From Polaromonas sp. (lineage in GTDB: Bacteria; Pseudomonadota; Gammaproteobacteria; Burkholderiales; Burkholderiaceae_C), in contig NZ_JAUYEY010000031.1 in assembly GCF_030689685.1 (NCBI RefSeq), forward strand, positions 62,001-126,000: DNA of 64,000 bases, given 5' to 3'. The position numbers were made by a program, and so were the translations under genes. Positions within the stretch are counted from its first letter, which is position 1; every line of letters starts with the position of its first letter. This document shows, piece by piece, positions 1 through 64,000 of this stretch. A model generated the notes under the pieces. The model did no database searches. It worked only from the letters and a program-made list of their open reading frames with translations, and was not told where the DNA came from.

Positions 1-6
1 TGCCAT

Positions 7-990
7 ATGAAAACTCTTGATTTCGACTGGAAGCCGCTGGCGTTGGTCCCGCTGCTGGCCGTGTTGGTTTTTCCCTTCATCGGCTCCAGCTCCACCTGGC
101 TCACGCTGACGGTGGCGGGCCTGGCCATGGGCATGATCATCTTCATCATCGCCTCCGGCCTGACGCTGGTGTTCGGCTTGATGGACGTGCTCAATTTCGG
201 CCATGGGGTCTTCATCGCACTCGGTGCGTTTGTGGCTACCAGCGTGCTCGGCGCCATGAGCGACTGGACCGGTTCGCAGGAACTCTGGCGCAACCTGGTG
301 GCGGTGCTGCCGGCCATGCTGATTGCCATGCTGGTGGCGGGTGGCGTTGGCCTGGCGTTTGAGCGTTTCATCGTGCGGCCGGTGTATGGCCAGCATTTGA
401 AGCAGATCCTGATCACCATGGGCGGCATGATCATCGGCGAGGAGCTGATCAAGGTGATTTGGGGGCCGGCGCAAATTGCGCTGCCGCTGCCCGAAGGCAT
501 GCGCGGCTCGCTGCTGGTCGGCGATGCGGCGATTGAGAAATACCGCCTGATCGCCGTGGTGGTGGGCCTGGCCGTGTTTGCTGTGCTGGCCTGGACCTTG
601 GCACGCACCAAGATCGGCCTGCTGATTCGTGCTGGCGTGCAGGACCGTGAAATGGTCGAGTCGCTGGGCTACCGCATCAAACGCCTGTTTGTCGGCGTGT
701 TTGTGGTCGGCAGTGCGCTGGCCGGCCTGGGCGGCGTGATGTGGGGGCTGTACCAGCAGGGCGTGACGCCGCAGATGGGTGCCCAGGTCAATGTGCTGAT
801 TTTCATCGTCATCATCATCGGTGGCCTGGGCTCGACCGGCGGTGCGCTGATAGGTGCCTTGCTGGTCGGCCTGATGGCCAACTACACCGGTTTTCTGGCG
901 CCCAAGGTGGCGCTGTTCTCGAACATTGCGCTGATGGCCGCGGTGCTGCTGTGGCGGCCCCAGGGCATTTACCCCGTGACCAACCGCTGA
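7..990 (+). CDS. livH: branched-chain amino acid ABC transporter permease (LivH family)
   Basis: Multi-TM LivH-like protein (GLTLVFGLMDVLNFGHG), followed directly by a LivM-like gene. Confidence 0.9.
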   Translation: MKTLDFDWKPLALVPLLAVLVFPFIGSSSTWLTLTVAGLAMGMIIFIIASGLTLVFGLMDVLNFGHGVFIALGAFVATSVLGAMSDWTGSQELWRNLVAVLPAMLIAMLVAGGVGLAFERFIVRPVYGQHLKQILITMGGMIIGEELIKVIWGPAQIALPLPEGMRGSLLVGDAAIEKYRLIAVVVGLAVFAVLAWTLARTKIGLLIRAGVQDREMVESLGYRIKRLFVGVFVVGSALAGLGGVMWGLYQQGVTPQMGAQVNVLIFIVIIIGGLGSTGGALIGALLVGLMANYTGFLAPKVALFSNIALMAAVLLWRPQGIYPVTNR

Positions 991-1000
991 GGATGAGGCC

Positions 1001-2092
1001 ATGAACCCCTTCCTCACCCGCGTTCTTTCCAACGACTTTCCGCGCAGCCGCGTGCTGGCCGTCATTCTGGTGGGCCTGTTGCTGGCGCTGGCCTTTGCGC
1101 CGTTTATTTTTCCCGGCGTGAAGGCGCTCAACGTTGCGGCCAAGGTGCTGATTTTTATTGTGCTGGTGGCCAGCTTTGACTTGCTGCTGGGTTATACCGG
1201 CATCGTCAGTTTTGCGCACACCATGTTTTTTGGCATTGGTGCTTATGGCATCGCCGTAGCGACAACCCGCCTGGGGCCGACCTGGGAGGCGCTGGCAGCC
1301 GGGCTGCTGTCGTCGCTGGCCTTGTCCTTTGTGCTGTCGCTGCTGGTGGGTCTGTTTTCGCTGCGGGTCAAAGCCATCTTCTTTGCCATGATCACGCTGG
1401 CGGTGGCCTCGGCCTTCCAGACCCTGGCCTCGCAGTTGTCGGAGATCACCGGCGGCGAAGACGGCCTGAGCTTCAAGGTGCCCGAGCTGCTGTCGCCCAG
1501 CATGGAGTTTTTCGAGCAACCCTTTCTCGGTGTGTCCATCGACGGGCGTCTGCTGACCTACTACCTGCTGTTTGTGGTCACCGTGGTGCTGTTGCTGAGC
1601 CTGCTGCGCATCGTCAATTCACCGTTTGGCCGCGTGCTGCAGGCGATCCGCGAAAACGAGTTTCGCGCCGAAGCCATCGGTTACCGCGTGGTCGTCTACC
1701 GCACCACCTCCAGCGTGTTGTCGGCGCTGTTCGCCACGCTGGCCGGTGCCATGCTGGCACTCTGGCTGCGCTACAACGGGCCCGACACTTCGCTGTCGTT
1801 TGAAATCATGATCGACGTGCTGCTGATCGTCGTGATCGGCGGCATGGGCACGATTTACGGCTCCGCCATTGGCGCGGTGCTGTTTCTGGTGGCGCAAAGT
1901 TACCTGCAAGACCTGCTGCGCCTGGGCAGCGAAGCGGCCTCTGGCCTGCCCTGGCTGGCGGCCCTTCTTTCGCCCGACCGCTGGCTGCTCTGGCTGGGCC
2001 TGCTGTTTGTGTTGTCTGTCTATTACTTTCCCACTGGTGTGGTGGGGCGGCTGCGCGCCGCGCAAATCAACAAGTTAGCGAGGCGGTCGTAA
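1001..2092 (+). CDS. livM: branched-chain amino acid ABC transporter permease (LivM family)
   Basis: LivM motifs (SFDLLLGYTGIVSFAHTMFFGIGAY; IVVIGGMGTIYGSAIGA). Confidence 0.9.
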   Translation: MNPFLTRVLSNDFPRSRVLAVILVGLLLALAFAPFIFPGVKALNVAAKVLIFIVLVASFDLLLGYTGIVSFAHTMFFGIGAYGIAVATTRLGPTWEALAAGLLSSLALSFVLSLLVGLFSLRVKAIFFAMITLAVASAFQTLASQLSEITGGEDGLSFKVPELLSPSMEFFEQPFLGVSIDGRLLTYYLLFVVTVVLLLSLLRIVNSPFGRVLQAIRENEFRAEAIGYRVVVYRTTSSVLSALFATLAGAMLALWLRYNGPDTSLSFEIMIDVLLIVVIGGMGTIYGSAIGAVLFLVAQSYLQDLLRLGSEAASGLPWLAALLSPDRWLLWLGLLFVLSVYYFPTGVVGRLRAAQINKLARRS

Positions 2093-2148
2093 GGAGGTAG
2101 CAAATGGAAAAGCCTGAGTTCAGGCAACAACAAGCAGGAGACAACACC

Positions 2149-2772
2149 ATGATGAGCAAGACGTTTGGACACGGGGGTCGACAGACGGTGGCCGCGCTGG
2201 TGACGCTGGCTTTGAGCGCGGCAGGCGGGCTGGTGTCGGCAGCCGACATCGTGATCGCTCAGGTGGTGCCGCTGTCGGGCGTGCTGGCCAGCACCGGTCA
2301 CCAGATGGTGGTCGGCGGGAAAATCTACTTTGAGCACATCAACGCCCAGGGGTACCGCGAAACCGGCGGCGGCGCGCAGCTCTACAACATCTCGGTGGTG
2401 GACCCGGCCGAACTGGTCAAGCTGGCCGGCCTGAAAAACGCCCACGGCCTGGGCATCAGCCAGGTGGTGCCTTACCCCTTCATGCCCAACGCACCGGTGG
2501 TGCGCGAGTACCAGGCGCTGCTCAAGAAGTACGCGCCGAAGGAGCTTGTGAACTACACCAGCTTTGAGGAGTTTGTGGGTGCCAAGGTGCTGGTGGAAGC
2601 CTTGCGCCGCGCCGGCCCGAACCCGACGCGCGCCAAGGTGGTCAAGGCCCTGGAAGGCATGACCAGCTACGACACCGGCGGCGTGATCGTCAACTACTCG
2701 CCCAGCAACCGCATCGGCTCGCGTTATGTCGAGGTCACGGTGATCGGCAGCACCGGCAAGCTGCTGAAGTAA
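2149..2772 (+). pseudogene. Liv-type periplasmic substrate-binding protein with large in-frame internal deletion
   Basis: Signal peptide and N-terminus (ADIVIAQVVPLSG...FEHINAQG) joined directly to C-terminal half (YRETGGGAQLYNISVVDPAELVKL...); about 207 aa versus about 370-390 aa for the family. Confidence 0.75.
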
Positions 2773-2819
2773 CACCGCCCGCGGTACGCACAACAACAGA
2801 TCACAGAGAGTCCTGTCCA

Positions 2820-3707
2820 ATGTCCTTCACGTCGCATTACCTGAGCTGCGCCGGCCGCGAAATCCATTACACCGAATGGGGCTCGCAGCACAGCGCCACC
2901 GTGATCGCCTGGCATGGGCTGGCGCGCACCGGGCGCGACATGGACGAACTGGCGGCACACCTGAGCACGCGTTACCGCGTGATCTGCCCCGACACGATTG
3001 GCCGTGGCCTGAGCCAGTGGAGCCCGGACCCGGCCAAGGAGTACCAGCTCGCGTTTTACGCGCGTATTGCGGCTGAGCTTTTTGACCAGTTGAAGATAGA
3101 GCGCGCGCACTGGGTCGGCACCTCCATGGGTGGTGCCATCGGTTTGGTCTGCGCGTCGGGCTTGTTCGAGCCCAGCCTGAAAGCCCGCATCCAGAGTCTG
3201 GTGCTCAACGACACCGCGCCAAAAATTGCCGACGCGGCGATACAGCGCATACGCTCTTACGCCGGCAACCCGCCGGCCTTTGACACCGTGCGCGAGCTCG
3301 AAGCCTTCTTGCGCCAGGTTTACAAGCCCTATGGCTGGCTCAGCGATGCGCAGTGGCGGCGGCTGACTGAAACCTCAACACGCCGCCTGCCCAATGGCCA
3401 GGTCACGCCGCACTACGACCCGGCGATGGTGCAGCAGTTCACGCACCACCCCGACGACTACCTGATCTGGGACCACTACGACGCGCTGAGTATTCCGGTG
3501 CTGTGCCTGCGCGGCGCCGACTCCGACCTGGTGCTGCGTGAGACCACAGCCGAGATGCTGATACGCGGCCCCGGAGCGCAGGGCTTGACGCAAGTGGTAG
3601 AGATCGAAGGCTGCGGCCATGCGCCAGCACTCAATGTGCCGGATCAGCTCGAGCGGGTATCGGGGTTTATCAAGGCGGCCAGCCGGGCCGGGGTTGCTAC
3701 TGAATAG
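2820..3707 (+). CDS. alpha/beta hydrolase
   Basis: GTSMGG nucleophile elbow, HG motif (AWHGLARTGRDMDEL), C-terminal GCGHAP. Confidence 0.85.
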   Translation: MSFTSHYLSCAGREIHYTEWGSQHSATVIAWHGLARTGRDMDELAAHLSTRYRVICPDTIGRGLSQWSPDPAKEYQLAFYARIAAELFDQLKIERAHWVGTSMGGAIGLVCASGLFEPSLKARIQSLVLNDTAPKIADAAIQRIRSYAGNPPAFDTVRELEAFLRQVYKPYGWLSDAQWRRLTETSTRRLPNGQVTPHYDPAMVQQFTHHPDDYLIWDHYDALSIPVLCLRGADSDLVLRETTAEMLIRGPGAQGLTQVVEIEGCGHAPALNVPDQLERVSGFIKAASRAGVATE

Positions 3708-3755
3708 ATAGCTGCTTGTGCCCGCTGGCTATGGGCTGGAGGCCGATTTGATGCC
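3694..3755 (-). repeat. dispersed palindromic repeat (family A), copy
   Basis: Reverse complement GGCCTCCAGCCCATAGCCAGCGGGCACAAGCAGCTATCTATTCAGTAGC matches family consensus. Confidence 0.8.
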
Positions 3756-3805
3756 CAAACGGCGCGTTTGGCTTGTGATTGCGGGCTTGACCCACCATCC
3801 AGGAG

Positions 3806-4261
3806 TCAGGTCTCGTTGATGTAGCCGCGCGCCATGGCACCTGCCTGGTCGTCGAAAATGGCCATCGCGGTTGTCATGCGTTTGAAACCCAGCTTGCGGT
3901 AAAAGCCTTCTTTGCCGGGAACCGCGTAAAGAATGATCTTGCGGTGACCGCAGGACAGGTTCACCAGATGGCTGACGATCTCCTTGCCGAGGCCGGTGCC
4001 CTGGTGGCTGGGCAACACGGCGATGTCGCAGATGTAAGCGCAGTCCACGCCGTCAGCCAGCACGCGGCCCACGCCGACGAGTTTTCCGTTTTCATGGACG
4101 AAGCAGCGGAACATGCTGTGGGTGAAGACGGTTTGCAGGCTGGCAGGACTCTTGTTGCCTAAAGGCGTCGCTGCATACAACGCGGAAAGTTCGTTCCAGT
4201 CGATGTCCGTTAACTGATCGGTCCAAATGAAGGGCATACTTTTTTGGATAAAGCTTGACAT
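3806..4261 (-). CDS. GNAT family N-acetyltransferase
   Basis: CDIAVLPSHQGTGLGKEIVSHL acetyl-CoA binding motif; start chosen at MSSFIQK. Confidence 0.85.
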   Translation of the reverse strand: MSSFIQKSMPFIWTDQLTDIDWNELSALYAATPLGNKSPASLQTVFTHSMFRCFVHENGKLVGVGRVLADGVDCAYICDIAVLPSHQGTGLGKEIVSHLVNLSCGHRKIILYAVPGKEGFYRKLGFKRMTTAMAIFDDQAGAMARGYINET

Positions 4262-4356
4262 TTTAGCTGAGCAGCCCGCGCCGGCAGGACACGCATGGCC
4301 CAGGATGAAATGAACGCCATGAGCGCCATGCCGATGTGGGTCCAATCGAATGATGG

Positions 4357-4366
4357 GTTAGGCCGC
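4357..4366 (-). other. attC-like simple site (R'' core GCGGCCTAAC...)
   Basis: Minus-strand GCGGCCTAACCCATCATTCGATTGGACC at the stop of the GNAT ORF; exact 10-bp complement of the core at 4848-4857. Confidence 0.55.
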
Positions 4367-4828
4367 ACTCTCGGGCAGCCGAAGTTCCATGAACAGGCTG
4401 TGCGGGTCTTCTTTGTAGTTGGCGAATGGGCCTGACTCTTGGAAGCCTGCACTCCTGTACAACTGCTGTGCAGCCAAGAACGCGGGATGCGTGCCAGTCT
4501 CCAGGCTGACCAGGCTATACCTGCGTTGTCTTGCGGTCTCGATGATTCGATGGAGTACTGCACGGCCAGCGCCGCGGCCGCGAAGCTTTTGCGGCGTGCG
4601 CATGGACTTTATTTCTCCATGCCTTGAAGTCAACTCCTTCAGTGCGCCACACCCGAGCAACAGGTCGTCGTCCCAGACGGTCCAGAAGGTGATGTCTGGA
4701 GACTTTAACTTTGACAGATCCAGGGCGAACACCTGCTCGGGCGGGCTCAACTCGTACATGTTTGCCAAGTGCTCGCTCAGGAGTTCTTGGATTGCAGGGC
4801 GGGAGAGGTCGTCGAATTCTATTCGCAT
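4358..4828 (-). CDS. GNAT family N-acetyltransferase (possible integron gene cassette)
   Basis: GEIKSMRTPQKLRGRGAGRAVLHRIIETARQR motif; flanked by 10-bp inverted GTTAGGCCGC/GCGGCCTAAC. Confidence 0.8.
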   Translation of the reverse strand: MRIEFDDLSRPAIQELLSEHLANMYELSPPEQVFALDLSKLKSPDITFWTVWDDDLLLGCGALKELTSRHGEIKSMRTPQKLRGRGAGRAVLHRIIETARQRRYSLVSLETGTHPAFLAAQQLYRSAGFQESGPFANYKEDPHSLFMELRLPESAA

Positions 4829-4847
4829 GATGTAGGTGTCGTATTGA

Positions 4848-4869
4848 GCGGCCTAACGTTGAGTTATAC
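4848..4869 (-). other. attC-like right-hand simple site (GTATAACTCAACGTTAGGCCGC)
   Basis: Fits L'-spacer-R' form with GTTRRRY core (GTTAGGC). Confidence 0.55.
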
Positions 4870-5484
4870 GTTCTTCAGTTGCTCCCATACGGCTACCGAA
4901 AAATGTGGGGAAACTGGTGCTGGATCAGCAATGAAACCATTGCTCTGCTTAATGGAACTCGGAAGATCCCACAAGCCATGCCGCTTGCCGACAATAACCC
5001 TACTACCCGCCTGCATCTGGGGTAGAACGACCTCAATTAGCCAACGCCGAGTGAACTGAGCAGAGTGAAGCTTCTTGATGAGTCTTCGATTGTCGGGTTC
5101 TTCGCTGATCTTCGGACTGCGATAAGCGCAAGCATTGACTATCGCAGCCTTGCCGCTGAAGACCAATTCCGAATAGTTGATACCTCGATAGTACGGCGCA
5201 ACTTCCTGCCAGTCTGCTTCCGCCGGAAATGAAAGGCGCTTCAAATATCGGTCCGCTGCACCAATCGCAGCAAACTCGCCAGGCGTAACGCTTGCGCTGT
5301 AGCCCCCATTCGCGGCCAAGACAATAATCTTTGCGTTCTCTATGTCACCCACGAACGCTGGCGGTGGAAAGTCAAGATTGAACGTATGCGGCTCTCTACC
5401 AAGCAAGTCTTCGTCATCTGGATGCGCCCATCCTTGCTTTGTCTGCCGCACCTTTGACCAGTATCCGGAAAGATCGATGCTCAC
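4864..5484 (-). CDS. hypothetical protein, possibly uracil-DNA-glycosylase-like fold (possible cassette ORF)
   Basis: 206-aa ORF with FVGDIENAKIIVLAANGGY; visibly lower GC than flanks. Confidence 0.6.
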   Translation of the reverse strand: MSIDLSGYWSKVRQTKQGWAHPDDEDLLGREPHTFNLDFPPPAFVGDIENAKIIVLAANGGYSASVTPGEFAAIGAADRYLKRLSFPAEADWQEVAPYYRGINYSELVFSGKAAIVNACAYRSPKISEEPDNRRLIKKLHSAQFTRRWLIEVVLPQMQAGSRVIVGKRHGLWDLPSSIKQSNGFIADPAPVSPHFSVAVWEQLKNV

Positions 5485-5546
5485 TTGCTTGCCCTTGACG
5501 TAAAAAGTAATGTATCCCGCAAGAGCAGCGGTATAACTTGGCGGCT

Positions 5547-5573
5547 GCGGTCTAACTCAGACACCGAGTTATG
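5547..5573 (-). other. attC-like site (CATAACTCGGTGTCTGAGTTAGACCGC)
   Basis: GTTAGAC matches GTTRRRY; AACTC...GAGTT inverted repeat. Confidence 0.45.
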
Positions 5574-5709
5574 GTTCAAGGGCTTGTCACGAAACAGTTT
5601 TTTGAACATCGCGTCTTCCTCGCAGATCGATAAAAGGCCGTCAAATACCGCACGATTCTAGGCTGGGCAAGGGGGCGGGCGCATCCTGCGAAAGAAGGGG
5701 ATAAAACCC

Positions 5710-5943
5710 TCAAAAATGCGGCGGCAAGTCATCCCGCAAACTGCGCACCGCACCCACACCACCCTCCACCGGCGCCTGCTGTTTCAAATCGGCGATCTCG
5801 CGGATCAGGGCGTCGATTTGTTGTTGCTGGCGCACGATGACGCTGTCGAGTTTGTCGAGCAGGTCTTCGGTGAAGGAGGCCTTGATCTCGAGCTCGGTCA
5901 GGCGCTGGTCTGTCGTGGCGTTTGTGTTGCTGCTGGGTTCCAT
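5710..5943 (-). CDS. slyX: SlyX family protein
   Basis: Short coiled coil: RLTELEIKASFTEDLLDKLDSVIVRQQQQIDAL...LPPHF. Confidence 0.85.
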   Translation of the reverse strand: MEPSSNTNATTDQRLTELEIKASFTEDLLDKLDSVIVRQQQQIDALIREIADLKQQAPVEGGVGAVRSLRDDLPPHF

Positions 5944-5963
5944 GGCGCTATTGGACAGGATTT

Positions 5964-6197
5964 TTAGGGCGACCTTAGCGCTGCATTGACCAGCGCTTCA
6001 TCGGGCGCCGCAAACACTGTGTTGTGGCGTTCGGTCAGCGGGCCTCCTCCGGGAAAAACTTCACCACCGGGGCCGTAACCCACCGCCTTGAACTTCCACA
6101 CGCTGCCGATGCGCTTGAGGTTGCCGACGTGGCCCTGCTGGCTGTGCATCACGCGCCAGACACCGTCGTTGAGTGGGCTGAGCAGGAATTCAGGCAT
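5964..6197 (-). CDS. conserved hypothetical protein
   Basis: 77-aa ORF MPEFLLSPLNDGVWRVMHSQQGHVGNLKRIG..., adjacent to slyX. Confidence 0.6.
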   Translation of the reverse strand: MPEFLLSPLNDGVWRVMHSQQGHVGNLKRIGSVWKFKAVGYGPGGEVFPGGGPLTERHNTVFAAPDEALVNAALRSP

Positions 6198-6284
6198 CAG
6201 TGCGCCCCTCGTCGGTCGCTGAAAGTTTTCGCCTTGCCCCGACAAAACCGATCACTTCCATTTGTTTCATCAAGCATAAAAAAG

Positions 6285-6332
6285 ATGCTAGCCCATGCTG
6301 GACGGACGCGAGCAGCTATCAAAAACAGAGCG
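6285..6332 (+). repeat. dispersed palindromic repeat (family A), copy
   Basis: GCTAGCCCATGCTGGACGGACGCGAGCAGCTATCAAAAACAGAGC. Confidence 0.75.
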
Positions 6333-6344
6333 CCTATTGCCTGC

Positions 6345-7448
6345 TTACTGCTTGGCACCTAGCGCCAGCGCCGCAGCGCGTGACGCGGCCAACGCTTGCG
6401 CATCCGGCGCGGCCCGCGTAGGCCAGCCGGCCAGGTGCTGCTCGGCGATGTCGCCCAGCGCCTCAAGCCATTCGGGGCTGTTGTTGAGGCAGGCGATGTA
6501 GCTGAAGCTTGTGCCGCCGGCGTGCAGAAAGGCTTCGCGCGCTTCCATGCTGATTTCTTCCAGCGTTTCCAGGCAGTCACCGGTGAAGCCTGGGCACATC
6601 ACATCGACGCTGTGGGTGCCGGCCTGCGCCAGCGCCACCAGGGTCGGCTCGGTATAGGGTTCCAGCCATTTGGCCTTGCCGAAGCGCGACTGGAAGGTCA
6701 CCACGTATTGATCCTTCGCCAGACCCAGCGCTTCGGCCAGCAGGCGCCCGGTTTTGTGGCACTCGCAGTGGTAAGGGTCGCCCAGATGCAGTGTGCGTTC
6801 GGGCACGCCGTGAAAACTCATGACCAGTTTGTCGGCCCGGCCCTGTGCGGCCCAATGCGCACGCACGCGTGCCGCCAGCGCTGTCATGTAGCCTGGGTGG
6901 TCGTGGTAGTTGTTGACAAAACGCAGCTCGGGAATGCGCCGCACTTTGGCGGCCCAGCTGTACACCGCGTCGAACACGCTGGCGGTGCTGGTGCCGCTGT
7001 ATTGCGGGTAGGCCGGCAGCACCAGAATACGCGTGGCGCCTTCGGCCTTGAGTGCATCGAGTTGCGAGGCGATCGACGGGTTGCCGTAACGCATGGCGTA
7101 AGACACGGCGACGTGGTGGCCACGCGCGCCCAGCGTGTTGCCCAGCGCTGCCGCTTGTGCCGCAGTCCACACCTTGAGCGGGGAGCCTTCCGCCGTCCAG
7201 ATGCTGGCATATTTGGCCGCCGACTTTTTGGGCCGCACGCGCAGAATGATGCCGTGCAGGACCAGCCACCAGACGGCTTTGGGAATCTCGATCACACGGT
7301 GGTCGCTGAGGAACTGCGCCAGGTAGGGGCGCAGCGCGGCGGCCGTCGGTGCATCGGGCGTGCCGAGGTTGCAATACAACACGGCGGTGGCCGATGCGGC
7401 TTTTGCGGGCTGGCCGTGCGTGAAGGGTGGTTCGGGGGCGAAAGTCAT
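6345..7448 (-). CDS. hemH: ferrochelatase
   Basis: [52 protein letters not shown]. Confidence 0.95.
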
Positions 7449-7467
7449 GGGTTATTCTCCCCTACCT

Positions 7468-8178
7468 ATGCTTGACCTGACAATTATTAAAGCCATATCC
7501 ATTGACCTTGACGATACCCTCTGGCCCGTGTGGCCCGCCATAGAGCGGGCCGAGGCCGCACTCGATGAATGGCTGGGCCGCCACGCGCCCATGACCGCCG
7601 CCATGTTTGCCAACCCCACCGCCAGGCACGATATCCGCGAACAGATCGTGCGAACCCGGCCCGAACTCAAACACAACCTCAGCGCGATCCGGCGCGAGGC
7701 GATCCGTCTGGCGCTGTACCGCTCCAAGGAAAATCCGCTGCTGGCCGACGACGCCTTCGAGGTTTTTTTTGCGGCACGCCACGAAGTCACGCTGTTTGAC
7801 GACGCGCTGATGGCGCTCGAATTTTTGTCCTCGCGTTACCCGGTGGTGGCCTTGTCCAACGGCAATGCCGACATCCAGCGCGTCGGGCTTGACAAGTATT
7901 TCCGGGCCGCGATCAGCGCGCAGCAGTTCGGCGTGGGCAAGCCGGACCCGCGGATCTTTCATGCGGCGGCCGGCGCCGTGGAGGTGCCGGCGCACAACGT
8001 GCTGCATGTGGGCGACGACGCCACGCTGGACGTGCTGGGCGGGCTCAATGCCGGCATGCAGACCGCCTGGATCAACCGGCTGGACCATTTGTGGACGCAT
8101 GATGCCTCGCCGCACGAAACCGTGACCAGCCTGACCGAGTTGTGCGACCTGTTCAAGGCCGCAGAGGCGCAGGCATGA
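7468..8178 (+). CDS. HAD family hydrolase
   Basis: ISIDLDDTLWPVWP, VVALSNGNADI, GKPDPRIF, HVGDDATLDVLGG. Confidence 0.9.
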   Translation: MLDLTIIKAISIDLDDTLWPVWPAIERAEAALDEWLGRHAPMTAAMFANPTARHDIREQIVRTRPELKHNLSAIRREAIRLALYRSKENPLLADDAFEVFFAARHEVTLFDDALMALEFLSSRYPVVALSNGNADIQRVGLDKYFRAAISAQQFGVGKPDPRIFHAAAGAVEVPAHNVLHVGDDATLDVLGGLNAGMQTAWINRLDHLWTHDASPHETVTSLTELCDLFKAAEAQA

Positions 8179-8813
8179 CCTTGAAGATTTACGGCATCGC
8201 CGCCTCGCGCACCTCGCGCCCGCTGTGGGCCGCGCAGGAACTGGGCCTGGCGTACGAACACATCGCGCAGGTCTACGAAGGCGGCGCCACGCGCACGCCA
8301 GCGTTTCTGGCGCTCAACCCCAACGGCCACATCCCGGTGATCGACGACGACGGCATCGTGGTGTGGGAGTCCATGGCCTGCGCGCTCTACCTCGCGGAAC
8401 GTTTCACTGGCCCGGACGGCCAGTCGCTGGCGGCGCAGAACCATGCCGAACGCGCCGAGATCCTGCGCTGGACCTTCTGGGCCGTGACCGAGTGCGAAAA
8501 AGACGCGCTGACTTTCCTGATGCACCGCGTGGCGATGGCTGAAGAACGCCGCAAGCCGGAACTGGCGCTGCAAGCCGACCGACGCCTCGCACCAGTGTTG
8601 CAGGTGCTGGAGCAACACCTGCAGGGCCGCAGCTATATTGCCGGCGACCGTTTCACCGTGGCCGACATCTGCGTGGCTTCGGTGCTGGCCTGGGCCCAGC
8701 GCGCCGACGCGATGGCTGCTTGCCCGCGTGTGGGCGAGTGGCTGGAGCGCTGCCTGGCACGGCCCGCGCAACTGCAGGTGCGTGTGATGGCACGCAACCG
8801 GGTCAAGACCTGA
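8175..8813 (+). CDS. glutathione S-transferase family protein
   Basis: MTLKIYGIAASRTSRPLWAAQELGLAYEHI...NPNGHIPVIDDDG; ATGA overlap with preceding stop. Confidence 0.9.
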   Translation: MTLKIYGIAASRTSRPLWAAQELGLAYEHIAQVYEGGATRTPAFLALNPNGHIPVIDDDGIVVWESMACALYLAERFTGPDGQSLAAQNHAERAEILRWTFWAVTECEKDALTFLMHRVAMAEERRKPELALQADRRLAPVLQVLEQHLQGRSYIAGDRFTVADICVASVLAWAQRADAMAACPRVGEWLERCLARPAQLQVRVMARNRVKT

Positions 8814-8837
8814 GTTCCCGTAGATTTACAAGCAAAA

Positions 8838-8890
8838 GAGGCCTCCAGCCCTTATCGGGCGGGCGCTAGCAGCTATTTATTTGATAGCAT
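8838..8890 (+). repeat. dispersed palindromic repeat (family A), copy overlapping the 3' end of hpnE
   Basis: GGCCTCCAGCCCTTATCGGGCGGGCGCTAGCAGCTATTTATTTGATAGC. Confidence 0.85.
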
Positions 8891-10154
8891 GTTGTGCTGC
8901 CTGCAAGCCAGAACGCACCGCGCCTTCGAGTGTCGCCGGGTAGGGGCCGTCCACATAGTCGCCGCAGGCCAGCAGCCCTGGCAGCAGTTGCGCTGCAGGT
9001 CGCAGCAAGCCGGGCAGGCAGGCGAAGGTCGCGCGTTTTTCAACAATGCTTTGCACAGCGACAGCCTGCGTCAGGCTGAGCTGCTGGCGAGCCTGCGCCA
9101 GCACGCGCTGCGTCAGCGCGGCGCTGTCGCCCTGGCTGGCACTGACCACAAAGGCCAGCAGGCCGTCGGGGCCGCCGAGCTGGCTGCGGTCAAACACAAA
9201 CTGCGCCGGCGCATCATCTTCCGGTTCGCTGGCGCGCAAGGCGAGCATGGGCTGCGCCAGACGCGTGCCGGGTGACGAGACATACACCGTGGTGATGGCT
9301 TCAAACTGCAGCGCGCTTGCCCGCGCCACCCAGACATCGCAGGGCAGGTTGCTGCTCAAGGCAAGCCGCGCCGCTTCGCCCGGCGGGCAGGCCAGGATCA
9401 CGCGCTCAAAAGTTTCGCCATCGACCTGCCAGCTCGCGCCTGCAGGTGCGAGGGCCAACACGCGTGTACCGAGGCGCACATTGGCGCCGTGCTGCGCCAG
9501 CCAGGCCAGTGCCGCGTCGGGCAATAGCGCGCTCAGGTCGGTGCGCGGCAGCAGCAGATTCGAGCCGCCGGACTGCGAAAACAGCGCATCGCGCAGCACG
9601 CGCAAAAACACCTGGCCGCTGGCGCGGTCGGCGGGGGTGTTCAACGCGGCGACACACAGCGGTTCAATCAGCGTGGCCATGACGGCGGGCGAGAGCTTGC
9701 CGCACAAATGCGCGACGGACAGATCCGGGTTGCAGCGGAAACCGCTGAGTTGCCACTGCACTGCGGCGCGCAACAATGAAAACTTGTCGCGCCAGGACCA
9801 GCCGCGCGCGCGCAGGATGCCTGCGAATGCGTCCAGCGGTGTCGGCAGCGAAGGAAAGCCCAAACCGCTGCCATCGGAAAACTGCAGCGTCAGCGGCATG
9901 CGCAGCAACAGCGTGTTGGCATCCAGGCCCAGGTCGGCCATTAACTGCAAAGTGTCGCTGTAGGCGCCGATCAGGATGTGCTGACCGTTGTCCAGTGGCA
10001 GTGCAGAGCCATCGGGCCACTGGCCATCGACGCGCCGCGCTCGGCCACCCGGAATGCGGGCTGCTTCAAACAGCGTGACCTGCTGGCCGAGTCGCGTGGC
10101 TTCGACCGCCGCAGCGCAACCAGCCCAGCCCCCGCCGATGACGGCGACCTTCAC
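8877..10154 (-). CDS. hpnE: hydroxysqualene dehydroxylase HpnE
   Basis: VAVIGGGWAGCAAAVEATRLGQQVTLFEAARIPGGRAR; follows hpnC-hpnD; likely GTG start overlapping hpnD stop (longest ATG ORF begins at 10184). Confidence 0.85.
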   Translation of the reverse strand: MKVAVIGGGWAGCAAAVEATRLGQQVTLFEAARIPGGRARRVDGQWPDGSALPLDNGQHILIGAYSDTLQLMADLGLDANTLLLRMPLTLQFSDGSGLGFPSLPTPLDAFAGILRARGWSWRDKFSLLRAAVQWQLSGFRCNPDLSVAHLCGKLSPAVMATLIEPLCVAALNTPADRASGQVFLRVLRDALFSQSGGSNLLLPRTDLSALLPDAALAWLAQHGANVRLGTRVLALAPAGASWQVDGETFERVILACPPGEAARLALSSNLPCDVWVARASALQFEAITTVYVSSPGTRLAQPMLALRASEPEDDAPAQFVFDRSQLGGPDGLLAFVVSASQGDSAALTQRVLAQARQQLSLTQAVAVQSIVEKRATFACLPGLLRPAAQLLPGLLACGDYVDGPYPATLEGAVRSGLQAAQHAIK

Positions 10155-10993
10155 ACCACTTTTCCGAAGGCTTGGGTCTTCCACGCCAGCCAGAACTTGC
10201 GCAGTGGCGTCAGACTGACGCGCTGGTGCAGCACCTGGTAGTTGTCGGCCGCGATCTCGCGCAGCAGGGTTCGGTAGATGCTGGCCATCATCAGGCCGGG
10301 TTTTTGCGCGCGACGGTCAGCCTCGGGCAGCAGCGCCAACGCCTCGTCGTACAGGGCCAGCGCGCGCCCGGTCTGAAACTTCATCAGCGCGGTGAAACGC
10401 TCCGAGTATTGGCGCTTCAAAATTTCGTGCGCCTTCACATCAAACTGCTGCAACTCATTGACCGGCAGGTAGATGCGGCCGCGCAGCGCGTCTTCGCCCA
10501 CGTCGCGGATGATGTTGGTCATCTGGAAGGCCAGACCGAGCTTGTGCGCGTAAGTTGTGGTCGCCTCGTCGGTCTGGCCGAAGATGCGCGCAGCGACTTC
10601 GCCGACGATGCCGGCCACCAGGTGGCAGTAGGTCTTGAGATTCGGGAAGTCGAGGTAGCGGTTTTGCGCCAAGTCCATCTGGCAACCCTCGATCACCGCC
10701 TGCAGATGCCGCGCTTCGATGCGGTAGGCGGGCGCCAGCGGCATCAGCGCCTTCATCACCGGGTGTGTCGGTTCGCCGGCATAGGACTTGAGAACCTCGG
10801 CATGCCACCAGGTGAGCTTGGTGTAGGCCACGCCGGGGTCGCTCACCTCATCGACCACATCGTCAATCTCGCGGCAAAACGCGTAGAAGGCGGTGATGGC
10901 CGCGCGTCGCTCCTTCGGCAAAAACAGGAAGGCGTAGTAAAAACTGCTGCCGGACGCGGCGGCTTTCTGCTGGACGTATTCCTCAGGGCTCAT
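10151..10993 (-). CDS. hpnD: presqualene diphosphate synthase HpnD
   Basis: Trans-isoprenyl synthase motifs (REIDDVVDE, GLAFQMTNIIRDVGEDALRGRIYLP). Confidence 0.9.
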   Translation of the reverse strand: MSPEEYVQQKAAASGSSFYYAFLFLPKERRAAITAFYAFCREIDDVVDEVSDPGVAYTKLTWWHAEVLKSYAGEPTHPVMKALMPLAPAYRIEARHLQAVIEGCQMDLAQNRYLDFPNLKTYCHLVAGIVGEVAARIFGQTDEATTTYAHKLGLAFQMTNIIRDVGEDALRGRIYLPVNELQQFDVKAHEILKRQYSERFTALMKFQTGRALALYDEALALLPEADRRAQKPGLMMASIYRTLLREIAADNYQVLHQRVSLTPLRKFWLAWKTQAFGKVV

Positions 10994-11042
10994 GCTTCGG
11001 ATTGTCGCAGGCCGGTACGGTCTTTTGTCAGTGTGTACTGCG

Positions 11043-11927
11043 TCACGGCCACAGAGCCTTGCCAAAAATCACCACCGCATCCCAGGCGCCTAGCTTGGGC
11101 CGTTGCACGAGGGTTCGGTGCTCCATCGCTGCCATTTTGTCGAGGATGCGCAAGCCGCCCTGGATCACGCAGCGCAGCTCCAGCGCGGCGCGCCAGCCGT
11201 CGAAACCGCCCAGCCGGCGCGCCACGGCGGCCGGAAGTTTGATGCCCTGGAGCATCCTGGCCCTTGCCGCACGGGTGCAAGTTGCTATCAATTCAGTAGT
11301 GGCGGGGTTGACGTCGCGGGCCATTAGCTGCGCCTCGTCCACGCCGTGTACCGCCCACAACTCGCGCGGGATGTAGATGCGGCCGCGCGGAATGTCCACG
11401 CTGAGGTCTTGCCAGAAGTTGATCAGTTGCAGGGCGCTGCAGATGTTGTCGCTCTGGCCCAGGGATTCGGCGTCGTGCACGCCGTACAGGTGCAGCAGCA
11501 GGCGCCCGACCGGGTCGGCCGAGCGGCGGCAGTAGTCCAGCAGCTCGGCCTCGGTGGCGTAGCGCTGCTTGACCACGTCCTGCTCAAAGGCGCTGAGCAG
11601 GTCGGCCAGCAAGCCCACCGGCAGGTCAAATTCGGCGATGACCGGTTGCAGCGCGTCAAATACAGGGGGCCAGCGCCTCGAACCGGGCCGCCCTTCTGCC
11701 GCCGCGAACAGGTCGTCGCGGCAGGCCGCCAGGTCTTGCAGGCGTTGGGCGGGTCGGGCCTCGCCTTCATCGGCGATGTCGTCGGCGGTGCGGGCAAACC
11801 AGTAGATGGCGGCGATGGCCGGCCGCAGGCGCGGCGGGCACAACACGGAGGCCACCGGGAAGTTTTCATAGTGGCTGGACGGCGGCTGCAGCGCCGGCGG
11901 CGTGCTGTGGGGGGAGCCTGAATGCAT
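11043..11927 (-). CDS. hpnC: hydroxysqualene synthase HpnC
   Basis: ENFPVASVLCPPRLRPAIAAIYWFARTADDIADEGEA; LQLINFWQDLSVDIPRGRIYIP. Confidence 0.9.
   Translation of the reverse strand: MHSGSPHSTPPALQPPSSHYENFPVASVLCPPRLRPAIAAIYWFARTADDIADEGEARPAQRLQDLAACRDDLFAAAEGRPGSRRWPPVFDALQPVIAEFDLPVGLLADLLSAFEQDVVKQRYATEAELLDYCRRSADPVGRLLLHLYGVHDAESLGQSDNICSALQLINFWQDLSVDIPRGRIYIPRELWAVHGVDEAQLMARDVNPATTELIATCTRAARARMLQGIKLPAAVARRLGGFDGWRAALELRCVIQGGLRILDKMAAMEHRTLVQRPKLGAWDAVVIFGKALWP
11251..11301 (+). repeat. dispersed palindromic repeat (family A), in-frame copy inside hpnC
   Basis: CCTGGCCCTTGCCGCACGGGTGCAAGTTGCTATCAATTCAGTAGT. Confidence 0.65.
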
Positions 11928-11971
11928 GGCCCGGATTGTCGCTTGACAGCGCTAGTGATTTACCCTAGATT

Positions 11972-11985
11972 ACTAACCGGTCAGT
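11972..11985. promoter_or_regulatory. near-palindromic operator candidate ACTAACCGGTCAGT upstream of RND genes
   Basis: 12/14 symmetric; 64 bp upstream of the MFP start; resembles TetR-family operators. Confidence 0.5.
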
Positions 11986-12049
11986 CATTAGCGCGGGATT
12001 TGTTCCTCAATCTTGCTGATCCTCCGCCACCGCTTTTTCCCACCACATC

Positions 12050-13201
12050 ATGCATAAAACAGCCTTTGTTCTCCTCAGCAGCGCCCTGATTCTGGCCGCC
12101 TGTTCCAAGCCTGCCCCGCCTGAGGAGCCGGTCCGTGCGGTCAAGGTGGTGACGGTGGGAACCGATTCTTTCACGGCCAGCTACGAGTTTGCCGGCGAGG
12201 TGAAAGCCCAGGTCGAGTCTCGGCTGGGGTTCAGGGTCGGCGGAAAAATCATCCGGCGCCAGGCCGAGCTCGGCCAGCATGTGAAAGCCGGCCAGGTGCT
12301 GGCGCAACTGGACCCGCAGGACTACAAGCTTGCCGCCGATGCCGCACGCGCCCAGGTGGCCGCCGCCAGTACTAACCGTGACCTGGCGGCTGCCGACTAC
12401 AAGCGCTACAAGGAACTCAAGGACCAGAACTTCATCAGCGGTGCCGAACTGGAGCGCCGCGAAACCACGCTCAAAGCCGCGCAGGCGCAGCTCGAGCAGG
12501 CGCAGTCGCAACTGGCAGTGCAGGGCAACCAGGCCAATTACGCGTCGCTGGTCGCCGACGTGTCGGGTGTGGTGACTGCGGTCGAGGCTGAGGCCGGCCA
12601 AGTGGTCACGGCCGGCACGCTGGTGCTGCGTATTGCCGCAGACGGCCCGCGTGATGTGGTGTTTTCGGTGCCCGAAGACAAGGTGGCCGCGATCAGGGTC
12701 GGCACGCCGGTCAAGGTGCGCGTCTGGTCGCAGGCCGGTGAACTGGCCGGCCGGGTGCGCGAGGTGTCGGCCAGCGCCGACACCGCCACCCGGACCTACC
12801 CGGTGAAAGTGGCCCTCGACACCAAAGAGCCACCCGTGCTGGGCGCCACGGTGTATGTGCAGCCGCAGGGCCTGGGCGCGACCAAGTTGCCGGTCATCAA
12901 GCTGCCGACCAGCGCCTTGCGCCAGGAAGGAAAAAACAGCGCGGTCTGGGTCCTCGACAAGGCAAGCATGACGCTCAAGTCGCAGGTCATCCAGATCGCC
13001 ACCGCCGACGGCAACGAAGCGGTGGTGGCCGCCGGCCTGCAGCCCGGCATGCTGGTGGTCAGCGCCGGGGTGCATGTGCTTTCACCCGGCCAGAAGGTCA
13101 CCATTTATCAGTCAAAAGTGGCTGTAGCCCCTGTCCCGCCTGCGCAAGCCGCTATCAATTCAATAGCGACTGCAGCCGCTGCTGCGCCTGCGGCGAAGTG
13201 A
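12050..13201 (+). CDS. RND efflux system periplasmic adaptor (membrane fusion) lipoprotein
   Basis: Lipobox (LILAACSK), VKAQVESRLGFRVGGKIIRRQAELGQHVKAGQVLAQLDPQDY. Confidence 0.9.
   Translation: MHKTAFVLLSSALILAACSKPAPPEEPVRAVKVVTVGTDSFTASYEFAGEVKAQVESRLGFRVGGKIIRRQAELGQHVKAGQVLAQLDPQDYKLAADAARAQVAAASTNRDLAAADYKRYKELKDQNFISGAELERRETTLKAAQAQLEQAQSQLAVQGNQANYASLVADVSGVVTAVEAEAGQVVTAGTLVLRIAADGPRDVVFSVPEDKVAAIRVGTPVKVRVWSQAGELAGRVREVSASADTATRTYPVKVALDTKEPPVLGATVYVQPQGLGATKLPVIKLPTSALRQEGKNSAVWVLDKASMTLKSQVIQIATADGNEAVVAAGLQPGMLVVSAGVHVLSPGQKVTIYQSKVAVAPVPPAQAAINSIATAAAAAPAAK
13113..13170 (+). repeat. dispersed palindromic repeat (family A), in-frame copy in the C-terminal tail of the MFP
   Basis: GTGGCTGTAGCCCCTGTCCCGCCTGCGCAAGCCGCTATCAATTCAATAGC. 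Confidence 0.75.
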
Positions 13202-13208
13202 GGCTGGT

Positions 13209-16200
13209 ATGAACCAGAAACAACCAAAAGACAGCTTCAACCTGTCCAAATGGGCGCTGGACCATCCGGCGCTGACGCGCTACCTGATGGTGGTGCTGAT
13301 GCTGCTGGGGTTTGCCGCCTACTTCCAGCTCGGGCAGGACGAAGACCCGCCGTTCACCTTCCGCGCCATGGTGGTGCGCACTTACTGGCCGGGCGCGACG
13401 GCGCAGCAGGTGGCCGAGCAGGTGACCGACAAGCTCGAACGCACGCTGCAGGAAGTGCCTTACGCCGACAAGATACGCAGCTACTCCAAGCCGGGTGAGT
13501 CGCAGATCATTTTCCAGATCAAGGACTCGTCGAAAGCAGACGACGTGGCCGGCGTCTGGTACGCGGTGCGCAAAAAGATCGGCGACATGCGCGGCACCTT
13601 GCCGGGCGGGGTGGTGGGGCCGTTTTTCAACGACGACTTCGGTGATGTGTATGGCGTGATCTACGCGCTGCAGGCCGACGGCTTCAGTTATGCCGAACTC
13701 AAGACCTTTGCTGACGATGTGCGCCAGCAGTTGCTGCGTGTGCCCGATGTGGCCAAGGTCGAGCAGTTTGGTGTGCAGGACGAAAAGCTGTTCATCGAAA
13801 TTTCGCAGAAACGCCTGGCCCAGCTCGGGCTGGACTTCAACCAGGTCTTGAGCCAGCTCGGCCAGCAAAACGCCGTGGAATCGGCTGGCGCCATCCAGAC
13901 CCCGCTCGATGTGGTGCAGGTGCGGGTGGCCGGGCAGTTTGAGGCGGTCGATCAACTGCGCGCCATGCCGATACGCGGCAATTCGGGCAGCCAGTTGCGC
14001 CTGGGCGACATTGCCGAGATCAAGCGTGCTTATGTCGATCCGCCGGCGGTCAAGGTGCGGCACCAGGGCAGGGAGGTGATTGCGCTGGGTGTGTCCATGG
14101 GCAAGGGCGGTGACATCATCGCGCTGGGCAAAGCGCTCAAGGCCACCACGGCCCACATCAGCACCACTTTGCCGGCAGGGATCGAGCTGGTGCAAATCCA
14201 GGACCAGCCGACTGCCGTGGCGACCTCGGTCAATGAATTTTTGCGTGTGCTGATTGAGGCCGTGGCTATTGTGCTGGCCGTCAGTTTCATCGCGCTGGGT
14301 TTTCATCGGCGGCCGGGTCAGCACCCGCTGTGGCGGCGTTATTACATCGACATGCGGCCGGGGCTGGTGGTCGGCATCACGATTCCGCTGGTGCTGGCGG
14401 TGACTTTTCTGGCCATGAGTTATTTCGGTATCGGGCTGCACAAGATTTCTCTGGGCTCGCTGATCATCGCGCTGGGCCTGCTGGTCGATGACGCCATCAT
14501 TGCGGTCGAGATGATGGTGCGCAAGATGGAAGAGGGTTACGACAAGGTGCGCGCCGCGACCTTTGCCTACGAGATCACCGCCATGCCGATGTTGACCGGC
14601 ACGCTGATCACGGCGGTGGGCTTCCTGCCGATTGGCATGGCCAAATCGACGGTGGGCGAATACACCTTCGCGATTTTTGCAGTCACGGTGATTGCGCTGG
14701 TGTTGAGCTGGATCGTGTCGGTGTATTTTGTGCCCTACCTGGGCACCTTGCTGCTCAAGGCCAAACCGCTGCCGGAAGGTGCAGATGCCGGCCACCAGGA
14801 GCATTTCGACACGCCGTTTTATCGCGGCTTTCGGCGCCTGGTGAACTGGTGCGTGGAATACCGCTGGGTCACCATCGGCGCCACGGTGCTGACCTTCGCG
14901 CTGGGCATCGTCGGCATGGGCCAGGTGCAGCAGCAGTTCTTCCCCGATTCAAGCCGGCCCGAGATCATGGTGGACATCTGGTTCCCGGAAGGCACCTCGT
15001 TCGCAGCCAATGAGTTGACGGCAAAACGTGTCGAGGCGCGTCTGCTTCAGGAGGAAGGCGTCAGATCGGTCAGCACCTGGGTGGGCTCGGGCGTGCCGCG
15101 CTTCTATTTGCCGCTGGACCAGGTTTTCCCGCAGACCAATGTGTCGCAATTTATTGTGCTGCCCAAAGACCTGAAGCTGCGCGAATCGCTGCGCATCAAG
15201 TTGCCGGCACTGCTGGCGCAGGAGTTTCCGGAGGTGCGCGGCCGCATCAAGCTGCTGCCCAACGGCCCGCCGGTGCCCTACCCGGTACAGTTCCGCGTGG
15301 TCGGCATCGACCCGCTGGTGCTGCGGGAGCGGGCTGACGAGGTCAAGGCCGCCATGCGCGAAAGCGCCAACACCCGCGGCGTCAACGACAACTGGAACGA
15401 GTCGGTCAAGGTGCTGCGCCTGGAAGTCGACCAGTCCAAGGCGCGCGCCTTGGGCGTGACCAGCCAGTCGATTGCGCAGGCGTCCAAAACCTTGCTGAGC
15501 GGCAGCACTGTGGGGCAGTTTCGCGAGGGCGACAAGCTCATCGACATCGTGCTGCGCCAGCCGATGGACGAGCGCAACGCCATCACCGACATTGCCAATG
15601 CCTACCTGCCAACGGCGTCCGGCAAGTCGATTCCGCTGACGCAGATCGCCAAGCCGGTGTTCACCTGGGAGCCGGGCGTGATGTGGCGTGAAAACCGCGA
15701 CTACGCGATAACGGTACAGAGCGACATCGTGGAAGGCCTGCAAGGCGCGACGGTGACCGCCGAATTGCTGCCAGCCCTGAAGGCAATTGAGGCCAGGTGG
15801 CAGAAAAACGGCATGGGCGGCTACCGCATTGAGGTCGCCGGCGCCGTCGAGGAGAGCAGCAAAGGCTCCAGCTCGATTGTGGCCGGCGTGCCCATCATGC
15901 TGTTTCTGACCTTCACCCTCCTGATGCTGCAATTGCACAGCTTCAGCCGCGCGATGCTGGTGTTCCTGACCGGGCCGCTGGGTATTGCCGGCGTGGCCGG
16001 CGCGTTGCTGCTGCTGGGCCGGCCGTTTGGATTTGTCGCGCTGCTGGGTGTGATCGCGCTGATGGGCATGATCCAGCGCAACTCGGTGATCCTGATTGAC
16101 CAGATCGAGCAGGACCGGGCAGCCGGCATTCCGGCCTGGGACGCGATTGTCGAGTCGGCGGTCCGGCGCCTGCGCCCCATCGTGCTGACGGCTGCGGCGG

Positions 16201-16364
16201 CCGTGCTGGCGATGATTCCGCTGTCGCGCAGCGTGTTCTGGGGGCCGATGGCCGTCGCCATCATGGGCGGGCTGATTGTGGCCACGGTGCTGACCTTGCT
16301 GGCCCTGCCTGCGATGTACGCTGCGTGGTTTCGGGTAAAAAAGGAAACACCCCTGCCAGCCTAA
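13209..16364 (+). CDS. RND efflux transporter permease (AcrB/HAE family)
   Basis: 1051-aa RND protein with duplicated TM halves; LGLLVDDAIIAVEMMVRKMEEG. Confidence 0.95.
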   Translation: MNQKQPKDSFNLSKWALDHPALTRYLMVVLMLLGFAAYFQLGQDEDPPFTFRAMVVRTYWPGATAQQVAEQVTDKLERTLQEVPYADKIRSYSKPGESQIIFQIKDSSKADDVAGVWYAVRKKIGDMRGTLPGGVVGPFFNDDFGDVYGVIYALQADGFSYAELKTFADDVRQQLLRVPDVAKVEQFGVQDEKLFIEISQKRLAQLGLDFNQVLSQLGQQNAVESAGAIQTPLDVVQVRVAGQFEAVDQLRAMPIRGNSGSQLRLGDIAEIKRAYVDPPAVKVRHQGREVIALGVSMGKGGDIIALGKALKATTAHISTTLPAGIELVQIQDQPTAVATSVNEFLRVLIEAVAIVLAVSFIALGFHRRPGQHPLWRRYYIDMRPGLVVGITIPLVLAVTFLAMSYFGIGLHKISLGSLIIALGLLVDDAIIAVEMMVRKMEEGYDKVRAATFAYEITAMPMLTGTLITAVGFLPIGMAKSTVGEYTFAIFAVTVIALVLSWIVSVYFVPYLGTLLLKAKPLPEGADAGHQEHFDTPFYRGFRRLVNWCVEYRWVTIGATVLTFALGIVGMGQVQQQFFPDSSRPEIMVDIWFPEGTSFAANELTAKRVEARLLQEEGVRSVSTWVGSGVPRFYLPLDQVFPQTNVSQFIVLPKDLKLRESLRIKLPALLAQEFPEVRGRIKLLPNGPPVPYPVQFRVVGIDPLVLRERADEVKAAMRESANTRGVNDNWNESVKVLRLEVDQSKARALGVTSQSIAQASKTLLSGSTVGQFREGDKLIDIVLRQPMDERNAITDIANAYLPTASGKSIPLTQIAKPVFTWEPGVMWRENRDYAITVQSDIVEGLQGATVTAELLPALKAIEARWQKNGMGGYRIEVAGAVEESSKGSSSIVAGVPIMLFLTFTLLMLQLHSFSRAMLVFLTGPLGIAGVAGALLLLGRPFGFVALLGVIALMGMIQRNSVILIDQIEQDRAAGIPAWDAIVESAVRRLRPIVLTAAAAVLAMIPLSRSVFWGPMAVAIMGGLIVATVLTLLALPAMYAAWFRVKKETPLPA

Positions 16365-16487
16365 ATCCAAGCGTGGGGTAATCGGCGGTCGAATCTGGCG
16401 CCGATACAGGCTAAAATAGAAAGTTAACCGATTTCAGGCGGGGGTCCAGCAGCCTAAAAGCTGAGGATTCCCGTTTTTATTTCAGGC

Positions 16488-16574
16488 GCGCGGGTGGCGA
16501 AATTGGTAGACGCACCAGGTTTAGGTCCTGACGGTAGCAATACTGTGCGGGTTCGAGTCCCGCCCCGCGCACCA
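16488..16574 (+). tRNA. tRNA-Leu (TAG)
   Basis: Acceptor GCGCGGG/CCCGCGC, anticodon loop TTTAGGT, GGTTCGAGTCC T-arm, encoded CCA. Confidence 0.95.
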
Positions 16575-16665
16575 CTATTTGAGATTTTCAGGACGATTGC
16601 CGCACAGCCTTGAAGTGCCGTGCGCCGGTCCGTCTTTTACATATTCTGGATATTAGGAGCAGACC

Positions 16666-17976
16666 ATGGCCGTGACTGTTGAAACCCTTGAAAAGCTGGA
16701 ACGCAAGATGACCTTGACCCTGCCGGTCAACACCATCCAGTCCGAAGTCGATTCCCGTCTGAAACGGCTGGCGCGCACGGTCAAGATGGACGGCTTCCGT
16801 CCCGGCAAGGTCCCCATGAATGTGGTGGCCCAGCGTTACGGCTACTCGGTGCATTACGAAGTCATGAACGACAAGGTCGGCGAGGCTTTCTCGCAGGCCG
16901 CCAACGAGGCCAAGCTGCGTGTGGCTGGCCAGCCGCGTATCAGCGAAAAGGAAGGCGCGCCCGAGGGCGAGCTGGCTTTCGACGCCATTTTTGAGGTCTA
17001 CCCCGAGGTCAAGATCGGCGACCTGGCCAACGCCGAAGTCGAAAAGCTGACGTCTGAAGTCAGCGACGAAGCCATTGACAAGACCGTGGACATTTTGCGC
17101 AAGCAGCGCCGCACCTTTGCCCAGCGCGCCATGGACGCTGCGGCCCAGGACGGTGACCGCGCGACCATCGACTTTGAAGGCAAGATCGACGGCGAAACCT
17201 TTGCCGGCGGCAAGGCTGAGGCTTTCCAGTTTCTGGTCGGCGAAGGTCAGATGCTCAAGGAATTTGAAGATGCGGTGCGCGGCATGAAAAGCGGCGAAAG
17301 CAAGACCTTCCCCCTGAGTTTCCCGGCCGACTACCACGGCAAGGACGTGGCTGGCAAACAGGCGGACTTCATGGTCACGGTCAAGAAAATCGAAGCCGCA
17401 CACCTGCCCGAAGTCAACGAAGCCCTGGCCAAGTCGCTCGGCATTCTTGACGCCAGCGTCGAGGGCTTGCGTGCCGACATCAAGAAAAACCTGGAGCGTG
17501 AAGTCAAGTTTCGCTTGCTGGCCCGCAACAAGAATGCCGTGATGGACGCACTGCTGGCCAACGCCGAACTGGATGTTCCACAAGCGATTGTCCAGGCCGA
17601 GCTGGAGCGCATGGTCGAAGGCGCCCGCGCCGACCTCAAGCAACGCGGTATCAAGGACGCCGACAAGGCGCCGATTCCCGACGACATCTTCCGCCCGCAA
17701 GCCGAAAAACGCGTGCGCCTGGGCCTGGTGGTGGCCGAATTGACCCGCGCCAACAACTTGTTCCCCACCAGTGAGCAGGTCAAGGCCCATGTGCAGGAAC
17801 TGGCTTCCAGCTACGAGAAGCCCGAAGACGTGGTGCGCTGGTATTTTGGCGACGAAAAGCGAATGGCTGAAGTCGAGTCCGTGGTGATTGAAAACAATGT
17901 CACCGACTTCGTGATGGGCAAGGCCAAGGTTGTTCAAAAAGCCGTTGCCTTCGACGAGTTGATGGCGCAGAACTGA
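16666..17976 (+). CDS. tig: trigger factor
   Basis: FRPGKVPMNVVAQRYG; upstream of clpP-clpX-lon. Confidence 0.95.
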   Translation: MAVTVETLEKLERKMTLTLPVNTIQSEVDSRLKRLARTVKMDGFRPGKVPMNVVAQRYGYSVHYEVMNDKVGEAFSQAANEAKLRVAGQPRISEKEGAPEGELAFDAIFEVYPEVKIGDLANAEVEKLTSEVSDEAIDKTVDILRKQRRTFAQRAMDAAAQDGDRATIDFEGKIDGETFAGGKAEAFQFLVGEGQMLKEFEDAVRGMKSGESKTFPLSFPADYHGKDVAGKQADFMVTVKKIEAAHLPEVNEALAKSLGILDASVEGLRADIKKNLEREVKFRLLARNKNAVMDALLANAELDVPQAIVQAELERMVEGARADLKQRGIKDADKAPIPDDIFRPQAEKRVRLGLVVAELTRANNLFPTSEQVKAHVQELASSYEKPEDVVRWYFGDEKRMAEVESVVIENNVTDFVMGKAKVVQKAVAFDELMAQN

Positions 17977-18093
17977 CCGGCTGGCGGGCGCTCCGCCCGC
18001 CACTTGGTGGCAAATATCTGATGCGGGGGCTTGCGGCTACGGCTTCAAGCCCCATTTATTTTGGGTAAAGTAGGCCCAACCTTTGGAGAACAT

Positions 18094-18714
18094 ATGAGCC
18101 CGTATAGCAGTGCACAGGAAATTCAGGGCCTCGGCATGGTGCCGATGGTGATCGAGCAGTCCGGCCGCGGTGAGCGCTCGTATGACATTTATTCGCGTCT
18201 TTTGAAAGAGCGCGTGATTTTCCTGGTCGGGCCGGTCAACGACCAGACCGCCAACCTGGTGGTGGCGCAGTTGCTCTTCCTGGAGAGCGAGAACCCCGAC
18301 AAGGACATCTCCTTCTATATCAACTCGCCGGGCGGTTCGGTGACGGCCGGCATGGCGATTTACGACACCATGCAATTCATCAAGCCCGACGTGTCCACGC
18401 TGTGCACCGGCATGGCCGCCAGCATGGGCGCTTTCCTGCTGGCCGCCGGCGCCAAGGGCAAGAGGTTTTCGCTGCCCAACTCGCGGGTGATGATTCACCA
18501 GCCCTCGGGCGGCGCCCAGGGGCAGGCCACGGACATTGAAATCCACGCCCGCGACATCCTGAAAACGCGCGAACAACTGAACCGCATCCTGGCCAACAAC
18601 ACCGGCCAGACCGTCGAAAAAATCGAGCGCGACACAGAACGTGATTACTTCATGTTTGCAGACGAGGCCAAGGCTTATGGCGTGGTGGATGAGGTGATCA
18701 GCAAGCGCCCCTGA
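18094..18714 (+). CDS. clpP: ATP-dependent Clp protease proteolytic subunit
   Basis: [58 protein letters not shown]. Confidence 0.97.
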
Positions 18715-18751
18715 GCGCGCAGGCGCAAAAACCGGTCAGTTGCGACACGGC

Positions 18752-18786
18752 AACGGCGTTTTCTGTAACAGAGAACGCCGTTTTTA
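18752..18786 (+). terminator. intrinsic terminator between clpP and clpX
   Basis: AACGGCGTTTTC-tgtaacag-AGAACGCCGTTTTTA. Confidence 0.7.
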
Positions 18787-18840
18787 TTTGGTTATCATTG
18801 ACTCATCAACCCTTTCGGGATCCACAAAGGCACTCCACCA

Positions 18841-20106
18841 ATGGCCGAGAAAAAAGGCTCTTCCAGCGAAAAGACCCTGTATTGCTCCTTCTGCGGCAAA
18901 AGCCAGCATGAAGTCAAAAAGCTGATCGCAGGGCCGTCGGTCTTCATCTGTGATGAATGCATCGATTTGTGCAATGAAATCATTCGTGATGAGTTGCCCG
19001 CCGGGGAAGATGTGCGCGAAACGCGCGGCGACCTGCCGACGCCGCTGGAAATCAAGACCACGCTGGACGGCTATGTGATTGGCCAGGAACTGGCCAAGCG
19101 GACATTGGCCGTGGCAGTCTACAACCACTATAAACGCCTGCGTCACAAGGACAAGGCCAAAAAGGACGAGGTCGAGCTAACCAAAAGCAATATTTTGCTG
19201 ATCGGCCCGACCGGCTCCGGCAAGACCTTGCTGGCCCAGACCCTGGCGCGCACCCTCAATGTGCCGTTTGTGATGGCCGACGCCACCACGCTGACCGAAG
19301 CCGGGTACGTTGGTGAAGACGTCGAAAACATCATCCAGAAACTGCTGCAAAGCTGCAACTACGAAGTCGAGCGCGCGCAGCAGGGCATTGTCTACATCGA
19401 CGAAATTGACAAGATTTCGCGCAAGTCCGACAACCCCTCCATCACACGTGACGTGTCGGGCGAGGGCGTGCAACAGGCCCTGCTCAAACTGATCGAGGGC
19501 ACGATGGCGTCGGTTCCCCCGCAGGGCGGCCGCAAGCACCCGAACCAGGATTTTCTGCAGGTGGACACGACCAACATCCTGTTCATCTGCGGTGGTGCCT
19601 TCTCGGGGCTGGAAAAAGTCATTGAAAACCGCACCGAGGCCTCGGGCATCGGTTTTGGCGCAGCCGTCAAAAGCAAGAAGGCGCGCAGCCTGACCGAGTC
19701 CTTCAAGGACGTCGAGCCGGAAGACCTGATCAAGTTCGGCCTGATCCCCGAACTCGTGGGCCGCATGCCGGTGGTCGCCACCCTGGCCGAACTGACAGAA
19801 GACGCGCTGGTGCAGATCCTGACCGAGCCCAAAAACGCGGTCGTCAAACAGTTCAGCAAATTGTTGTCCATGGAAGGCGTGGACCTTGAGATTCGTCCTT
19901 CCGCGCTCAAGGCGATTGCCCGCAAGGCGCTTGCCCGCAAAACCGGGGCGCGCGGTCTGCGTTCGATTCTTGAGCAATCGCTGATTGACACCATGTTTGA
20001 CCTGCCCAACACCAGCAATGTTGAAAAGGTTGTGGTCGATGAATCGACCATCGAAGAGAACAAGGCGCCACTGCTGGTTTACCGTGAGTCTGCCAAACAG
20101 GCCTGA
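18841..20106 (+). CDS. clpX: ATP-dependent Clp protease ATP-binding subunit ClpX
   Basis: [26 protein letters not shown] zinc finger; [15 protein letters not shown]. Confidence 0.98.
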
Positions 20107-20240
20107 TGCCGATGCAGAGGACCGGGTTGAAAACCGGACAGCATCCCCCACGTTCAAGGTTATTGTTGTTGCCGAACCATGAAAGCCTGATACCCGTCAC
20201 GATGCCAGGGCTTTCGTTCAAGGCTTACCTCTAAGGTTCT

Positions 20241-22676
20241 ATGTCCGCACAAACCACGCTGCCTTCCAGTCCGATCGACCTGCCACTGCTTCCGCTTCGC
20301 GATGTGGTGGTCTTTCCCCACATGGTGATTCCACTGTTTGTTGGCCGGCCTAAAAGTATCAAGGCCCTCGAATCGGCGATGGAGGCCGAGCGCCGCATCA
20401 TGCTGGTGGCCCAAAAAACGGCAGCCAAGGATGAGCCGTCCGTCGAGGACATGTTCGAGGTCGGTTGTGTGGCGACCATCCTGCAGATGCTCAAGCTGCC
20501 CGACGGCACGGTCAAGGTGTTGGTCGAAGGCCAGCAACGCGCCAAGGTCAACAAGATCGAGGAGGGTGAGCTTCACTTCAGCGCCAATGTGACGCCGGTT
20601 GAACCGGAGGTCGCGCTGCCCGGCGACAAGACCAGCGAAGTCGAGGCCTTGCGCCGCGCGGTGATGCAGCAGTTCGACCACTACGTCAAGCTGAACAAGA
20701 AGATACCGCCCGAGATACTGACATCGATCTCCAGCATCGACGATGCCGGGCGTTTGGCAGACACCATCGCTGCGCATCTTCCGCTCAAGCTTGATGCAAA
20801 ACAGGTCATTCTGGATCTGGATAAGGTCAAGACCCGCCTTGAAAATCTGTACGAGCAGCTTGAGCGCGAGGTCGACATCCTCAACGTCGATAAAAAAATC
20901 CGTGGCCGCGTCAAGCGCCAGATGGAAAAAAACCAGCGCGACTTTTACCTGAACGAGCAGGTCAAGGCGATCCAGAAAGAGTTGGGTGAAGGCGAAGAAG
21001 GCGCCGACATCGAGGAGATCGAGAAAAAGATCAAGGCCGCCAAGATGCCGCAGGAAGCCCGCAAAAAGACCGAGAGCGAGCTCAAAAAACTCAAGCTGAT
21101 GTCGCCGATGTCGGCCGAGGCCACGGTGGTGCGCACCTACATCGATGTGCTGACCGGTTTGCCATGGAGCAAGAAGACCAAGATCAAACACGACCTGGCC
21201 AATGCCGAAGTGGTGCTCGACGAAGACCACTACGGGCTGGAAAAGGTCAAGGACCGCATCGTGGAATACCTCGCGGTGCAGCAGCGCGTGGACAAACTGA
21301 AGGCGCCCATTCTTTGCCTGGTCGGCCCTCCGGGTGTCGGCAAAACTTCGCTGGGTCAGTCGATTGCCAAGGCCACGGGCCGCAAGTACGTGCGCATGGC
21401 CCTCGGTGGCATGCGTGATGAAGCCGAGATTCGCGGCCACCGCCGGACCTACATCGGCGCGCTGCCGGGCAAGGTGCTGCAAAGCCTGGCGAAGGCCGGA
21501 ACGCGCAACCCGCTGTTCCTGCTCGACGAGATCGACAAACTGGGCACGGACTTCCGGGGCGATCCTTCCAGCGCCTTGCTGGAGGTGCTGGACCCTGAGC
21601 AGAACCACACCTTTGGCGACCATTATGTCGAGGTCGATTTCGACCTGAGCGACGTGATGTTCGTGGCGACTTCCAACTCCATGAACATTCCGCCTGCGCT
21701 GCTGGACCGTATGGAAGTGATCCGCCTGTCGGGTTACACCGAGGATGAAAAAACCAGCATCGCCATGCGTTACCTGTTGCCCAAGCAACAGAAGAACAAC
21801 GGCGTCAAGGAAGACGAGCTGGAGATCCAGGAGCAGGCGGTGCGCGACATCGTGCGTTACTACACGCGTGAAGCGGGTGTGCGTTCGCTTGAGCGCGAGC
21901 TCTCCAAGATATGCCGCAAGGTGGTCAAGGGCATCCAGCTGAAAAAGATGGAACCCAAGGTCATCGTGACTGCGGACAACCTCAATGACTACCTGGGAGT
22001 ACGCAAATTTGACTATGGCCGTGCGGAGAACCACCACCAGGTCGGCCAGGTGGTGGGCCTGGCCTGGACCGAGGTCGGCGGTGACCTGCTGACGATCGAG
22101 GCCGCCATGATGCCGGGCAAGGGTGTGATCACACGCACCGGATCGCTTGGCGACGTGATGAAGGAATCCGTGGAGGCCGCGCGCACCGTGGTGCGCAGCC
22201 GTTCACGGGTGCTGGGCATCAAGGACGAGATGTTCGAAAAACGCGATATCCACATCCACGTGCCCGATGGCGCCACGCCCAAGGATGGCCCGAGTGCGGG
22301 TGCGGCGATGACAACGGCCTTTGTGTCGGCCATCACCGGGATCCCGGTGCGCGGCGATGTCGCCATGACCGGCGAGATCACCTTGCGCGGCGAAGTCACC
22401 GCCATTGGTGGCCTGAAGGAAAAGCTGCTGGCCGCGCTGCGCGGTGGCATCAAGACCGTGATCATTCCGGAAGAGAACGCCAAGGACCTGCAGGAAATCC
22501 CCGAGAACGTGAAGAACGGCCTCGAGATCGTGCCGGTCAAATGGATTGACCAGGTGCTGCAGATTGCGCTGGTGCGCCAGCCCATCCCCTTGACCGAGGA
22601 AGAGGCTGCCGTCGCGACGGCAGCAGCAGTGGTGGTTGCTCCGGCCGTGGAAGTGACGGGCAGCATCACTCATTGA
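20241..22676 (+). CDS. lon: endopeptidase La (Lon protease)
   Basis: [53 protein letters not shown] catalytic Ser. Confidence 0.98.
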
Positions 22677-22740
22677 GCAACCTTTTTACCGGCTTGTTCG
22701 TAAGGGGTAAAAAACTGCGCTATAATTTGAGGCTGTAATC

Positions 22741-22816
22741 GCGGGAGTAGCTCAGTTGGTAGAGCGCAACCTTGCCAAGGTTGAGGTCGAGAGTTCGAGA
22801 CTCTTCTCCCGCTCCA
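22741..22816 (+). tRNA. tRNA-Gly (GCC)
   Basis: GCGGGAGTAGCTCAGTTGGTAGAGC; loop TTGCCAA; encoded CCA. Confidence 0.97.
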
Positions 22817-22820
22817 ATTC

Positions 22821-22853
22821 AAAAGGGCAGCACGTCAAAATGCTGTCCTTTTT
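22821..22853 (+). terminator. intrinsic terminator after tRNA-Gly
   Basis: AAAAGGGCAGCAcgtcaaaaTGCTGTCCTTTTT. Confidence 0.65.
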
Positions 22854-22904
22854 CATTGGGTTGTTGCTGTTAGTAGAATTGGTTTATTGAGCCCGACAGA
22901 TCAA

Positions 22905-22978
22905 GGCGCGGTAACAAAGCGGTTATGTACCGGATTGCAAATCCGGCTAGCCCGGTTCGACTCCGGGCCGCGCCTCCA
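22905..22978 (+). tRNA. tRNA-Cys (GCA)
   Basis: GGCGCGG acceptor, CCGGA-TTGCAAA-TCCGG anticodon arm, encoded CCA. Confidence 0.95.
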
Positions 22979-22994
22979 CCCAAGTTTTTTTGCC

Positions 22995-23017
22995 AGCCCC
23001 TGCAATGGGGCTTTTTT
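22995..23017 (+). terminator. intrinsic terminator between tRNA-Cys and tRNA-Leu
   Basis: AGCCCC-tgcaat-GGGGCTTTTTT. Confidence 0.65.
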
Positions 23018-23036
23018 GTTTCACAATGAGAGCCCT

Positions 23037-23130
23037 GCCCGGGTGGTGAAATTGGTAGACACATCGGACTTAAAATCCGCCGCTTTCCTGCATAAGGGGC
23101 GTACCGGTTCGATTCCGGTCCCGGGCACCA
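23037..23130 (+). tRNA. tRNA-Leu (TAA)
   Basis: GCCCGGG acceptor, anticodon loop CTTAAAA, long variable arm, GGTTCGATTCC, encoded CCA. Confidence 0.92.
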
Positions 23131-23228
23131 CATGACAGTTTCCTGATGCATTGCAAGTCCTTGGCGCTGCAATTTCCCCCTTCCGTGGTCATGTTTATTT
23201 CAGGCTGCAACTGGTTAAGATAGATTCC

Positions 23229-23867
23229 ATGGCCCGCTACAACACACCTCCTTTTGAAATTCACGTTCACGGCGAAGTGCCCTTGCGTGACGACATCGGT
23301 TTCGAGCAGTTGCAGGATGCGCTGAAACCACTGTGGGCATACGCGGGCGCCAAATCGCTGGCGGATGGCGCGGCCAGCGTGTACGAGGAAGAGCCGGGCA
23401 TACGTTTCGACGCCCACCAGCATTTGCTGCAGCTATGCTGGACGGTTCCGGGTGATGAAGACTTTCGGCAGGTGCTTGACGAAGTCTGCATGGCCCTCAA
23501 CGAGATGGCCGTCAGTGGCGCACCGATTGAAGTCACGTTTTACGATGCCGATTTTGACGAAGATGAAGAGCGCGACGGCGAAGAAGCCAGAGACGACTTT
23601 GCCATGTATTTTGTGGGCCCTACGCCGGCCGCCATCATGCAGGTCCAGCGCGACCTGCTGGTGCAGGACATGATCGGCCTGATGGAGCGGCATTTCGATG
23701 CCACCGAACTCGGTGACGTGGTGGCGGCGGTGGACAAGTTGTTCGAGCAGCGCTTTGAAACATTGGTCAATTCCATGCAACTGGGCCGACCCCCGCGCGG
23801 CCTAGGCGGGCCGCAGGGTGGCTCCAGTCACGGTGGTGGTGGGCGCAAGCCGCGACACCTGCACTAG
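23229..23867 (+). CDS. conserved hypothetical protein
   Basis: 213-aa ORF with acidic stretch and Gly/His-rich tail; stop codon lies in the CTAG edge of a TIR element. Confidence 0.75.
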   Translation: MARYNTPPFEIHVHGEVPLRDDIGFEQLQDALKPLWAYAGAKSLADGAASVYEEEPGIRFDAHQHLLQLCWTVPGDEDFRQVLDEVCMALNEMAVSGAPIEVTFYDADFDEDEERDGEEARDDFAMYFVGPTPAAIMQVQRDLLVQDMIGLMERHFDATELGDVVAAVDKLFEQRFETLVNSMQLGRPPRGLGGPQGGSSHGGGGRKPRHLH

Positions 23868-24032
23868 GAGCCTGGGCGGCAGAAGGGACGTCGGCTGCAA
23901 AGCGGCCGCGACGGTCCATTTTCCGCCGGTTTTTTGCCCCATAGCTACGGCTATGAGGCTGCAAACCCGGCAAAAACTGTCCTCGCCGGGGCCACTTTTC
24001 GCTTCGACGCCTTCTGTCGCCCAGACTCCTAG
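23864..24032. mobile_element. 169-bp TIR element (copy 1)
   Basis: CTAGGAGCCTGGGCGGCAGAAGG...CCTTCTGTCGCCCAGACTCCTAG; near-identical to 45935-46104. Confidence 0.85.
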
Positions 24033-24035
24033 CAG

Positions 24036-24200
24036 AACGGCATTGCGAGTCAGCCTGATTTGCTGGATGCTCAGCGCTCGCTGTTTTCGGCGCGGCAAGC
24101 GGTGGTGCAGACCCGGCTGCGGCAATGGCAGAACCAGGTCACGCTTTACAAAATACTGGGCGGTGGCTGGAAGGACGAGGGCGCGCAGGCCACACCCTGA
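24036..24200 (+). pseudogene. 3' remnant of NodT/OprM-type RND outer-membrane efflux lipoprotein
   Basis: Frame reads NGIASQPDLLDAQRSLFSARQAVVQTRLRQWQNQVTLYKILGGGWKDEGAQATP*, with no upstream portion; abuts the TIR element. Confidence 0.75.
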
Positions 24201-24269
24201 GGAATCGCTTTCGATCCGGCTGCCGCGCATCGGCAAGGACTTGTTCAGCGCTTCACCCAGTTTTCGGTT

Positions 24270-24938
24270 TCAGCGGCTGAGCCGGTCGGCAAAGTTGTGG
24301 TTCACATCGCGATGGCCTGCCTCGTCATCGCGTATCAGCAAGATGACATCGCGCAGGCGCGCACCGGCGGGTAGCTTCCAGTAGTCGATTGCGACCTGCG
24401 GCGCAGCCACGTTCTCGTACTGGCCGCTGTCTATGCCGGCCAGGTATTCGGTGTAGCTGTACACCGCTTCTTCCTCAAAATAACCGACCAGGCGGTGGGC
24501 GGTACGCGCTGACACCAGGTACAGCAGAAAAAACAGGTTGTAGAAAATGCCCTGGGCCAGCATGACCATCGCGCGCTCTAGCTGACTGGGTTGTGCAATG
24601 TGGATGAAGGTCATCAGGTGCATGCGCTCATTCTCGGCTTCATCAAGCAGGGTGCGAATCCAACCCTCGTCATCCTTCATGCTGCGCAGGGATTTCAGGT
24701 GGATCAACGCACCCCCCACCATGCCGGGCACCGCCGCGACGGTTTCCAGCACAACGGCCCGGTTGCCGTAACGCCCGGCAAAGAAGGTGTCTGCCAGAAA
24801 ACGCAGGAAACGGGTGGTTCGCCATGCAAACCAATCCGAAAAGTCCGACTGGGCATGGTGCAGTTGTTGGGGCGGTTTTGGCAGCACGGCGAGGTTCCTG
24901 AGGTCAAGAGGGGCTGGGCGACCCAAGTGTGCGTTCAT
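24270..24938 (-). CDS. aox: alternative oxidase (AOX, diiron quinol oxidase)
   Basis: LLDEAENERMHLMTF, YFEEEAVYSYTEYL, RDDEAGHRDVNH diiron motifs. Confidence 0.88.
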   Translation of the reverse strand: MNAHLGRPAPLDLRNLAVLPKPPQQLHHAQSDFSDWFAWRTTRFLRFLADTFFAGRYGNRAVVLETVAAVPGMVGGALIHLKSLRSMKDDEGWIRTLLDEAENERMHLMTFIHIAQPSQLERAMVMLAQGIFYNLFFLLYLVSARTAHRLVGYFEEEAVYSYTEYLAGIDSGQYENVAAPQVAIDYWKLPAGARLRDVILLIRDDEAGHRDVNHNFADRLSR

Positions 24939-24980
24939 TCGGATTTCACCCCTGCAACAAGGGGCTTCCCGAGTATGTTT

Positions 24981-25034
24981 CAGCCCCTAAGCCCTTGTCT
25001 GGTATGCGCGAGCAGCTATAAAAAACATAGCGTT
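24981..25034 (+). repeat. dispersed palindromic repeat (family A), copy
   Basis: CAGCCCCTAAGCCCTTGTCTGGTATGCGCGAGCAGCTATAAAAAACATAGC. Confidence 0.75.
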
Positions 25035-25099
25035 CGATTCCGCTGCGCGGAATTGTCAAAACAGTGGTTTATGCTTGGTGCCACTTCAGGAGTTCAATC

Positions 25100-26410
25100 A
25101 TGGCGCTTTTCTCCCAGGATGCCCTCAACCCCGGCGTGCGCAAACGCGAACTGTTTGGTTGGGCCATGTACGACTTTGCCAACTCGGGCTACACCACGGT
25201 GGTGATCACGGCGGTGTTTGCTGCCTATTTTGTGGGGGGTATTGCGCAGAAGGCAGAGTGGGCCACTTTCGCCTGGACGGCGGCGCTCAGCGTGTCCTAC
25301 GCGATCGTCATGCTGACCATGCCCAGCTTGGGCGCCTATGCCGACCTGCGCGCGGCCAAAAAGCGCCTGCTGATGCTGACCACGGCGGGCTGCGTGCTGA
25401 CCACGGCCGCGCTGGCCCTGGCGGGCCCCAGCAGCGTGGCGTTTGCGATTGTGCTGATCATTTTGTCGAACACTTTTTTTGCCTACGGCGAATCGCTGAC
25501 CGCTGCCTTTCTGCCCGAGCTGGCCCGACCCGAAGCCCTGGGCAAGGTCAGCGGCTGGGGCTGGAGTTTTGGTTATTTCGGCGGCATGCTGGCTCTGGGC
25601 ATCTGCCTGGGTTATGTGTTGTGGGCGCAAGCCAGGGGCATCCCGGCCGACCAGTTTGTGCCGGTCACCATGCTGATCACGGCGGTGATTTACGGGCTGG
25701 CATCGCTGGTGACTTTTCGCCTGCTCAAGGAAAGGGCGCAGCCCAACCCGATGGCCTTGCAGCAGGGTGGCCTGAAGGCTTCGTTGGCGCAGTTGAGGCA
25801 GACTTTTCGCCAGGCCAGGCGCTACAAGGACTTCATGTGGCTGCTGGCCTGTGCGGTCTTTTACCAGGGCGGCGTGGCCGTGGCGATTGCGCTGGCGGCG
25901 ATCTATGCCGAACAGGTGATCGGCTTTCAGCCGCAGGAAACCATGGTGTTGATTTTTGTTCTCAACTTTGCGGCAGCGGGCGGCGCATTTGCGTTTGGTT
26001 ATTTCCAGGATCGGCTTGGCCACAAGCTTGCGCTGGGCATCACGCTGGTCGGCTGGATCGCCACCTGTGTGATTGCCGCCGTCACCACCACCAAGGGCGG
26101 CTTCTGGTACGCGGCTGCCATTGCGGGTGTGTGTATGGGCTCCAGCCAGTCGGCGGGTCGCGCCATGGTCGGCATGTTTGCGCCCAAAAAACAACTGGCG
26201 GAGTTTTATGGCCTGTGGACATTCGCTGTCCGGTTGGCGAGCATCATCGGGCCGCTGAGCTACGGCGCCATTACCTGGGCGACCGGCGGCGACCAGCGCA
26301 CCGCCATTTTGTCCACCGCTGTCCTGTTTGCCGTGGGCTTGCTGTTGCTGCTTCCGGTCAATATGCAACGCGGGCGTGAGGCGGCGCTGGCGGCTGACGC
26401 CCGGGCCTGA
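25100..26410 (+). CDS. MFS transporter (UMF1/Atg22-like)
   Basis: WAMYDFANSGYTTVVITAVFAAYFVGG; GSSQSAGRAMVGMFAPKKQLAEFYGLW. Confidence 0.88.
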   Translation: MALFSQDALNPGVRKRELFGWAMYDFANSGYTTVVITAVFAAYFVGGIAQKAEWATFAWTAALSVSYAIVMLTMPSLGAYADLRAAKKRLLMLTTAGCVLTTAALALAGPSSVAFAIVLIILSNTFFAYGESLTAAFLPELARPEALGKVSGWGWSFGYFGGMLALGICLGYVLWAQARGIPADQFVPVTMLITAVIYGLASLVTFRLLKERAQPNPMALQQGGLKASLAQLRQTFRQARRYKDFMWLLACAVFYQGGVAVAIALAAIYAEQVIGFQPQETMVLIFVLNFAAAGGAFAFGYFQDRLGHKLALGITLVGWIATCVIAAVTTTKGGFWYAAAIAGVCMGSSQSAGRAMVGMFAPKKQLAEFYGLWTFAVRLASIIGPLSYGAITWATGGDQRTAILSTAVLFAVGLLLLLPVNMQRGREAALAADARA

Positions 26411-26446
26411 AACCTTCTTCCTGGGGCCCCCATCCGCCCGTGGGTG

Positions 26447-27262
26447 TCATTCAACGCGCAGCATGGTGACTGTGCTGTCTAGCTGTAGCCAGCGCTGCAC
26501 AGCGGCCTGTAGGGTGCTGGCCTGGCCAGTGGTGAGCAGCCTGAGTTGACCGCTGCCGCCTGCGGCTTTGGCTCCCAGCCGCAAGCGGGTTTGACGCGCA
26601 ACTGGCGCGCCGGTGTCCACCAGTTGCACCTGGGCACCAAGAATTTCACGCAGTGCCGGACTGGCAAACGGGTAGTGCGTGCAGCCGAGCACCAGCGTGT
26701 CGATCTCGCCATTATTCAAGCCAAATGTGCCCATGGCCCTTGTGTGACGGGCGCAAGCAGCTATTATTTTCATAGCGTCTTCCGATCCTTGGGGCGCGTG
26801 TACCGCTTGCTCGATTGCGTCGGCCAGACCATCGCAGGGCTGAAGCACAAATTCTGCCTGGCCCGCCAGCGGCTCCAGCAGCAACCTGAACCTGGCGCTG
26901 GCCAGCGTGCTGCGGGTGGCCATCACACCGATGCGGCGCGTCCGGCTGAGTAGCGTGGCTGGCTTGAGCGCTGGTTCCACGCCAATGATGGGGAGTAGGG
27001 GATAGTCTGCACGCAGCTCGTTTATGGCCGCTGCGGTGGCGGTGTTGCACGCGACTACAAGCGCCCCGATGTTTTGCTGCACCAGGTGCGCTGCAACAGC
27101 CTGCGAACGTGCCCGCACATGGGCTGCATCACGCTCGCCGTAAGGCGCGTGGCCGCTGTCGGCGATGTAGATGAAATCGGCCTGCGGCAGTTCGGTGCGC
27201 AGGGCCTGCAAAATGCTCAGGCCGCCGACGCCGCTGTCGAAGACGCCGATGGGGAAGTTCAT
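26447..27262 (-). CDS. murI: glutamate racemase
   Basis: IGVFDSGVGGLSIL, VVACNTATAAA, DTLVLGCTHYPF. Confidence 0.95.
   Translation of the reverse strand: MNFPIGVFDSGVGGLSILQALRTELPQADFIYIADSGHAPYGERDAAHVRARSQAVAAHLVQQNIGALVVACNTATAAAINELRADYPLLPIIGVEPALKPATLLSRTRRIGVMATRSTLASARFRLLLEPLAGQAEFVLQPCDGLADAIEQAVHAPQGSEDAMKIIAACARHTRAMGTFGLNNGEIDTLVLGCTHYPFASPALREILGAQVQLVDTGAPVARQTRLRLGAKAAGGSGQLRLLTTGQASTLQAAVQRWLQLDSTVTMLRVE
26719..26780 (+). repeat. dispersed palindromic repeat (family A), in-frame copy inside murI
   Basis: CATGGCCCTTGTGTGACGGGCGCAAGCAGCTATTATTTTCATAGC. Confidence 0.85.
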
Positions 27263-28308
27263 GAGGCGGGGATGAATTGCCGCTCTGCGCACCATGCGTC
27301 GAAGGTCGGTCTGAGATCGTTGGGGACTGAAAATAGAAAATCGACATTCAGCGGGTGGCTCTGCTGCATGAAGTGGCGCACGGCGTCGAGCAGCACATCG
27401 CCTTGCCTGCGGTCTTTGTCGCGTTTGACAGGGTTGCGCTCGGGTTTGTCGGCCAGCCAGAGTTTGTGCAGGCCCATAAAGCGAGGGTCGGGCACCGTCA
27501 ACGGACAGGCCCTGCCGCGTTCAGTGGCGACCACAGCGCTGACCGGGCTGCCCAATAACAACCACTCTTGCTCGATCAGTGTCTGCATGGGTGCGAAGGC
27601 TTCTTCTTTGGGTAACGGGTGACAGCTGGGTGCCGCCAGAAGCTCTACTTCGTAGCCGTCGGCGTCGAGTGCTTGATACGGTTTGCGTGGGTTGATTTTG
27701 TAGCTGGGGTCAATGCTTTTTAAAACGCTGAAAAGGGTTTTGCGACGCTCCTTGGGAGCAGAGTCAGTACCGGCGAAGGTTAATGATGCCGGTGTGTCCC
27801 GGCACCATGTCAAGTCAAAGTTTTGCGTTTCTTCGTTGCCCGCTGGAAAGATGGCGTTGGCGGCCCATTCGTAGGCTGAAAAAGCGTTGGTACCGACGAC
27901 CATCAGGTCGGTGCCAAGCAAACCTTCAATATCCAGCTTGCGCAGAATTTCAGCTTGTTTGTCGGGCAGGGTGGGCATGCGCAGGCGGCGGTACAACGTT
28001 GAGCGGGTCGCAATCAGCGCGTCTGCAGAAGCTGCGCGTTCCTGTGCTTGTTTTTTTTCTTCAGTGAACGATGCAAACTTCTGCTCGGTTTCCGGGCTTC
28101 GCACGCCTTGGCTGGTGCCGTTGTCAGTGCCGTTTTGTTTGGCGTACAGGTACTGACTGCCTGAACGCTCGGCCCAGTACATGGACGCTGGCAGTGTCTG
28201 CAGTGCTTGACGAGCGCTTAGCCAAAAGCTGTAGGCTTGTTCAAGATTCGCCGCCATGCGTTGTGCGTCGCTCGAAAACGGCAGGTATTGGTGTTTTTCA
28301 TAAATCAT
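27259..28308 (-). CDS. GSU2403-family nucleotidyltransferase-fold protein
   Basis: Resembles NTP_transf_8-type proteins (GLLGTDLMVVGTNAFSAYEWAA; VELLAAPS); 4-bp overlap with murI start. Confidence 0.7.
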   Translation of the reverse strand: MIYEKHQYLPFSSDAQRMAANLEQAYSFWLSARQALQTLPASMYWAERSGSQYLYAKQNGTDNGTSQGVRSPETEQKFASFTEEKKQAQERAASADALIATRSTLYRRLRMPTLPDKQAEILRKLDIEGLLGTDLMVVGTNAFSAYEWAANAIFPAGNEETQNFDLTWCRDTPASLTFAGTDSAPKERRKTLFSVLKSIDPSYKINPRKPYQALDADGYEVELLAAPSCHPLPKEEAFAPMQTLIEQEWLLLGSPVSAVVATERGRACPLTVPDPRFMGLHKLWLADKPERNPVKRDKDRRQGDVLLDAVRHFMQQSHPLNVDFLFSVPNDLRPTFDAWCAERQFIPAS

Positions 28309-28321
28309 AAGTCTATGATTT
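28302..28321. promoter_or_regulatory. inverted repeat AAATCATA-AGTC-TATGATTT over the start of the nucleotidyltransferase gene
   Basis: Perfect 8-bp arms, 4-bp spacer, overlapping the ATG. Confidence 0.5.
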
Positions 28322-28403
28322 TAAACGATTTGCACCAAAATTGCGTGTTTTAGCGCGTATACGGTGCAAAACGGCAACGAGGGGTGTTGCCGCCACACCA
28401 AAC

Positions 28404-29957
28404 TCAACCCGCAGCGACCGCAATCCCTTTGAACTCCCCGGTGGCAATCCGCTTTTGCCACTCGGCCGGGCCAGTGATATGTGCGCTGGTGCCACCCGAA
28501 TCGACCGCTACTGTCACTGGCATGTCCACCACATCAAACTCGTAAATCGCTTCCATGCCCATGTCGGTAAAACCCCGCACCTTGGCATGTTTGATGGCCT
28601 TGGAGACCAGGTAAGCGGCGCCGCCCACGGCCATCAGGTAGGCGCTTTTGTGTTTCTTGATGGCCTCGATGGCCACCGGGCCGCGCTCGGCCTTGCCTAT
28701 CATCGCGATCAGGCCGGTTTCGGCCAGCATCATTTCGGTGAAGCCGTCCATGCGGGTGGCGGTGGTCGGGCCGGCCGGGCCGACAGCTTCGCCAGCCACC
28801 GGGTCCACCGGACCCACGTAATAGATCACCCGGTTAGTAAAGTCCACCGGCAGTTTTTCGCCTTTGGCCAGCATGCCCTGGATGCGCTTGTGCGCGGCAT
28901 CGCGGCCGGTCAGCATCTTGCCGCTGAGCAGCAGGGTGTCGCCGGGCTTCCAGCTGGCGACTTCGGCCTTGGTCAGCGTGTTGAGGTCCACCTTTTTGCT
29001 TTTCTTGTAGTCGGGCGCCCACTGCACATCGGGCCAGAGGTCCAGCGAGGGCGGGTCGAGGTAAACCGGGCCGCTGCCGTCCATCACAAAATGTGCGTGG
29101 CGCGTGGCGGCGCAGTTCGGGATCATGGCCACCGGCTTGCTGGCCGCATGCGTCGGGTACATCTTGATCTTGACGTCGAGCACCGTCGTCAGGCCGCCCA
29201 GGCCCTGCGCGCCTATGCCCAGCGCGTTGACTTTTTCAAACAGTTCCAGCCGCAGCGCTTCGACCTTGCTGAGTTCGGATCCTGAGGCGGCCTTGGCCTG
29301 CAGCTCGTACATGTCCAGGTGGTCCATCAGGCTTTCCTTGGCCATCAGCACGGCTTTTTCGGCGGTGCCGCCAATGCCAATGCCCAGCATGCCGGGCGGG
29401 CACCAGCCGGCGCCCATGGTCGGCACGGTTTTGAGCACCCAGTCGACGATGGAGTCGCCTGGGTTGAGCATGGCCATCTTGCTTTTGTTTTCGCTGCCGC
29501 CGCCTTTGGCCGCGACCGTGATGTCCAGCTTGTTGCCCGGAACGATCTCGGTGAAGATCACGGCCGGCGTGTTGTCTTTGGTGTTTTTACGGTCAAAGTG
29601 CGGGTCGGCCACGACCGAGGCGCGCAGGGTGTTGTCCGGGTGGTTGTAGCCGCGCCGCACGCCTTCGTTGATGGCGTCGTCGATGCTGCCGGTGAAGCCT
29701 TCCCAGCGCACGTCCATGCCGACCTTCAGGAACACGTTGACGATGCCGGTGTCCTGGCAGATGGGCCTGTGGCCGGTCGCGCTCATCTTGCTGTTGGTCA
29801 GAATCTGCGCTATCGCGTCTTTCGCTGCCGGGCTTTGCTCACGCTCGTAAGCGCGCGCCAGATGCGCGATGTAGTCAGCCGGGTGGTAGTAGCTGATGAA
29901 CTGCAGTGCGGCGGCAACGGATTCGATCAGGTCGGCTTGCTGGATGGTCGTGGTCAT
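28404..29957 (-). CDS. fumarate hydratase, class I
   Basis: PICQDTGIVNVFLKVG; GGGSENKSKMAMLNPGDS; CPPGMLGIGIGGTAEKAVLMAKESL. Confidence 0.95.
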   Translation of the reverse strand: MTTTIQQADLIESVAAALQFISYYHPADYIAHLARAYEREQSPAAKDAIAQILTNSKMSATGHRPICQDTGIVNVFLKVGMDVRWEGFTGSIDDAINEGVRRGYNHPDNTLRASVVADPHFDRKNTKDNTPAVIFTEIVPGNKLDITVAAKGGGSENKSKMAMLNPGDSIVDWVLKTVPTMGAGWCPPGMLGIGIGGTAEKAVLMAKESLMDHLDMYELQAKAASGSELSKVEALRLELFEKVNALGIGAQGLGGLTTVLDVKIKMYPTHAASKPVAMIPNCAATRHAHFVMDGSGPVYLDPPSLDLWPDVQWAPDYKKSKKVDLNTLTKAEVASWKPGDTLLLSGKMLTGRDAAHKRIQGMLAKGEKLPVDFTNRVIYYVGPVDPVAGEAVGPAGPTTATRMDGFTEMMLAETGLIAMIGKAERGPVAIEAIKKHKSAYLMAVGGAAYLVSKAIKHAKVRGFTDMGMEAIYEFDVVDMPVTVAVDSGGTSAHITGPAEWQKRIATGEFKGIAVAAG

Positions 29958-30028
29958 GGTGGGGGGGACTTCTTGGAGGGGCGTGGGAGTTTTGGCTTTT
30001 CAAAAGCGGCCACCGTGTGCTACGGTAG

Positions 30029-30051
30029 CTGTCAACCCGCTATTTTGACAG
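30029..30051. promoter_or_regulatory. inverted repeat CTGTCAA-N9-TTGACAG between the two fumarase genes
   Basis: Perfect 7-bp arms just upstream of fumC. Confidence 0.35.
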
Positions 30052-30064
30052 GTCAGCCCACAGC

Positions 30065-31456
30065 ATGAAAACACGTACTGAACGCGACACCTTTGGCCCG
30101 ATTGAAGTCCCTGCGGACAAGCTTTGGGGCGCGCAAACCCAGCGCTCGCTGCAGAACTTTGACATCTCGGGCGAGCAGCAGCCGCACGAGATCATCCGCG
30201 CGCTGGCGCAGGTGAAACGCGCCTCGGCCACGGTCAATCTGGCGCTGGGTTTGCTGGACGAAAAAAAAGCGCAGGCCATCATGGCTGCCGCTGATGAAGT
30301 CCTTAGTGGCCAGCACGCCGGGGAATTCCCGCTGGTGGTCTGGCAAACCGGCTCGGGCACGCAGACCAACATGAACGTCAACGAGGTGCTGGCCAACCGG
30401 GCCAGCGAGTTGCTGGGTGGTGGGCGCGGCGAGGGCAGGCTGGTGCACCCGAATGACGATGTGAACCGCAGCCAGTCGTCCAACGATGTGTTTCCCACAG
30501 CGATGCATGTGGCGGCGGTGGACGCGATCACACACAAGCTGCTGCCGGCGATTGGCAAACTGCGCAGCACGCTGGACAAAAAGGCGCAGGACTTCGACAG
30601 CATTGTGAAGATAGGCCGCACGCATTTGCAGGACGCCACGCCGCTGACCCTTGGCCAGGAGTTTTCCGGCTACGTCGCCCAGCTGGCCCACGGCGAAAAA
30701 CACCTGCGCGCCGCCTTGCCGCACCTGTGCGAACTGGCGCTGGGCGGCACGGCTGTGGGTACCGGGCTGAATGCGCCGGTGGGTTACGCGGAGCAGTCAG
30801 CGACCGAGCTGGCGCGGCTGACCGGCCTGCCGTTTGTCACGGCACCCAACAAATTTGAGGCGCTGGCAGCCTGCGACGCGCTGGTGCATGCGCACGGCGC
30901 GCTCAAGACACTGGCCGCCAGCCTGATGAAAATCGCCAACGATGTGCGCTGGCTGGTCAGCGGGCCACGCAGCGGCATTGGCGAGCTGTCGATTCCCGAG
31001 AACGAACCCGGCTCGTCCATCATGCCGGGTAAAGTCAATCCGACGCAGAGCGAAGCGGTGACCATGCTGTGCTGTCAGGTCTTCGGCAACGACGTGGCGA
31101 TCAACCTCGGCGGCGCGTCGGGCAATTTTGAGCTCAATGTGTTCCGGCCCATGATCGCGCACAACTTCCTGCAAAGCGTGCGCCTGCTTGCCGACGGTAT
31201 GCGCAGCTTCAACGACCATTGCGCGGTGGGCATAGAGCCGAATCGTGACCGCATTGCCGAGCTCGTCGGTCGCTCGCTGATGCTGGTGACGGCGCTCAAT
31301 CCCCACATTGGTTATGACAAGGCCGCCTTCATCGCCAAGAAGGCGCACAAAGAGGGCAGCAGCCTGCGTGATGCGGCGCTCGCGTCCGGCTACGTCACCG
31401 CTGAACAGTTTGACGAATGGGTCAGGCCGGAAAAAATGGTGGGCACACCAACTTAG
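30065..31456 (+). CDS. fumC: fumarate hydratase, class II
   Basis: [40 protein letters not shown] signature. Confidence 0.96.
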
Positions 31457-31475
31457 AAATTGATCAAAAGGCCCG

Positions 31476-31841
31476 TCAAGATGACGGTGGTATTTCGGAC
31501 GGTAGCGCTGGTGGTGGTGGTCGTTGCGACGGGTCTACCTTCAAGGCCGCCTTGATCAGCAAATGCGCCGATACCGGTGCCGTCATGAACAAAAACAGCG
31601 TGATCAGCAGCTCATGCAGGCTGAGGGTCTCGCGCGCAAAGCTAAACCAAATGGCGGAAGCGATTAATATGCTGCCCACGCCCAGCGTTGTGGCTTTGGT
31701 CGGGCCGTGCAGCCGTTTGAGAAAGTCTGACAATCGGGCCAAACCCCACGAACCGATCAGCGCAAAGACCGTACCGATGACCACCAGAAACGCCAGCAAG
31801 GCATCCAGCGCGACGGGTAACTCAAACAAGCTTGGGTTCAT
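31476..31841 (-). CDS. mrpG: Mrp cation/proton antiporter subunit G
   Basis: Small TM protein (RLHGPTKATTLGVGSILIA), terminal gene of Mrp operon. Confidence 0.88.
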   Translation of the reverse strand: MNPSLFELPVALDALLAFLVVIGTVFALIGSWGLARLSDFLKRLHGPTKATTLGVGSILIASAIWFSFARETLSLHELLITLFLFMTAPVSAHLLIKAALKVDPSQRPPPPALPSEIPPSS

Positions 31842-31849
31842 AAACTGGC

Positions 31850-32125
31850 TTACTCCACAATATCGCCGCGCAGCAGGTATTTGGACAGCACCACCGTGCC
31901 AATAAACCCCAGCATTGCAATTAACAGGGCGACCTCAAAGTAAACATCGGTGCCGAACCAGACACCCAGCAGCACCAGCAGCGCCAGGGTGTTGATGTAG
32001 AGCGTGTCCAGCGCCAGGATGCGGTCAGGCAGGCCGGGGCCGCGCAGCAGCCGCCAGGCATTGAGCAGCAGCGCAAGCGCAAAACCACCTATTGCCCACG
32101 GCAGCACGTTGGCCAGCAGGTTCAT
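31850..32125 (-). CDS. mrpF: Mrp cation/proton antiporter subunit F
   Basis: RGPGLPDRILALDTLYINTLALLVL. Confidence 0.9.
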   Translation of the reverse strand: MNLLANVLPWAIGGFALALLLNAWRLLRGPGLPDRILALDTLYINTLALLVLLGVWFGTDVYFEVALLIAMLGFIGTVVLSKYLLRGDIVE

Positions 32126-32619
32126 TTGAATATCTCCATCAGGGGGGCTTCGTAACGTGACTTGATGCTGGCAATCAGCGCCGCTTCATCATCGATGTTG
32201 AAGGCGTGGACCAGCAGATGCTGGCGGTCGGCTGAGAGGTCGGCAGACAGGGTGCCGGGTGTCATGGTGATGATGCCGGCCAGGGTGACGATGCCGTGCG
32301 GATCGGTAATGGACAAAGGGAGCCAGAAAAAGCCAGGACGAATGGCCGATTCACGTCCCAAGATCAGCCTTGCCACGTCGATATTGGAGGTGATGATGTC
32401 TTTGAGCACAATGAACAGCAGCCGCAGCGCCACGCCGGGCCGCCGCAACACCGCGCGGTCGGCGCGCAGCCGCTCAGTAAACACAGGGATCAGCAGCGCC
32501 AACAAAGCACCCAGCAGCATGTGCCCCAACGACCACGATTGGTTGAGCACCGGCCAGATCAGCGCCAATACCAGCGACAGCAGCGGTGAAGGCAGCAGGC
32601 GTTGCCGAATCTTGTTCAT
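32122..32619 (-). CDS. mrpE: Mrp cation/proton antiporter subunit E
   Basis: LANSITMTPGT-like motif (LAGIITMTPGTLSADLSAD). Confidence 0.9.
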   Translation of the reverse strand: MNKIRQRLLPSPLLSLVLALIWPVLNQSWSLGHMLLGALLALLIPVFTERLRADRAVLRRPGVALRLLFIVLKDIITSNIDVARLILGRESAIRPGFFWLPLSITDPHGIVTLAGIITMTPGTLSADLSADRQHLLVHAFNIDDEAALIASIKSRYEAPLMEIFK

Positions 32620-34280
32620 GGTTTAGTCTCGCCGATGGCGCGCTTTTTGCGTTCGCGCATCTCGCGCCGTACATCGATAGCGGCGGGCACGGCGCTGGCC
32701 CCCAGCACCGCGCCAATATACGCCTGCCGCTCAAACAGTTGGGCGGATGTGGCCTGTGTAAAGCGCGAGAGCGGCCCGGCAAATACGGCGCAAGCGACCA
32801 GCAAGGCGAGTAGTAGCGCCAAGCTGGCAGAGTGTGCCGCGTGGCCCGGCAGGGCAGGGATTGATGAGCGGTCAGTTGGGCTGGCAGGTGGTATAGCGTC
32901 CGTTGCCAGGCCGTCAGCACTGCTTGCCACAGGTTTCCAGAACAGGACGCTTCCCGACTGGACAAAAGCAATCATCAGCAACAGGCTGCTGGTCAGCAGC
33001 ACCGCCACAATCCAGCCCGCCCAGACCGTTTGGCCCGCAGCCTGTAAAAGCATGGCCTTGCCCAGAAAGCCGGCCAGCGGCGGCAGGCCGGCTGCACCCA
33101 CAGCCAAGGTAAAAAACAGCACACCCAGCAAAGTGGGGGAGTCTCCCGCATAAGCGACATGACCGGCATCACTCATGCTGGCAGATCGAAAATCATCATC
33201 CGCCCATCCACGGCTGGCCCGCAACCGGTCAGCCAGCAAAAACAGGGCGGCGGCCACCAGGGTGCTGTTGACCAAATAAAAAAGACCTGCTGCCACCGTG
33301 TCAGGTCGCCCCAGCGCCACGGCCAGCAGCAGGGTGCCAGCTGACGCGACGACCACATTGCCGATCATGACGCGCAGACTTTTAGCTGCCACAGCACCCA
33401 CCGCTCCGAGCAGCAGCGTGCCAAGCGCTAGAAACTCAAGCCAGGGCGAAGTGACGAAAGCTGCCGGGCCACCCGTTTCACCAAAGATCAGCGTGGTGAC
33501 CCGCAAGATGGCATACACGCCCACTTTGGTCATGATGGCAAACAGGGCCGCCACCGGCGCAGAGGCCGCGCTGTAGGTGGCCGGCAACCAGAAATAAAGC
33601 GGCAGCAGCGCCGCCTTGACGCTGAACACCACCACCAGCAACAAAGCAGCGCTTTGCACCAGCAGGGTTCGGTCCGCTGTTACCAGCGGCACCCGCTGCG
33701 CCAGGTCGGCCAGGTTGAGCGTGCCGGTCAGGCCATAAAGCAGGCTGGCGGCAATCAGAAACAATGCTGATCCTGCGAGGTTGAAGCTGACATAGTGAAT
33801 CGAAGCCCTGAGCCGCGCTGCGCCCGCGCCATGCAGCAGCAAACCATAGGAAGCAATCAGCAGCACCTCAAAAAACACAAACAGGTTGAACAGATCTGCC
33901 GTCAGGAAGGCGCCGTTTAATCCCATCAACTGGAACTGCAGCAGGCTGTAAAAATGCCGACCGCGTTGCGCGTCACCACCGCTTGCATACAGCAGCGTGA
34001 TGCAAGCGATGACGGAGGTCAACAGCACCATCAGCGCCGACAGGCGGTCCAGCGCCAGGGCAATGCCAAACGGAGCTGCCCAATTGCCCAGCAGGTAGGC
34101 TTGTACGTTGCCAGTCAACGCACGCTCAAGCAGCAGCAGCGCTACCACCAGCCCAGCCAGCGAGCTCGCCGCCGCCAGCCAGCCAGGCAGCCGTGCGCTC
34201 TTGCGTTCAACCAGCACCAGCAACGCGCCCGTCATCAGCGGCAGCACGATAGGCAGAATGATCAGGTCGGGCCAGTTCAT
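32616..34280 (-). CDS. mrpD: Mrp cation/proton antiporter subunit D
   Basis: NADH-dehydrogenase ND2/4/5-like multi-TM protein in Mrp operon. Confidence 0.92.
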   Translation of the reverse strand: MNWPDLIILPIVLPLMTGALLVLVERKSARLPGWLAAASSLAGLVVALLLLERALTGNVQAYLLGNWAAPFGIALALDRLSALMVLLTSVIACITLLYASGGDAQRGRHFYSLLQFQLMGLNGAFLTADLFNLFVFFEVLLIASYGLLLHGAGAARLRASIHYVSFNLAGSALFLIAASLLYGLTGTLNLADLAQRVPLVTADRTLLVQSAALLLVVVFSVKAALLPLYFWLPATYSAASAPVAALFAIMTKVGVYAILRVTTLIFGETGGPAAFVTSPWLEFLALGTLLLGAVGAVAAKSLRVMIGNVVVASAGTLLLAVALGRPDTVAAGLFYLVNSTLVAAALFLLADRLRASRGWADDDFRSASMSDAGHVAYAGDSPTLLGVLFFTLAVGAAGLPPLAGFLGKAMLLQAAGQTVWAGWIVAVLLTSSLLLMIAFVQSGSVLFWKPVASSADGLATDAIPPASPTDRSSIPALPGHAAHSASLALLLALLVACAVFAGPLSRFTQATSAQLFERQAYIGAVLGASAVPAAIDVRREMRERKKRAIGETKP

Positions 34281-34642
34281 TGAGGGGGCTTTTGATTTAC
34301 CGTGATGTCGGCGCCATCCACGTGATCAGATCCAGTTTCGGCGCGGGCACGCAGCGCAATCACCAGCAGCACGGCGGTCATGGCAAAGCTGATGACAATG
34401 GCAGTCAACACCAGCGCTTGGGGCAAGGGGTCGGCATACCGCGCTAACGTGGCGTCCCCCTGAGCGTCAACGATGGCCGCTGCGTTAACTTTTAACCGCC
34501 CCATGAAAAAGATGAACAGATTGACGGCATAGGACAGCAGCGTCAGCCCCAGCACCACATCAAAGGTGCGCGGCCTCAGCATCAGGTAAATGCCGCTGGA
34601 TGCCAGCACCCCGAGCGCGATTGACACCAGCAGGGCCGTCAT
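34277..34642 (-). CDS. mrpC: Mrp cation/proton antiporter subunit C
   Basis: NuoK-like 121-aa protein; [21 protein letters not shown]. Confidence 0.92.
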
Positions 34643-37515
34643 GGAAGGCTCCTTTTTTCATCGCTGCCTGAAAGTGCAACCGGGCCGGCAGGTTGCGCCG
34701 GTGCGGTCAGGCGCGCCACCGACAGCAGCGCCACCATGGTGGCACCGACCACCGTCAAAAACACACCCAGGTCGAACAGTGCGGCGCTGGCCAGCGGCAC
34801 TTCGCCAACGAGCGGCCAGACCGGGTAGTCGTACGTGCTGGTCAGAAAAGGCGCATCAAAAAACCAACTGCCCATGCCGCTGGCACCGGCAATCAACAAG
34901 CCCCAGCCGACCCAGGGCTGAAAGTCGGTGGACATGCGCTGGCCCACAAAAGCCTGGCCATTGGCCACAAACTGGAGCAGCAGGCCAATGGCCAGCACCA
35001 GACCGGCAATAAAACCGCCGCCTGGCAAATTGTGGCCGCGCAAAAACAGATACACCGCCACGATGGCCGTCAGCGGCAGCAGCAGCCGACTGATTAATGC
35101 CAGCATCAGCGGGTGGCTGTCTGACGGATTCGCGGGCATTGTTTGGCGGTGCGTAGGCTGCCAGTCGGCCAGCAGCGCATGAATCACCAGCGCGGCAATA
35201 CCCATGACCGTAATTTCACCCAGGGTGTCGAAGCCGCGGTAGTCCACGATGATGACGTTTACCGCATTGGCACCGCCGCCTTGCGCCAGCGTGGTTTGCA
35301 GAAAAAAGGGTGAAATTGAATCGAACGGACGCCCCAACACCATCCAGGCCAGGGCCGCTATACCGGCACCCGCAGTCAACGCGATGACGGCATCGCGGCT
35401 GCGGCGCAGGCGGCTGTCGTTGGCAGTGTCTTGCGACACCTCGGGCAGCCAATGCAGAGCCAGCATCATGAGCATGATGGTGACCACCTCGACCAGCAAC
35501 TGCGTCAGCGCCAGATCAGGTGCCGAAAAATGCACAAAAGCCAGGCTGACCACCAGCCCAACCGCACCCAACAACAGCAGCGCTAACAGCCGCTGGCGGT
35601 GGAAGATCACGCAAGCAGCGCTGGCAGCCATGCCGATGGCCCAAATAGCAACAAAGGCAAAACTGGCCGGCGGTGAGCTTTGCGTCGGGCCGGCCTGGCT
35701 TGCGCCCTGCAAAAACGGTAGCGCACCCGCCAGCGTGGCCATGAGCACCAGCAGCAGCAAATAATTTTGCAGGCTACCGGTTTGCAATGTTGCAGACAGC
35801 CGCGTCGCCTGGCCGGTGACCCGGCCTAGTGCTGTCGTGAACAATTCGCGGCCGCCGGTGTTGGGCACGGCGGGTACCTTGTCAAGCCGGTGCAGGTTGA
35901 CCCGGCGCTGCAGCCCAAAGTAAATCGCTGTGCCCAGCGCCAGCGCCAACGCACTCATCAGCAGCGGCAGGTTGAACCCATGCCATAGCGCCAAGGTGTA
36001 ATCGGGCAAGCCGCCGACGTTGGGCCCCAGCAAGGCAGCCTTTGCCGCCACGGCCAGCAAAGGCCCTATGACCCAGGCCGGCATCAGCCCAACAACCAGA
36101 CACAAGAGCACCAAAAATTCGACCGGCACCCGCATGAAACGGGGTGGCTCGTGGGGCACACGGGGCAGACCCGAAGGTTTACCATTGAAAAACACGTCAT
36201 GTATGAAACGCAGGCTGTAGGCAACACTCAGGGCTGCGGCCAGCGTCGCTCCGGTGGGCAGCAACCATTCCAGCGCCAGATAGCTCTGCTTGGTAATGGT
36301 CTCCGCAAAAAACATTTCCTTGCTCAAAAAACCATTGAGCAGCGGTACGCCTGCCATGGCCGCAGCAGCCACCATGGCCAGCGCGCCGGTAATCGGCATG
36401 TATTTCCAGAGGCCGCTCAGCTGCCGCATGTCGCGCGAGCCGGTTTCGTGCTCAATAATGCCTGCCGCCATGAAGAGCGAGGCCTTGAACGTCGCATGGT
36501 TCAGGATGTGGAACACGCCCGCCACCACCGCCAGCGGCTCGTCCAGGCCAAACAGCAAGGTGATCAGTCCCAGGTGGCTGATGGTTGAGTAAGCCAGCAA
36601 ACTCTTAAGGTCGTGTTTAAACAGCGCCATGTAAGCACCGAACAGCAGGGTAGTCAGACCGGTCAGCGACACGATCCAGAACCAGGGCTCTGAGCTGCCC
36701 AGCGCCGGGTACAGCCGCGCCAGCAAAAACACGCCGGCCTTGACCATGGTGGCCGAATGCAGATAGGCCGATACCGGCGTTGGCGCCGCCATGGCGTGGG
36801 GCAGCCAGAAATGAAACGGAAACTGCGCACTTTTGGTAAAGCAGCCCAGCAGAACCAGTACCAGCGCCACCTCATAGAGCGCATGCTGGCGGATGATGTC
36901 GCCGGATGCCAGCACACGGTCCAGGTCGGTGCTGCCGACGATCTGGCCGATCAGCAGTGCCCCAGCCAGCAGGCACAAGCCGCCAGCCCCTGTGACTGAC
37001 AGCGCCATGCGAGCACCTTCCCGCGCATCCTTGCCCTTGTGCGGGTCGGCGTGCCAAAAGCCGATCAGCAGAAACGAAGACAGACTGGTCAGCTCCCAAA
37101 ACACCACCAGCAAAATCAGGTTGTCGGCCAACACCACGCCCAGCATGGCACCCATGAACAGCATGAAGAACATGAAAAAACGGGCGGGCGGATCCTTGCG
37201 GTCCAGGTAATAGGCGGCATACAGCACCACCAGGCTACCGATGCCCAGCACCAGCAGTGCAAACATCCAGGCCAGACCATCCATCCGGAACCCCAGCCGC
37301 AGGCCCAGCGCAGGCAGCCACTCTACCGACCACCGGATGACCTCGCCTGCAAAAACCGCCGGTGCCAGCATGGCCAACCCGGCGCAGCCCGCCAGCGCGG
37401 CCAGGCCAGCCAGCCAGGCTGCCAGACCCGGCCGGTTGTTGCGCACCCCCGCCAACACCAGTGCGGCCAGCCATGGCAGCACGGCCAGCCATGGCAGAAG
37501 GTCGCTACCGGTCAT
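34639..37515 (-). CDS. mrpA: Mrp cation/proton antiporter fused subunit A/B
   Basis: 958-aa NuoL-like protein with MrpB-like C-terminus ([20 protein letters not shown]). Confidence 0.93.
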
Positions 37516-38600
37516 GCTGATTTGTCGGGCGATCCGCCGCGCCTGAGCAGCACCACGATCAGGGTAACGACTGTGATGGGAATCACGAAACTCATCATGG
37601 CGATCGAAAACGCGCCAAGTGCAGCGTGTTGCTGGGTGGCCAGAAGCAGGTAAGCCACGTAAGCGACGTAATACGCCAGAAAAACGCCAGCTTCCCAGCG
37701 CGCAATTTCTCGCCCAGTCATAAATATAGGCAGACAGGCCAACGCCACAGCCAGCATGACCCAGATGTCAAAAGCCAGCAGTGATGGCGCCATCACCACC
37801 CCCATATCGCCTGAGACGAGGCCTGACAAACCCAGGCAGCCCAGGATGTTGAAGGTATTGCTGCCCACCACGTTGCCAACAGCAATATCACGCTCGCCTT
37901 TGATGGCTGCGGTAATGGATGTCGCCACTTCCGGCATGGAGGTGCCCGCCGCAACAATGGTCAGCCCGATGACCAGATCACTCACGCCCAATGCCTTTGC
38001 AAAAATGATGGACGCGTCAACCAGCCATTCGGAGCCCAGTACCAGAAAGCCCAGGCCAGCAATGATCAGCATGATCTGCACGGGCAGCTTTGCGTCCCAG
38101 CTACCCGCGCCGGCAGGCTTGATTTCTGCCGCGTATTCGTCCTTGGCCGCCTTGGTTTCTTTGCGCGACTGCACAATCAGGAACACGGTGTAGGCGATCA
38201 GCAGCGAAAACAGGAACGCGCCATCCCAAAAGCTCAGGTTGCCATCGAGCGTCAGGGCCAGCAACAGCAGCGAAGCCCCGATCATGATGGGCACCTCTTG
38301 CCGGATCAACTGAATGTTGACCACCAGCGGAACAATCAGCGCTGACACGCCCAGGATAAACAGCACATTGAAAATATTGCTGCCGACCACATTGCCAATC
38401 GCAATATCCGAATTGCCGTCCAGCACGGCGCCCACCGAGACCGCCACCTCGGGTGCGCTGGTGCCGAAGGCCACGATGGTCAGACCAACCACCAGTGGCG
38501 AAATGCCGAAAGACAGCGCCAGCTTGGAGGCACCCCGCACCAGCAGTTCAGCACCAACGATCAGGCCAATCAGGCCACCAATAAACATCAGGATAGTCAT
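37512..38600 (-). CDS. calcium/sodium antiporter (CaCA family)
   Basis: Two alpha-repeats ([26 protein letters not shown]); 4-bp overlap with mrpA start. Confidence 0.93.
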
Positions 38601-38650
38601 GTCAGGTCCGCGTGAATTTACAGTCAGATCAGGTCGCTAGCGACGAAAGT

Positions 38651-39253
38651 TTAATGGACGGGACGCTGAGCATGAGACATCAGTCGATCAGTCAGCGCAA
38701 TCGCCAGTGCACTCAACAAAAACACGGTGTGAATGATGGTTTGCCACATCAGCACCTTCACGTCGTAATTAGCGGCATTGATAAAAGTCTTGAGCAAATG
38801 GATCGAGCTGATGCCAATAATGGCCGTGGCCAGCTTGACCTTGAGCACAGAGGCATTGACGTGACTCAACCACTCCGGCTGGTCAGGATGATCCTCAAGG
38901 TTCATCCGGCTGACAAAGGTTTCGTAACCGCCCACAATCACCATGATCAGCAGGTTAGAAATCATCACCACGTCGATCAGGGCTAACACCACCAACATGA
39001 TGATAGTTTCATTGAGAGCTGTGATTTGAACGTCCGACTTATAGCCGATGCTGCTGATAAGTGCTTGTAGTGAAGCCTGATTGCCGAAAACAGCTTCCAG
39101 GAGATGCACCAATTCCACCCAAAAGTGAAACACATACACAGCCTGCGCCAAAATCAGGCCCAGATAAAGTGGTAGCTGAAGCCAGCGGCTAGAGAAAATG
39201 AGGCCGGAAGCTCGGCGAAGGGGAAAAGACCTGGGGGGTTTGGGTTCTGACAT
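38651..39253 (-). CDS. UPF0114/YqhA (TIGR00645-like) membrane protein
   Basis: LALIDVVMISNLLIMVIVGGYETFVSR. Confidence 0.88.
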   Translation of the reverse strand: MSEPKPPRSFPLRRASGLIFSSRWLQLPLYLGLILAQAVYVFHFWVELVHLLEAVFGNQASLQALISSIGYKSDVQITALNETIIMLVVLALIDVVMISNLLIMVIVGGYETFVSRMNLEDHPDQPEWLSHVNASVLKVKLATAIIGISSIHLLKTFINAANYDVKVLMWQTIIHTVFLLSALAIALTDRLMSHAQRPVH

Positions 39254-39410
39254 GGGGTGGAGTAGATGAAAATTAGGCGCATTGTAGGCGGCGCTGTCCA
39301 GCTTGCCCAAGTTGGGTTTAAATCTGTAAGCTTGGCGCCAGTCAGTGCACTGTAAGTGCGTAAGATGACATTAGCACGCATTGCACTACAAACCGAGGAG
39401 ACAAGTCATC

Positions 39411-41408
39411 ATGAGCGCGCCTTTATCCGCTATCGAATCCACACTGGTCGAAAACCGGGTGTTCTTCCCAGACCCGGCAGGGGTCAAAAGCGCTCGTATC
39501 TCCGGCATGGACGCCTACCACGCGCTGTGCGCAGAAGCTGAAAAGGATTTTGAAGGCTTCTGGGCCCGTCTGGCGCGTGAAAATTTAAGCTGGAAAAAAC
39601 CTTTTACCCAGACGCTGGACGAGTCCAACGTTCCGTTTTACAAATGGTTTGCCGACGGCGAGCTCAACGCCTCGTACAACTGCCTGGACCGGCACCTCGG
39701 CACCGCCACCGAGAACAAAAAAGCCATCATTTTCGAGAGTGACGATGGCAAGGTGACCAACGTCACCTACAAAGAGCTGCACGCCAGAGTGTGCCAGTTT
39801 GCCAACGCGCTCAAGGCCATGGGCATCAAAAAGGGCGACCGCGTCATCATCTACATGCCGATGACGGTGGAGGGGGTGGTGGCCATGCAGGCCTGTGCCC
39901 GCATCGGCGCCACGCATTCGGTGGTGTTTGGCGGCTTTTCCGCCAAAAGCCTGCAAGAGCGTATCCAGGACGCTGGTGCGGTCGCGGTCATCACCGCCAA
40001 CTACCAGTTGCGCGGCGGCAAGGAGCTGCCGCTCAAGGCCATCGTCGATGAAGGCATCGCGATGGGCGGCTGCGAATCCATCAAGAATGTGGTGGTATAC
40101 CAGCGCACGGCCACCGCCTGCAACATGGTTGCCGGGCGCGACAGCCTGATGCATGAGGTCACGGCGAAGCAGCCGGCGACCTGCGAGCCCGAGTTTGTAG
40201 GTGCCGAACATCCGCTGTTCATCCTCTATACCTCTGGTTCGACCGGCAAGCCCAAGGGTGTCCAGCACAGCACTGGCGGCTATTTGCTCTGGGCTAAGCT
40301 GACGATGGACTGGACCTTCGACATCAAGCCGTCCGATGTGTTCTGGTGTACCGCCGACATCGGTTGGATCACCGGCCACACCTATGTGGCTTATGGCCCG
40401 CTGGCGGCGGGTGCCACCCAGGTCATCTTTGAAGGCATCCCGACCTACCCGAACGCCGGCCGCTTCTGGCAAATGATCGACAAACACAAGGTCAGCATTT
40501 TCTACACCGCGCCCACTGCCATTCGTTCGCTGATCAAGGCCGCCGAGGGCGACGAAAAAATCCATCCGGCGCGCTCAGACCTGAGCAGCCTGCGCATACT
40601 TGGCACCGTGGGTGAACCCATCAACCCCGAGGCCTGGATGTGGTACTACAAAAACGTCGGCGGCGAGCGCTGCCCGGTGGTCGACACCTTCTGGCAGACC
40701 GAGACCGGCGGCCACATGATCACGCCGCTGCCCGGCGCCACGCCGTTGGTGCCCGGAAGCTGCACTTTGCCGCTGCCCGGCATCATGGCGGCGATTGTTG
40801 ACGAGGTGGGCAAGGACGTGCCCAACGGCTCCGGCGGCATGCTGGTGGTCAAGCGGCCCTGGCCCTCGATGATTCGCACCATCTGGAACGACCCTGAGCG
40901 CTTCAAGAAGAGTTATTTCCCCGAAGAGATGGGCGGCACGTTTTACCTGGCCGGCGACGGCGCGGTGCGCAGCCTTGATCGCGGTTACTTCCGCATCACC
41001 GGCCGCATCGACGATGTGCTCAATGTGTCCGGCCACCGCATGGGGACCATGGAGATCGAGTCCGCGCTGGTCTCGCATTCGGCACTGGTGGCCGAGGCCG
41101 CCGTGGTGGGCCGTCCCGACGACTTGACTGGCGAGGCAATCGTGGCCTTTGTGGTGCTCAAGCGTTCGCGCCCAACCGGCGACGAAGCCAAGGCGATTGC
41201 CAAAGAGCTGCGCGACTGGGTCGGCAAGGAAATCGGCCCTATCGCCAAGCCGAAAGACATTCGTTTCGGCGACAACCTGCCCAAGACCCGCAGCGGAAAA
41301 ATCATGCGCCGCCTGCTGCGCGGCATCGCCAAAGGCGAAGCCATCACCCAGGACACCTCGACCTTAGAGAATCCAGCCATCCTCGATCAACTGTCGGAGA
41401 ACCTGTAG
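39411..41408 (+). CDS. acs: acetate--CoA ligase
   Basis: [37 protein letters not shown]. Confidence 0.97.
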
Positions 41409-41437
41409 TTTCGGTGCTTGCGTCATTCAGGCGTCAT

Positions 41438-41470
41438 GAAAAAAGCCCGCTGAAGAGCGGGCTTTTTTTT
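41438..41470 (+). terminator. intrinsic terminator after acs
   Basis: AAAAAAGCCCGCtgaagaGCGGGCTTTTTTTT. Confidence 0.85.
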
Positions 41471-41486
41471 CGCTGGCGAGCCCGGC

Positions 41487-41801
41487 TTACTTTTGCGTCA
41501 TCACCCAGGCGGCGAGCTTCTTGGCTTCAGCATCGTTGACCTGTGCGTTGGCAGGCATGGGCACAGGACCCCAGACGCCTGAGCCGCCTTTGATGATTTT
41601 TCCGGCCAGTTTGTCTACCGCGTCTTTTTGTCCGGCGTATTTGGCGGCTATGTCTTTGAACGACGGACCGACCAGCTTGGTCGCTACCGCATGGCAGGCC
41701 ATGCAATTTTTGGCCGTGGCCAGTTGCAGGTCGGCCAGTGCCGGGGAGGAAGCCACCACACCGGCAGCCAGGGTAGCAATCGCCAAAAATACACGTTTCA
41801 T
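41487..41801 (-). CDS. c-type cytochrome (c551/c552-like)
   Basis: Signal peptide, CMACH heme motif, distal Met (WGPVPMPANAQV). Confidence 0.9.
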   Translation of the reverse strand: MKRVFLAIATLAAGVVASSPALADLQLATAKNCMACHAVATKLVGPSFKDIAAKYAGQKDAVDKLAGKIIKGGSGVWGPVPMPANAQVNDAEAKKLAAWVMTQK

Positions 41802-41918
41802 CGTAAACCTCGTGGGAAGAGTTTTAAATTTGGATTGGGGTACAGTCAGGAAACGCAATTGTAGTGATGTGGGTTGACCTTGCTTACAAAAGGTTTCCAC
41901 GGATTTGAGGGATCATCC

Positions 41919-42158
41919 ATGTTTTTCCTGTTCATAGGCGTCATTGGCCTCCTGCTGAAGTATCTGGAAATCGGTCCTGTGGGCACGCTGGACTGGTGGA
42001 TGGTCTTGGCCCCGTTTGGCCTGGCCGTGATCTGGTGGTGGTGGGCGGACGCCAGCGGCTACACCAAAAAGAAGGAAATGGAAAAAATGGACAAGCGCAA
42101 GCAGGAGCGTATCGACAAGCAGCGTGATGCGATGGGGATGCTCAAAAAAAGGAAATAA
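41919..42158 (+). CDS. small Trp-rich protein (TIGR04438-like)
   Basis: LDWWMVLAPFGLAVIWWWWADASGYTKKKEMEKM. Confidence 0.8.
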   Translation: MFFLFIGVIGLLLKYLEIGPVGTLDWWMVLAPFGLAVIWWWWADASGYTKKKEMEKMDKRKQERIDKQRDAMGMLKKRK

Positions 42159-42162
42159 ATAG

Positions 42163-42263
42163 AGCCCCCACGTTCGCTCACTGCGTGTAGCTCTCTGCCC
42201 CCCCCCGAGGGGGCGCTGCGCCTGCGGGCCGGCAAAGCCGGACCCGCAGCCCCTGCTTGAATA
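42163..42263. repeat. GC-rich dispersed repeat (family B), copy
   Basis: GCCCCCACGTTCGCTCACTGCGTGTAGCTCTCTGCCCCCCCCCGAGGGGGCGC, similar to copies near 49.9 kb. Confidence 0.65.
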
Positions 42264-42289
42264 AGAGCCGCTCGCTACACTCCGGCAAG

Positions 42290-42326
42290 AAAAAAGCCCC
42301 CGCAGATGTTCTGCAGGGGCTTTTTT
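42290..42326. terminator. bidirectional intrinsic terminator
   Basis: AAAAAAGCCCCCGCAGAtgtTCTGCAGGGGCTTTTTT. Confidence 0.85.
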
Positions 42327-42348
42327 GATGGCGAGCGCGTTGCCGGGA

Positions 42349-44058
42349 TTAGTAGTCGTCGAGCACTGCGCCCTTGCTGGCGCTGGAGGCGTTGAAGGCG
42401 AACTTGGCCTGTACGCCGCGCATGTAGCGCGGCAGCGGCGCTTTCCAGCCGACCTTGCGTTGGGCCAGTTCGGCATCGGCTATGTTCAGTTGCAGCAGCA
42501 GTTGTTTCGCGTCGATGGTGATCGAATCGCCTTCCTTGATGAAGGCGATGTTGCCGCCGGCTGCGGCTTCGGGAGCTACGTGGCCGACCACCATGCCCCA
42601 GGTGCCGCCAGAAAAGCGGCCATCGGTGATCAGGCCGACGCTTTCGCCCAGGCCAGCACCGATCAGCGCACCGGTGGGTGCCAGCATCTCGGGCATGCCG
42701 GGGCCGCCCTTGGGGCCGAGGTAACGCAGCACCATCACATCACCCGCGACAATCTTGCCGGCCAGGATGGCCTTGAGCGCCGACTGCTCGTCGTCAAACA
42801 CGCGCGCTGGTCCCGTCATTACCGGGTTTTTCAAGCCGGTGATTTTGGCGACACAGCCTTCCGGCGACAGATTGCCTTTGAGAATCGCCAGATGGCCTTG
42901 TGCGTACATCGGCTTGTCAATCGGACGGATCACGTCCTGGTCGGCACGCGGTGCATCCGGCACATCCTTGAGCACCTCGGCAATGGTCTGCCCGCTGATG
43001 GTCAGGCAGTCGCCGTGCAGCAGGCCGGCCGCCAGCAGTGTCTTCATGACCTGCGGGATGCCGCCAGCCTTGTGCAGGTCCACCGCCAGGTATTTGCCGC
43101 TGGGTTTGAGGTCGCACAGCACCGGCGTCTTGACACGCACACGCTCGAAGTCGTCAATCGTCCAGTCCACCTCGGCCGCATGGGCGATGGCCAGGAAGTG
43201 CAGCACCGCGTTGGTCGAGCCGCCGGTGGCCATGATGACGGCCACCGCGTTTTCAATGGCCTTCTTGGTCACGATGTCGCGCGGCTTGATGTTCTTTTTG
43301 ATGGCCTCGACCAGCACCTTCGCCGACTCCTTCGCCGAGTTGGCCTTTTCGTCGTGCGGATTCGCCATGGTGGACGAGTAGGGCAGGGAAATACCCAGTG
43401 CTTCGAACGAGGAGGACATGGTGTTGGCGGTGTACATGCCGCCGCAGCTACCGGTGCCGGGAACCGCGCGGCGCTCGATCTGCAGCAGGTCCTCGTCGCT
43501 CATGCGGCCAGCGGCGTGTTCACCCACGGCCTCGAACACACTCACGATGTTCAGGTCCTGGCCCTTGTAGCGGCCGGGCAGAATGGTGCCGCCATAAACA
43601 TAGATGGCAGGCACATTGGCGCGCAGCATGCCCATCAGGCCGCCCGGCATGTTTTTGTCGCAGCCGCCTATGACCAGCACGCCGTCCATCCACTGGCCCT
43701 GCACGCAGGTCTCGATGCAGTCGGAGATCACTTCGCGGCTGACCAGCGAATACTTCATGCCTTCGGTGCCCATGGCCATACCATCGGAAATAGTGGGGGT
43801 GCCGAAAACCTGCGCCTTGCCGCCGGCTTCCTCAATGCCGGCAATCGCTGCGTCCGCGAGTTTTTGCAGACCGCTGTTGCAGGGGGTGATGGTGCTGTGC
43901 CCGTTGGCCACGCCGACCATGGGTTTCTTGAAGTCGCCGGCCTCGTAGCCCATGGCGTAGTACATCGAGCGGTTCGGCGCGCGCGCGGTGCCTTCGGTGA
44001 TATTTTTACTGCGGCGGTTGATCGCGTCGCCGTCACCGTCTTTGTCCTGCTGGTTCAT
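42349..44058 (-). CDS. ilvD: dihydroxy-acid dehydratase
   Basis: [34 protein letters not shown]; start at [18 protein letters not shown]. Confidence 0.96.
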
Positions 44059-44159
44059 GGGGGTCTCTTCTTTGTAGTGGGGAGTCGAAGGGCAAAGTAT
44101 GCCCCGCCTTGTTTTGCGCTTCCAATATATTCTTGAGCTTCTATTAATATGTAGCGCAT

Positions 44160-45074
44160 ATGGGTAACCCGAGTATTGAACTGCGACTCTGGCGCCAGTT
44201 TGCCGCTGTGGCCGAAGACCTGCACTTCGGCCGCGCCGCAGCGCGCCTGCACATGACGCAGCCGCCGTTGACCCAGGCGATTGCGCACCTGGAAACGCTG
44301 CTGGGCGTGCGCCTGTTCGAGCGCACCAAACGCAGCGTGCAGATGACAGCAGCAGGCGAGGCACTGCTGCCGCTGGTGCTGGACCTGCTGGCGCGGGCGC
44401 AGGCGCTGCCCGAGCAGGCCAGGGCTGCCGACGCCGGTGAGCTCGGGCGGCTGCGGCTGGCTTTTGTATCGACCGCCGGGTTTTCGCTGCTGCCCGAATG
44501 GGTGCGGGTTTTTCGCGAGCGCAACCCCTTGGTCCAGCTTGAGCTGCTGGAGGCGACCGGCGACATGCAACTGCAGGCCTTCGAGCGCCACGACATCGAT
44601 GCCGGCGTGGTCCTGCATTCGCCGGGCTTTGCGCCGCCCGGCCTGCACAGCCGTCTTGTAGCGCGGGAACCGCTGGTACTTGCAATGAGTGAGCACCATC
44701 CGCTTGCAGCGCGGCCGGCGCTCGCGCTCGATCAGGTGCTGGTGCATCCGCTGGTAATTTTTCCGCGCCGCATCCTGCCTTCGCTGTACGACGCGATCTT
44801 CGGCATGTACCACGCCGCTGCGCAGTCGCCGCAGGTGGCGCAGGAAGCGATCCAGATGCAGACCATCGTCAACCTGGTGTCGGCCGGCCTGGGCGTGGCC
44901 TGGGTTCCCGATAGCGTGCGACAGTTCCAGCGGCCCGGTGTGGTTTACCGCAGCGTGGCGGGCAAGAAGGGTCGCCAAGTGCCGGTGTGTGAAACCAGCC
45001 TGGTCTGGCCCGAGGGGGAGGCCCCTGCCTGTGTGACGCGTTTCATTGACTGCGCGCCAGTATTGCCACGCTGA
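44160..45074 (+). CDS. LysR family transcriptional regulator
   Basis: N-terminal HTH ([38 protein letters not shown]); divergent from ilvD. Confidence 0.92.
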
Positions 45075-45111
45075 AGGCGGCCCGACTGTGGCCGCTGGCA
45101 CAATAAGCCTC

Positions 45112-45918
45112 ATGCTGATTCACCCCACCATCGACCCCGTTGCCCTTCAGTTGGGTCCGCTGGCCATTCACTGGTACGGCCTGACCTACCTTGCCGCCTT
45201 CGGCCTGTTCCTGTTTCTGGGCCTGCGCCGCCTGCGCCACGAGCCCTATGCGTCGATGACCGGGCTTGCCGCCTGGAGCCGCAAGGACATCGAGGACATC
45301 CTGTTCCTGGGCGTGATTGGCGTGGTGCTGGGCGGGCGTATTGGTTATTGCCTGTTTTACAAGCCCGGCTACTACCTGGCCAACCCGCTGGAGATTTTGT
45401 ACGTCTGGCAGGGTGGCATGAGTTTCCACGGCGGCATGCTGGGCGTGCTGGTCTCGCAGATCTGGTTTGCGCGCACGCGGCAAAAACCCTGGCTGCAGGT
45501 GATGGACTTCATCGCGCCCTGCGTGCCGACGGGGCTGGCGGCCGGGCGTGTCGGCAACTTTATCAACGGTGAGTTGTGGGGTCGCCTGAGCAGCCCCGAC
45601 TTGCCCTGGGGCATGGTGTTCAAGAACAGTGGCACGCTGGCGCCGCGCCACCCCTCGCAGGTCTACCAGTTTTTGCTGGAGGGCCTGTTGCTGTTCGTGC
45701 TGCTCTGGCTGTACGCGCGCAAGCCGCGCAAAACCGGACAGGTGTCGGCGGCCTTTTTGGTCGGTTACGGCGTGTTCCGTTTCATCGCCGAATTTTTCCG
45801 CGAGCCGGATGACTTCCTCGGCGTGCTGGCGTTGGGCATGAGCATGGGGCAGTGGTTGTGTCTGCCCATGATCGCGGCCGGTGTCTGGCTCTGGTTATGG
45901 GCCGAAAAACGGCCTTAG
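45112..45918 (+). CDS. lgt: prolipoprotein diacylglyceryl transferase
   Basis: [37 protein letters not shown]. Confidence 0.96.
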
Positions 45919-45934
45919 CCCATGCCAAATATGC

Positions 45935-46104
45935 CTAGGAGCCTGGGCGGCAGAAGGAACGTCGGCTGCAAAGCGGCCGCGACGGTCCTATTTTTCACCG
46001 GCTTTTTGCCCCATAGCTACGGCTATGGCGCTGCAAACCCGGCAAAAACTGTCCTCGCCGGGGCCACTTTTCGCTTCGACGCCTTCTGCCGCCCAGGCTC
46101 CTAG
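45935..46104. mobile_element. 170-bp TIR element (copy 2)
   Basis: CTAGGAGCCTGGGCGGCAGAAGG...CCTTCTGCCGCCCAGGCTCCTAG, perfect 23-bp TIRs. Confidence 0.88.
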
Positions 46105-46232
46105 TTTGCTATCGATAACATAGCGAATTTGCTGCCGGAGTGGAAGCAATCTGCGGCAGCAAACCCCGGCCTCCGGGTTTTTACCTGTGGTTTGGTGCAC
46201 CAGCCCCGTTGCCATAACCCCCTGAATTTTTA

Positions 46233-46250
46233 ATAATTACATGTAATTAT
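46233..46250. promoter_or_regulatory. 18-bp perfect palindrome ATAATTACATGTAATTAT upstream of GntR/malonate genes
   Basis: Perfect dyad in AT-rich DNA, 115 bp before the GntR start. Confidence 0.6.
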
Positions 46251-46364
46251 AGGAAATTATAAGAATTCAAATGATTCAACGACAAGGCTTTACAAGCGAG
46301 GACTGCCGGCGCAGCCTCTGCCCGTCGAATCATGGGCGGCATTTCGCCAGGACGGATTGACAGC

Positions 46365-47033
46365 ATGCGCCTCGTTCAGAACTCACTGCACCAGGAAGTC
46401 GCCGCCACCTTGCGCGAGCAGATTTTTGCCGGCCTGTATGCACCCGGCAGTTTTCTCGATGAACTGGTGCTGTGCGAGCGGCTGCAGATCTCGCGCACGC
46501 CCCTGCGCGAAGCGCTCAAGGTGCTGACCGCCGAGGGCCTGCTGCGCCACGAGCCGCGGCGCGGCTGCTTCATCAGCGAGGTGACGGAAAAAGACCTGGA
46601 CGACATTTTTCCGGTGATTGCGCTGCTCGAAGGGCGCTGCGCTTATGAGGCAGCACGCAATGCAAGCGACGCCGATCTGGCCACGCTGGTCACGTTGCAC
46701 GAGCGCCTGAACAGCCACGCCCATGCCGGCCGCATCAACGACTACTACGACACCAATTTCGCGATCCACGAAGCCATCATCACGCTGGCCGACAACCGCT
46801 GGCTGGCCATGGCGATCTCCGATCTGCGCAAGATCCTCAAGCTGGCCCGCTCGCAACAACTGCACGCGCCCGGTCGTCTCGCGCAAAGCCTGTCCGAACA
46901 CATGGCGGTGTTTGCCGCACTGAAAGCCAGAGACAGCGCAGGCGCCGAAGCCGCCATGCGCACCCACCTGACCCGCCAGCGAGAAGCCCTCAGAGACCTC
47001 GCAAGGAATCAGAGATCGAGGGTGCTGGCATGA
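46365..47033 (+). CDS. GntR (FadR subfamily) transcriptional regulator, MatR-like by context
   Basis: LREQIFAGLYAPGSFLDELVLCERLQISRTPLREALKVL wHTH; FCD-like C-terminus. Confidence 0.88.
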   Translation: MRLVQNSLHQEVAATLREQIFAGLYAPGSFLDELVLCERLQISRTPLREALKVLTAEGLLRHEPRRGCFISEVTEKDLDDIFPVIALLEGRCAYEAARNASDADLATLVTLHERLNSHAHAGRINDYYDTNFAIHEAIITLADNRWLAMAISDLRKILKLARSQQLHAPGRLAQSLSEHMAVFAALKARDSAGAEAAMRTHLTRQREALRDLARNQRSRVLA

Positions 47034-47144
47034 CCTACCTGACGAGGGGCCCCGGCGGAACGCCGGGGATCGGCAGTAAAGGTCATGCCAGCAAGGAGTC
47101 GACACCTTTTCGCTCGCAAATCGTTAGCGCAACGGGAGGCGACA
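47028..47144 (+). repeat. 117-bp tandem duplication, unit 1
   Basis: GCATGACCTACCTGACGAGGGGCCCCGGCGGAACGCCGGGGATC... repeated from 47145. Confidence 0.95.
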
Positions 47145-47261
47145 GCATGACCTACCTGACGAGGGGCCCCGGCGGAACGCCGGGGATCGGCAGTAAAGGT
47201 CATGCCAGCAAGGAGCCGACACCTTTTCGCTCGCAAATCGTTGACCCCTCGGGAGGCGACG
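47145..47261 (+). repeat. 117-bp tandem duplication, unit 2
   Basis: Near-identical to 47028-47144 over most of its length; diverges at its end. Confidence 0.95.
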
Positions 47262-47328
47262 GCATGAGCGCTCTCGTGACAACTACGTCAATAGTTCCCG
47301 ACTTTCAAATGCTTCCACAGGCCACGCC

Positions 47329-48801
47329 ATGAACACGCCCGACTGGATCACCCGCAGCGTGGCCATCCTGCGTAGCCCCGAAAAACCGGAGCCAAAGAAG
47401 GCACCAGCCCCTGCGGAGCGGGCGCAGGCTGCTACAAAATCAGGAGCAGGTGCGGCCGCCCTGCGCAGTACCCGCGAACGGCTCAACGCCACCTTGCGCC
47501 ACAAAGAGGAGGCGCTGTCTCCGCGCGTACTGCGCCGCACACTGGAAGAACTCAAAGCCATCGTCGACCCGCAGGTCAGCGAGGTCGAGGGCGGGCGCCG
47601 CGCCATGGGCGTCGCCGGCTGGTACGCCAACGCCTCGCTGGATGAGCGGCGCGACATGTGGCTGCTGATGAGCGAGCAGTTTGTCGCTGATGCCGCCAAG
47701 GTCAAACTGGCGCAGACGCAGTTTGCCGCCGCAGTCGGCACGCCGGATGAGGCTGTGGCCGAGGTGCGTTACCGCCGCGCCACGGTGTCGCCGCGCCGGC
47801 GTCTGTTGCAGCGTTTCAGCGCCTTCCCGGAAGGGTTCCGTTTTCTGGTGAACCTGCGCGCCGACCTGCTTCCACACCTCAAGGCCGACAAGCGCCTGCA
47901 GGCGCTGGATGTCGAGATGGAATACATGTTCTCGACCTGGTTTGACGTGGGTTTTCTGGACCTGCGTCGCATCAGCTGGGACTCGCCAGCGTCGCTGATC
48001 GAAAAACTCATCAAGTACGAGGCCGTGCACGATATCAAAAGTTGGGCCGATGTGAAAAACCGGCTCGATAGCGACCGCCGCTGTTACGGCTTTTTTCATC
48101 CGCGCATGCCTGACGAGCCGCTGATTTTTGTGGAAGTGGCCTTGATGGACGACATGGCCGACAACATCATGCCGCTGCTCGACGAGTCGGCAGCGCCGGC
48201 CGATCTGAAAAAGGCCACGACCGCGATTTTTTATTCAATCAGCAATACGCAGACCGGCCTGCGCGGCGTGAGTTTCGGCGACTCGCTGATCAAGCGCGTG
48301 GTCGAAACCCTGCATGAAGAGTTTCCGCGCCTAAAGAATTTTGCGACCCTGTCGCCGATCCCCGGTTTTCGGTCCTGGCTCGGCAAGAATGCGGCCACCT
48401 TGCTTGCGCAACTTGACGAAAAAGAATTCACGCTGCTGGGGCGTGCCGTCGGCTTCGAGCCACCGACCGCGCAACATTTTCTGACCGCTGCAGACAACGC
48501 GCTGGCCCTGAACGAGAAGTCGGCGGTGCGCCGCGTGCTGCTGCATGGCGCCGCGCAGTACCTGGGGCGCGAGCTCGACGACGGCAAGCCGCTGGATCCG
48601 GTCGCGCGTTTTCATCTGGGCAACGGCGCGCGCGTGGAACGCATCAACTGGGGTGGTGATCCCTCGCCCAAGGGCCTGAAACAGTCGTGCGGCCTGATGG
48701 TCAATTACCTCTACGACCTCAAGCGGCTGGACAAGCACCGCGCGCTGCTCGCGCAGGGGAAAATCCCCGTATCGGGCGCCATCGAAGATTTGTATATTTG
48801 A
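47329..48801 (+). CDS. matA: malonyl-CoA decarboxylase
   Basis: HPRMPDEPLIFVEVALMDDMADNIMPLLDE; FATLSPIPGFRSWL; FHLGNGARVERINWGGDPSPKG. Confidence 0.92.
   Translation: MNTPDWITRSVAILRSPEKPEPKKAPAPAERAQAATKSGAGAAALRSTRERLNATLRHKEEALSPRVLRRTLEELKAIVDPQVSEVEGGRRAMGVAGWYANASLDERRDMWLLMSEQFVADAAKVKLAQTQFAAAVGTPDEAVAEVRYRRATVSPRRRLLQRFSAFPEGFRFLVNLRADLLPHLKADKRLQALDVEMEYMFSTWFDVGFLDLRRISWDSPASLIEKLIKYEAVHDIKSWADVKNRLDSDRRCYGFFHPRMPDEPLIFVEVALMDDMADNIMPLLDESAAPADLKKATTAIFYSISNTQTGLRGVSFGDSLIKRVVETLHEEFPRLKNFATLSPIPGFRSWLGKNAATLLAQLDEKEFTLLGRAVGFEPPTAQHFLTAADNALALNEKSAVRRVLLHGAAQYLGRELDDGKPLDPVARFHLGNGARVERINWGGDPSPKGLKQSCGLMVNYLYDLKRLDKHRALLAQGKIPVSGAIEDLYI
47401..47450 (+). repeat. dispersed palindromic repeat (family A), degenerate in-frame copy inside matA
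   Basis: GCACCAGCCCCTGCGGAGCGGGCGCAGGCTGCTACAAAATCAGGAGC. Confidence 0.55.
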
Positions 48802-48850
48802 TCTTTGTTTTTGAACCGTTTTTATTGATTCACAACGACAGGAGACATGC

Positions 48851-49849
48851 ATGACAGCGAGTTTTGACATCAAGGCATCCCGACGGGATGTGCTGCGCGC
48901 CGCTGCGGCGGGCGCCGCTGCATTTTCAATGGGCAGCTACGCGCAATCGACCTGGCCGGTCAAACCAGTCACCTTGATCGTGCCTTTCCCGGCAGGCGGC
49001 GGCACGGATGCGTTTGCGCGTCCGATGTCGGCACAGTTTGCGCGCCTGACGGGCAAGCAAATGGTCATCGACAATCGCGGCGGTGCGGGCGGCACGCTCG
49101 GTGCCAGCATGGCAGCCAAGGCCGCGCCCGATGGCTACACGCTGTTCATGGGTGCGGTGCACCACACCATTGCCCCCAGCATGTACCCCAAGCTGGATTA
49201 CGACATCGAGAAAGACCTGGTGCCGCTGATTCTGGTGGCCAGCGTGCCGCAGGTGGTGGTGGTCAACCCGCAAAAAATGCCGGTCGCCAACTTCAGGGAG
49301 TTTCTGGACAACGCCCGCAAGAACCCGGGCAAGCTCAATTACGGCTCCGCCGGTGCCGGCACCTCGCACCATCTTGCTGGCGAGTTGTTCAAGCAGCAGA
49401 CCAAAACCTTCATCACCCACATTCCCTACCGCGGCGCCGGCCCGGCCCTCCAAGGCCTGATCGCCGGTGATGTCGAGATGATGTTTGACGGTCTTGGTTC
49501 CTCGGCGGCCCACATTGCCGGTGGCCGTATCAAGGCGCTGATGGTGTCCGGCAATAAGCGCAACCCGGCGATTCCCGACGTGCCGAGCGCCGCCGAGATG
49601 GGCCTGCCCGACTACAACGTGACCACTTGGTACGGCGTGTGGGGACCCAAAGGCATGCCGGCTGACGCCCAGGCGCGCGCGATCGAAGAAATCCGCAAGG
49701 CCTGCACCACCGACGAAGCCAAGGCGGTCTGGGCGCGTCAGGGTGCGGAGTTTGCCGGCTTGAGCGGCCCGCAGTTTGGCAGCTTCATCAACGCCGAGGT
49801 CAAGAAGTGGGCGCAGGTGGTCAAGGCTTCCGGCGCCAAGCTCGATTGA
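48851..49849 (+). CDS. Bug-type tripartite tricarboxylate transporter substrate-binding protein
   Basis: WPVKPVTLIVPFPAGGGTDAFARP; VIDNRGGAGGTLGASMAAKAAPDGYTL. Confidence 0.92.
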   Translation: MTASFDIKASRRDVLRAAAAGAAAFSMGSYAQSTWPVKPVTLIVPFPAGGGTDAFARPMSAQFARLTGKQMVIDNRGGAGGTLGASMAAKAAPDGYTLFMGAVHHTIAPSMYPKLDYDIEKDLVPLILVASVPQVVVVNPQKMPVANFREFLDNARKNPGKLNYGSAGAGTSHHLAGELFKQQTKTFITHIPYRGAGPALQGLIAGDVEMMFDGLGSSAAHIAGGRIKALMVSGNKRNPAIPDVPSAAEMGLPDYNVTTWYGVWGPKGMPADAQARAIEEIRKACTTDEAKAVWARQGAEFAGLSGPQFGSFINAEVKKWAQVVKASGAKLD

Positions 49850-49854
49850 AGAAT

Positions 49855-49937
49855 GGCCCCCACGCTTTTCACTTCGTGTAATGCGCTGCCCCCCGAGGGG
49901 GCTGTGCTTGCTTGGGACGGCCCTGCGCTGCGCACCC
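49855..49937. repeat. GC-rich dispersed repeat (family B), copy
   Basis: GCCCCCACGCTTTTCACTTCGTGTAATGCGCTGCCCCCCGAGGGGGCTGT. Confidence 0.7.
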
Positions 49938-49938
49938 G

Positions 49939-50014
49939 GCCCCCACGCTTTTCAGTTCGTGTAGTTCACCGCCCGCTGAGGGGGCTGTTCCACCTTGGGG
50001 CGGCCCGGCGGTGG
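49939..50014. repeat. GC-rich dispersed repeat (family B), copy
   Basis: GCCCCCACGCTTTTCAGTTCGTGTAGTTCACCGCCCGCTGAGGGGGCTGT. Confidence 0.7.
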
Positions 50015-50045
50015 AACTGGTTTTTGTCTCTGTCGGCAGGAGTGC

Positions 50046-50822
50046 ATGAGGGGACAGGTTCGGCTGGCCATCGCGGGCAGCATCGCGCGCGTCACCCTGT
50101 CCCATCCCGGCAAGCTCAACGCCATGTCGCGTGTGATGTGGCGTGAGCTTCGCGAGGTGTTTGAGTGCATCCAGCAGGACGCTGCCTTGCGCTGCGTGGT
50201 GCTGGCGGGAGAGGGCGGCAACTTCTGCGCCGGCGGCGACATTTCGGAGTACGCCGATTTTCGTTTTGAGGAAGCAAGCCTGCGCCACTTTCATGATGAG
50301 CTGGTTTGGGGCGGCCTGCAGGCCGTGCTGGACTGCGATGTCCCCATCGTGGCGCAGATCGAGGGCGCCTGTTTGGGGGCGGGCCTGGAGATCGCGAGTT
50401 GCTGCGACCTGCGGCTGGCCGGTGCCTCGGCCAGGTTCGGCGCGCCGATAGCGAAGCTGGGCTTTCCGATGGCGCCGCGCGAGATGGCGCTGGTGATGTG
50501 CGCGGCTGGTGAGTTGAGCGCGCGCGAGATGCTGCTGGCTGCGGCGGTGCTGGACGCAGCCACGGCGACGCAGCGGGGCTTTCTCAACCGCGTGTTGTCA
50601 GACCATGAGGTGGTGACCGAGGCCGTAGCGACGGCTGAGCGTATGTGTCGCCTCGCGCCGCAGGCTGCACGCTTAAATAAACAGTCTTTTTGGGCTCTGG
50701 CCCATATCCAGCTTGCCCAAGCAGCTACTGATTTAATAGCAGATGCATACCGTTACGCGGCTTCCACTGAACACCGTGAAGGTGTGATGGCCTTTGTCGA
50801 AAAACGCCTACCGCAATTCTGA
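50046..50822 (+). CDS. enoyl-CoA hydratase/isomerase family protein
   Basis: HPGKLNAMSRVMWRELREVFE; VLAGEGGNFCAGGDISEY. Confidence 0.9.
   Translation: MRGQVRLAIAGSIARVTLSHPGKLNAMSRVMWRELREVFECIQQDAALRCVVLAGEGGNFCAGGDISEYADFRFEEASLRHFHDELVWGGLQAVLDCDVPIVAQIEGACLGAGLEIASCCDLRLAGASARFGAPIAKLGFPMAPREMALVMCAAGELSAREMLLAAAVLDAATATQRGFLNRVLSDHEVVTEAVATAERMCRLAPQAARLNKQSFWALAHIQLAQAATDLIADAYRYAASTEHREGVMAFVEKRLPQF
50684..50750 (+). repeat. dispersed palindromic repeat (family A), in-frame copy inside enoyl-CoA hydratase gene
   Basis: TTTTTGGGCTCTGGCCCATATCCAGCTTGCCCAAGCAGCTACTGATTTAATAGC. Confidence 0.8.
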
Positions 50823-50867
50823 GACCTTGCCTGTCCTTTTTTTTTTCGATTTCCAGATGAACCAGCT

Positions 50868-52388
50868 ATGAAAAATAACAACCTGTTCGCTGCCATGCGC
50901 GCGGCCTTTCCCGAGGATCTCGACGCGATTGCGGTCGAGACCGACAACGGCCTCTATTACTCATGGCGCGACCTGGAGCGCGGCACGGCCATGCTGGCCA
51001 ACTTGCTGAAGTCGCTGCAGTTGCCTGAAGGCGCGCGCATCGCGGTGCAGGTTGAAAAATCGGTCGAGGCCATGATGCTGTATCTGGCCACCCTGCGCGC
51101 CGGCTATGTGTTTTTGCCGCTCAATACCGCCTACCAAAGCGCCGAGATGGCGTACTTCATCGCCAACGCTGAACCCTCGGTGGTGGTGTGTGGCCGCAAA
51201 AATTTTGGCTGGGTCAGCAAGATCGCGTTCCAGCAGGGCACCTACAACGTCTTCAGCCTGGATGACAACCGCATCGGCTCGCTGCTGGACCGCGCCGCGC
51301 AATGCAGCGACAGGCACGAGGTGGTGCCGCGCAAGGCCGACGACCTGGCGGCGATTTTGTACACCAGCGGCACCACCGGACGCAGCAAGGGCGCCATGCT
51401 GTCGCACCGCAACCTGGCTGACAACGCGCAGGTGCTCAAGGACTACTGGGGCTGGAAGACGGGCGACGTGCTGCTCCATGCGCTGCCGATTTTTCATGTG
51501 CACGGCCTGTTCGTCGCCATCCACGGCGCGCTGATCAACGGCAGCAAAATGATCTGGCTGTCGAAGTTTGATCCGAAGCTCGTGGTCGAGAAGCTGCCAG
51601 AGGCCACGGTGTTCATGGGCGTGCCCACGCTGTACGTGCGCCTGCTGGCCGAGCCGGGGCTCACGCGTGAGGCCTGCCGCACTATGCGCCTGTTCGTCGC
51701 CGGGTCGGCGCCGCTGCTGATCGAAACCTTCAGGGCCTGGCAGGAGCGCACCGGCCACACGATTCTCGAGCGTTACGGCATGAGTGAGACCGCCATGCTG
51801 ACCTCCAACCCCTATGAGGGCGAGCGCCGTGGCGGCACCGTCGGTTTTGCGCTGCCGGGCGTGAGCCTGCGGGTGCAGGGCGATGGTGGCCAGACCCTGC
51901 CGGCCGGCGAGGTCGGCGGCATCGAGGTCAAGGGCCCCAACGTGTTCCAGGGCTACTGGCGCATGCCGGAAAAGACCAAGGAAGAGTTCACCGCCGATGG
52001 TTTCTTCAAGACCGGAGACGTCGGAAAAATCGACGAGCGCGGCTACATCCACATCGTCGGGCGCAGCAAGGACCTGATCATCAGCGGCGGCTACAACGTC
52101 TACCCGGCCGAGATCGAGGGCTACATCAACGACATGCCGGGCGTGGCCGAAAGTGCAGTGGTCGGCGTGCCGCACCCCGACTTTGGCGAGGTCGGCGTGG
52201 CCATCGTGATCGCCAAACCCGGCAGCACGCTCGACGGCGACGCCATCATCGCCGCGCTGAAATCGGGCCTGGCCAACTTCAAGATTCCCAAGCGCTGTTT
52301 TGTGGTGACCGAACTGCCGCGCAACACCATGGGCAAGGTGCAGAAGAATTTGCTGCGCGAGCAGCACAAGGCGCTATTTGCAGGCTGA
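50868..52388 (+). CDS. matB: malonyl-CoA synthetase (MatB-like AMP-binding ligase)
   Basis: YTSGTTGRSKGAMLSHRNL; LPIFHVHGLFVAIHGALINGS; LERYGMSETAMLTSNPYEGERRGGTVGFALPGV. Confidence 0.9.
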   Translation: MKNNNLFAAMRAAFPEDLDAIAVETDNGLYYSWRDLERGTAMLANLLKSLQLPEGARIAVQVEKSVEAMMLYLATLRAGYVFLPLNTAYQSAEMAYFIANAEPSVVVCGRKNFGWVSKIAFQQGTYNVFSLDDNRIGSLLDRAAQCSDRHEVVPRKADDLAAILYTSGTTGRSKGAMLSHRNLADNAQVLKDYWGWKTGDVLLHALPIFHVHGLFVAIHGALINGSKMIWLSKFDPKLVVEKLPEATVFMGVPTLYVRLLAEPGLTREACRTMRLFVAGSAPLLIETFRAWQERTGHTILERYGMSETAMLTSNPYEGERRGGTVGFALPGVSLRVQGDGGQTLPAGEVGGIEVKGPNVFQGYWRMPEKTKEEFTADGFFKTGDVGKIDERGYIHIVGRSKDLIISGGYNVYPAEIEGYINDMPGVAESAVVGVPHPDFGEVGVAIVIAKPGSTLDGDAIIAALKSGLANFKIPKRCFVVTELPRNTMGKVQKNLLREQHKALFAG

Positions 52389-53318
52389 AGGAGGGGCTTG
52401 ATTTTTCGCGCGTTCCGGCAGTGTGGCCAGCATCACGCCGGCCAGCGCCAGCGCAAAAGCCGCCAGTTGCGCCGCGCCCATGGGCTCACCGAGCACGAAC
52501 ACACCGACCAGCGCGGCGCTGATGGGCAGCATCACAGTGAAGACACCTGCCCGGCTGGCCGGCACACCCTTCAGGCCGGTCATCCACAACCACACCGTCC
52601 AGACACTGGCAGCGAGCGCATAAAACACCAGCAGCAGCCAGCTTGTCGGCGCCACTGCCGCAAAGTCAAAACCCCAGGCCAGCCACAGGCCCATGGGGGT
52701 GACCAGCACAAAGCCCCAGAGATTGATCAAGGCCGTGATGCGTTTGGCGCCCAGCGCACCAGTGAGCTTTTTGCCGATCACCGCATAGGCCGCTTCACAA
52801 AATACCGCGCCCAGCAGCAGCAAATTGCCCAGCCAGGCGGTTTTTGAAGCCAAATCAGCCTCCAGCCCATACGGAACGGGCGCAAGCAGCTCTGTTTTTG
52901 ATAGCGAAACGAGTGCGATGCCGAGCACCGCGCAGGCCACCGCCAGCCACACACGCGGGCTGATACGCTCGCGCAGGAACAGCCAGCTCAGCACCGCCAC
53001 CACCGCAGGAATCGCCGCCATGATGACGCCGGCGGCCACCGCGCTGGACAGGCTGACGCCATACAACATGCAGATCGAAAACAGGAAGTTGCCGAGAAAG
53101 GATTCCAGGAACACCAGTTGCCGCGTCTGGCGCGTCATCGGCGCTTCGCCGGCGGGTTTTTTCAGCCAGTGCAGCATGGCCGCGCCGCCGATGCCGAAAC
53201 GCAGCCAGGCCAGCAGGAAGACCGGGAAGATCGCCACCAGCGGTTTGGACAGCGCCACGTAGCTGCCGACCAGCGACATGCTGAGCGCAAGGCAGGCGTA
53301 GGCCAGAATGCGGTTCAT
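52374..53318 (-). CDS. DMT family (EamA) transporter
   Basis: Ten-TM EamA-like protein; FPVFLLAWLRFGIGG; LWMTGLKGVPASRAGVFTVMLPISAALVGVFVLGEPM. Confidence 0.9.
   Translation of the reverse strand: MNRILAYACLALSMSLVGSYVALSKPLVAIFPVFLLAWLRFGIGGAAMLHWLKKPAGEAPMTRQTRQLVFLESFLGNFLFSICMLYGVSLSSAVAAGVIMAAIPAVVAVLSWLFLRERISPRVWLAVACAVLGIALVSLSKTELLAPVPYGLEADLASKTAWLGNLLLLGAVFCEAAYAVIGKKLTGALGAKRITALINLWGFVLVTPMGLWLAWGFDFAAVAPTSWLLLVFYALAASVWTVWLWMTGLKGVPASRAGVFTVMLPISAALVGVFVLGEPMGAAQLAAFALALAGVMLATLPERAKNQAPPSACK
52848..52910 (+). repeat. dispersed palindromic repeat (family A), in-frame copy inside DMT transporter gene
   Basis: CAAATCAGCCTCCAGCCCATACGGAACGGGCGCAAGCAGCTCTGTTTTTGATAGC. Confidence 0.85.
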
Positions 53319-53409
53319 TAAAACGGGGGTTCTTTCTAGAGGTGATGCGGCGCTGCTGCCGGGGCTGCAACAATGAGCGGAAATCATGCCTTAATTCCGG
53401 ACCTGAACG

Positions 53410-53820
53410 ATGACTGCTCCCGCCACCCGGCACGTTTTTGTCTACGGTACCTTGCGCTGCGGGGAGGTGCGCGACATCACGCGCCTGTGCCCGGCGCGGC
53501 AGTTCATCGGCATGGGCAGCGTGGCCGGCGTGCTCTACGACCTCGGCCCGTATCCCGGCCTGCGGCTGGGTGGCGCGGGCAGGGTGACCGGCGAGGTCTA
53601 TGCCATCCCTGCTGAACTGGAGCGTCTGCTCGACGAGATCGAGGAAATCTGGCCACAGCAGACCGGCGAGTACAGCAAGCGCGAGGTGACGGTGCAGATG
53701 GACGGCGTGCCGGCCGCTGCCGGGCCGGTTTGCCTGGTCTACGAAATCAATGCTTCACTTCTGGCCGGCTGCCCGGTCATCACCAGTGGCGATTGGCGCC
53801 TCCACAGGCTGGCCTCCTGA
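53410..53820 (+). CDS. gamma-glutamylcyclotransferase (AIG2-like) family protein
   Basis: VFVYGTLRCGEVRDITRLCPARQFIGMGSVAGVLYDLG. Confidence 0.9.
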   Translation: MTAPATRHVFVYGTLRCGEVRDITRLCPARQFIGMGSVAGVLYDLGPYPGLRLGGAGRVTGEVYAIPAELERLLDEIEEIWPQQTGEYSKREVTVQMDGVPAAAGPVCLVYEINASLLAGCPVITSGDWRLHRLAS

Positions 53821-54047
53821 GTTTCAGGCGCCCGGCCGTGTGTTCGGCGGGCGATTTCCGCAGAACACCTTCATGCTTGGCGACCAGCACGGCGGGAAGC
53901 GGGGCATATTTCATGATCCGGGAAAATAATTCCATATCGTGAGATGCAAAAATGTTGCAGTGCGCCAAAATTTCTCAATGCAAGAAAATAACTTCCGTAT
54001 TGCAAAATTTTCTTCAAAGACTGTTGATTTCATTGGGAAAGTTTTTT

Positions 54048-54061
54048 GTCTTATATAAGAC
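54048..54061. promoter_or_regulatory. palindromic operator candidate GTCTTATATAAGAC upstream of aceA
   Basis: Perfect 14-bp dyad. Confidence 0.6.
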
Positions 54062-54075
54062 ATAAGAGCTTCACA

Positions 54076-54093
54076 AAGTCTTGTAGAAGACTT
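54076..54093. promoter_or_regulatory. second operator candidate AAGTCTT-GTAG-AAGACTT upstream of aceA
   Basis: Perfect 7-bp arms sharing the GTCTT-N4-AAGAC core, centre 30 bp from the first. Confidence 0.6.
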
Positions 54094-54181
54094 AAAGTGG
54101 AGTCCAGAACAAACAACACGGCCTTCAAACAAGTGCAGCGCGGTTTGTCCCCTTTTTCCTTTCAACCTCTGGAGTGACCCC

Positions 54182-55501
54182 ATGCCACAGACCCTCACCG
54201 AACAACTGAGCCGCGAACAACAAATTGCCGCCCTCGAAAAAGACTGGACGACCAACCCCCGCTGGAAGGGCATCAAGCGCGGCTACAGCGCCGCCGACGT
54301 CGTGCGCCTGCGTGGCTCCTTCCCGATTGAGCACACGCTGGCGCGCCGCGGTGCAGAAAAACTGTGGAACATCCTGCACAGCGAGCCCTACGTCAACTGC
54401 CTGGGTGCGCTGACAGGCGGCCAGGCCATGCAACAGGTCAAGGCTGGCGTCAAGGCCATCTACCTGTCGGGCTGGCAAGTCGCCGCCGACAACAACACTT
54501 ACTCCAACATGTACCCCGACCAGTCGCTGTACCCGGTGGACTCGGTGCCCAAGGTTGTCGAAACCATCAACAACACCTTCCGCCGTGCCGACGAAATCCA
54601 GCACTCCAAAGGCATCGACGCTGGCGACAAGGGTTACATCGACTACTTCGCGCCTATCGTGGCCGATGCTGAAGCCGGTTTCGGCGGCGTGCTCAATGCT
54701 TTTGAACTGATGAAAGCCATGATCAAGTCGGGCGCCGGTGGCGTGCACTGGGAAGACCAATTGGCTTCGGTCAAGAAATGCGGTCACATGGGCGGCAAGG
54801 TGCTGCTCCCAACCCGCGAGTCCTGCCAGAAACTGATCGCTGCCCGCATGGCTGCCGACGTTTGCGGCGTGCCCACACTTGTTATCGCCCGTACCGACGC
54901 TGAAGCCGCCGACCTGCTGACCTCCGACTATGACGAGATCGACAAGCCTTTCCTGACTGGCGAGCGCACGGCCGAAGGTTTTTACAAGACCCGCAAAGGC
55001 CTGGACCAAGCCGTGTCACGCGCCAATGCCTATGCACATTACGCCGACCTGGTGTGGTGCGAGACCGGCACGCCCGATCTGGATTTTGCCAAGCAGTTTG
55101 CCGATGCCGTGCACAAGGTGCACCCCGGCAAGATGCTGGCCTACAACTGCTCGCCATCGTTCAACTGGAAGAAAAACCTGGACGACGCGACCATCGCCAA
55201 GTTCCAGCGCGAGCTCGGCGCCATGGGTTACAAGTACCAGTTCATCACGCTCGCCGGTATTCACTCCATGTGGTACAACATGTATGACCTGTCGCAAGAC
55301 TACGTCAAGCGCGGCATGACGGCCTACATCGAGAAGGTGCAGGAGCCCGAATTCGCAGCCCGTGACCGCGGCTACACCTTTGTGTCGCACCAGCAGGAAG
55401 TCGGCACCGGTTACTTCGACGAAGTCACCACCGCCATCCAGGGCGGCAAGTCCAGCGTGACCGCGCTGACCGGCTCGACTGAAGAAGAGCAGTTCCACTG
55501 A
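54182..55501 (+). CDS. aceA: isocitrate lyase
   Basis: [16 protein letters not shown] signature; [12 protein letters not shown]. Confidence 0.97.
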
Positions 55502-55541
55502 GCTGACATGCTCTCATCGCGGTCGCCTGCGGGCGGTCGTG

Positions 55542-55578
55542 GCCCGGCCCACGCTACACGCGTCGGCCGGGCTTTTTT
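55542..55578 (+). terminator. intrinsic terminator after aceA
   Basis: GCCCGGCC-cacgctacacgcgtc-GGCCGGGCTTTTTT. Confidence 0.85.
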
Positions 55579-55686
55579 CTGGCGCTTGCGATTGGCGGAC
55601 ACGGTCCCCCTGCCAGGAATCCAAAGCTGCCGTAAAATAGGGCCATGCAATCAATCAAGCTGGAAACAGGAAGGATAGTTCGGGTT

Positions 55687-55770
55687 ATGACACCGCGAAC
55701 TACGACCACGCCTCCGGTTTGGAGTCATCCAGGGCGCTTGCCGCATCCCCCGATGATTAGTAGCTACTGA
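55687..55770 (+). CDS. putative Thr-rich leader peptide (MTPRTTTTPPVWSHPGRLPHPPMISSY) of thrS
   Basis: ATG ACA CCG CGA ACT ACG ACC ACG ... TGA; AGGAAGGA upstream; followed by terminator 33 bp later. Confidence 0.6.
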   Translation: MTPRTTTTPPVWSHPGRLPHPPMISSY

Positions 55771-55790
55771 ATAGATAGCAAACCTCCATT
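55757..55790 (-). repeat. partial dispersed palindromic repeat (family A) in thrS leader
   Basis: AGTAGCTACTGAATAGATAGCAAACC resembles the palindromic half of the copy at 3694. Confidence 0.6.
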
Positions 55791-55802
55791 CCTCAGCATC
55801 TC

Positions 55803-55829
55803 AAAGCGCGGCATTCACCGCGCTTTTTT
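55803..55829 (+). terminator. intrinsic terminator/attenuator in the thrS 5' leader
   Basis: AAAGCGCGG-cattca-CCGCGCTTT-TTT, 29 bp upstream of thrS. Confidence 0.8.
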
Positions 55830-55857
55830 ATTTCCGAATCTCTGAGTCCCACCACCA

Positions 55858-57764
<1,907 letters not shown>

Positions 57765-57780
57765 TTGTTGACTTGTTTGT

Positions 57781-57841
57781 GAGTCAAATCAGCTATTCGT
57801 CCTTGCTGGACGGGCGCAGGCCGCTATAGCTTTTATAGCAA
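57781..57841 (+). repeat. dispersed palindromic repeat (family A), copy between thrS and infC
   Basis: TCCTTGCTGGACGGGCGCAGGCCGCTATAGCTTTTATAGC. Confidence 0.75.
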
Positions 57842-57860
57842 TGTTTACAGGATTAAAACC

Positions 57861-58469
57861 ATCGCTACTGAATTTCGTGACCGCCGTCACCGTGAAGAAC
57901 GCAAGCACCGCTTGAACCGTGAAATCATGGCCCCTGAGGTACGCCTGACAGGGCCCGACAATGAGCCTTTGGGCGTTGTCAGCATCATGGAAGCCTTGCG
58001 CCTGGCAGGTGAGGCGGACGTTGATCTTGTTGAAATCTCCCCCACAGCGGTTCCGCCAGTGTGCCGGTTGATGGATTACGGCAAGTTCAAATACGCCGAG
58101 CAGAAAAAAGCGGCCGAAGCGAAGTCCAAGCAGAAGGTCATCGAGGTCAAGGAAATCAAGTTCCGGCCCGGTACCGACGATGGTGACTACAACATCAAGT
58201 TGCGCAACATCAAGCGCTTCTTGGAAGAGGGCGATAAATGCAAGATCACCTTGCGTTTTCGCGGTCGCGAGATCACGCATCAGGAATTGGGCCTGGCCCT
58301 GCTGGCGCGTATCCGCGACGAGTTGGCTGATTTGATTGTGGTGGAGCAGTTTCCCAAGCTCGAAGGCCGGCAGATGGTCATGATGATCGCGCCGGGCAAG
58401 AAGAAGGTGGCTGCCAAGCCCGCAGCGGTGCCCGCGGAAGCGGCACCGGTTGCATCGACAAACGCCTGA
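57861..58469 (+). CDS. infC: translation initiation factor IF-3 (probable ATC start)
   Basis: [41 protein letters not shown] is in frame upstream of the first ATG at 57912; AGGA upstream of ATC. Confidence 0.88.
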
Positions 58470-58703
58470 GGGCGTTGTCGCGGAAAAGGATTTGAGCCTG
58501 CAGGTGTGGTTACCGGCAGGTTCTTGAGGGGGATGCGAAAGCATGTCCCGCGAAGGCAGGTCACACTGCTTTCCAAACGTGGTGATGTGAAAATCGCCAC
58601 GACAAGTGGAAGAGTTAAAAACTCGCCACACAAGTGGCTCGGGGCCATCAAGTCTGCGTAAGGTTCGCAGCGCCTCACGAGCACAAATGAAAAGGAGCAT
58701 TTA
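58470..58703 (+). promoter_or_regulatory. structured rpmI-rplT leader candidate
   Basis: 234-bp spacer with perfect stem CGTGGTGAT-gtgaaa-ATCGCCACG (58578-58601). Confidence 0.45.
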
Positions 58704-58907
58704 ATGCCCAAAATGAAGACCAAAAGCGGCGCCAAAAAGCGTTTCCGCGTTCGTCCTGGTGGCACCGTCAAGCGCGGCCAAGCCTTCAAACGTCACATCC
58801 TGACCAAGAAGACCACCAAAAACAAACGTCACTTGCGTGGTTCAGTTGCTGTTCATGAGACCAATATGGGTCACATGGCACAGATGCTGCCCGGCATGGG
58901 CATTTAA
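58704..58907 (+). CDS. rpmI: 50S ribosomal protein L35
   Basis: [42 protein letters not shown]. Confidence 0.97.
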
Positions 58908-58931
58908 TAACGACGAACAAGGAGTACTCAC

Positions 58932-59291
58932 ATGCCTCGCGTCAAACGTGGTGTAACGGCTCGCGCCCGCCACAAAAAAGTTCTCGCCCTTGCAAAAGGT
59001 TTCCGCGGCCGCCGCGGCAATGTCTTCAGGATCGCCAAAGAAGCGGTGATGAAGGCCGGGCAATATGCCTACCGTGACCGCCGCACCAAAAAGCGCGTGT
59101 TCCGCCGTCTCTGGATTGCGCGTATCAACGCCGCAAGCCGTTCGTTCGGCATGACCTACAGCCAGTTTGCCAATGGCCTGAAGAAAGCCGGTATCGAGAT
59201 CGACCGCAAGGTTCTGTCCGACATGGCGATCCATGACAGTGCCGCTTTTGGTGCCATCGTGGACCAGGTCAGGGCCAAGCTTGCTGCTTGA
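58932..59291 (+). CDS. rplT: 50S ribosomal protein L20
   Basis: [51 protein letters not shown]. Confidence 0.98.
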
Positions 59292-59300
59292 TTTTTTGAG

Positions 59301-59362
59301 GGCTAGCCAGCTATTGAATTGATAGCTGCTAGCGCACAAAAGACGAGGGCTGGAGCTTGAAA
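59301..59362 (-). repeat. dispersed palindromic repeat (family A), copy between rplT and pheS
   Basis: Reverse complement AAGCTCCAGCCCTCGTCTTTTGTGCGCTAGCAGCTATCAATTCAATAGC. Confidence 0.85.
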
Positions 59363-59387
59363 AGGCTCTGGCCCTTTTTTTCGATTG

Positions 59388-59465
59388 AACAAGGAGGTCA
59401 AAGAGATCAAAGAACAATTCGAGGTGAATTTTTTCAGCCTCCTTTATCTCTTTGATCTCCTTGTT
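59388..59465. repeat. inverted array of 9-nt periodic purine repeats upstream of pheS
   Basis: AACAAGGAGGTCAAAGAGATCAAAG...CTTTATCTCTTTGATCTCCTTGTT. Confidence 0.75.
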
Positions 59466-59482
59466 AAATAGGTTTTTGCACC

Positions 59483-60535
59483 ATGACCGATTTAGATTCC
59501 ATTGTTGAAGACGCTGGTGCCGCTTTTTCTGTAGCCATCACACCGGCCGATCTGGAAAATGCCAAGGCGCAGTTTCTGGGCAAGTCTGGCCGCATCACGG
59601 AGTTGATGAAGGGTCTGGCGGCCCTCCCGGTGGAAGAAAAAAAGTCCCGCGGCGCCGCCATCAACCAGGCCAAGCAAGGCGTTGAAGCCGCACTGACCGT
59701 GCGCCGTCAGGCACTTGCTGATGCCGAACTGCAGTTGCAGCTCAAGGCCGAGGCCCTCGATGTGAGCCTGCCCGGCCGCCAGCGGCCCCAAGGTGGCCTG
59801 CACCCGGTGTCGCTGACCCTGGAGCGCATTGAGGCCATCTTCGGCTCCATGGGTTTTGATGTCGCGCAAGGCCCGGAGATCGAAACCGACTGGTTCAACT
59901 TCACCGCGCTGAACACGCCCGAGGACCATCCGGCGCGTTCCATGCACGACACCTTTTATGTCGAGGGCGGTACCGACACCGCTCCCAACCTGCTGCGTAC
60001 CCACACGAGCCCGATGCAGATCCGCTATGCGGTGCAACATGTCAAGAAGCACCGCGCACTGATTGATGCCGGTGGTGCGATGCCGGAGATCCGGGTGATC
60101 GCGCCTGGCCGCACCTACCGCGTCGACAGCGATGCCACGCATTCGCCGATGTTCCACCAGTGCGAAGGCCTGTGGATAGGCGAAAACGTCAGCTTCAAGG
60201 ACCTGAAGGTCGTCTTCACTGACTTCTGCCGGACGTTTTTCGAATCCGATGACCTGGTGTTGCGCTTTCGCCCCAGCTTTTTCCCGTTCACCGAGCCCAG
60301 CGCAGAGATTGATATCCAGTTCCAGGCCGGTCCACCGGCCGGCCGCTGGCTGGAAGTGGCCGGCTCCGGTCAGGTGCACCCGAACGTGGTCCGCAACATG
60401 GGCCTGGACCCGGAGAAGTACATCGGTTTTGCCTTCGGCATGGGGCCGGACCGGCTGACCATGCTGCGTTATGGCGTCAATGACCTGCGTCTGTTTTTTG
60501 ACGGCGATATCCGCTTTTTATCGCAATTTCAATAA
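59483..60535 (+). CDS. pheS: phenylalanine--tRNA ligase alpha subunit
   Basis: [46 protein letters not shown]. Confidence 0.97.
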
Positions 60536-60552
60536 ATTGGAATTGAAGAATT

Positions 60553-60644
60553 TGAACAAAGAGATCAAAGAGGAAAGGAGGAAAAACCAATGGAATCTTC
60601 CTCCTTCATCGCCTTCAACTCCTTGACCTCCTTGACCTCCTTGT
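60553..60644. repeat. inverted array of 9-nt periodic purine repeats between pheS and pheT
   Basis: GAACAAAGAGATCAAAGAGGAAAGGAGG...CTCCTTGACCTCCTTGACCTCCTTG. Confidence 0.7.
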
Positions 60645-60669
60645 GGCATTAAATGGTATTTGACTCATC

Positions 60670-63096
60670 ATGCAATTTCCTGAATCCTGGCTGCGCGAAT
60701 TCTGCAACCCGCCGTTGACCACGCAGCAGCTAGCCGACACCCTGACCATGGCCGGCCTGGAGGTCGAAGTACTCAAGCCGGTGGCGCCGTCGTTCACCAA
60801 AATCGTCGTCGGCGAGATCAGGGAGGCTGTACAGCACCCCGACGCTGACCGCCTGCGCGTCTGCCAAGTGGATGTGGGGCAAGGTGCCCTGCTCAACATC
60901 GTTTGCGGCGCGCCGAATGCGCGTGTCGGCATCAAGGTGCCCTGCGCGCTGGTCGGCGCGGAGTTGCCGCCCGGCGAAGACGGCAAACCCTTTCTGATCA
61001 AGGTCGGCAAGCTGCGTGGTGTGGAGAGCCAGGGCATGTTGTGTTCGGCCCGTGAGCTCAAGTTGTCCGAAGACCACGCAGGCCTGCTGGAACTCGCCGC
61101 AGATGCACCGATCGGCCAGAACATTCGTGAGCACCTGCATCTCGATGACACACTGTTCACGCTGAAACTCACGCCCAACCTGGCGCATTGCCTGAGCGTG
61201 TATGGCGTGGCCCGCGAAGTCGCCGCCCTGACAGGTGCGCCGCTGAAAGCCCCGACCTTCCCACCGGTAGCTGTGTCGGGTGCTGACAAACTTCCCGTCA
61301 CCATCAGTGCGCCTGACCTCTGCGGCCGTTTTTCCGGCCGCATCGTACGCAAGGCCAACACCCAGGCGGCCACGCCCGCCTGGATGGTGGATCGTCTCGC
61401 GCGTTGCGGCCAGCGCAGCGTCACCGCGCTGGTGGATATTTCGAACTATGTGATGTTTGAGCTGGGTCGCCCCTCGCATATTTTCGACCTCGACAAGATT
61501 CACGGCGGCCTTGATGTGCGCTGGGGCAAACCCGGCGAATCGCTCAAGCTGCTCAACGGCAACACCGTGACGGTTGACGAAAAAGTCGGCGTGATCGCCG
61601 ATGACCATCAGGTCGAATCGCTGGCCGGCATCATGGGCGGCGACGCCACGGCGGTGTCGGAGGCGACAGAAAACATTTATGTCGAGGCCGCCTTCTGGTG
61701 GCCCAAAGCGATTGCCGGGCGTTCACGCCGCTACAACTTCTCCACCGATGCCGGCCACCGCTTCGAACGCGGTGTCGATCCCGACCAGACGGTTGAGCAC
61801 ATCGAACGCATCACGCAACTGATTTTCGATATTTGCGGCACACCGGACACTGTCTGCGGCCCCATCGACGATGTGCGTGTCAGCATGCCGGAAGCCGCTC
61901 CCGTCACGCTTCGGGTTGCACGCGCCGTCAAGGTCATCGGCATGCCCCTGACACAGGCGCAGTGCGCCGACGCGCTGCTGCGCCTCGGGTTGCCTGTGAC
62001 GGAAGGCGAGGGCACGCTGACGGTGACGCCGCCGAGTTACCGCTTCGACCTGCAGATCGAGGAAGACCTGATCGAGGAAGTGGTGCGTCTGGTCGGCTAC
62101 CAGCAACTGCCGGCGACACCGCCGCTGGCGCCCATCACCGCGCGTATACGCCCGGAAGCGCAGCGCAGTGCATTTGCTGTGCGCCGCGCGCTGGCGGGCC
62201 TAGGCTACCAGGAAACCATCAACTTCAGCTTTGTCGAGGAGCGCTGGGAGCGTGAACTCGCCGGCAACGCCAATCCCATCAAGCTGCTGAACCCGATCGC
62301 CAGCCAAATGAGCGTGATGCGTTCGTCCCTGGTTGGCTCGCTGCTGCAGGTGCTGAAATTCAACCTGGACCGCAAGGCCGGCCGTGTCAATGTGTTTGAG
62401 TTGGGGCGCGTGTTTTTGCGCGACCCGGCCAGCCTGAACACCGACACCACGGTCGCGGGTTTTGACCAGCCGATGCGCGTGGCCGGCCTGGCTTACGGCC
62501 CACGTGAAGGATTGCAGTGGAGCCTGTCCGGCAAGGGCGTAGATTTTTTCGACGTCAAGGGTGATGTGCAGGCCTTGTTGTCGCCGTTGCCGGCGGTGTT
62601 CATGCCGGCCAGCCATCCCGCCATGCATCCCGGACGTTGCGCCAGTGTGGCGGTCAACGGCCAGGCCATCGGTTTTGTCGGCGAGCTGCACCCGCAGTGG
62701 CGCCAGGGCTATGAGCTGGCGCAGGCGCCGATTATTTTTGAACTCGACCTGGACGCCCTGTTGCAGCGGCCTGTGCCCGTGTTCCAGCCGGTCAGCAAGC
62801 TGCAGCCGGTCGAGCGTGACATCGCCGTGATTGTGTCCGAAGGGGTGACACACGCTGCCCTGATGGCGGGCATCCATGGCGCCGACACCCAGGGTTTGCT
62901 GAAGTCTGCCACCCTGTTTGATGTCTACAAACCGCAACAAGGCAATACCGCCATGCAACTCGGCGAAAAAAGCCTGGCGGTACGCTTGGTCCTCGGCAGC
63001 GACGACGCTACACTGACCGACGAACAAATCGAAGCTGTCACTCAGGCGGTGCTGGCCAGTCTCCAGGTTCGGTTGCAGGCGCGCTTGCGTGCCTGA
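60670..63096 (+). CDS. pheT: phenylalanine--tRNA ligase beta subunit
   Basis: [34 protein letters not shown]3/B4 and FDX-ACB-like C-terminus. Confidence 0.97.
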
Positions 63097-63134
63097 GGTT
63101 TCCAACAACAACAGTTATCAGCGAGGAGTGCAGC

Positions 63135-63488
63135 GTGGAATTTTCCGTTGAAAGTCTTGAAAGCCCCGCGCTCACCAAAGCCCATCTGGCCGAATTGTTG
63201 TTTGAACAGATCGGACTGAACAAGCGCGAATCCAAGGACATGATCGACGCTTTTTTTGACCTGATTTCCGACAGCCTGGTCGAAGGCAATGACGTGAAAA
63301 TTTCAGGCTTTGGCAATTTCCAGATTCGCACCAAAGCCCCGCGTCCGGGGCGCAATCCCCGCACCGGAGAGTCGATCCCCATTCAGGCGCGCCGCGTGGT
63401 GACTTTTCATGCCAGCCACAAGCTCAAAGAACACATCCAGGGTCAAACGGCCGGTGCCGTCGACCCGCTGCTTGTTCCGGGCAAATAG
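63135..63488 (+). CDS. ihfA: integration host factor subunit alpha
   Basis: [44 protein letters not shown]. Confidence 0.96.
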
Positions 63489-63658
63489 TTGCCAGAAGTC
63501 CGTTGGTGGCCACCCCTTGGCCCGGTTAGGGTTTGGATGTCGGTATGAACCCGGCATGGGACCTAAACAACACATCTGAAATATCTCTTTGTAACTATTT
63601 GCGCTAAGTTTGGACTTAGAGTAGATTTGTAGATTTACCGCTTAGCGCATTGATTTAA

Positions 63659-64000
63659 TTGGAGAAAACTCTCCCCCCCATTCCCGCCAAACGTTACTTC
63701 ACCATCGGTGAAGTCAGCGATTTGTGTGGTGTCAAACCTCATGTGCTCCGTTATTGGGAGCAAGAGTTCACGCAGCTACGCCCGATGAAAAGGCGCGGCA
63801 ACCGTCGCTACTACCAGCACCATGAAGTGCTGATGATTCGCAGAATCCGGGATCTGCTCTACGACCAGGGTTTCACCATCAGTGGCGCGCGCAACAAGCT
63901 GCAGGAAATCGTTCAAATCGAACGCGACAAGCGCCGCAATGGTGAAGTGATGCTCGAAGGTGTCGATGTGATGGAAGGAGGCGACTCCATCCTGGATGAC
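63659..64000 (+). CDS. MerR family transcriptional regulator (truncated by window end; probable TTG start)
   Basis: MEKTLPPIPAKRYFTIGEVSDLCGVKPHVLRYWEQEFTQLRPMKRRGNRRYYQ; next to ihfA. Confidence 0.85.
   Translation, partial: MEKTLPPIPAKRYFTIGEVSDLCGVKPHVLRYWEQEFTQLRPMKRRGNRRYYQHHEVLMIRRIRDLLYDQGFTISGARNKLQEIVQIERDKRRNGEVMLEGVDVMEGGDSILDD

Follow-up and report, generated by a model that had tools for sequence, protein, structure and literature searches.

The window analysed here, a 64,000-nucleotide stretch of a Polaromonas sp. contig, contains two near-identical copies of a short, palindromic sequence bounded by CTAG, located at 23864-24032 and 45935-46104. Is this sequence a mobile element or a fixed structural one, and, if it moves, which enzyme moves it and what does it carry between its ends? 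The first-pass annotation of the window had taken it for a MITE-type element of 169/170 bp and had left it undecided whether CTAG was the target or part of the terminal inverted repeat (TIR).

Structure of the two copies and their target site

The general architecture was found as described. The two copies are 95% identical, copy 2 has perfect 23-bp arms if CTAG is counted in, the right arm of copy 1 contains two mismatches, both copies are centred on ATAGC-TACG-GCTAT, and neither copy (161/162 bp, non-coding) contains an open reading frame of transposase size. The length had to be revised: the CTAG flanks are present as reported but lie outside the element, which proper measures 161 bp in copy 1 (23868..24028, + strand) and 162 bp in copy 2 (45939..46100, + strand) and ends in 19-bp TIRs (GAGCCTGGGCGGCAGAAGG). 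These occupy 23868..23886 (+) and, with the two mismatches, 24010..24028 (-) in copy 1, and 45939..45957 (+) and 46082..46100 (-) in copy 2. Beyond the TIRs and the small central hairpin, the whole element forms a single long imperfect palindrome with about 73% alignment to its own complement (blastn); the folding energies of its two strands are -102 and -118 kcal/mol (z-scores, -10 and -12).

The status of CTAG was decided by the flanks of 88 distinct insertions collected from many genomes. CTAG stands on both sides in 64 of them, two have CAAG/CAAG and CGAG/CGAG flanks in direct, not inverted, orientation, and the remaining flank pairs mostly differ by 1-2 bases. Direct repeats such as CAAG/CAAG and CGAG/CGAG are impossible from an inverted repeat, so the tetranucleotide is a duplicated target and lies outside the TIR. 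The locus of copy 2 (left duplication at 45935..45938, right at 46101..46104) leads to the same answer because its relatives G017 and G039 keep both flanks without the element and carry a single tetranucleotide in its place. Occupation of the same two loci in all relatives, which the first-pass annotation had named as the outcome that would speak for a fixed sequence, was not found.

REP/REPIN elements are likewise palindromic and present in high copy number, but they are moved by HUH RAYT enzymes and make no target duplication. A repeat of this type, mobilised by a RAYT (TnpA-REP) transposase, would account for the palindrome, the many copies and the conserved tetranucleotide at the ends. The sequence studied here, however, is about 160 bp long rather than 20-40 bp, has its tetranucleotide outside the element, and combines a 4-bp target duplication with perfect TIRs in common with DDE insertion sequences (IS), both of which are features of DDE transposition. 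We regard the REP/REPIN reading as the least probable of all those considered.

At copy 1, the upstream gene takes its TAG stop from the left CTAG (23864..23867), as had been noticed at first reading. This gene (23151..23867, + strand; 23151 is not an assigned start codon) encodes a DUF6806 protein (PF20621), and several relatives that have no insertion already read CACTAG at its stop; the stop codon was therefore probably the target site of the insertion. This is not confined to copy 1: among 37 element ends that were scored, 7 overlap the TAG that closes an open frame at least 150 codons long. Because CTAG contains TAG, an insertion could fall exactly on a stop codon and leave the protein unchanged. 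A run of three tRNA genes (22741-23127) precedes copy 1 at a short distance; no link between them and the element was seen.

Copy number and the probable IS1182-family parents

The first-pass annotation had treated the sequence as a two-copy element and had proposed a search of the genome for its TIR. In the assembly that contains the window (4.11 Mb, 103 contigs, completeness 100), the 23-bp end pattern, when up to 3 mismatches are allowed, is found at 60 positions in forward and 52 in reverse orientation, giving 112 TIR ends, while the reversed-letter control of the same pattern occurs in neither orientation (0 and 0). By blastn, 40 copies could be scored among 131 candidates. The genome thus holds more than 50 copies rather than two, and in this fragmented assembly even a figure of at least about 50 is a lower estimate because many contigs end inside a copy; the repeat has itself fragmented the assembly. 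A plasmid search returned no match to the element. Four shorter copies of 105, 86, 85 and 70 bp (L035, L053, L120 and L135) are internal deletions of the 161-bp form; all retain the two TIRs, and some of them are still flanked by CTAG at either end. The same ends also border other miniature elements with other interiors, namely one group of 147-149 bp and another of 309/312 bp (L107, L111, L114, L134, L138, L115, L118 and L141).

Full-length IS with the same ends, the counterpart that the first-pass annotation had suggested looking for, were recovered by scanning genome contigs for the element end, a scan that also returned further MITEs. Among the hits, six complete elements, 1519-1572 bp long, carry this TIR (hereafter class A) with CTAG on both sides; their hosts are Polaromonas (L094), Aquabacterium (L096), Burkholderiales (L108 and L124), a Proteobacteria MAG (L126) and Comamonadaceae (L146). 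Each contains one long transposase frame of about 430-445 aa. The four transposases that were scanned have DDE_Tnp_1, DUF772 and DDE_Tnp_1_6 domains and reach 362-387 bits with the IS1182 model of NCBIfam (NF033551), whose cut-off is 270. The MITE TIR is identical over 19/19 bp to the left end of the L124 element and differs by 1 mismatch from that of L108 and others. Within the genus Polaromonas, two further IS1182-type elements were found (L163 and L165), and the genome of the former (G016) holds both an IS1182-type element and the MITE.

The sequence is therefore short and devoid of a transposase gene, shares its TIR with autonomous IS, duplicates its target and occurs in many copies at variable sites with empty counterparts. 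This combination bears out the first assignment to the MITE type, and we conclude that it is very probably a non-autonomous MITE that DDE transposases of the IS1182 family mobilise in trans. In the mechanism that we propose, such a transposase would recognise the 19-bp TIRs, as the matching ends suggest, and would excise or copy the MITE and join it to a cut at CTAG (more loosely, CNAG), a presumed 4-bp stagger giving rise to the 4-bp duplication. While the ends, the duplication, the empty site, the matching IS, the copy number and, as described below, the hairpin covariation and the hybrid copies can be read directly from the sequences, the identity of the mover is inferred from elements of other genomes with matching ends, because the assembly of the host itself has no IS1182 transposase (its sole match is distant, with 27% identity). 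For the same reason, the copies in this genome are probably immobile unless the enzyme re-enters or was missed. An IS1182 contig may have been lost from the assembly, since its 103 pieces often break inside the repeat and the smallest contigs are about 3 kb long.

Counting against this assignment, other DDE families also target CTAG-like sites, and an IS701-family element of the same genome does so. We considered a MITE mobilised by a CTAG-targeting transposase of the IS5 or IS701 family: this genome has IS701-family copies directly next to the CTAG that borders MITE copies, and transposases with a DDE_Tnp_1 domain are present in it. The 19-bp TIR, however, is exactly that of IS1182 elements, and the left side of the IS701 element shows TAGTCTTACTRTGTCATA, with no such TIR of its own, so that we find this origin very unlikely. 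The IS701-family neighbours were rejected as the parent: they have different ends, and the only MITE sequence in their vicinity belongs to an adjacent copy or is its last 19 bp. IS701-family sequence starts, at three places (L087 on C64, L088 on C50 and L288 on C41), right at the CTAG that flanks either a MITE copy or a 19-bp remnant of one; judging by these junctions, the CTAG made by the MITE seems to serve a second IS family as a landing site.

MITEs are usually seen as internally deleted copies of one IS, with a short evolutionary life. A true deletion derivative of this kind was found in L110 (610 bp), in which both ends of the transposase gene are fused. The MITE of the window differs: blastn finds nothing in common between it and the IS1182 elements beyond the TIR. 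On this result, an origin by internal deletion of an IS1182 element is rejected, and the MITE interior does not come from the IS elements found here. What links the MITE to the IS1182 family (NF033551) is its TIR and its CTAG duplication, which are those of the full-length elements; it lacks a transposase gene, and its body consists of non-IS sequence.

Among described systems, IS1272 belongs to the same transposase family and likewise involves palindromes, but it is reported to insert in place of inverted repeats without duplicating its target (PMC5678879). The IS1182-family members found here duplicate CTAG, and insertion into a palindrome without duplication, a trait that only part of the family shows, was not encountered among them. 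The closest known element is MITEPye1, reported in Paracoccus yeei, which is 159 bp long, intergenic and devoid of an ORF, has 18-bp TIRs similar to those of the IS1182 family (ISPye18), 4-bp direct repeats and a long stem-loop, and is present in 1-3 copies per chromosome (PMC11578231), compared with more than 50 in the Polaromonas genome. The comparison was made with the published description rather than with the sequence; because size, TIR type and fold agree, common descent of the two elements is plausible. A MITE has also been reported in Polaromonas sp. JS666 (Mattes 2008, as cited in PMC10969869); this citation places a MITE in the genus, which may or may not be the element described here. 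A literature search with the letters of the TIR returned unrelated papers only.

The palindromic body and its probable exchange between TIR classes

Between the TIRs, the palindromic body (45958..46081, + strand, in copy 2) with its central ATAGC-TACG-GCTAT hairpin is conserved across the family, as judged from folding, alignment and a covariance model. We built this model from the body alone, leaving the TIRs out, and searched 399 genomes across the phylum, a thin sampling obtained with strict filters. The body was found in 12 of these 399 genomes, including other classes of Pseudomonadota, with up to 9 copies each. Most distant copies examined carry a TIR and CTAG, or a near variant, both of which lie outside the model; they measure 157-163 bp between the flanking tetranucleotides, and exactly 159 bp in 14 of 20 cases.

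In an alignment of 57 sequences, 21 of the 29 body pairs show at least two Watson-Crick types, and 92.7% of cells are paired, versus 21-30% when the partners are slid by 1-3 columns. From the covariation and from this difference in pairing it follows that the fold of the body is maintained, beyond mere inheritance. Whether it acts as DNA or as RNA was approached through the type of mismatch. In a 37-sequence set in which G-U was disallowed in the choice of pairs, no strand bias was seen (GT in 10 cells, AC in 13). An apparent bias in an earlier count was rejected since G-U had been permitted when its pairs were selected. The 57-sequence set shows a bias (19 versus 52 cells, 5 versus 13 pairs) that is confounded by shared ancestry and is thus only suggestive as a sign of RNA-level selection.

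The covariation bears on the reading of the sequence as a fixed structural or regulatory RNA element, such as a terminator-like hairpin or a small RNA, that was duplicated and is not a transposon. Strong covariation, the very stable hairpin and the position of several copies directly at gene ends (the 7 of 37 element ends on stops of long frames) are all what this reading would predict. Empty sites and 4-bp duplications, including non-CTAG ones, are not, and neither are ends identical to those of IS1182 elements or the scattered sites. No family in Rfam 15 reached its gathering score (best 26.6 bits versus a threshold of 79), and matches obtained at permissive thresholds were chance hits to eukaryotic families far below their own thresholds. 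The empty sites and target duplications refute an RNA element as the sole explanation, to which we accord very little probability; an RNA role in addition to mobility may exist because a mobile element can still be transcribed.

Returning to the MITE moved by IS1182 transposases, we found the same interior bordered by a second TIR (class B, GAGCCTGTCGGACTT), again with CTAG outside, in relatives from the genus and from the order. IS1182-type elements with class B ends exist, and their transposases are approximately 35-42% identical to those of class A; three of the distant carriers hold fragments of a class B transposase (58-83% identity). The genome of the window itself has a few pure class B copies as well as three hybrid copies that combine a class A end with a class B end between intact CTAG flanks (L052 on C62, L088 on C50 and L288 on C41). 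Taken at the sequence level, these arrangements indicate a separate palindromic cassette of about 120 bp, constrained in length and fold, that two or more IS1182 sublineages differing in their TIRs have carried and apparently exchanged.

Such an arrangement is unusual for a MITE: the interior is unrelated to the parent IS, the length of 157-163 bp and the pairing are kept across classes of Pseudomonadota, and the ends change with the transposase lineage. As a tentative hypothesis, which we hold to be possible although the odds are somewhat against it, the body of about 120 bp could be an old parasite of IS1182 transposases rather than the short-lived wreck of one IS. It would have persisted both vertically and horizontally, would be selected for a fixed length and fold (as extruded DNA or as transcribed RNA), and would change its TIRs to match the IS1182 lineage active at the time. 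The hairpin fold itself might help the element to spread or to be tolerated. These features would open the question of whether selection acts on MITE interiors to direct test.

Copy 1 and the missing efflux operon

For annotation, the element matters in that it breaks the assembly of its host genome and, at copy 1, marks a large deletion. In G017 and G049, the upstream gene of copy 1 and the stretch that follows the element in the window lie about 6.6 kb apart. The intervening stretch of G017 contains tetR, membrane-fusion, AcrB-type and outer-membrane efflux genes and is followed by an alternative oxidase gene. The right CTAG of copy 1 (24029..24032) is directly followed, in the window, by ~145 bp from the very end of the outer-membrane gene, a remnant of the 3' end of this RND efflux gene at 24033..24175 (+ strand; blastn to the intact operons in G017 and G049), and about 6.6 kb are missing. 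By comparison with these relatives, copy 1 marks the edge of a deletion of approximately 6.6 kb that removed an RND efflux operon (tetR-MFP-RND-OMF), with its right CTAG at the junction. The deletion would have arisen either by recombination of two MITE copies or as an adjacent deletion made by the element. The junction reads TAGCAG in the window versus TACCAG in the relatives and fits neither origin exclusively.

In another part of the window, a small frame that follows a GntR-type gene (47030-47260) encodes the peptide MTYLTRGPGGTPGIGSKGHASKE.TPFRSQIV, repeated twice.
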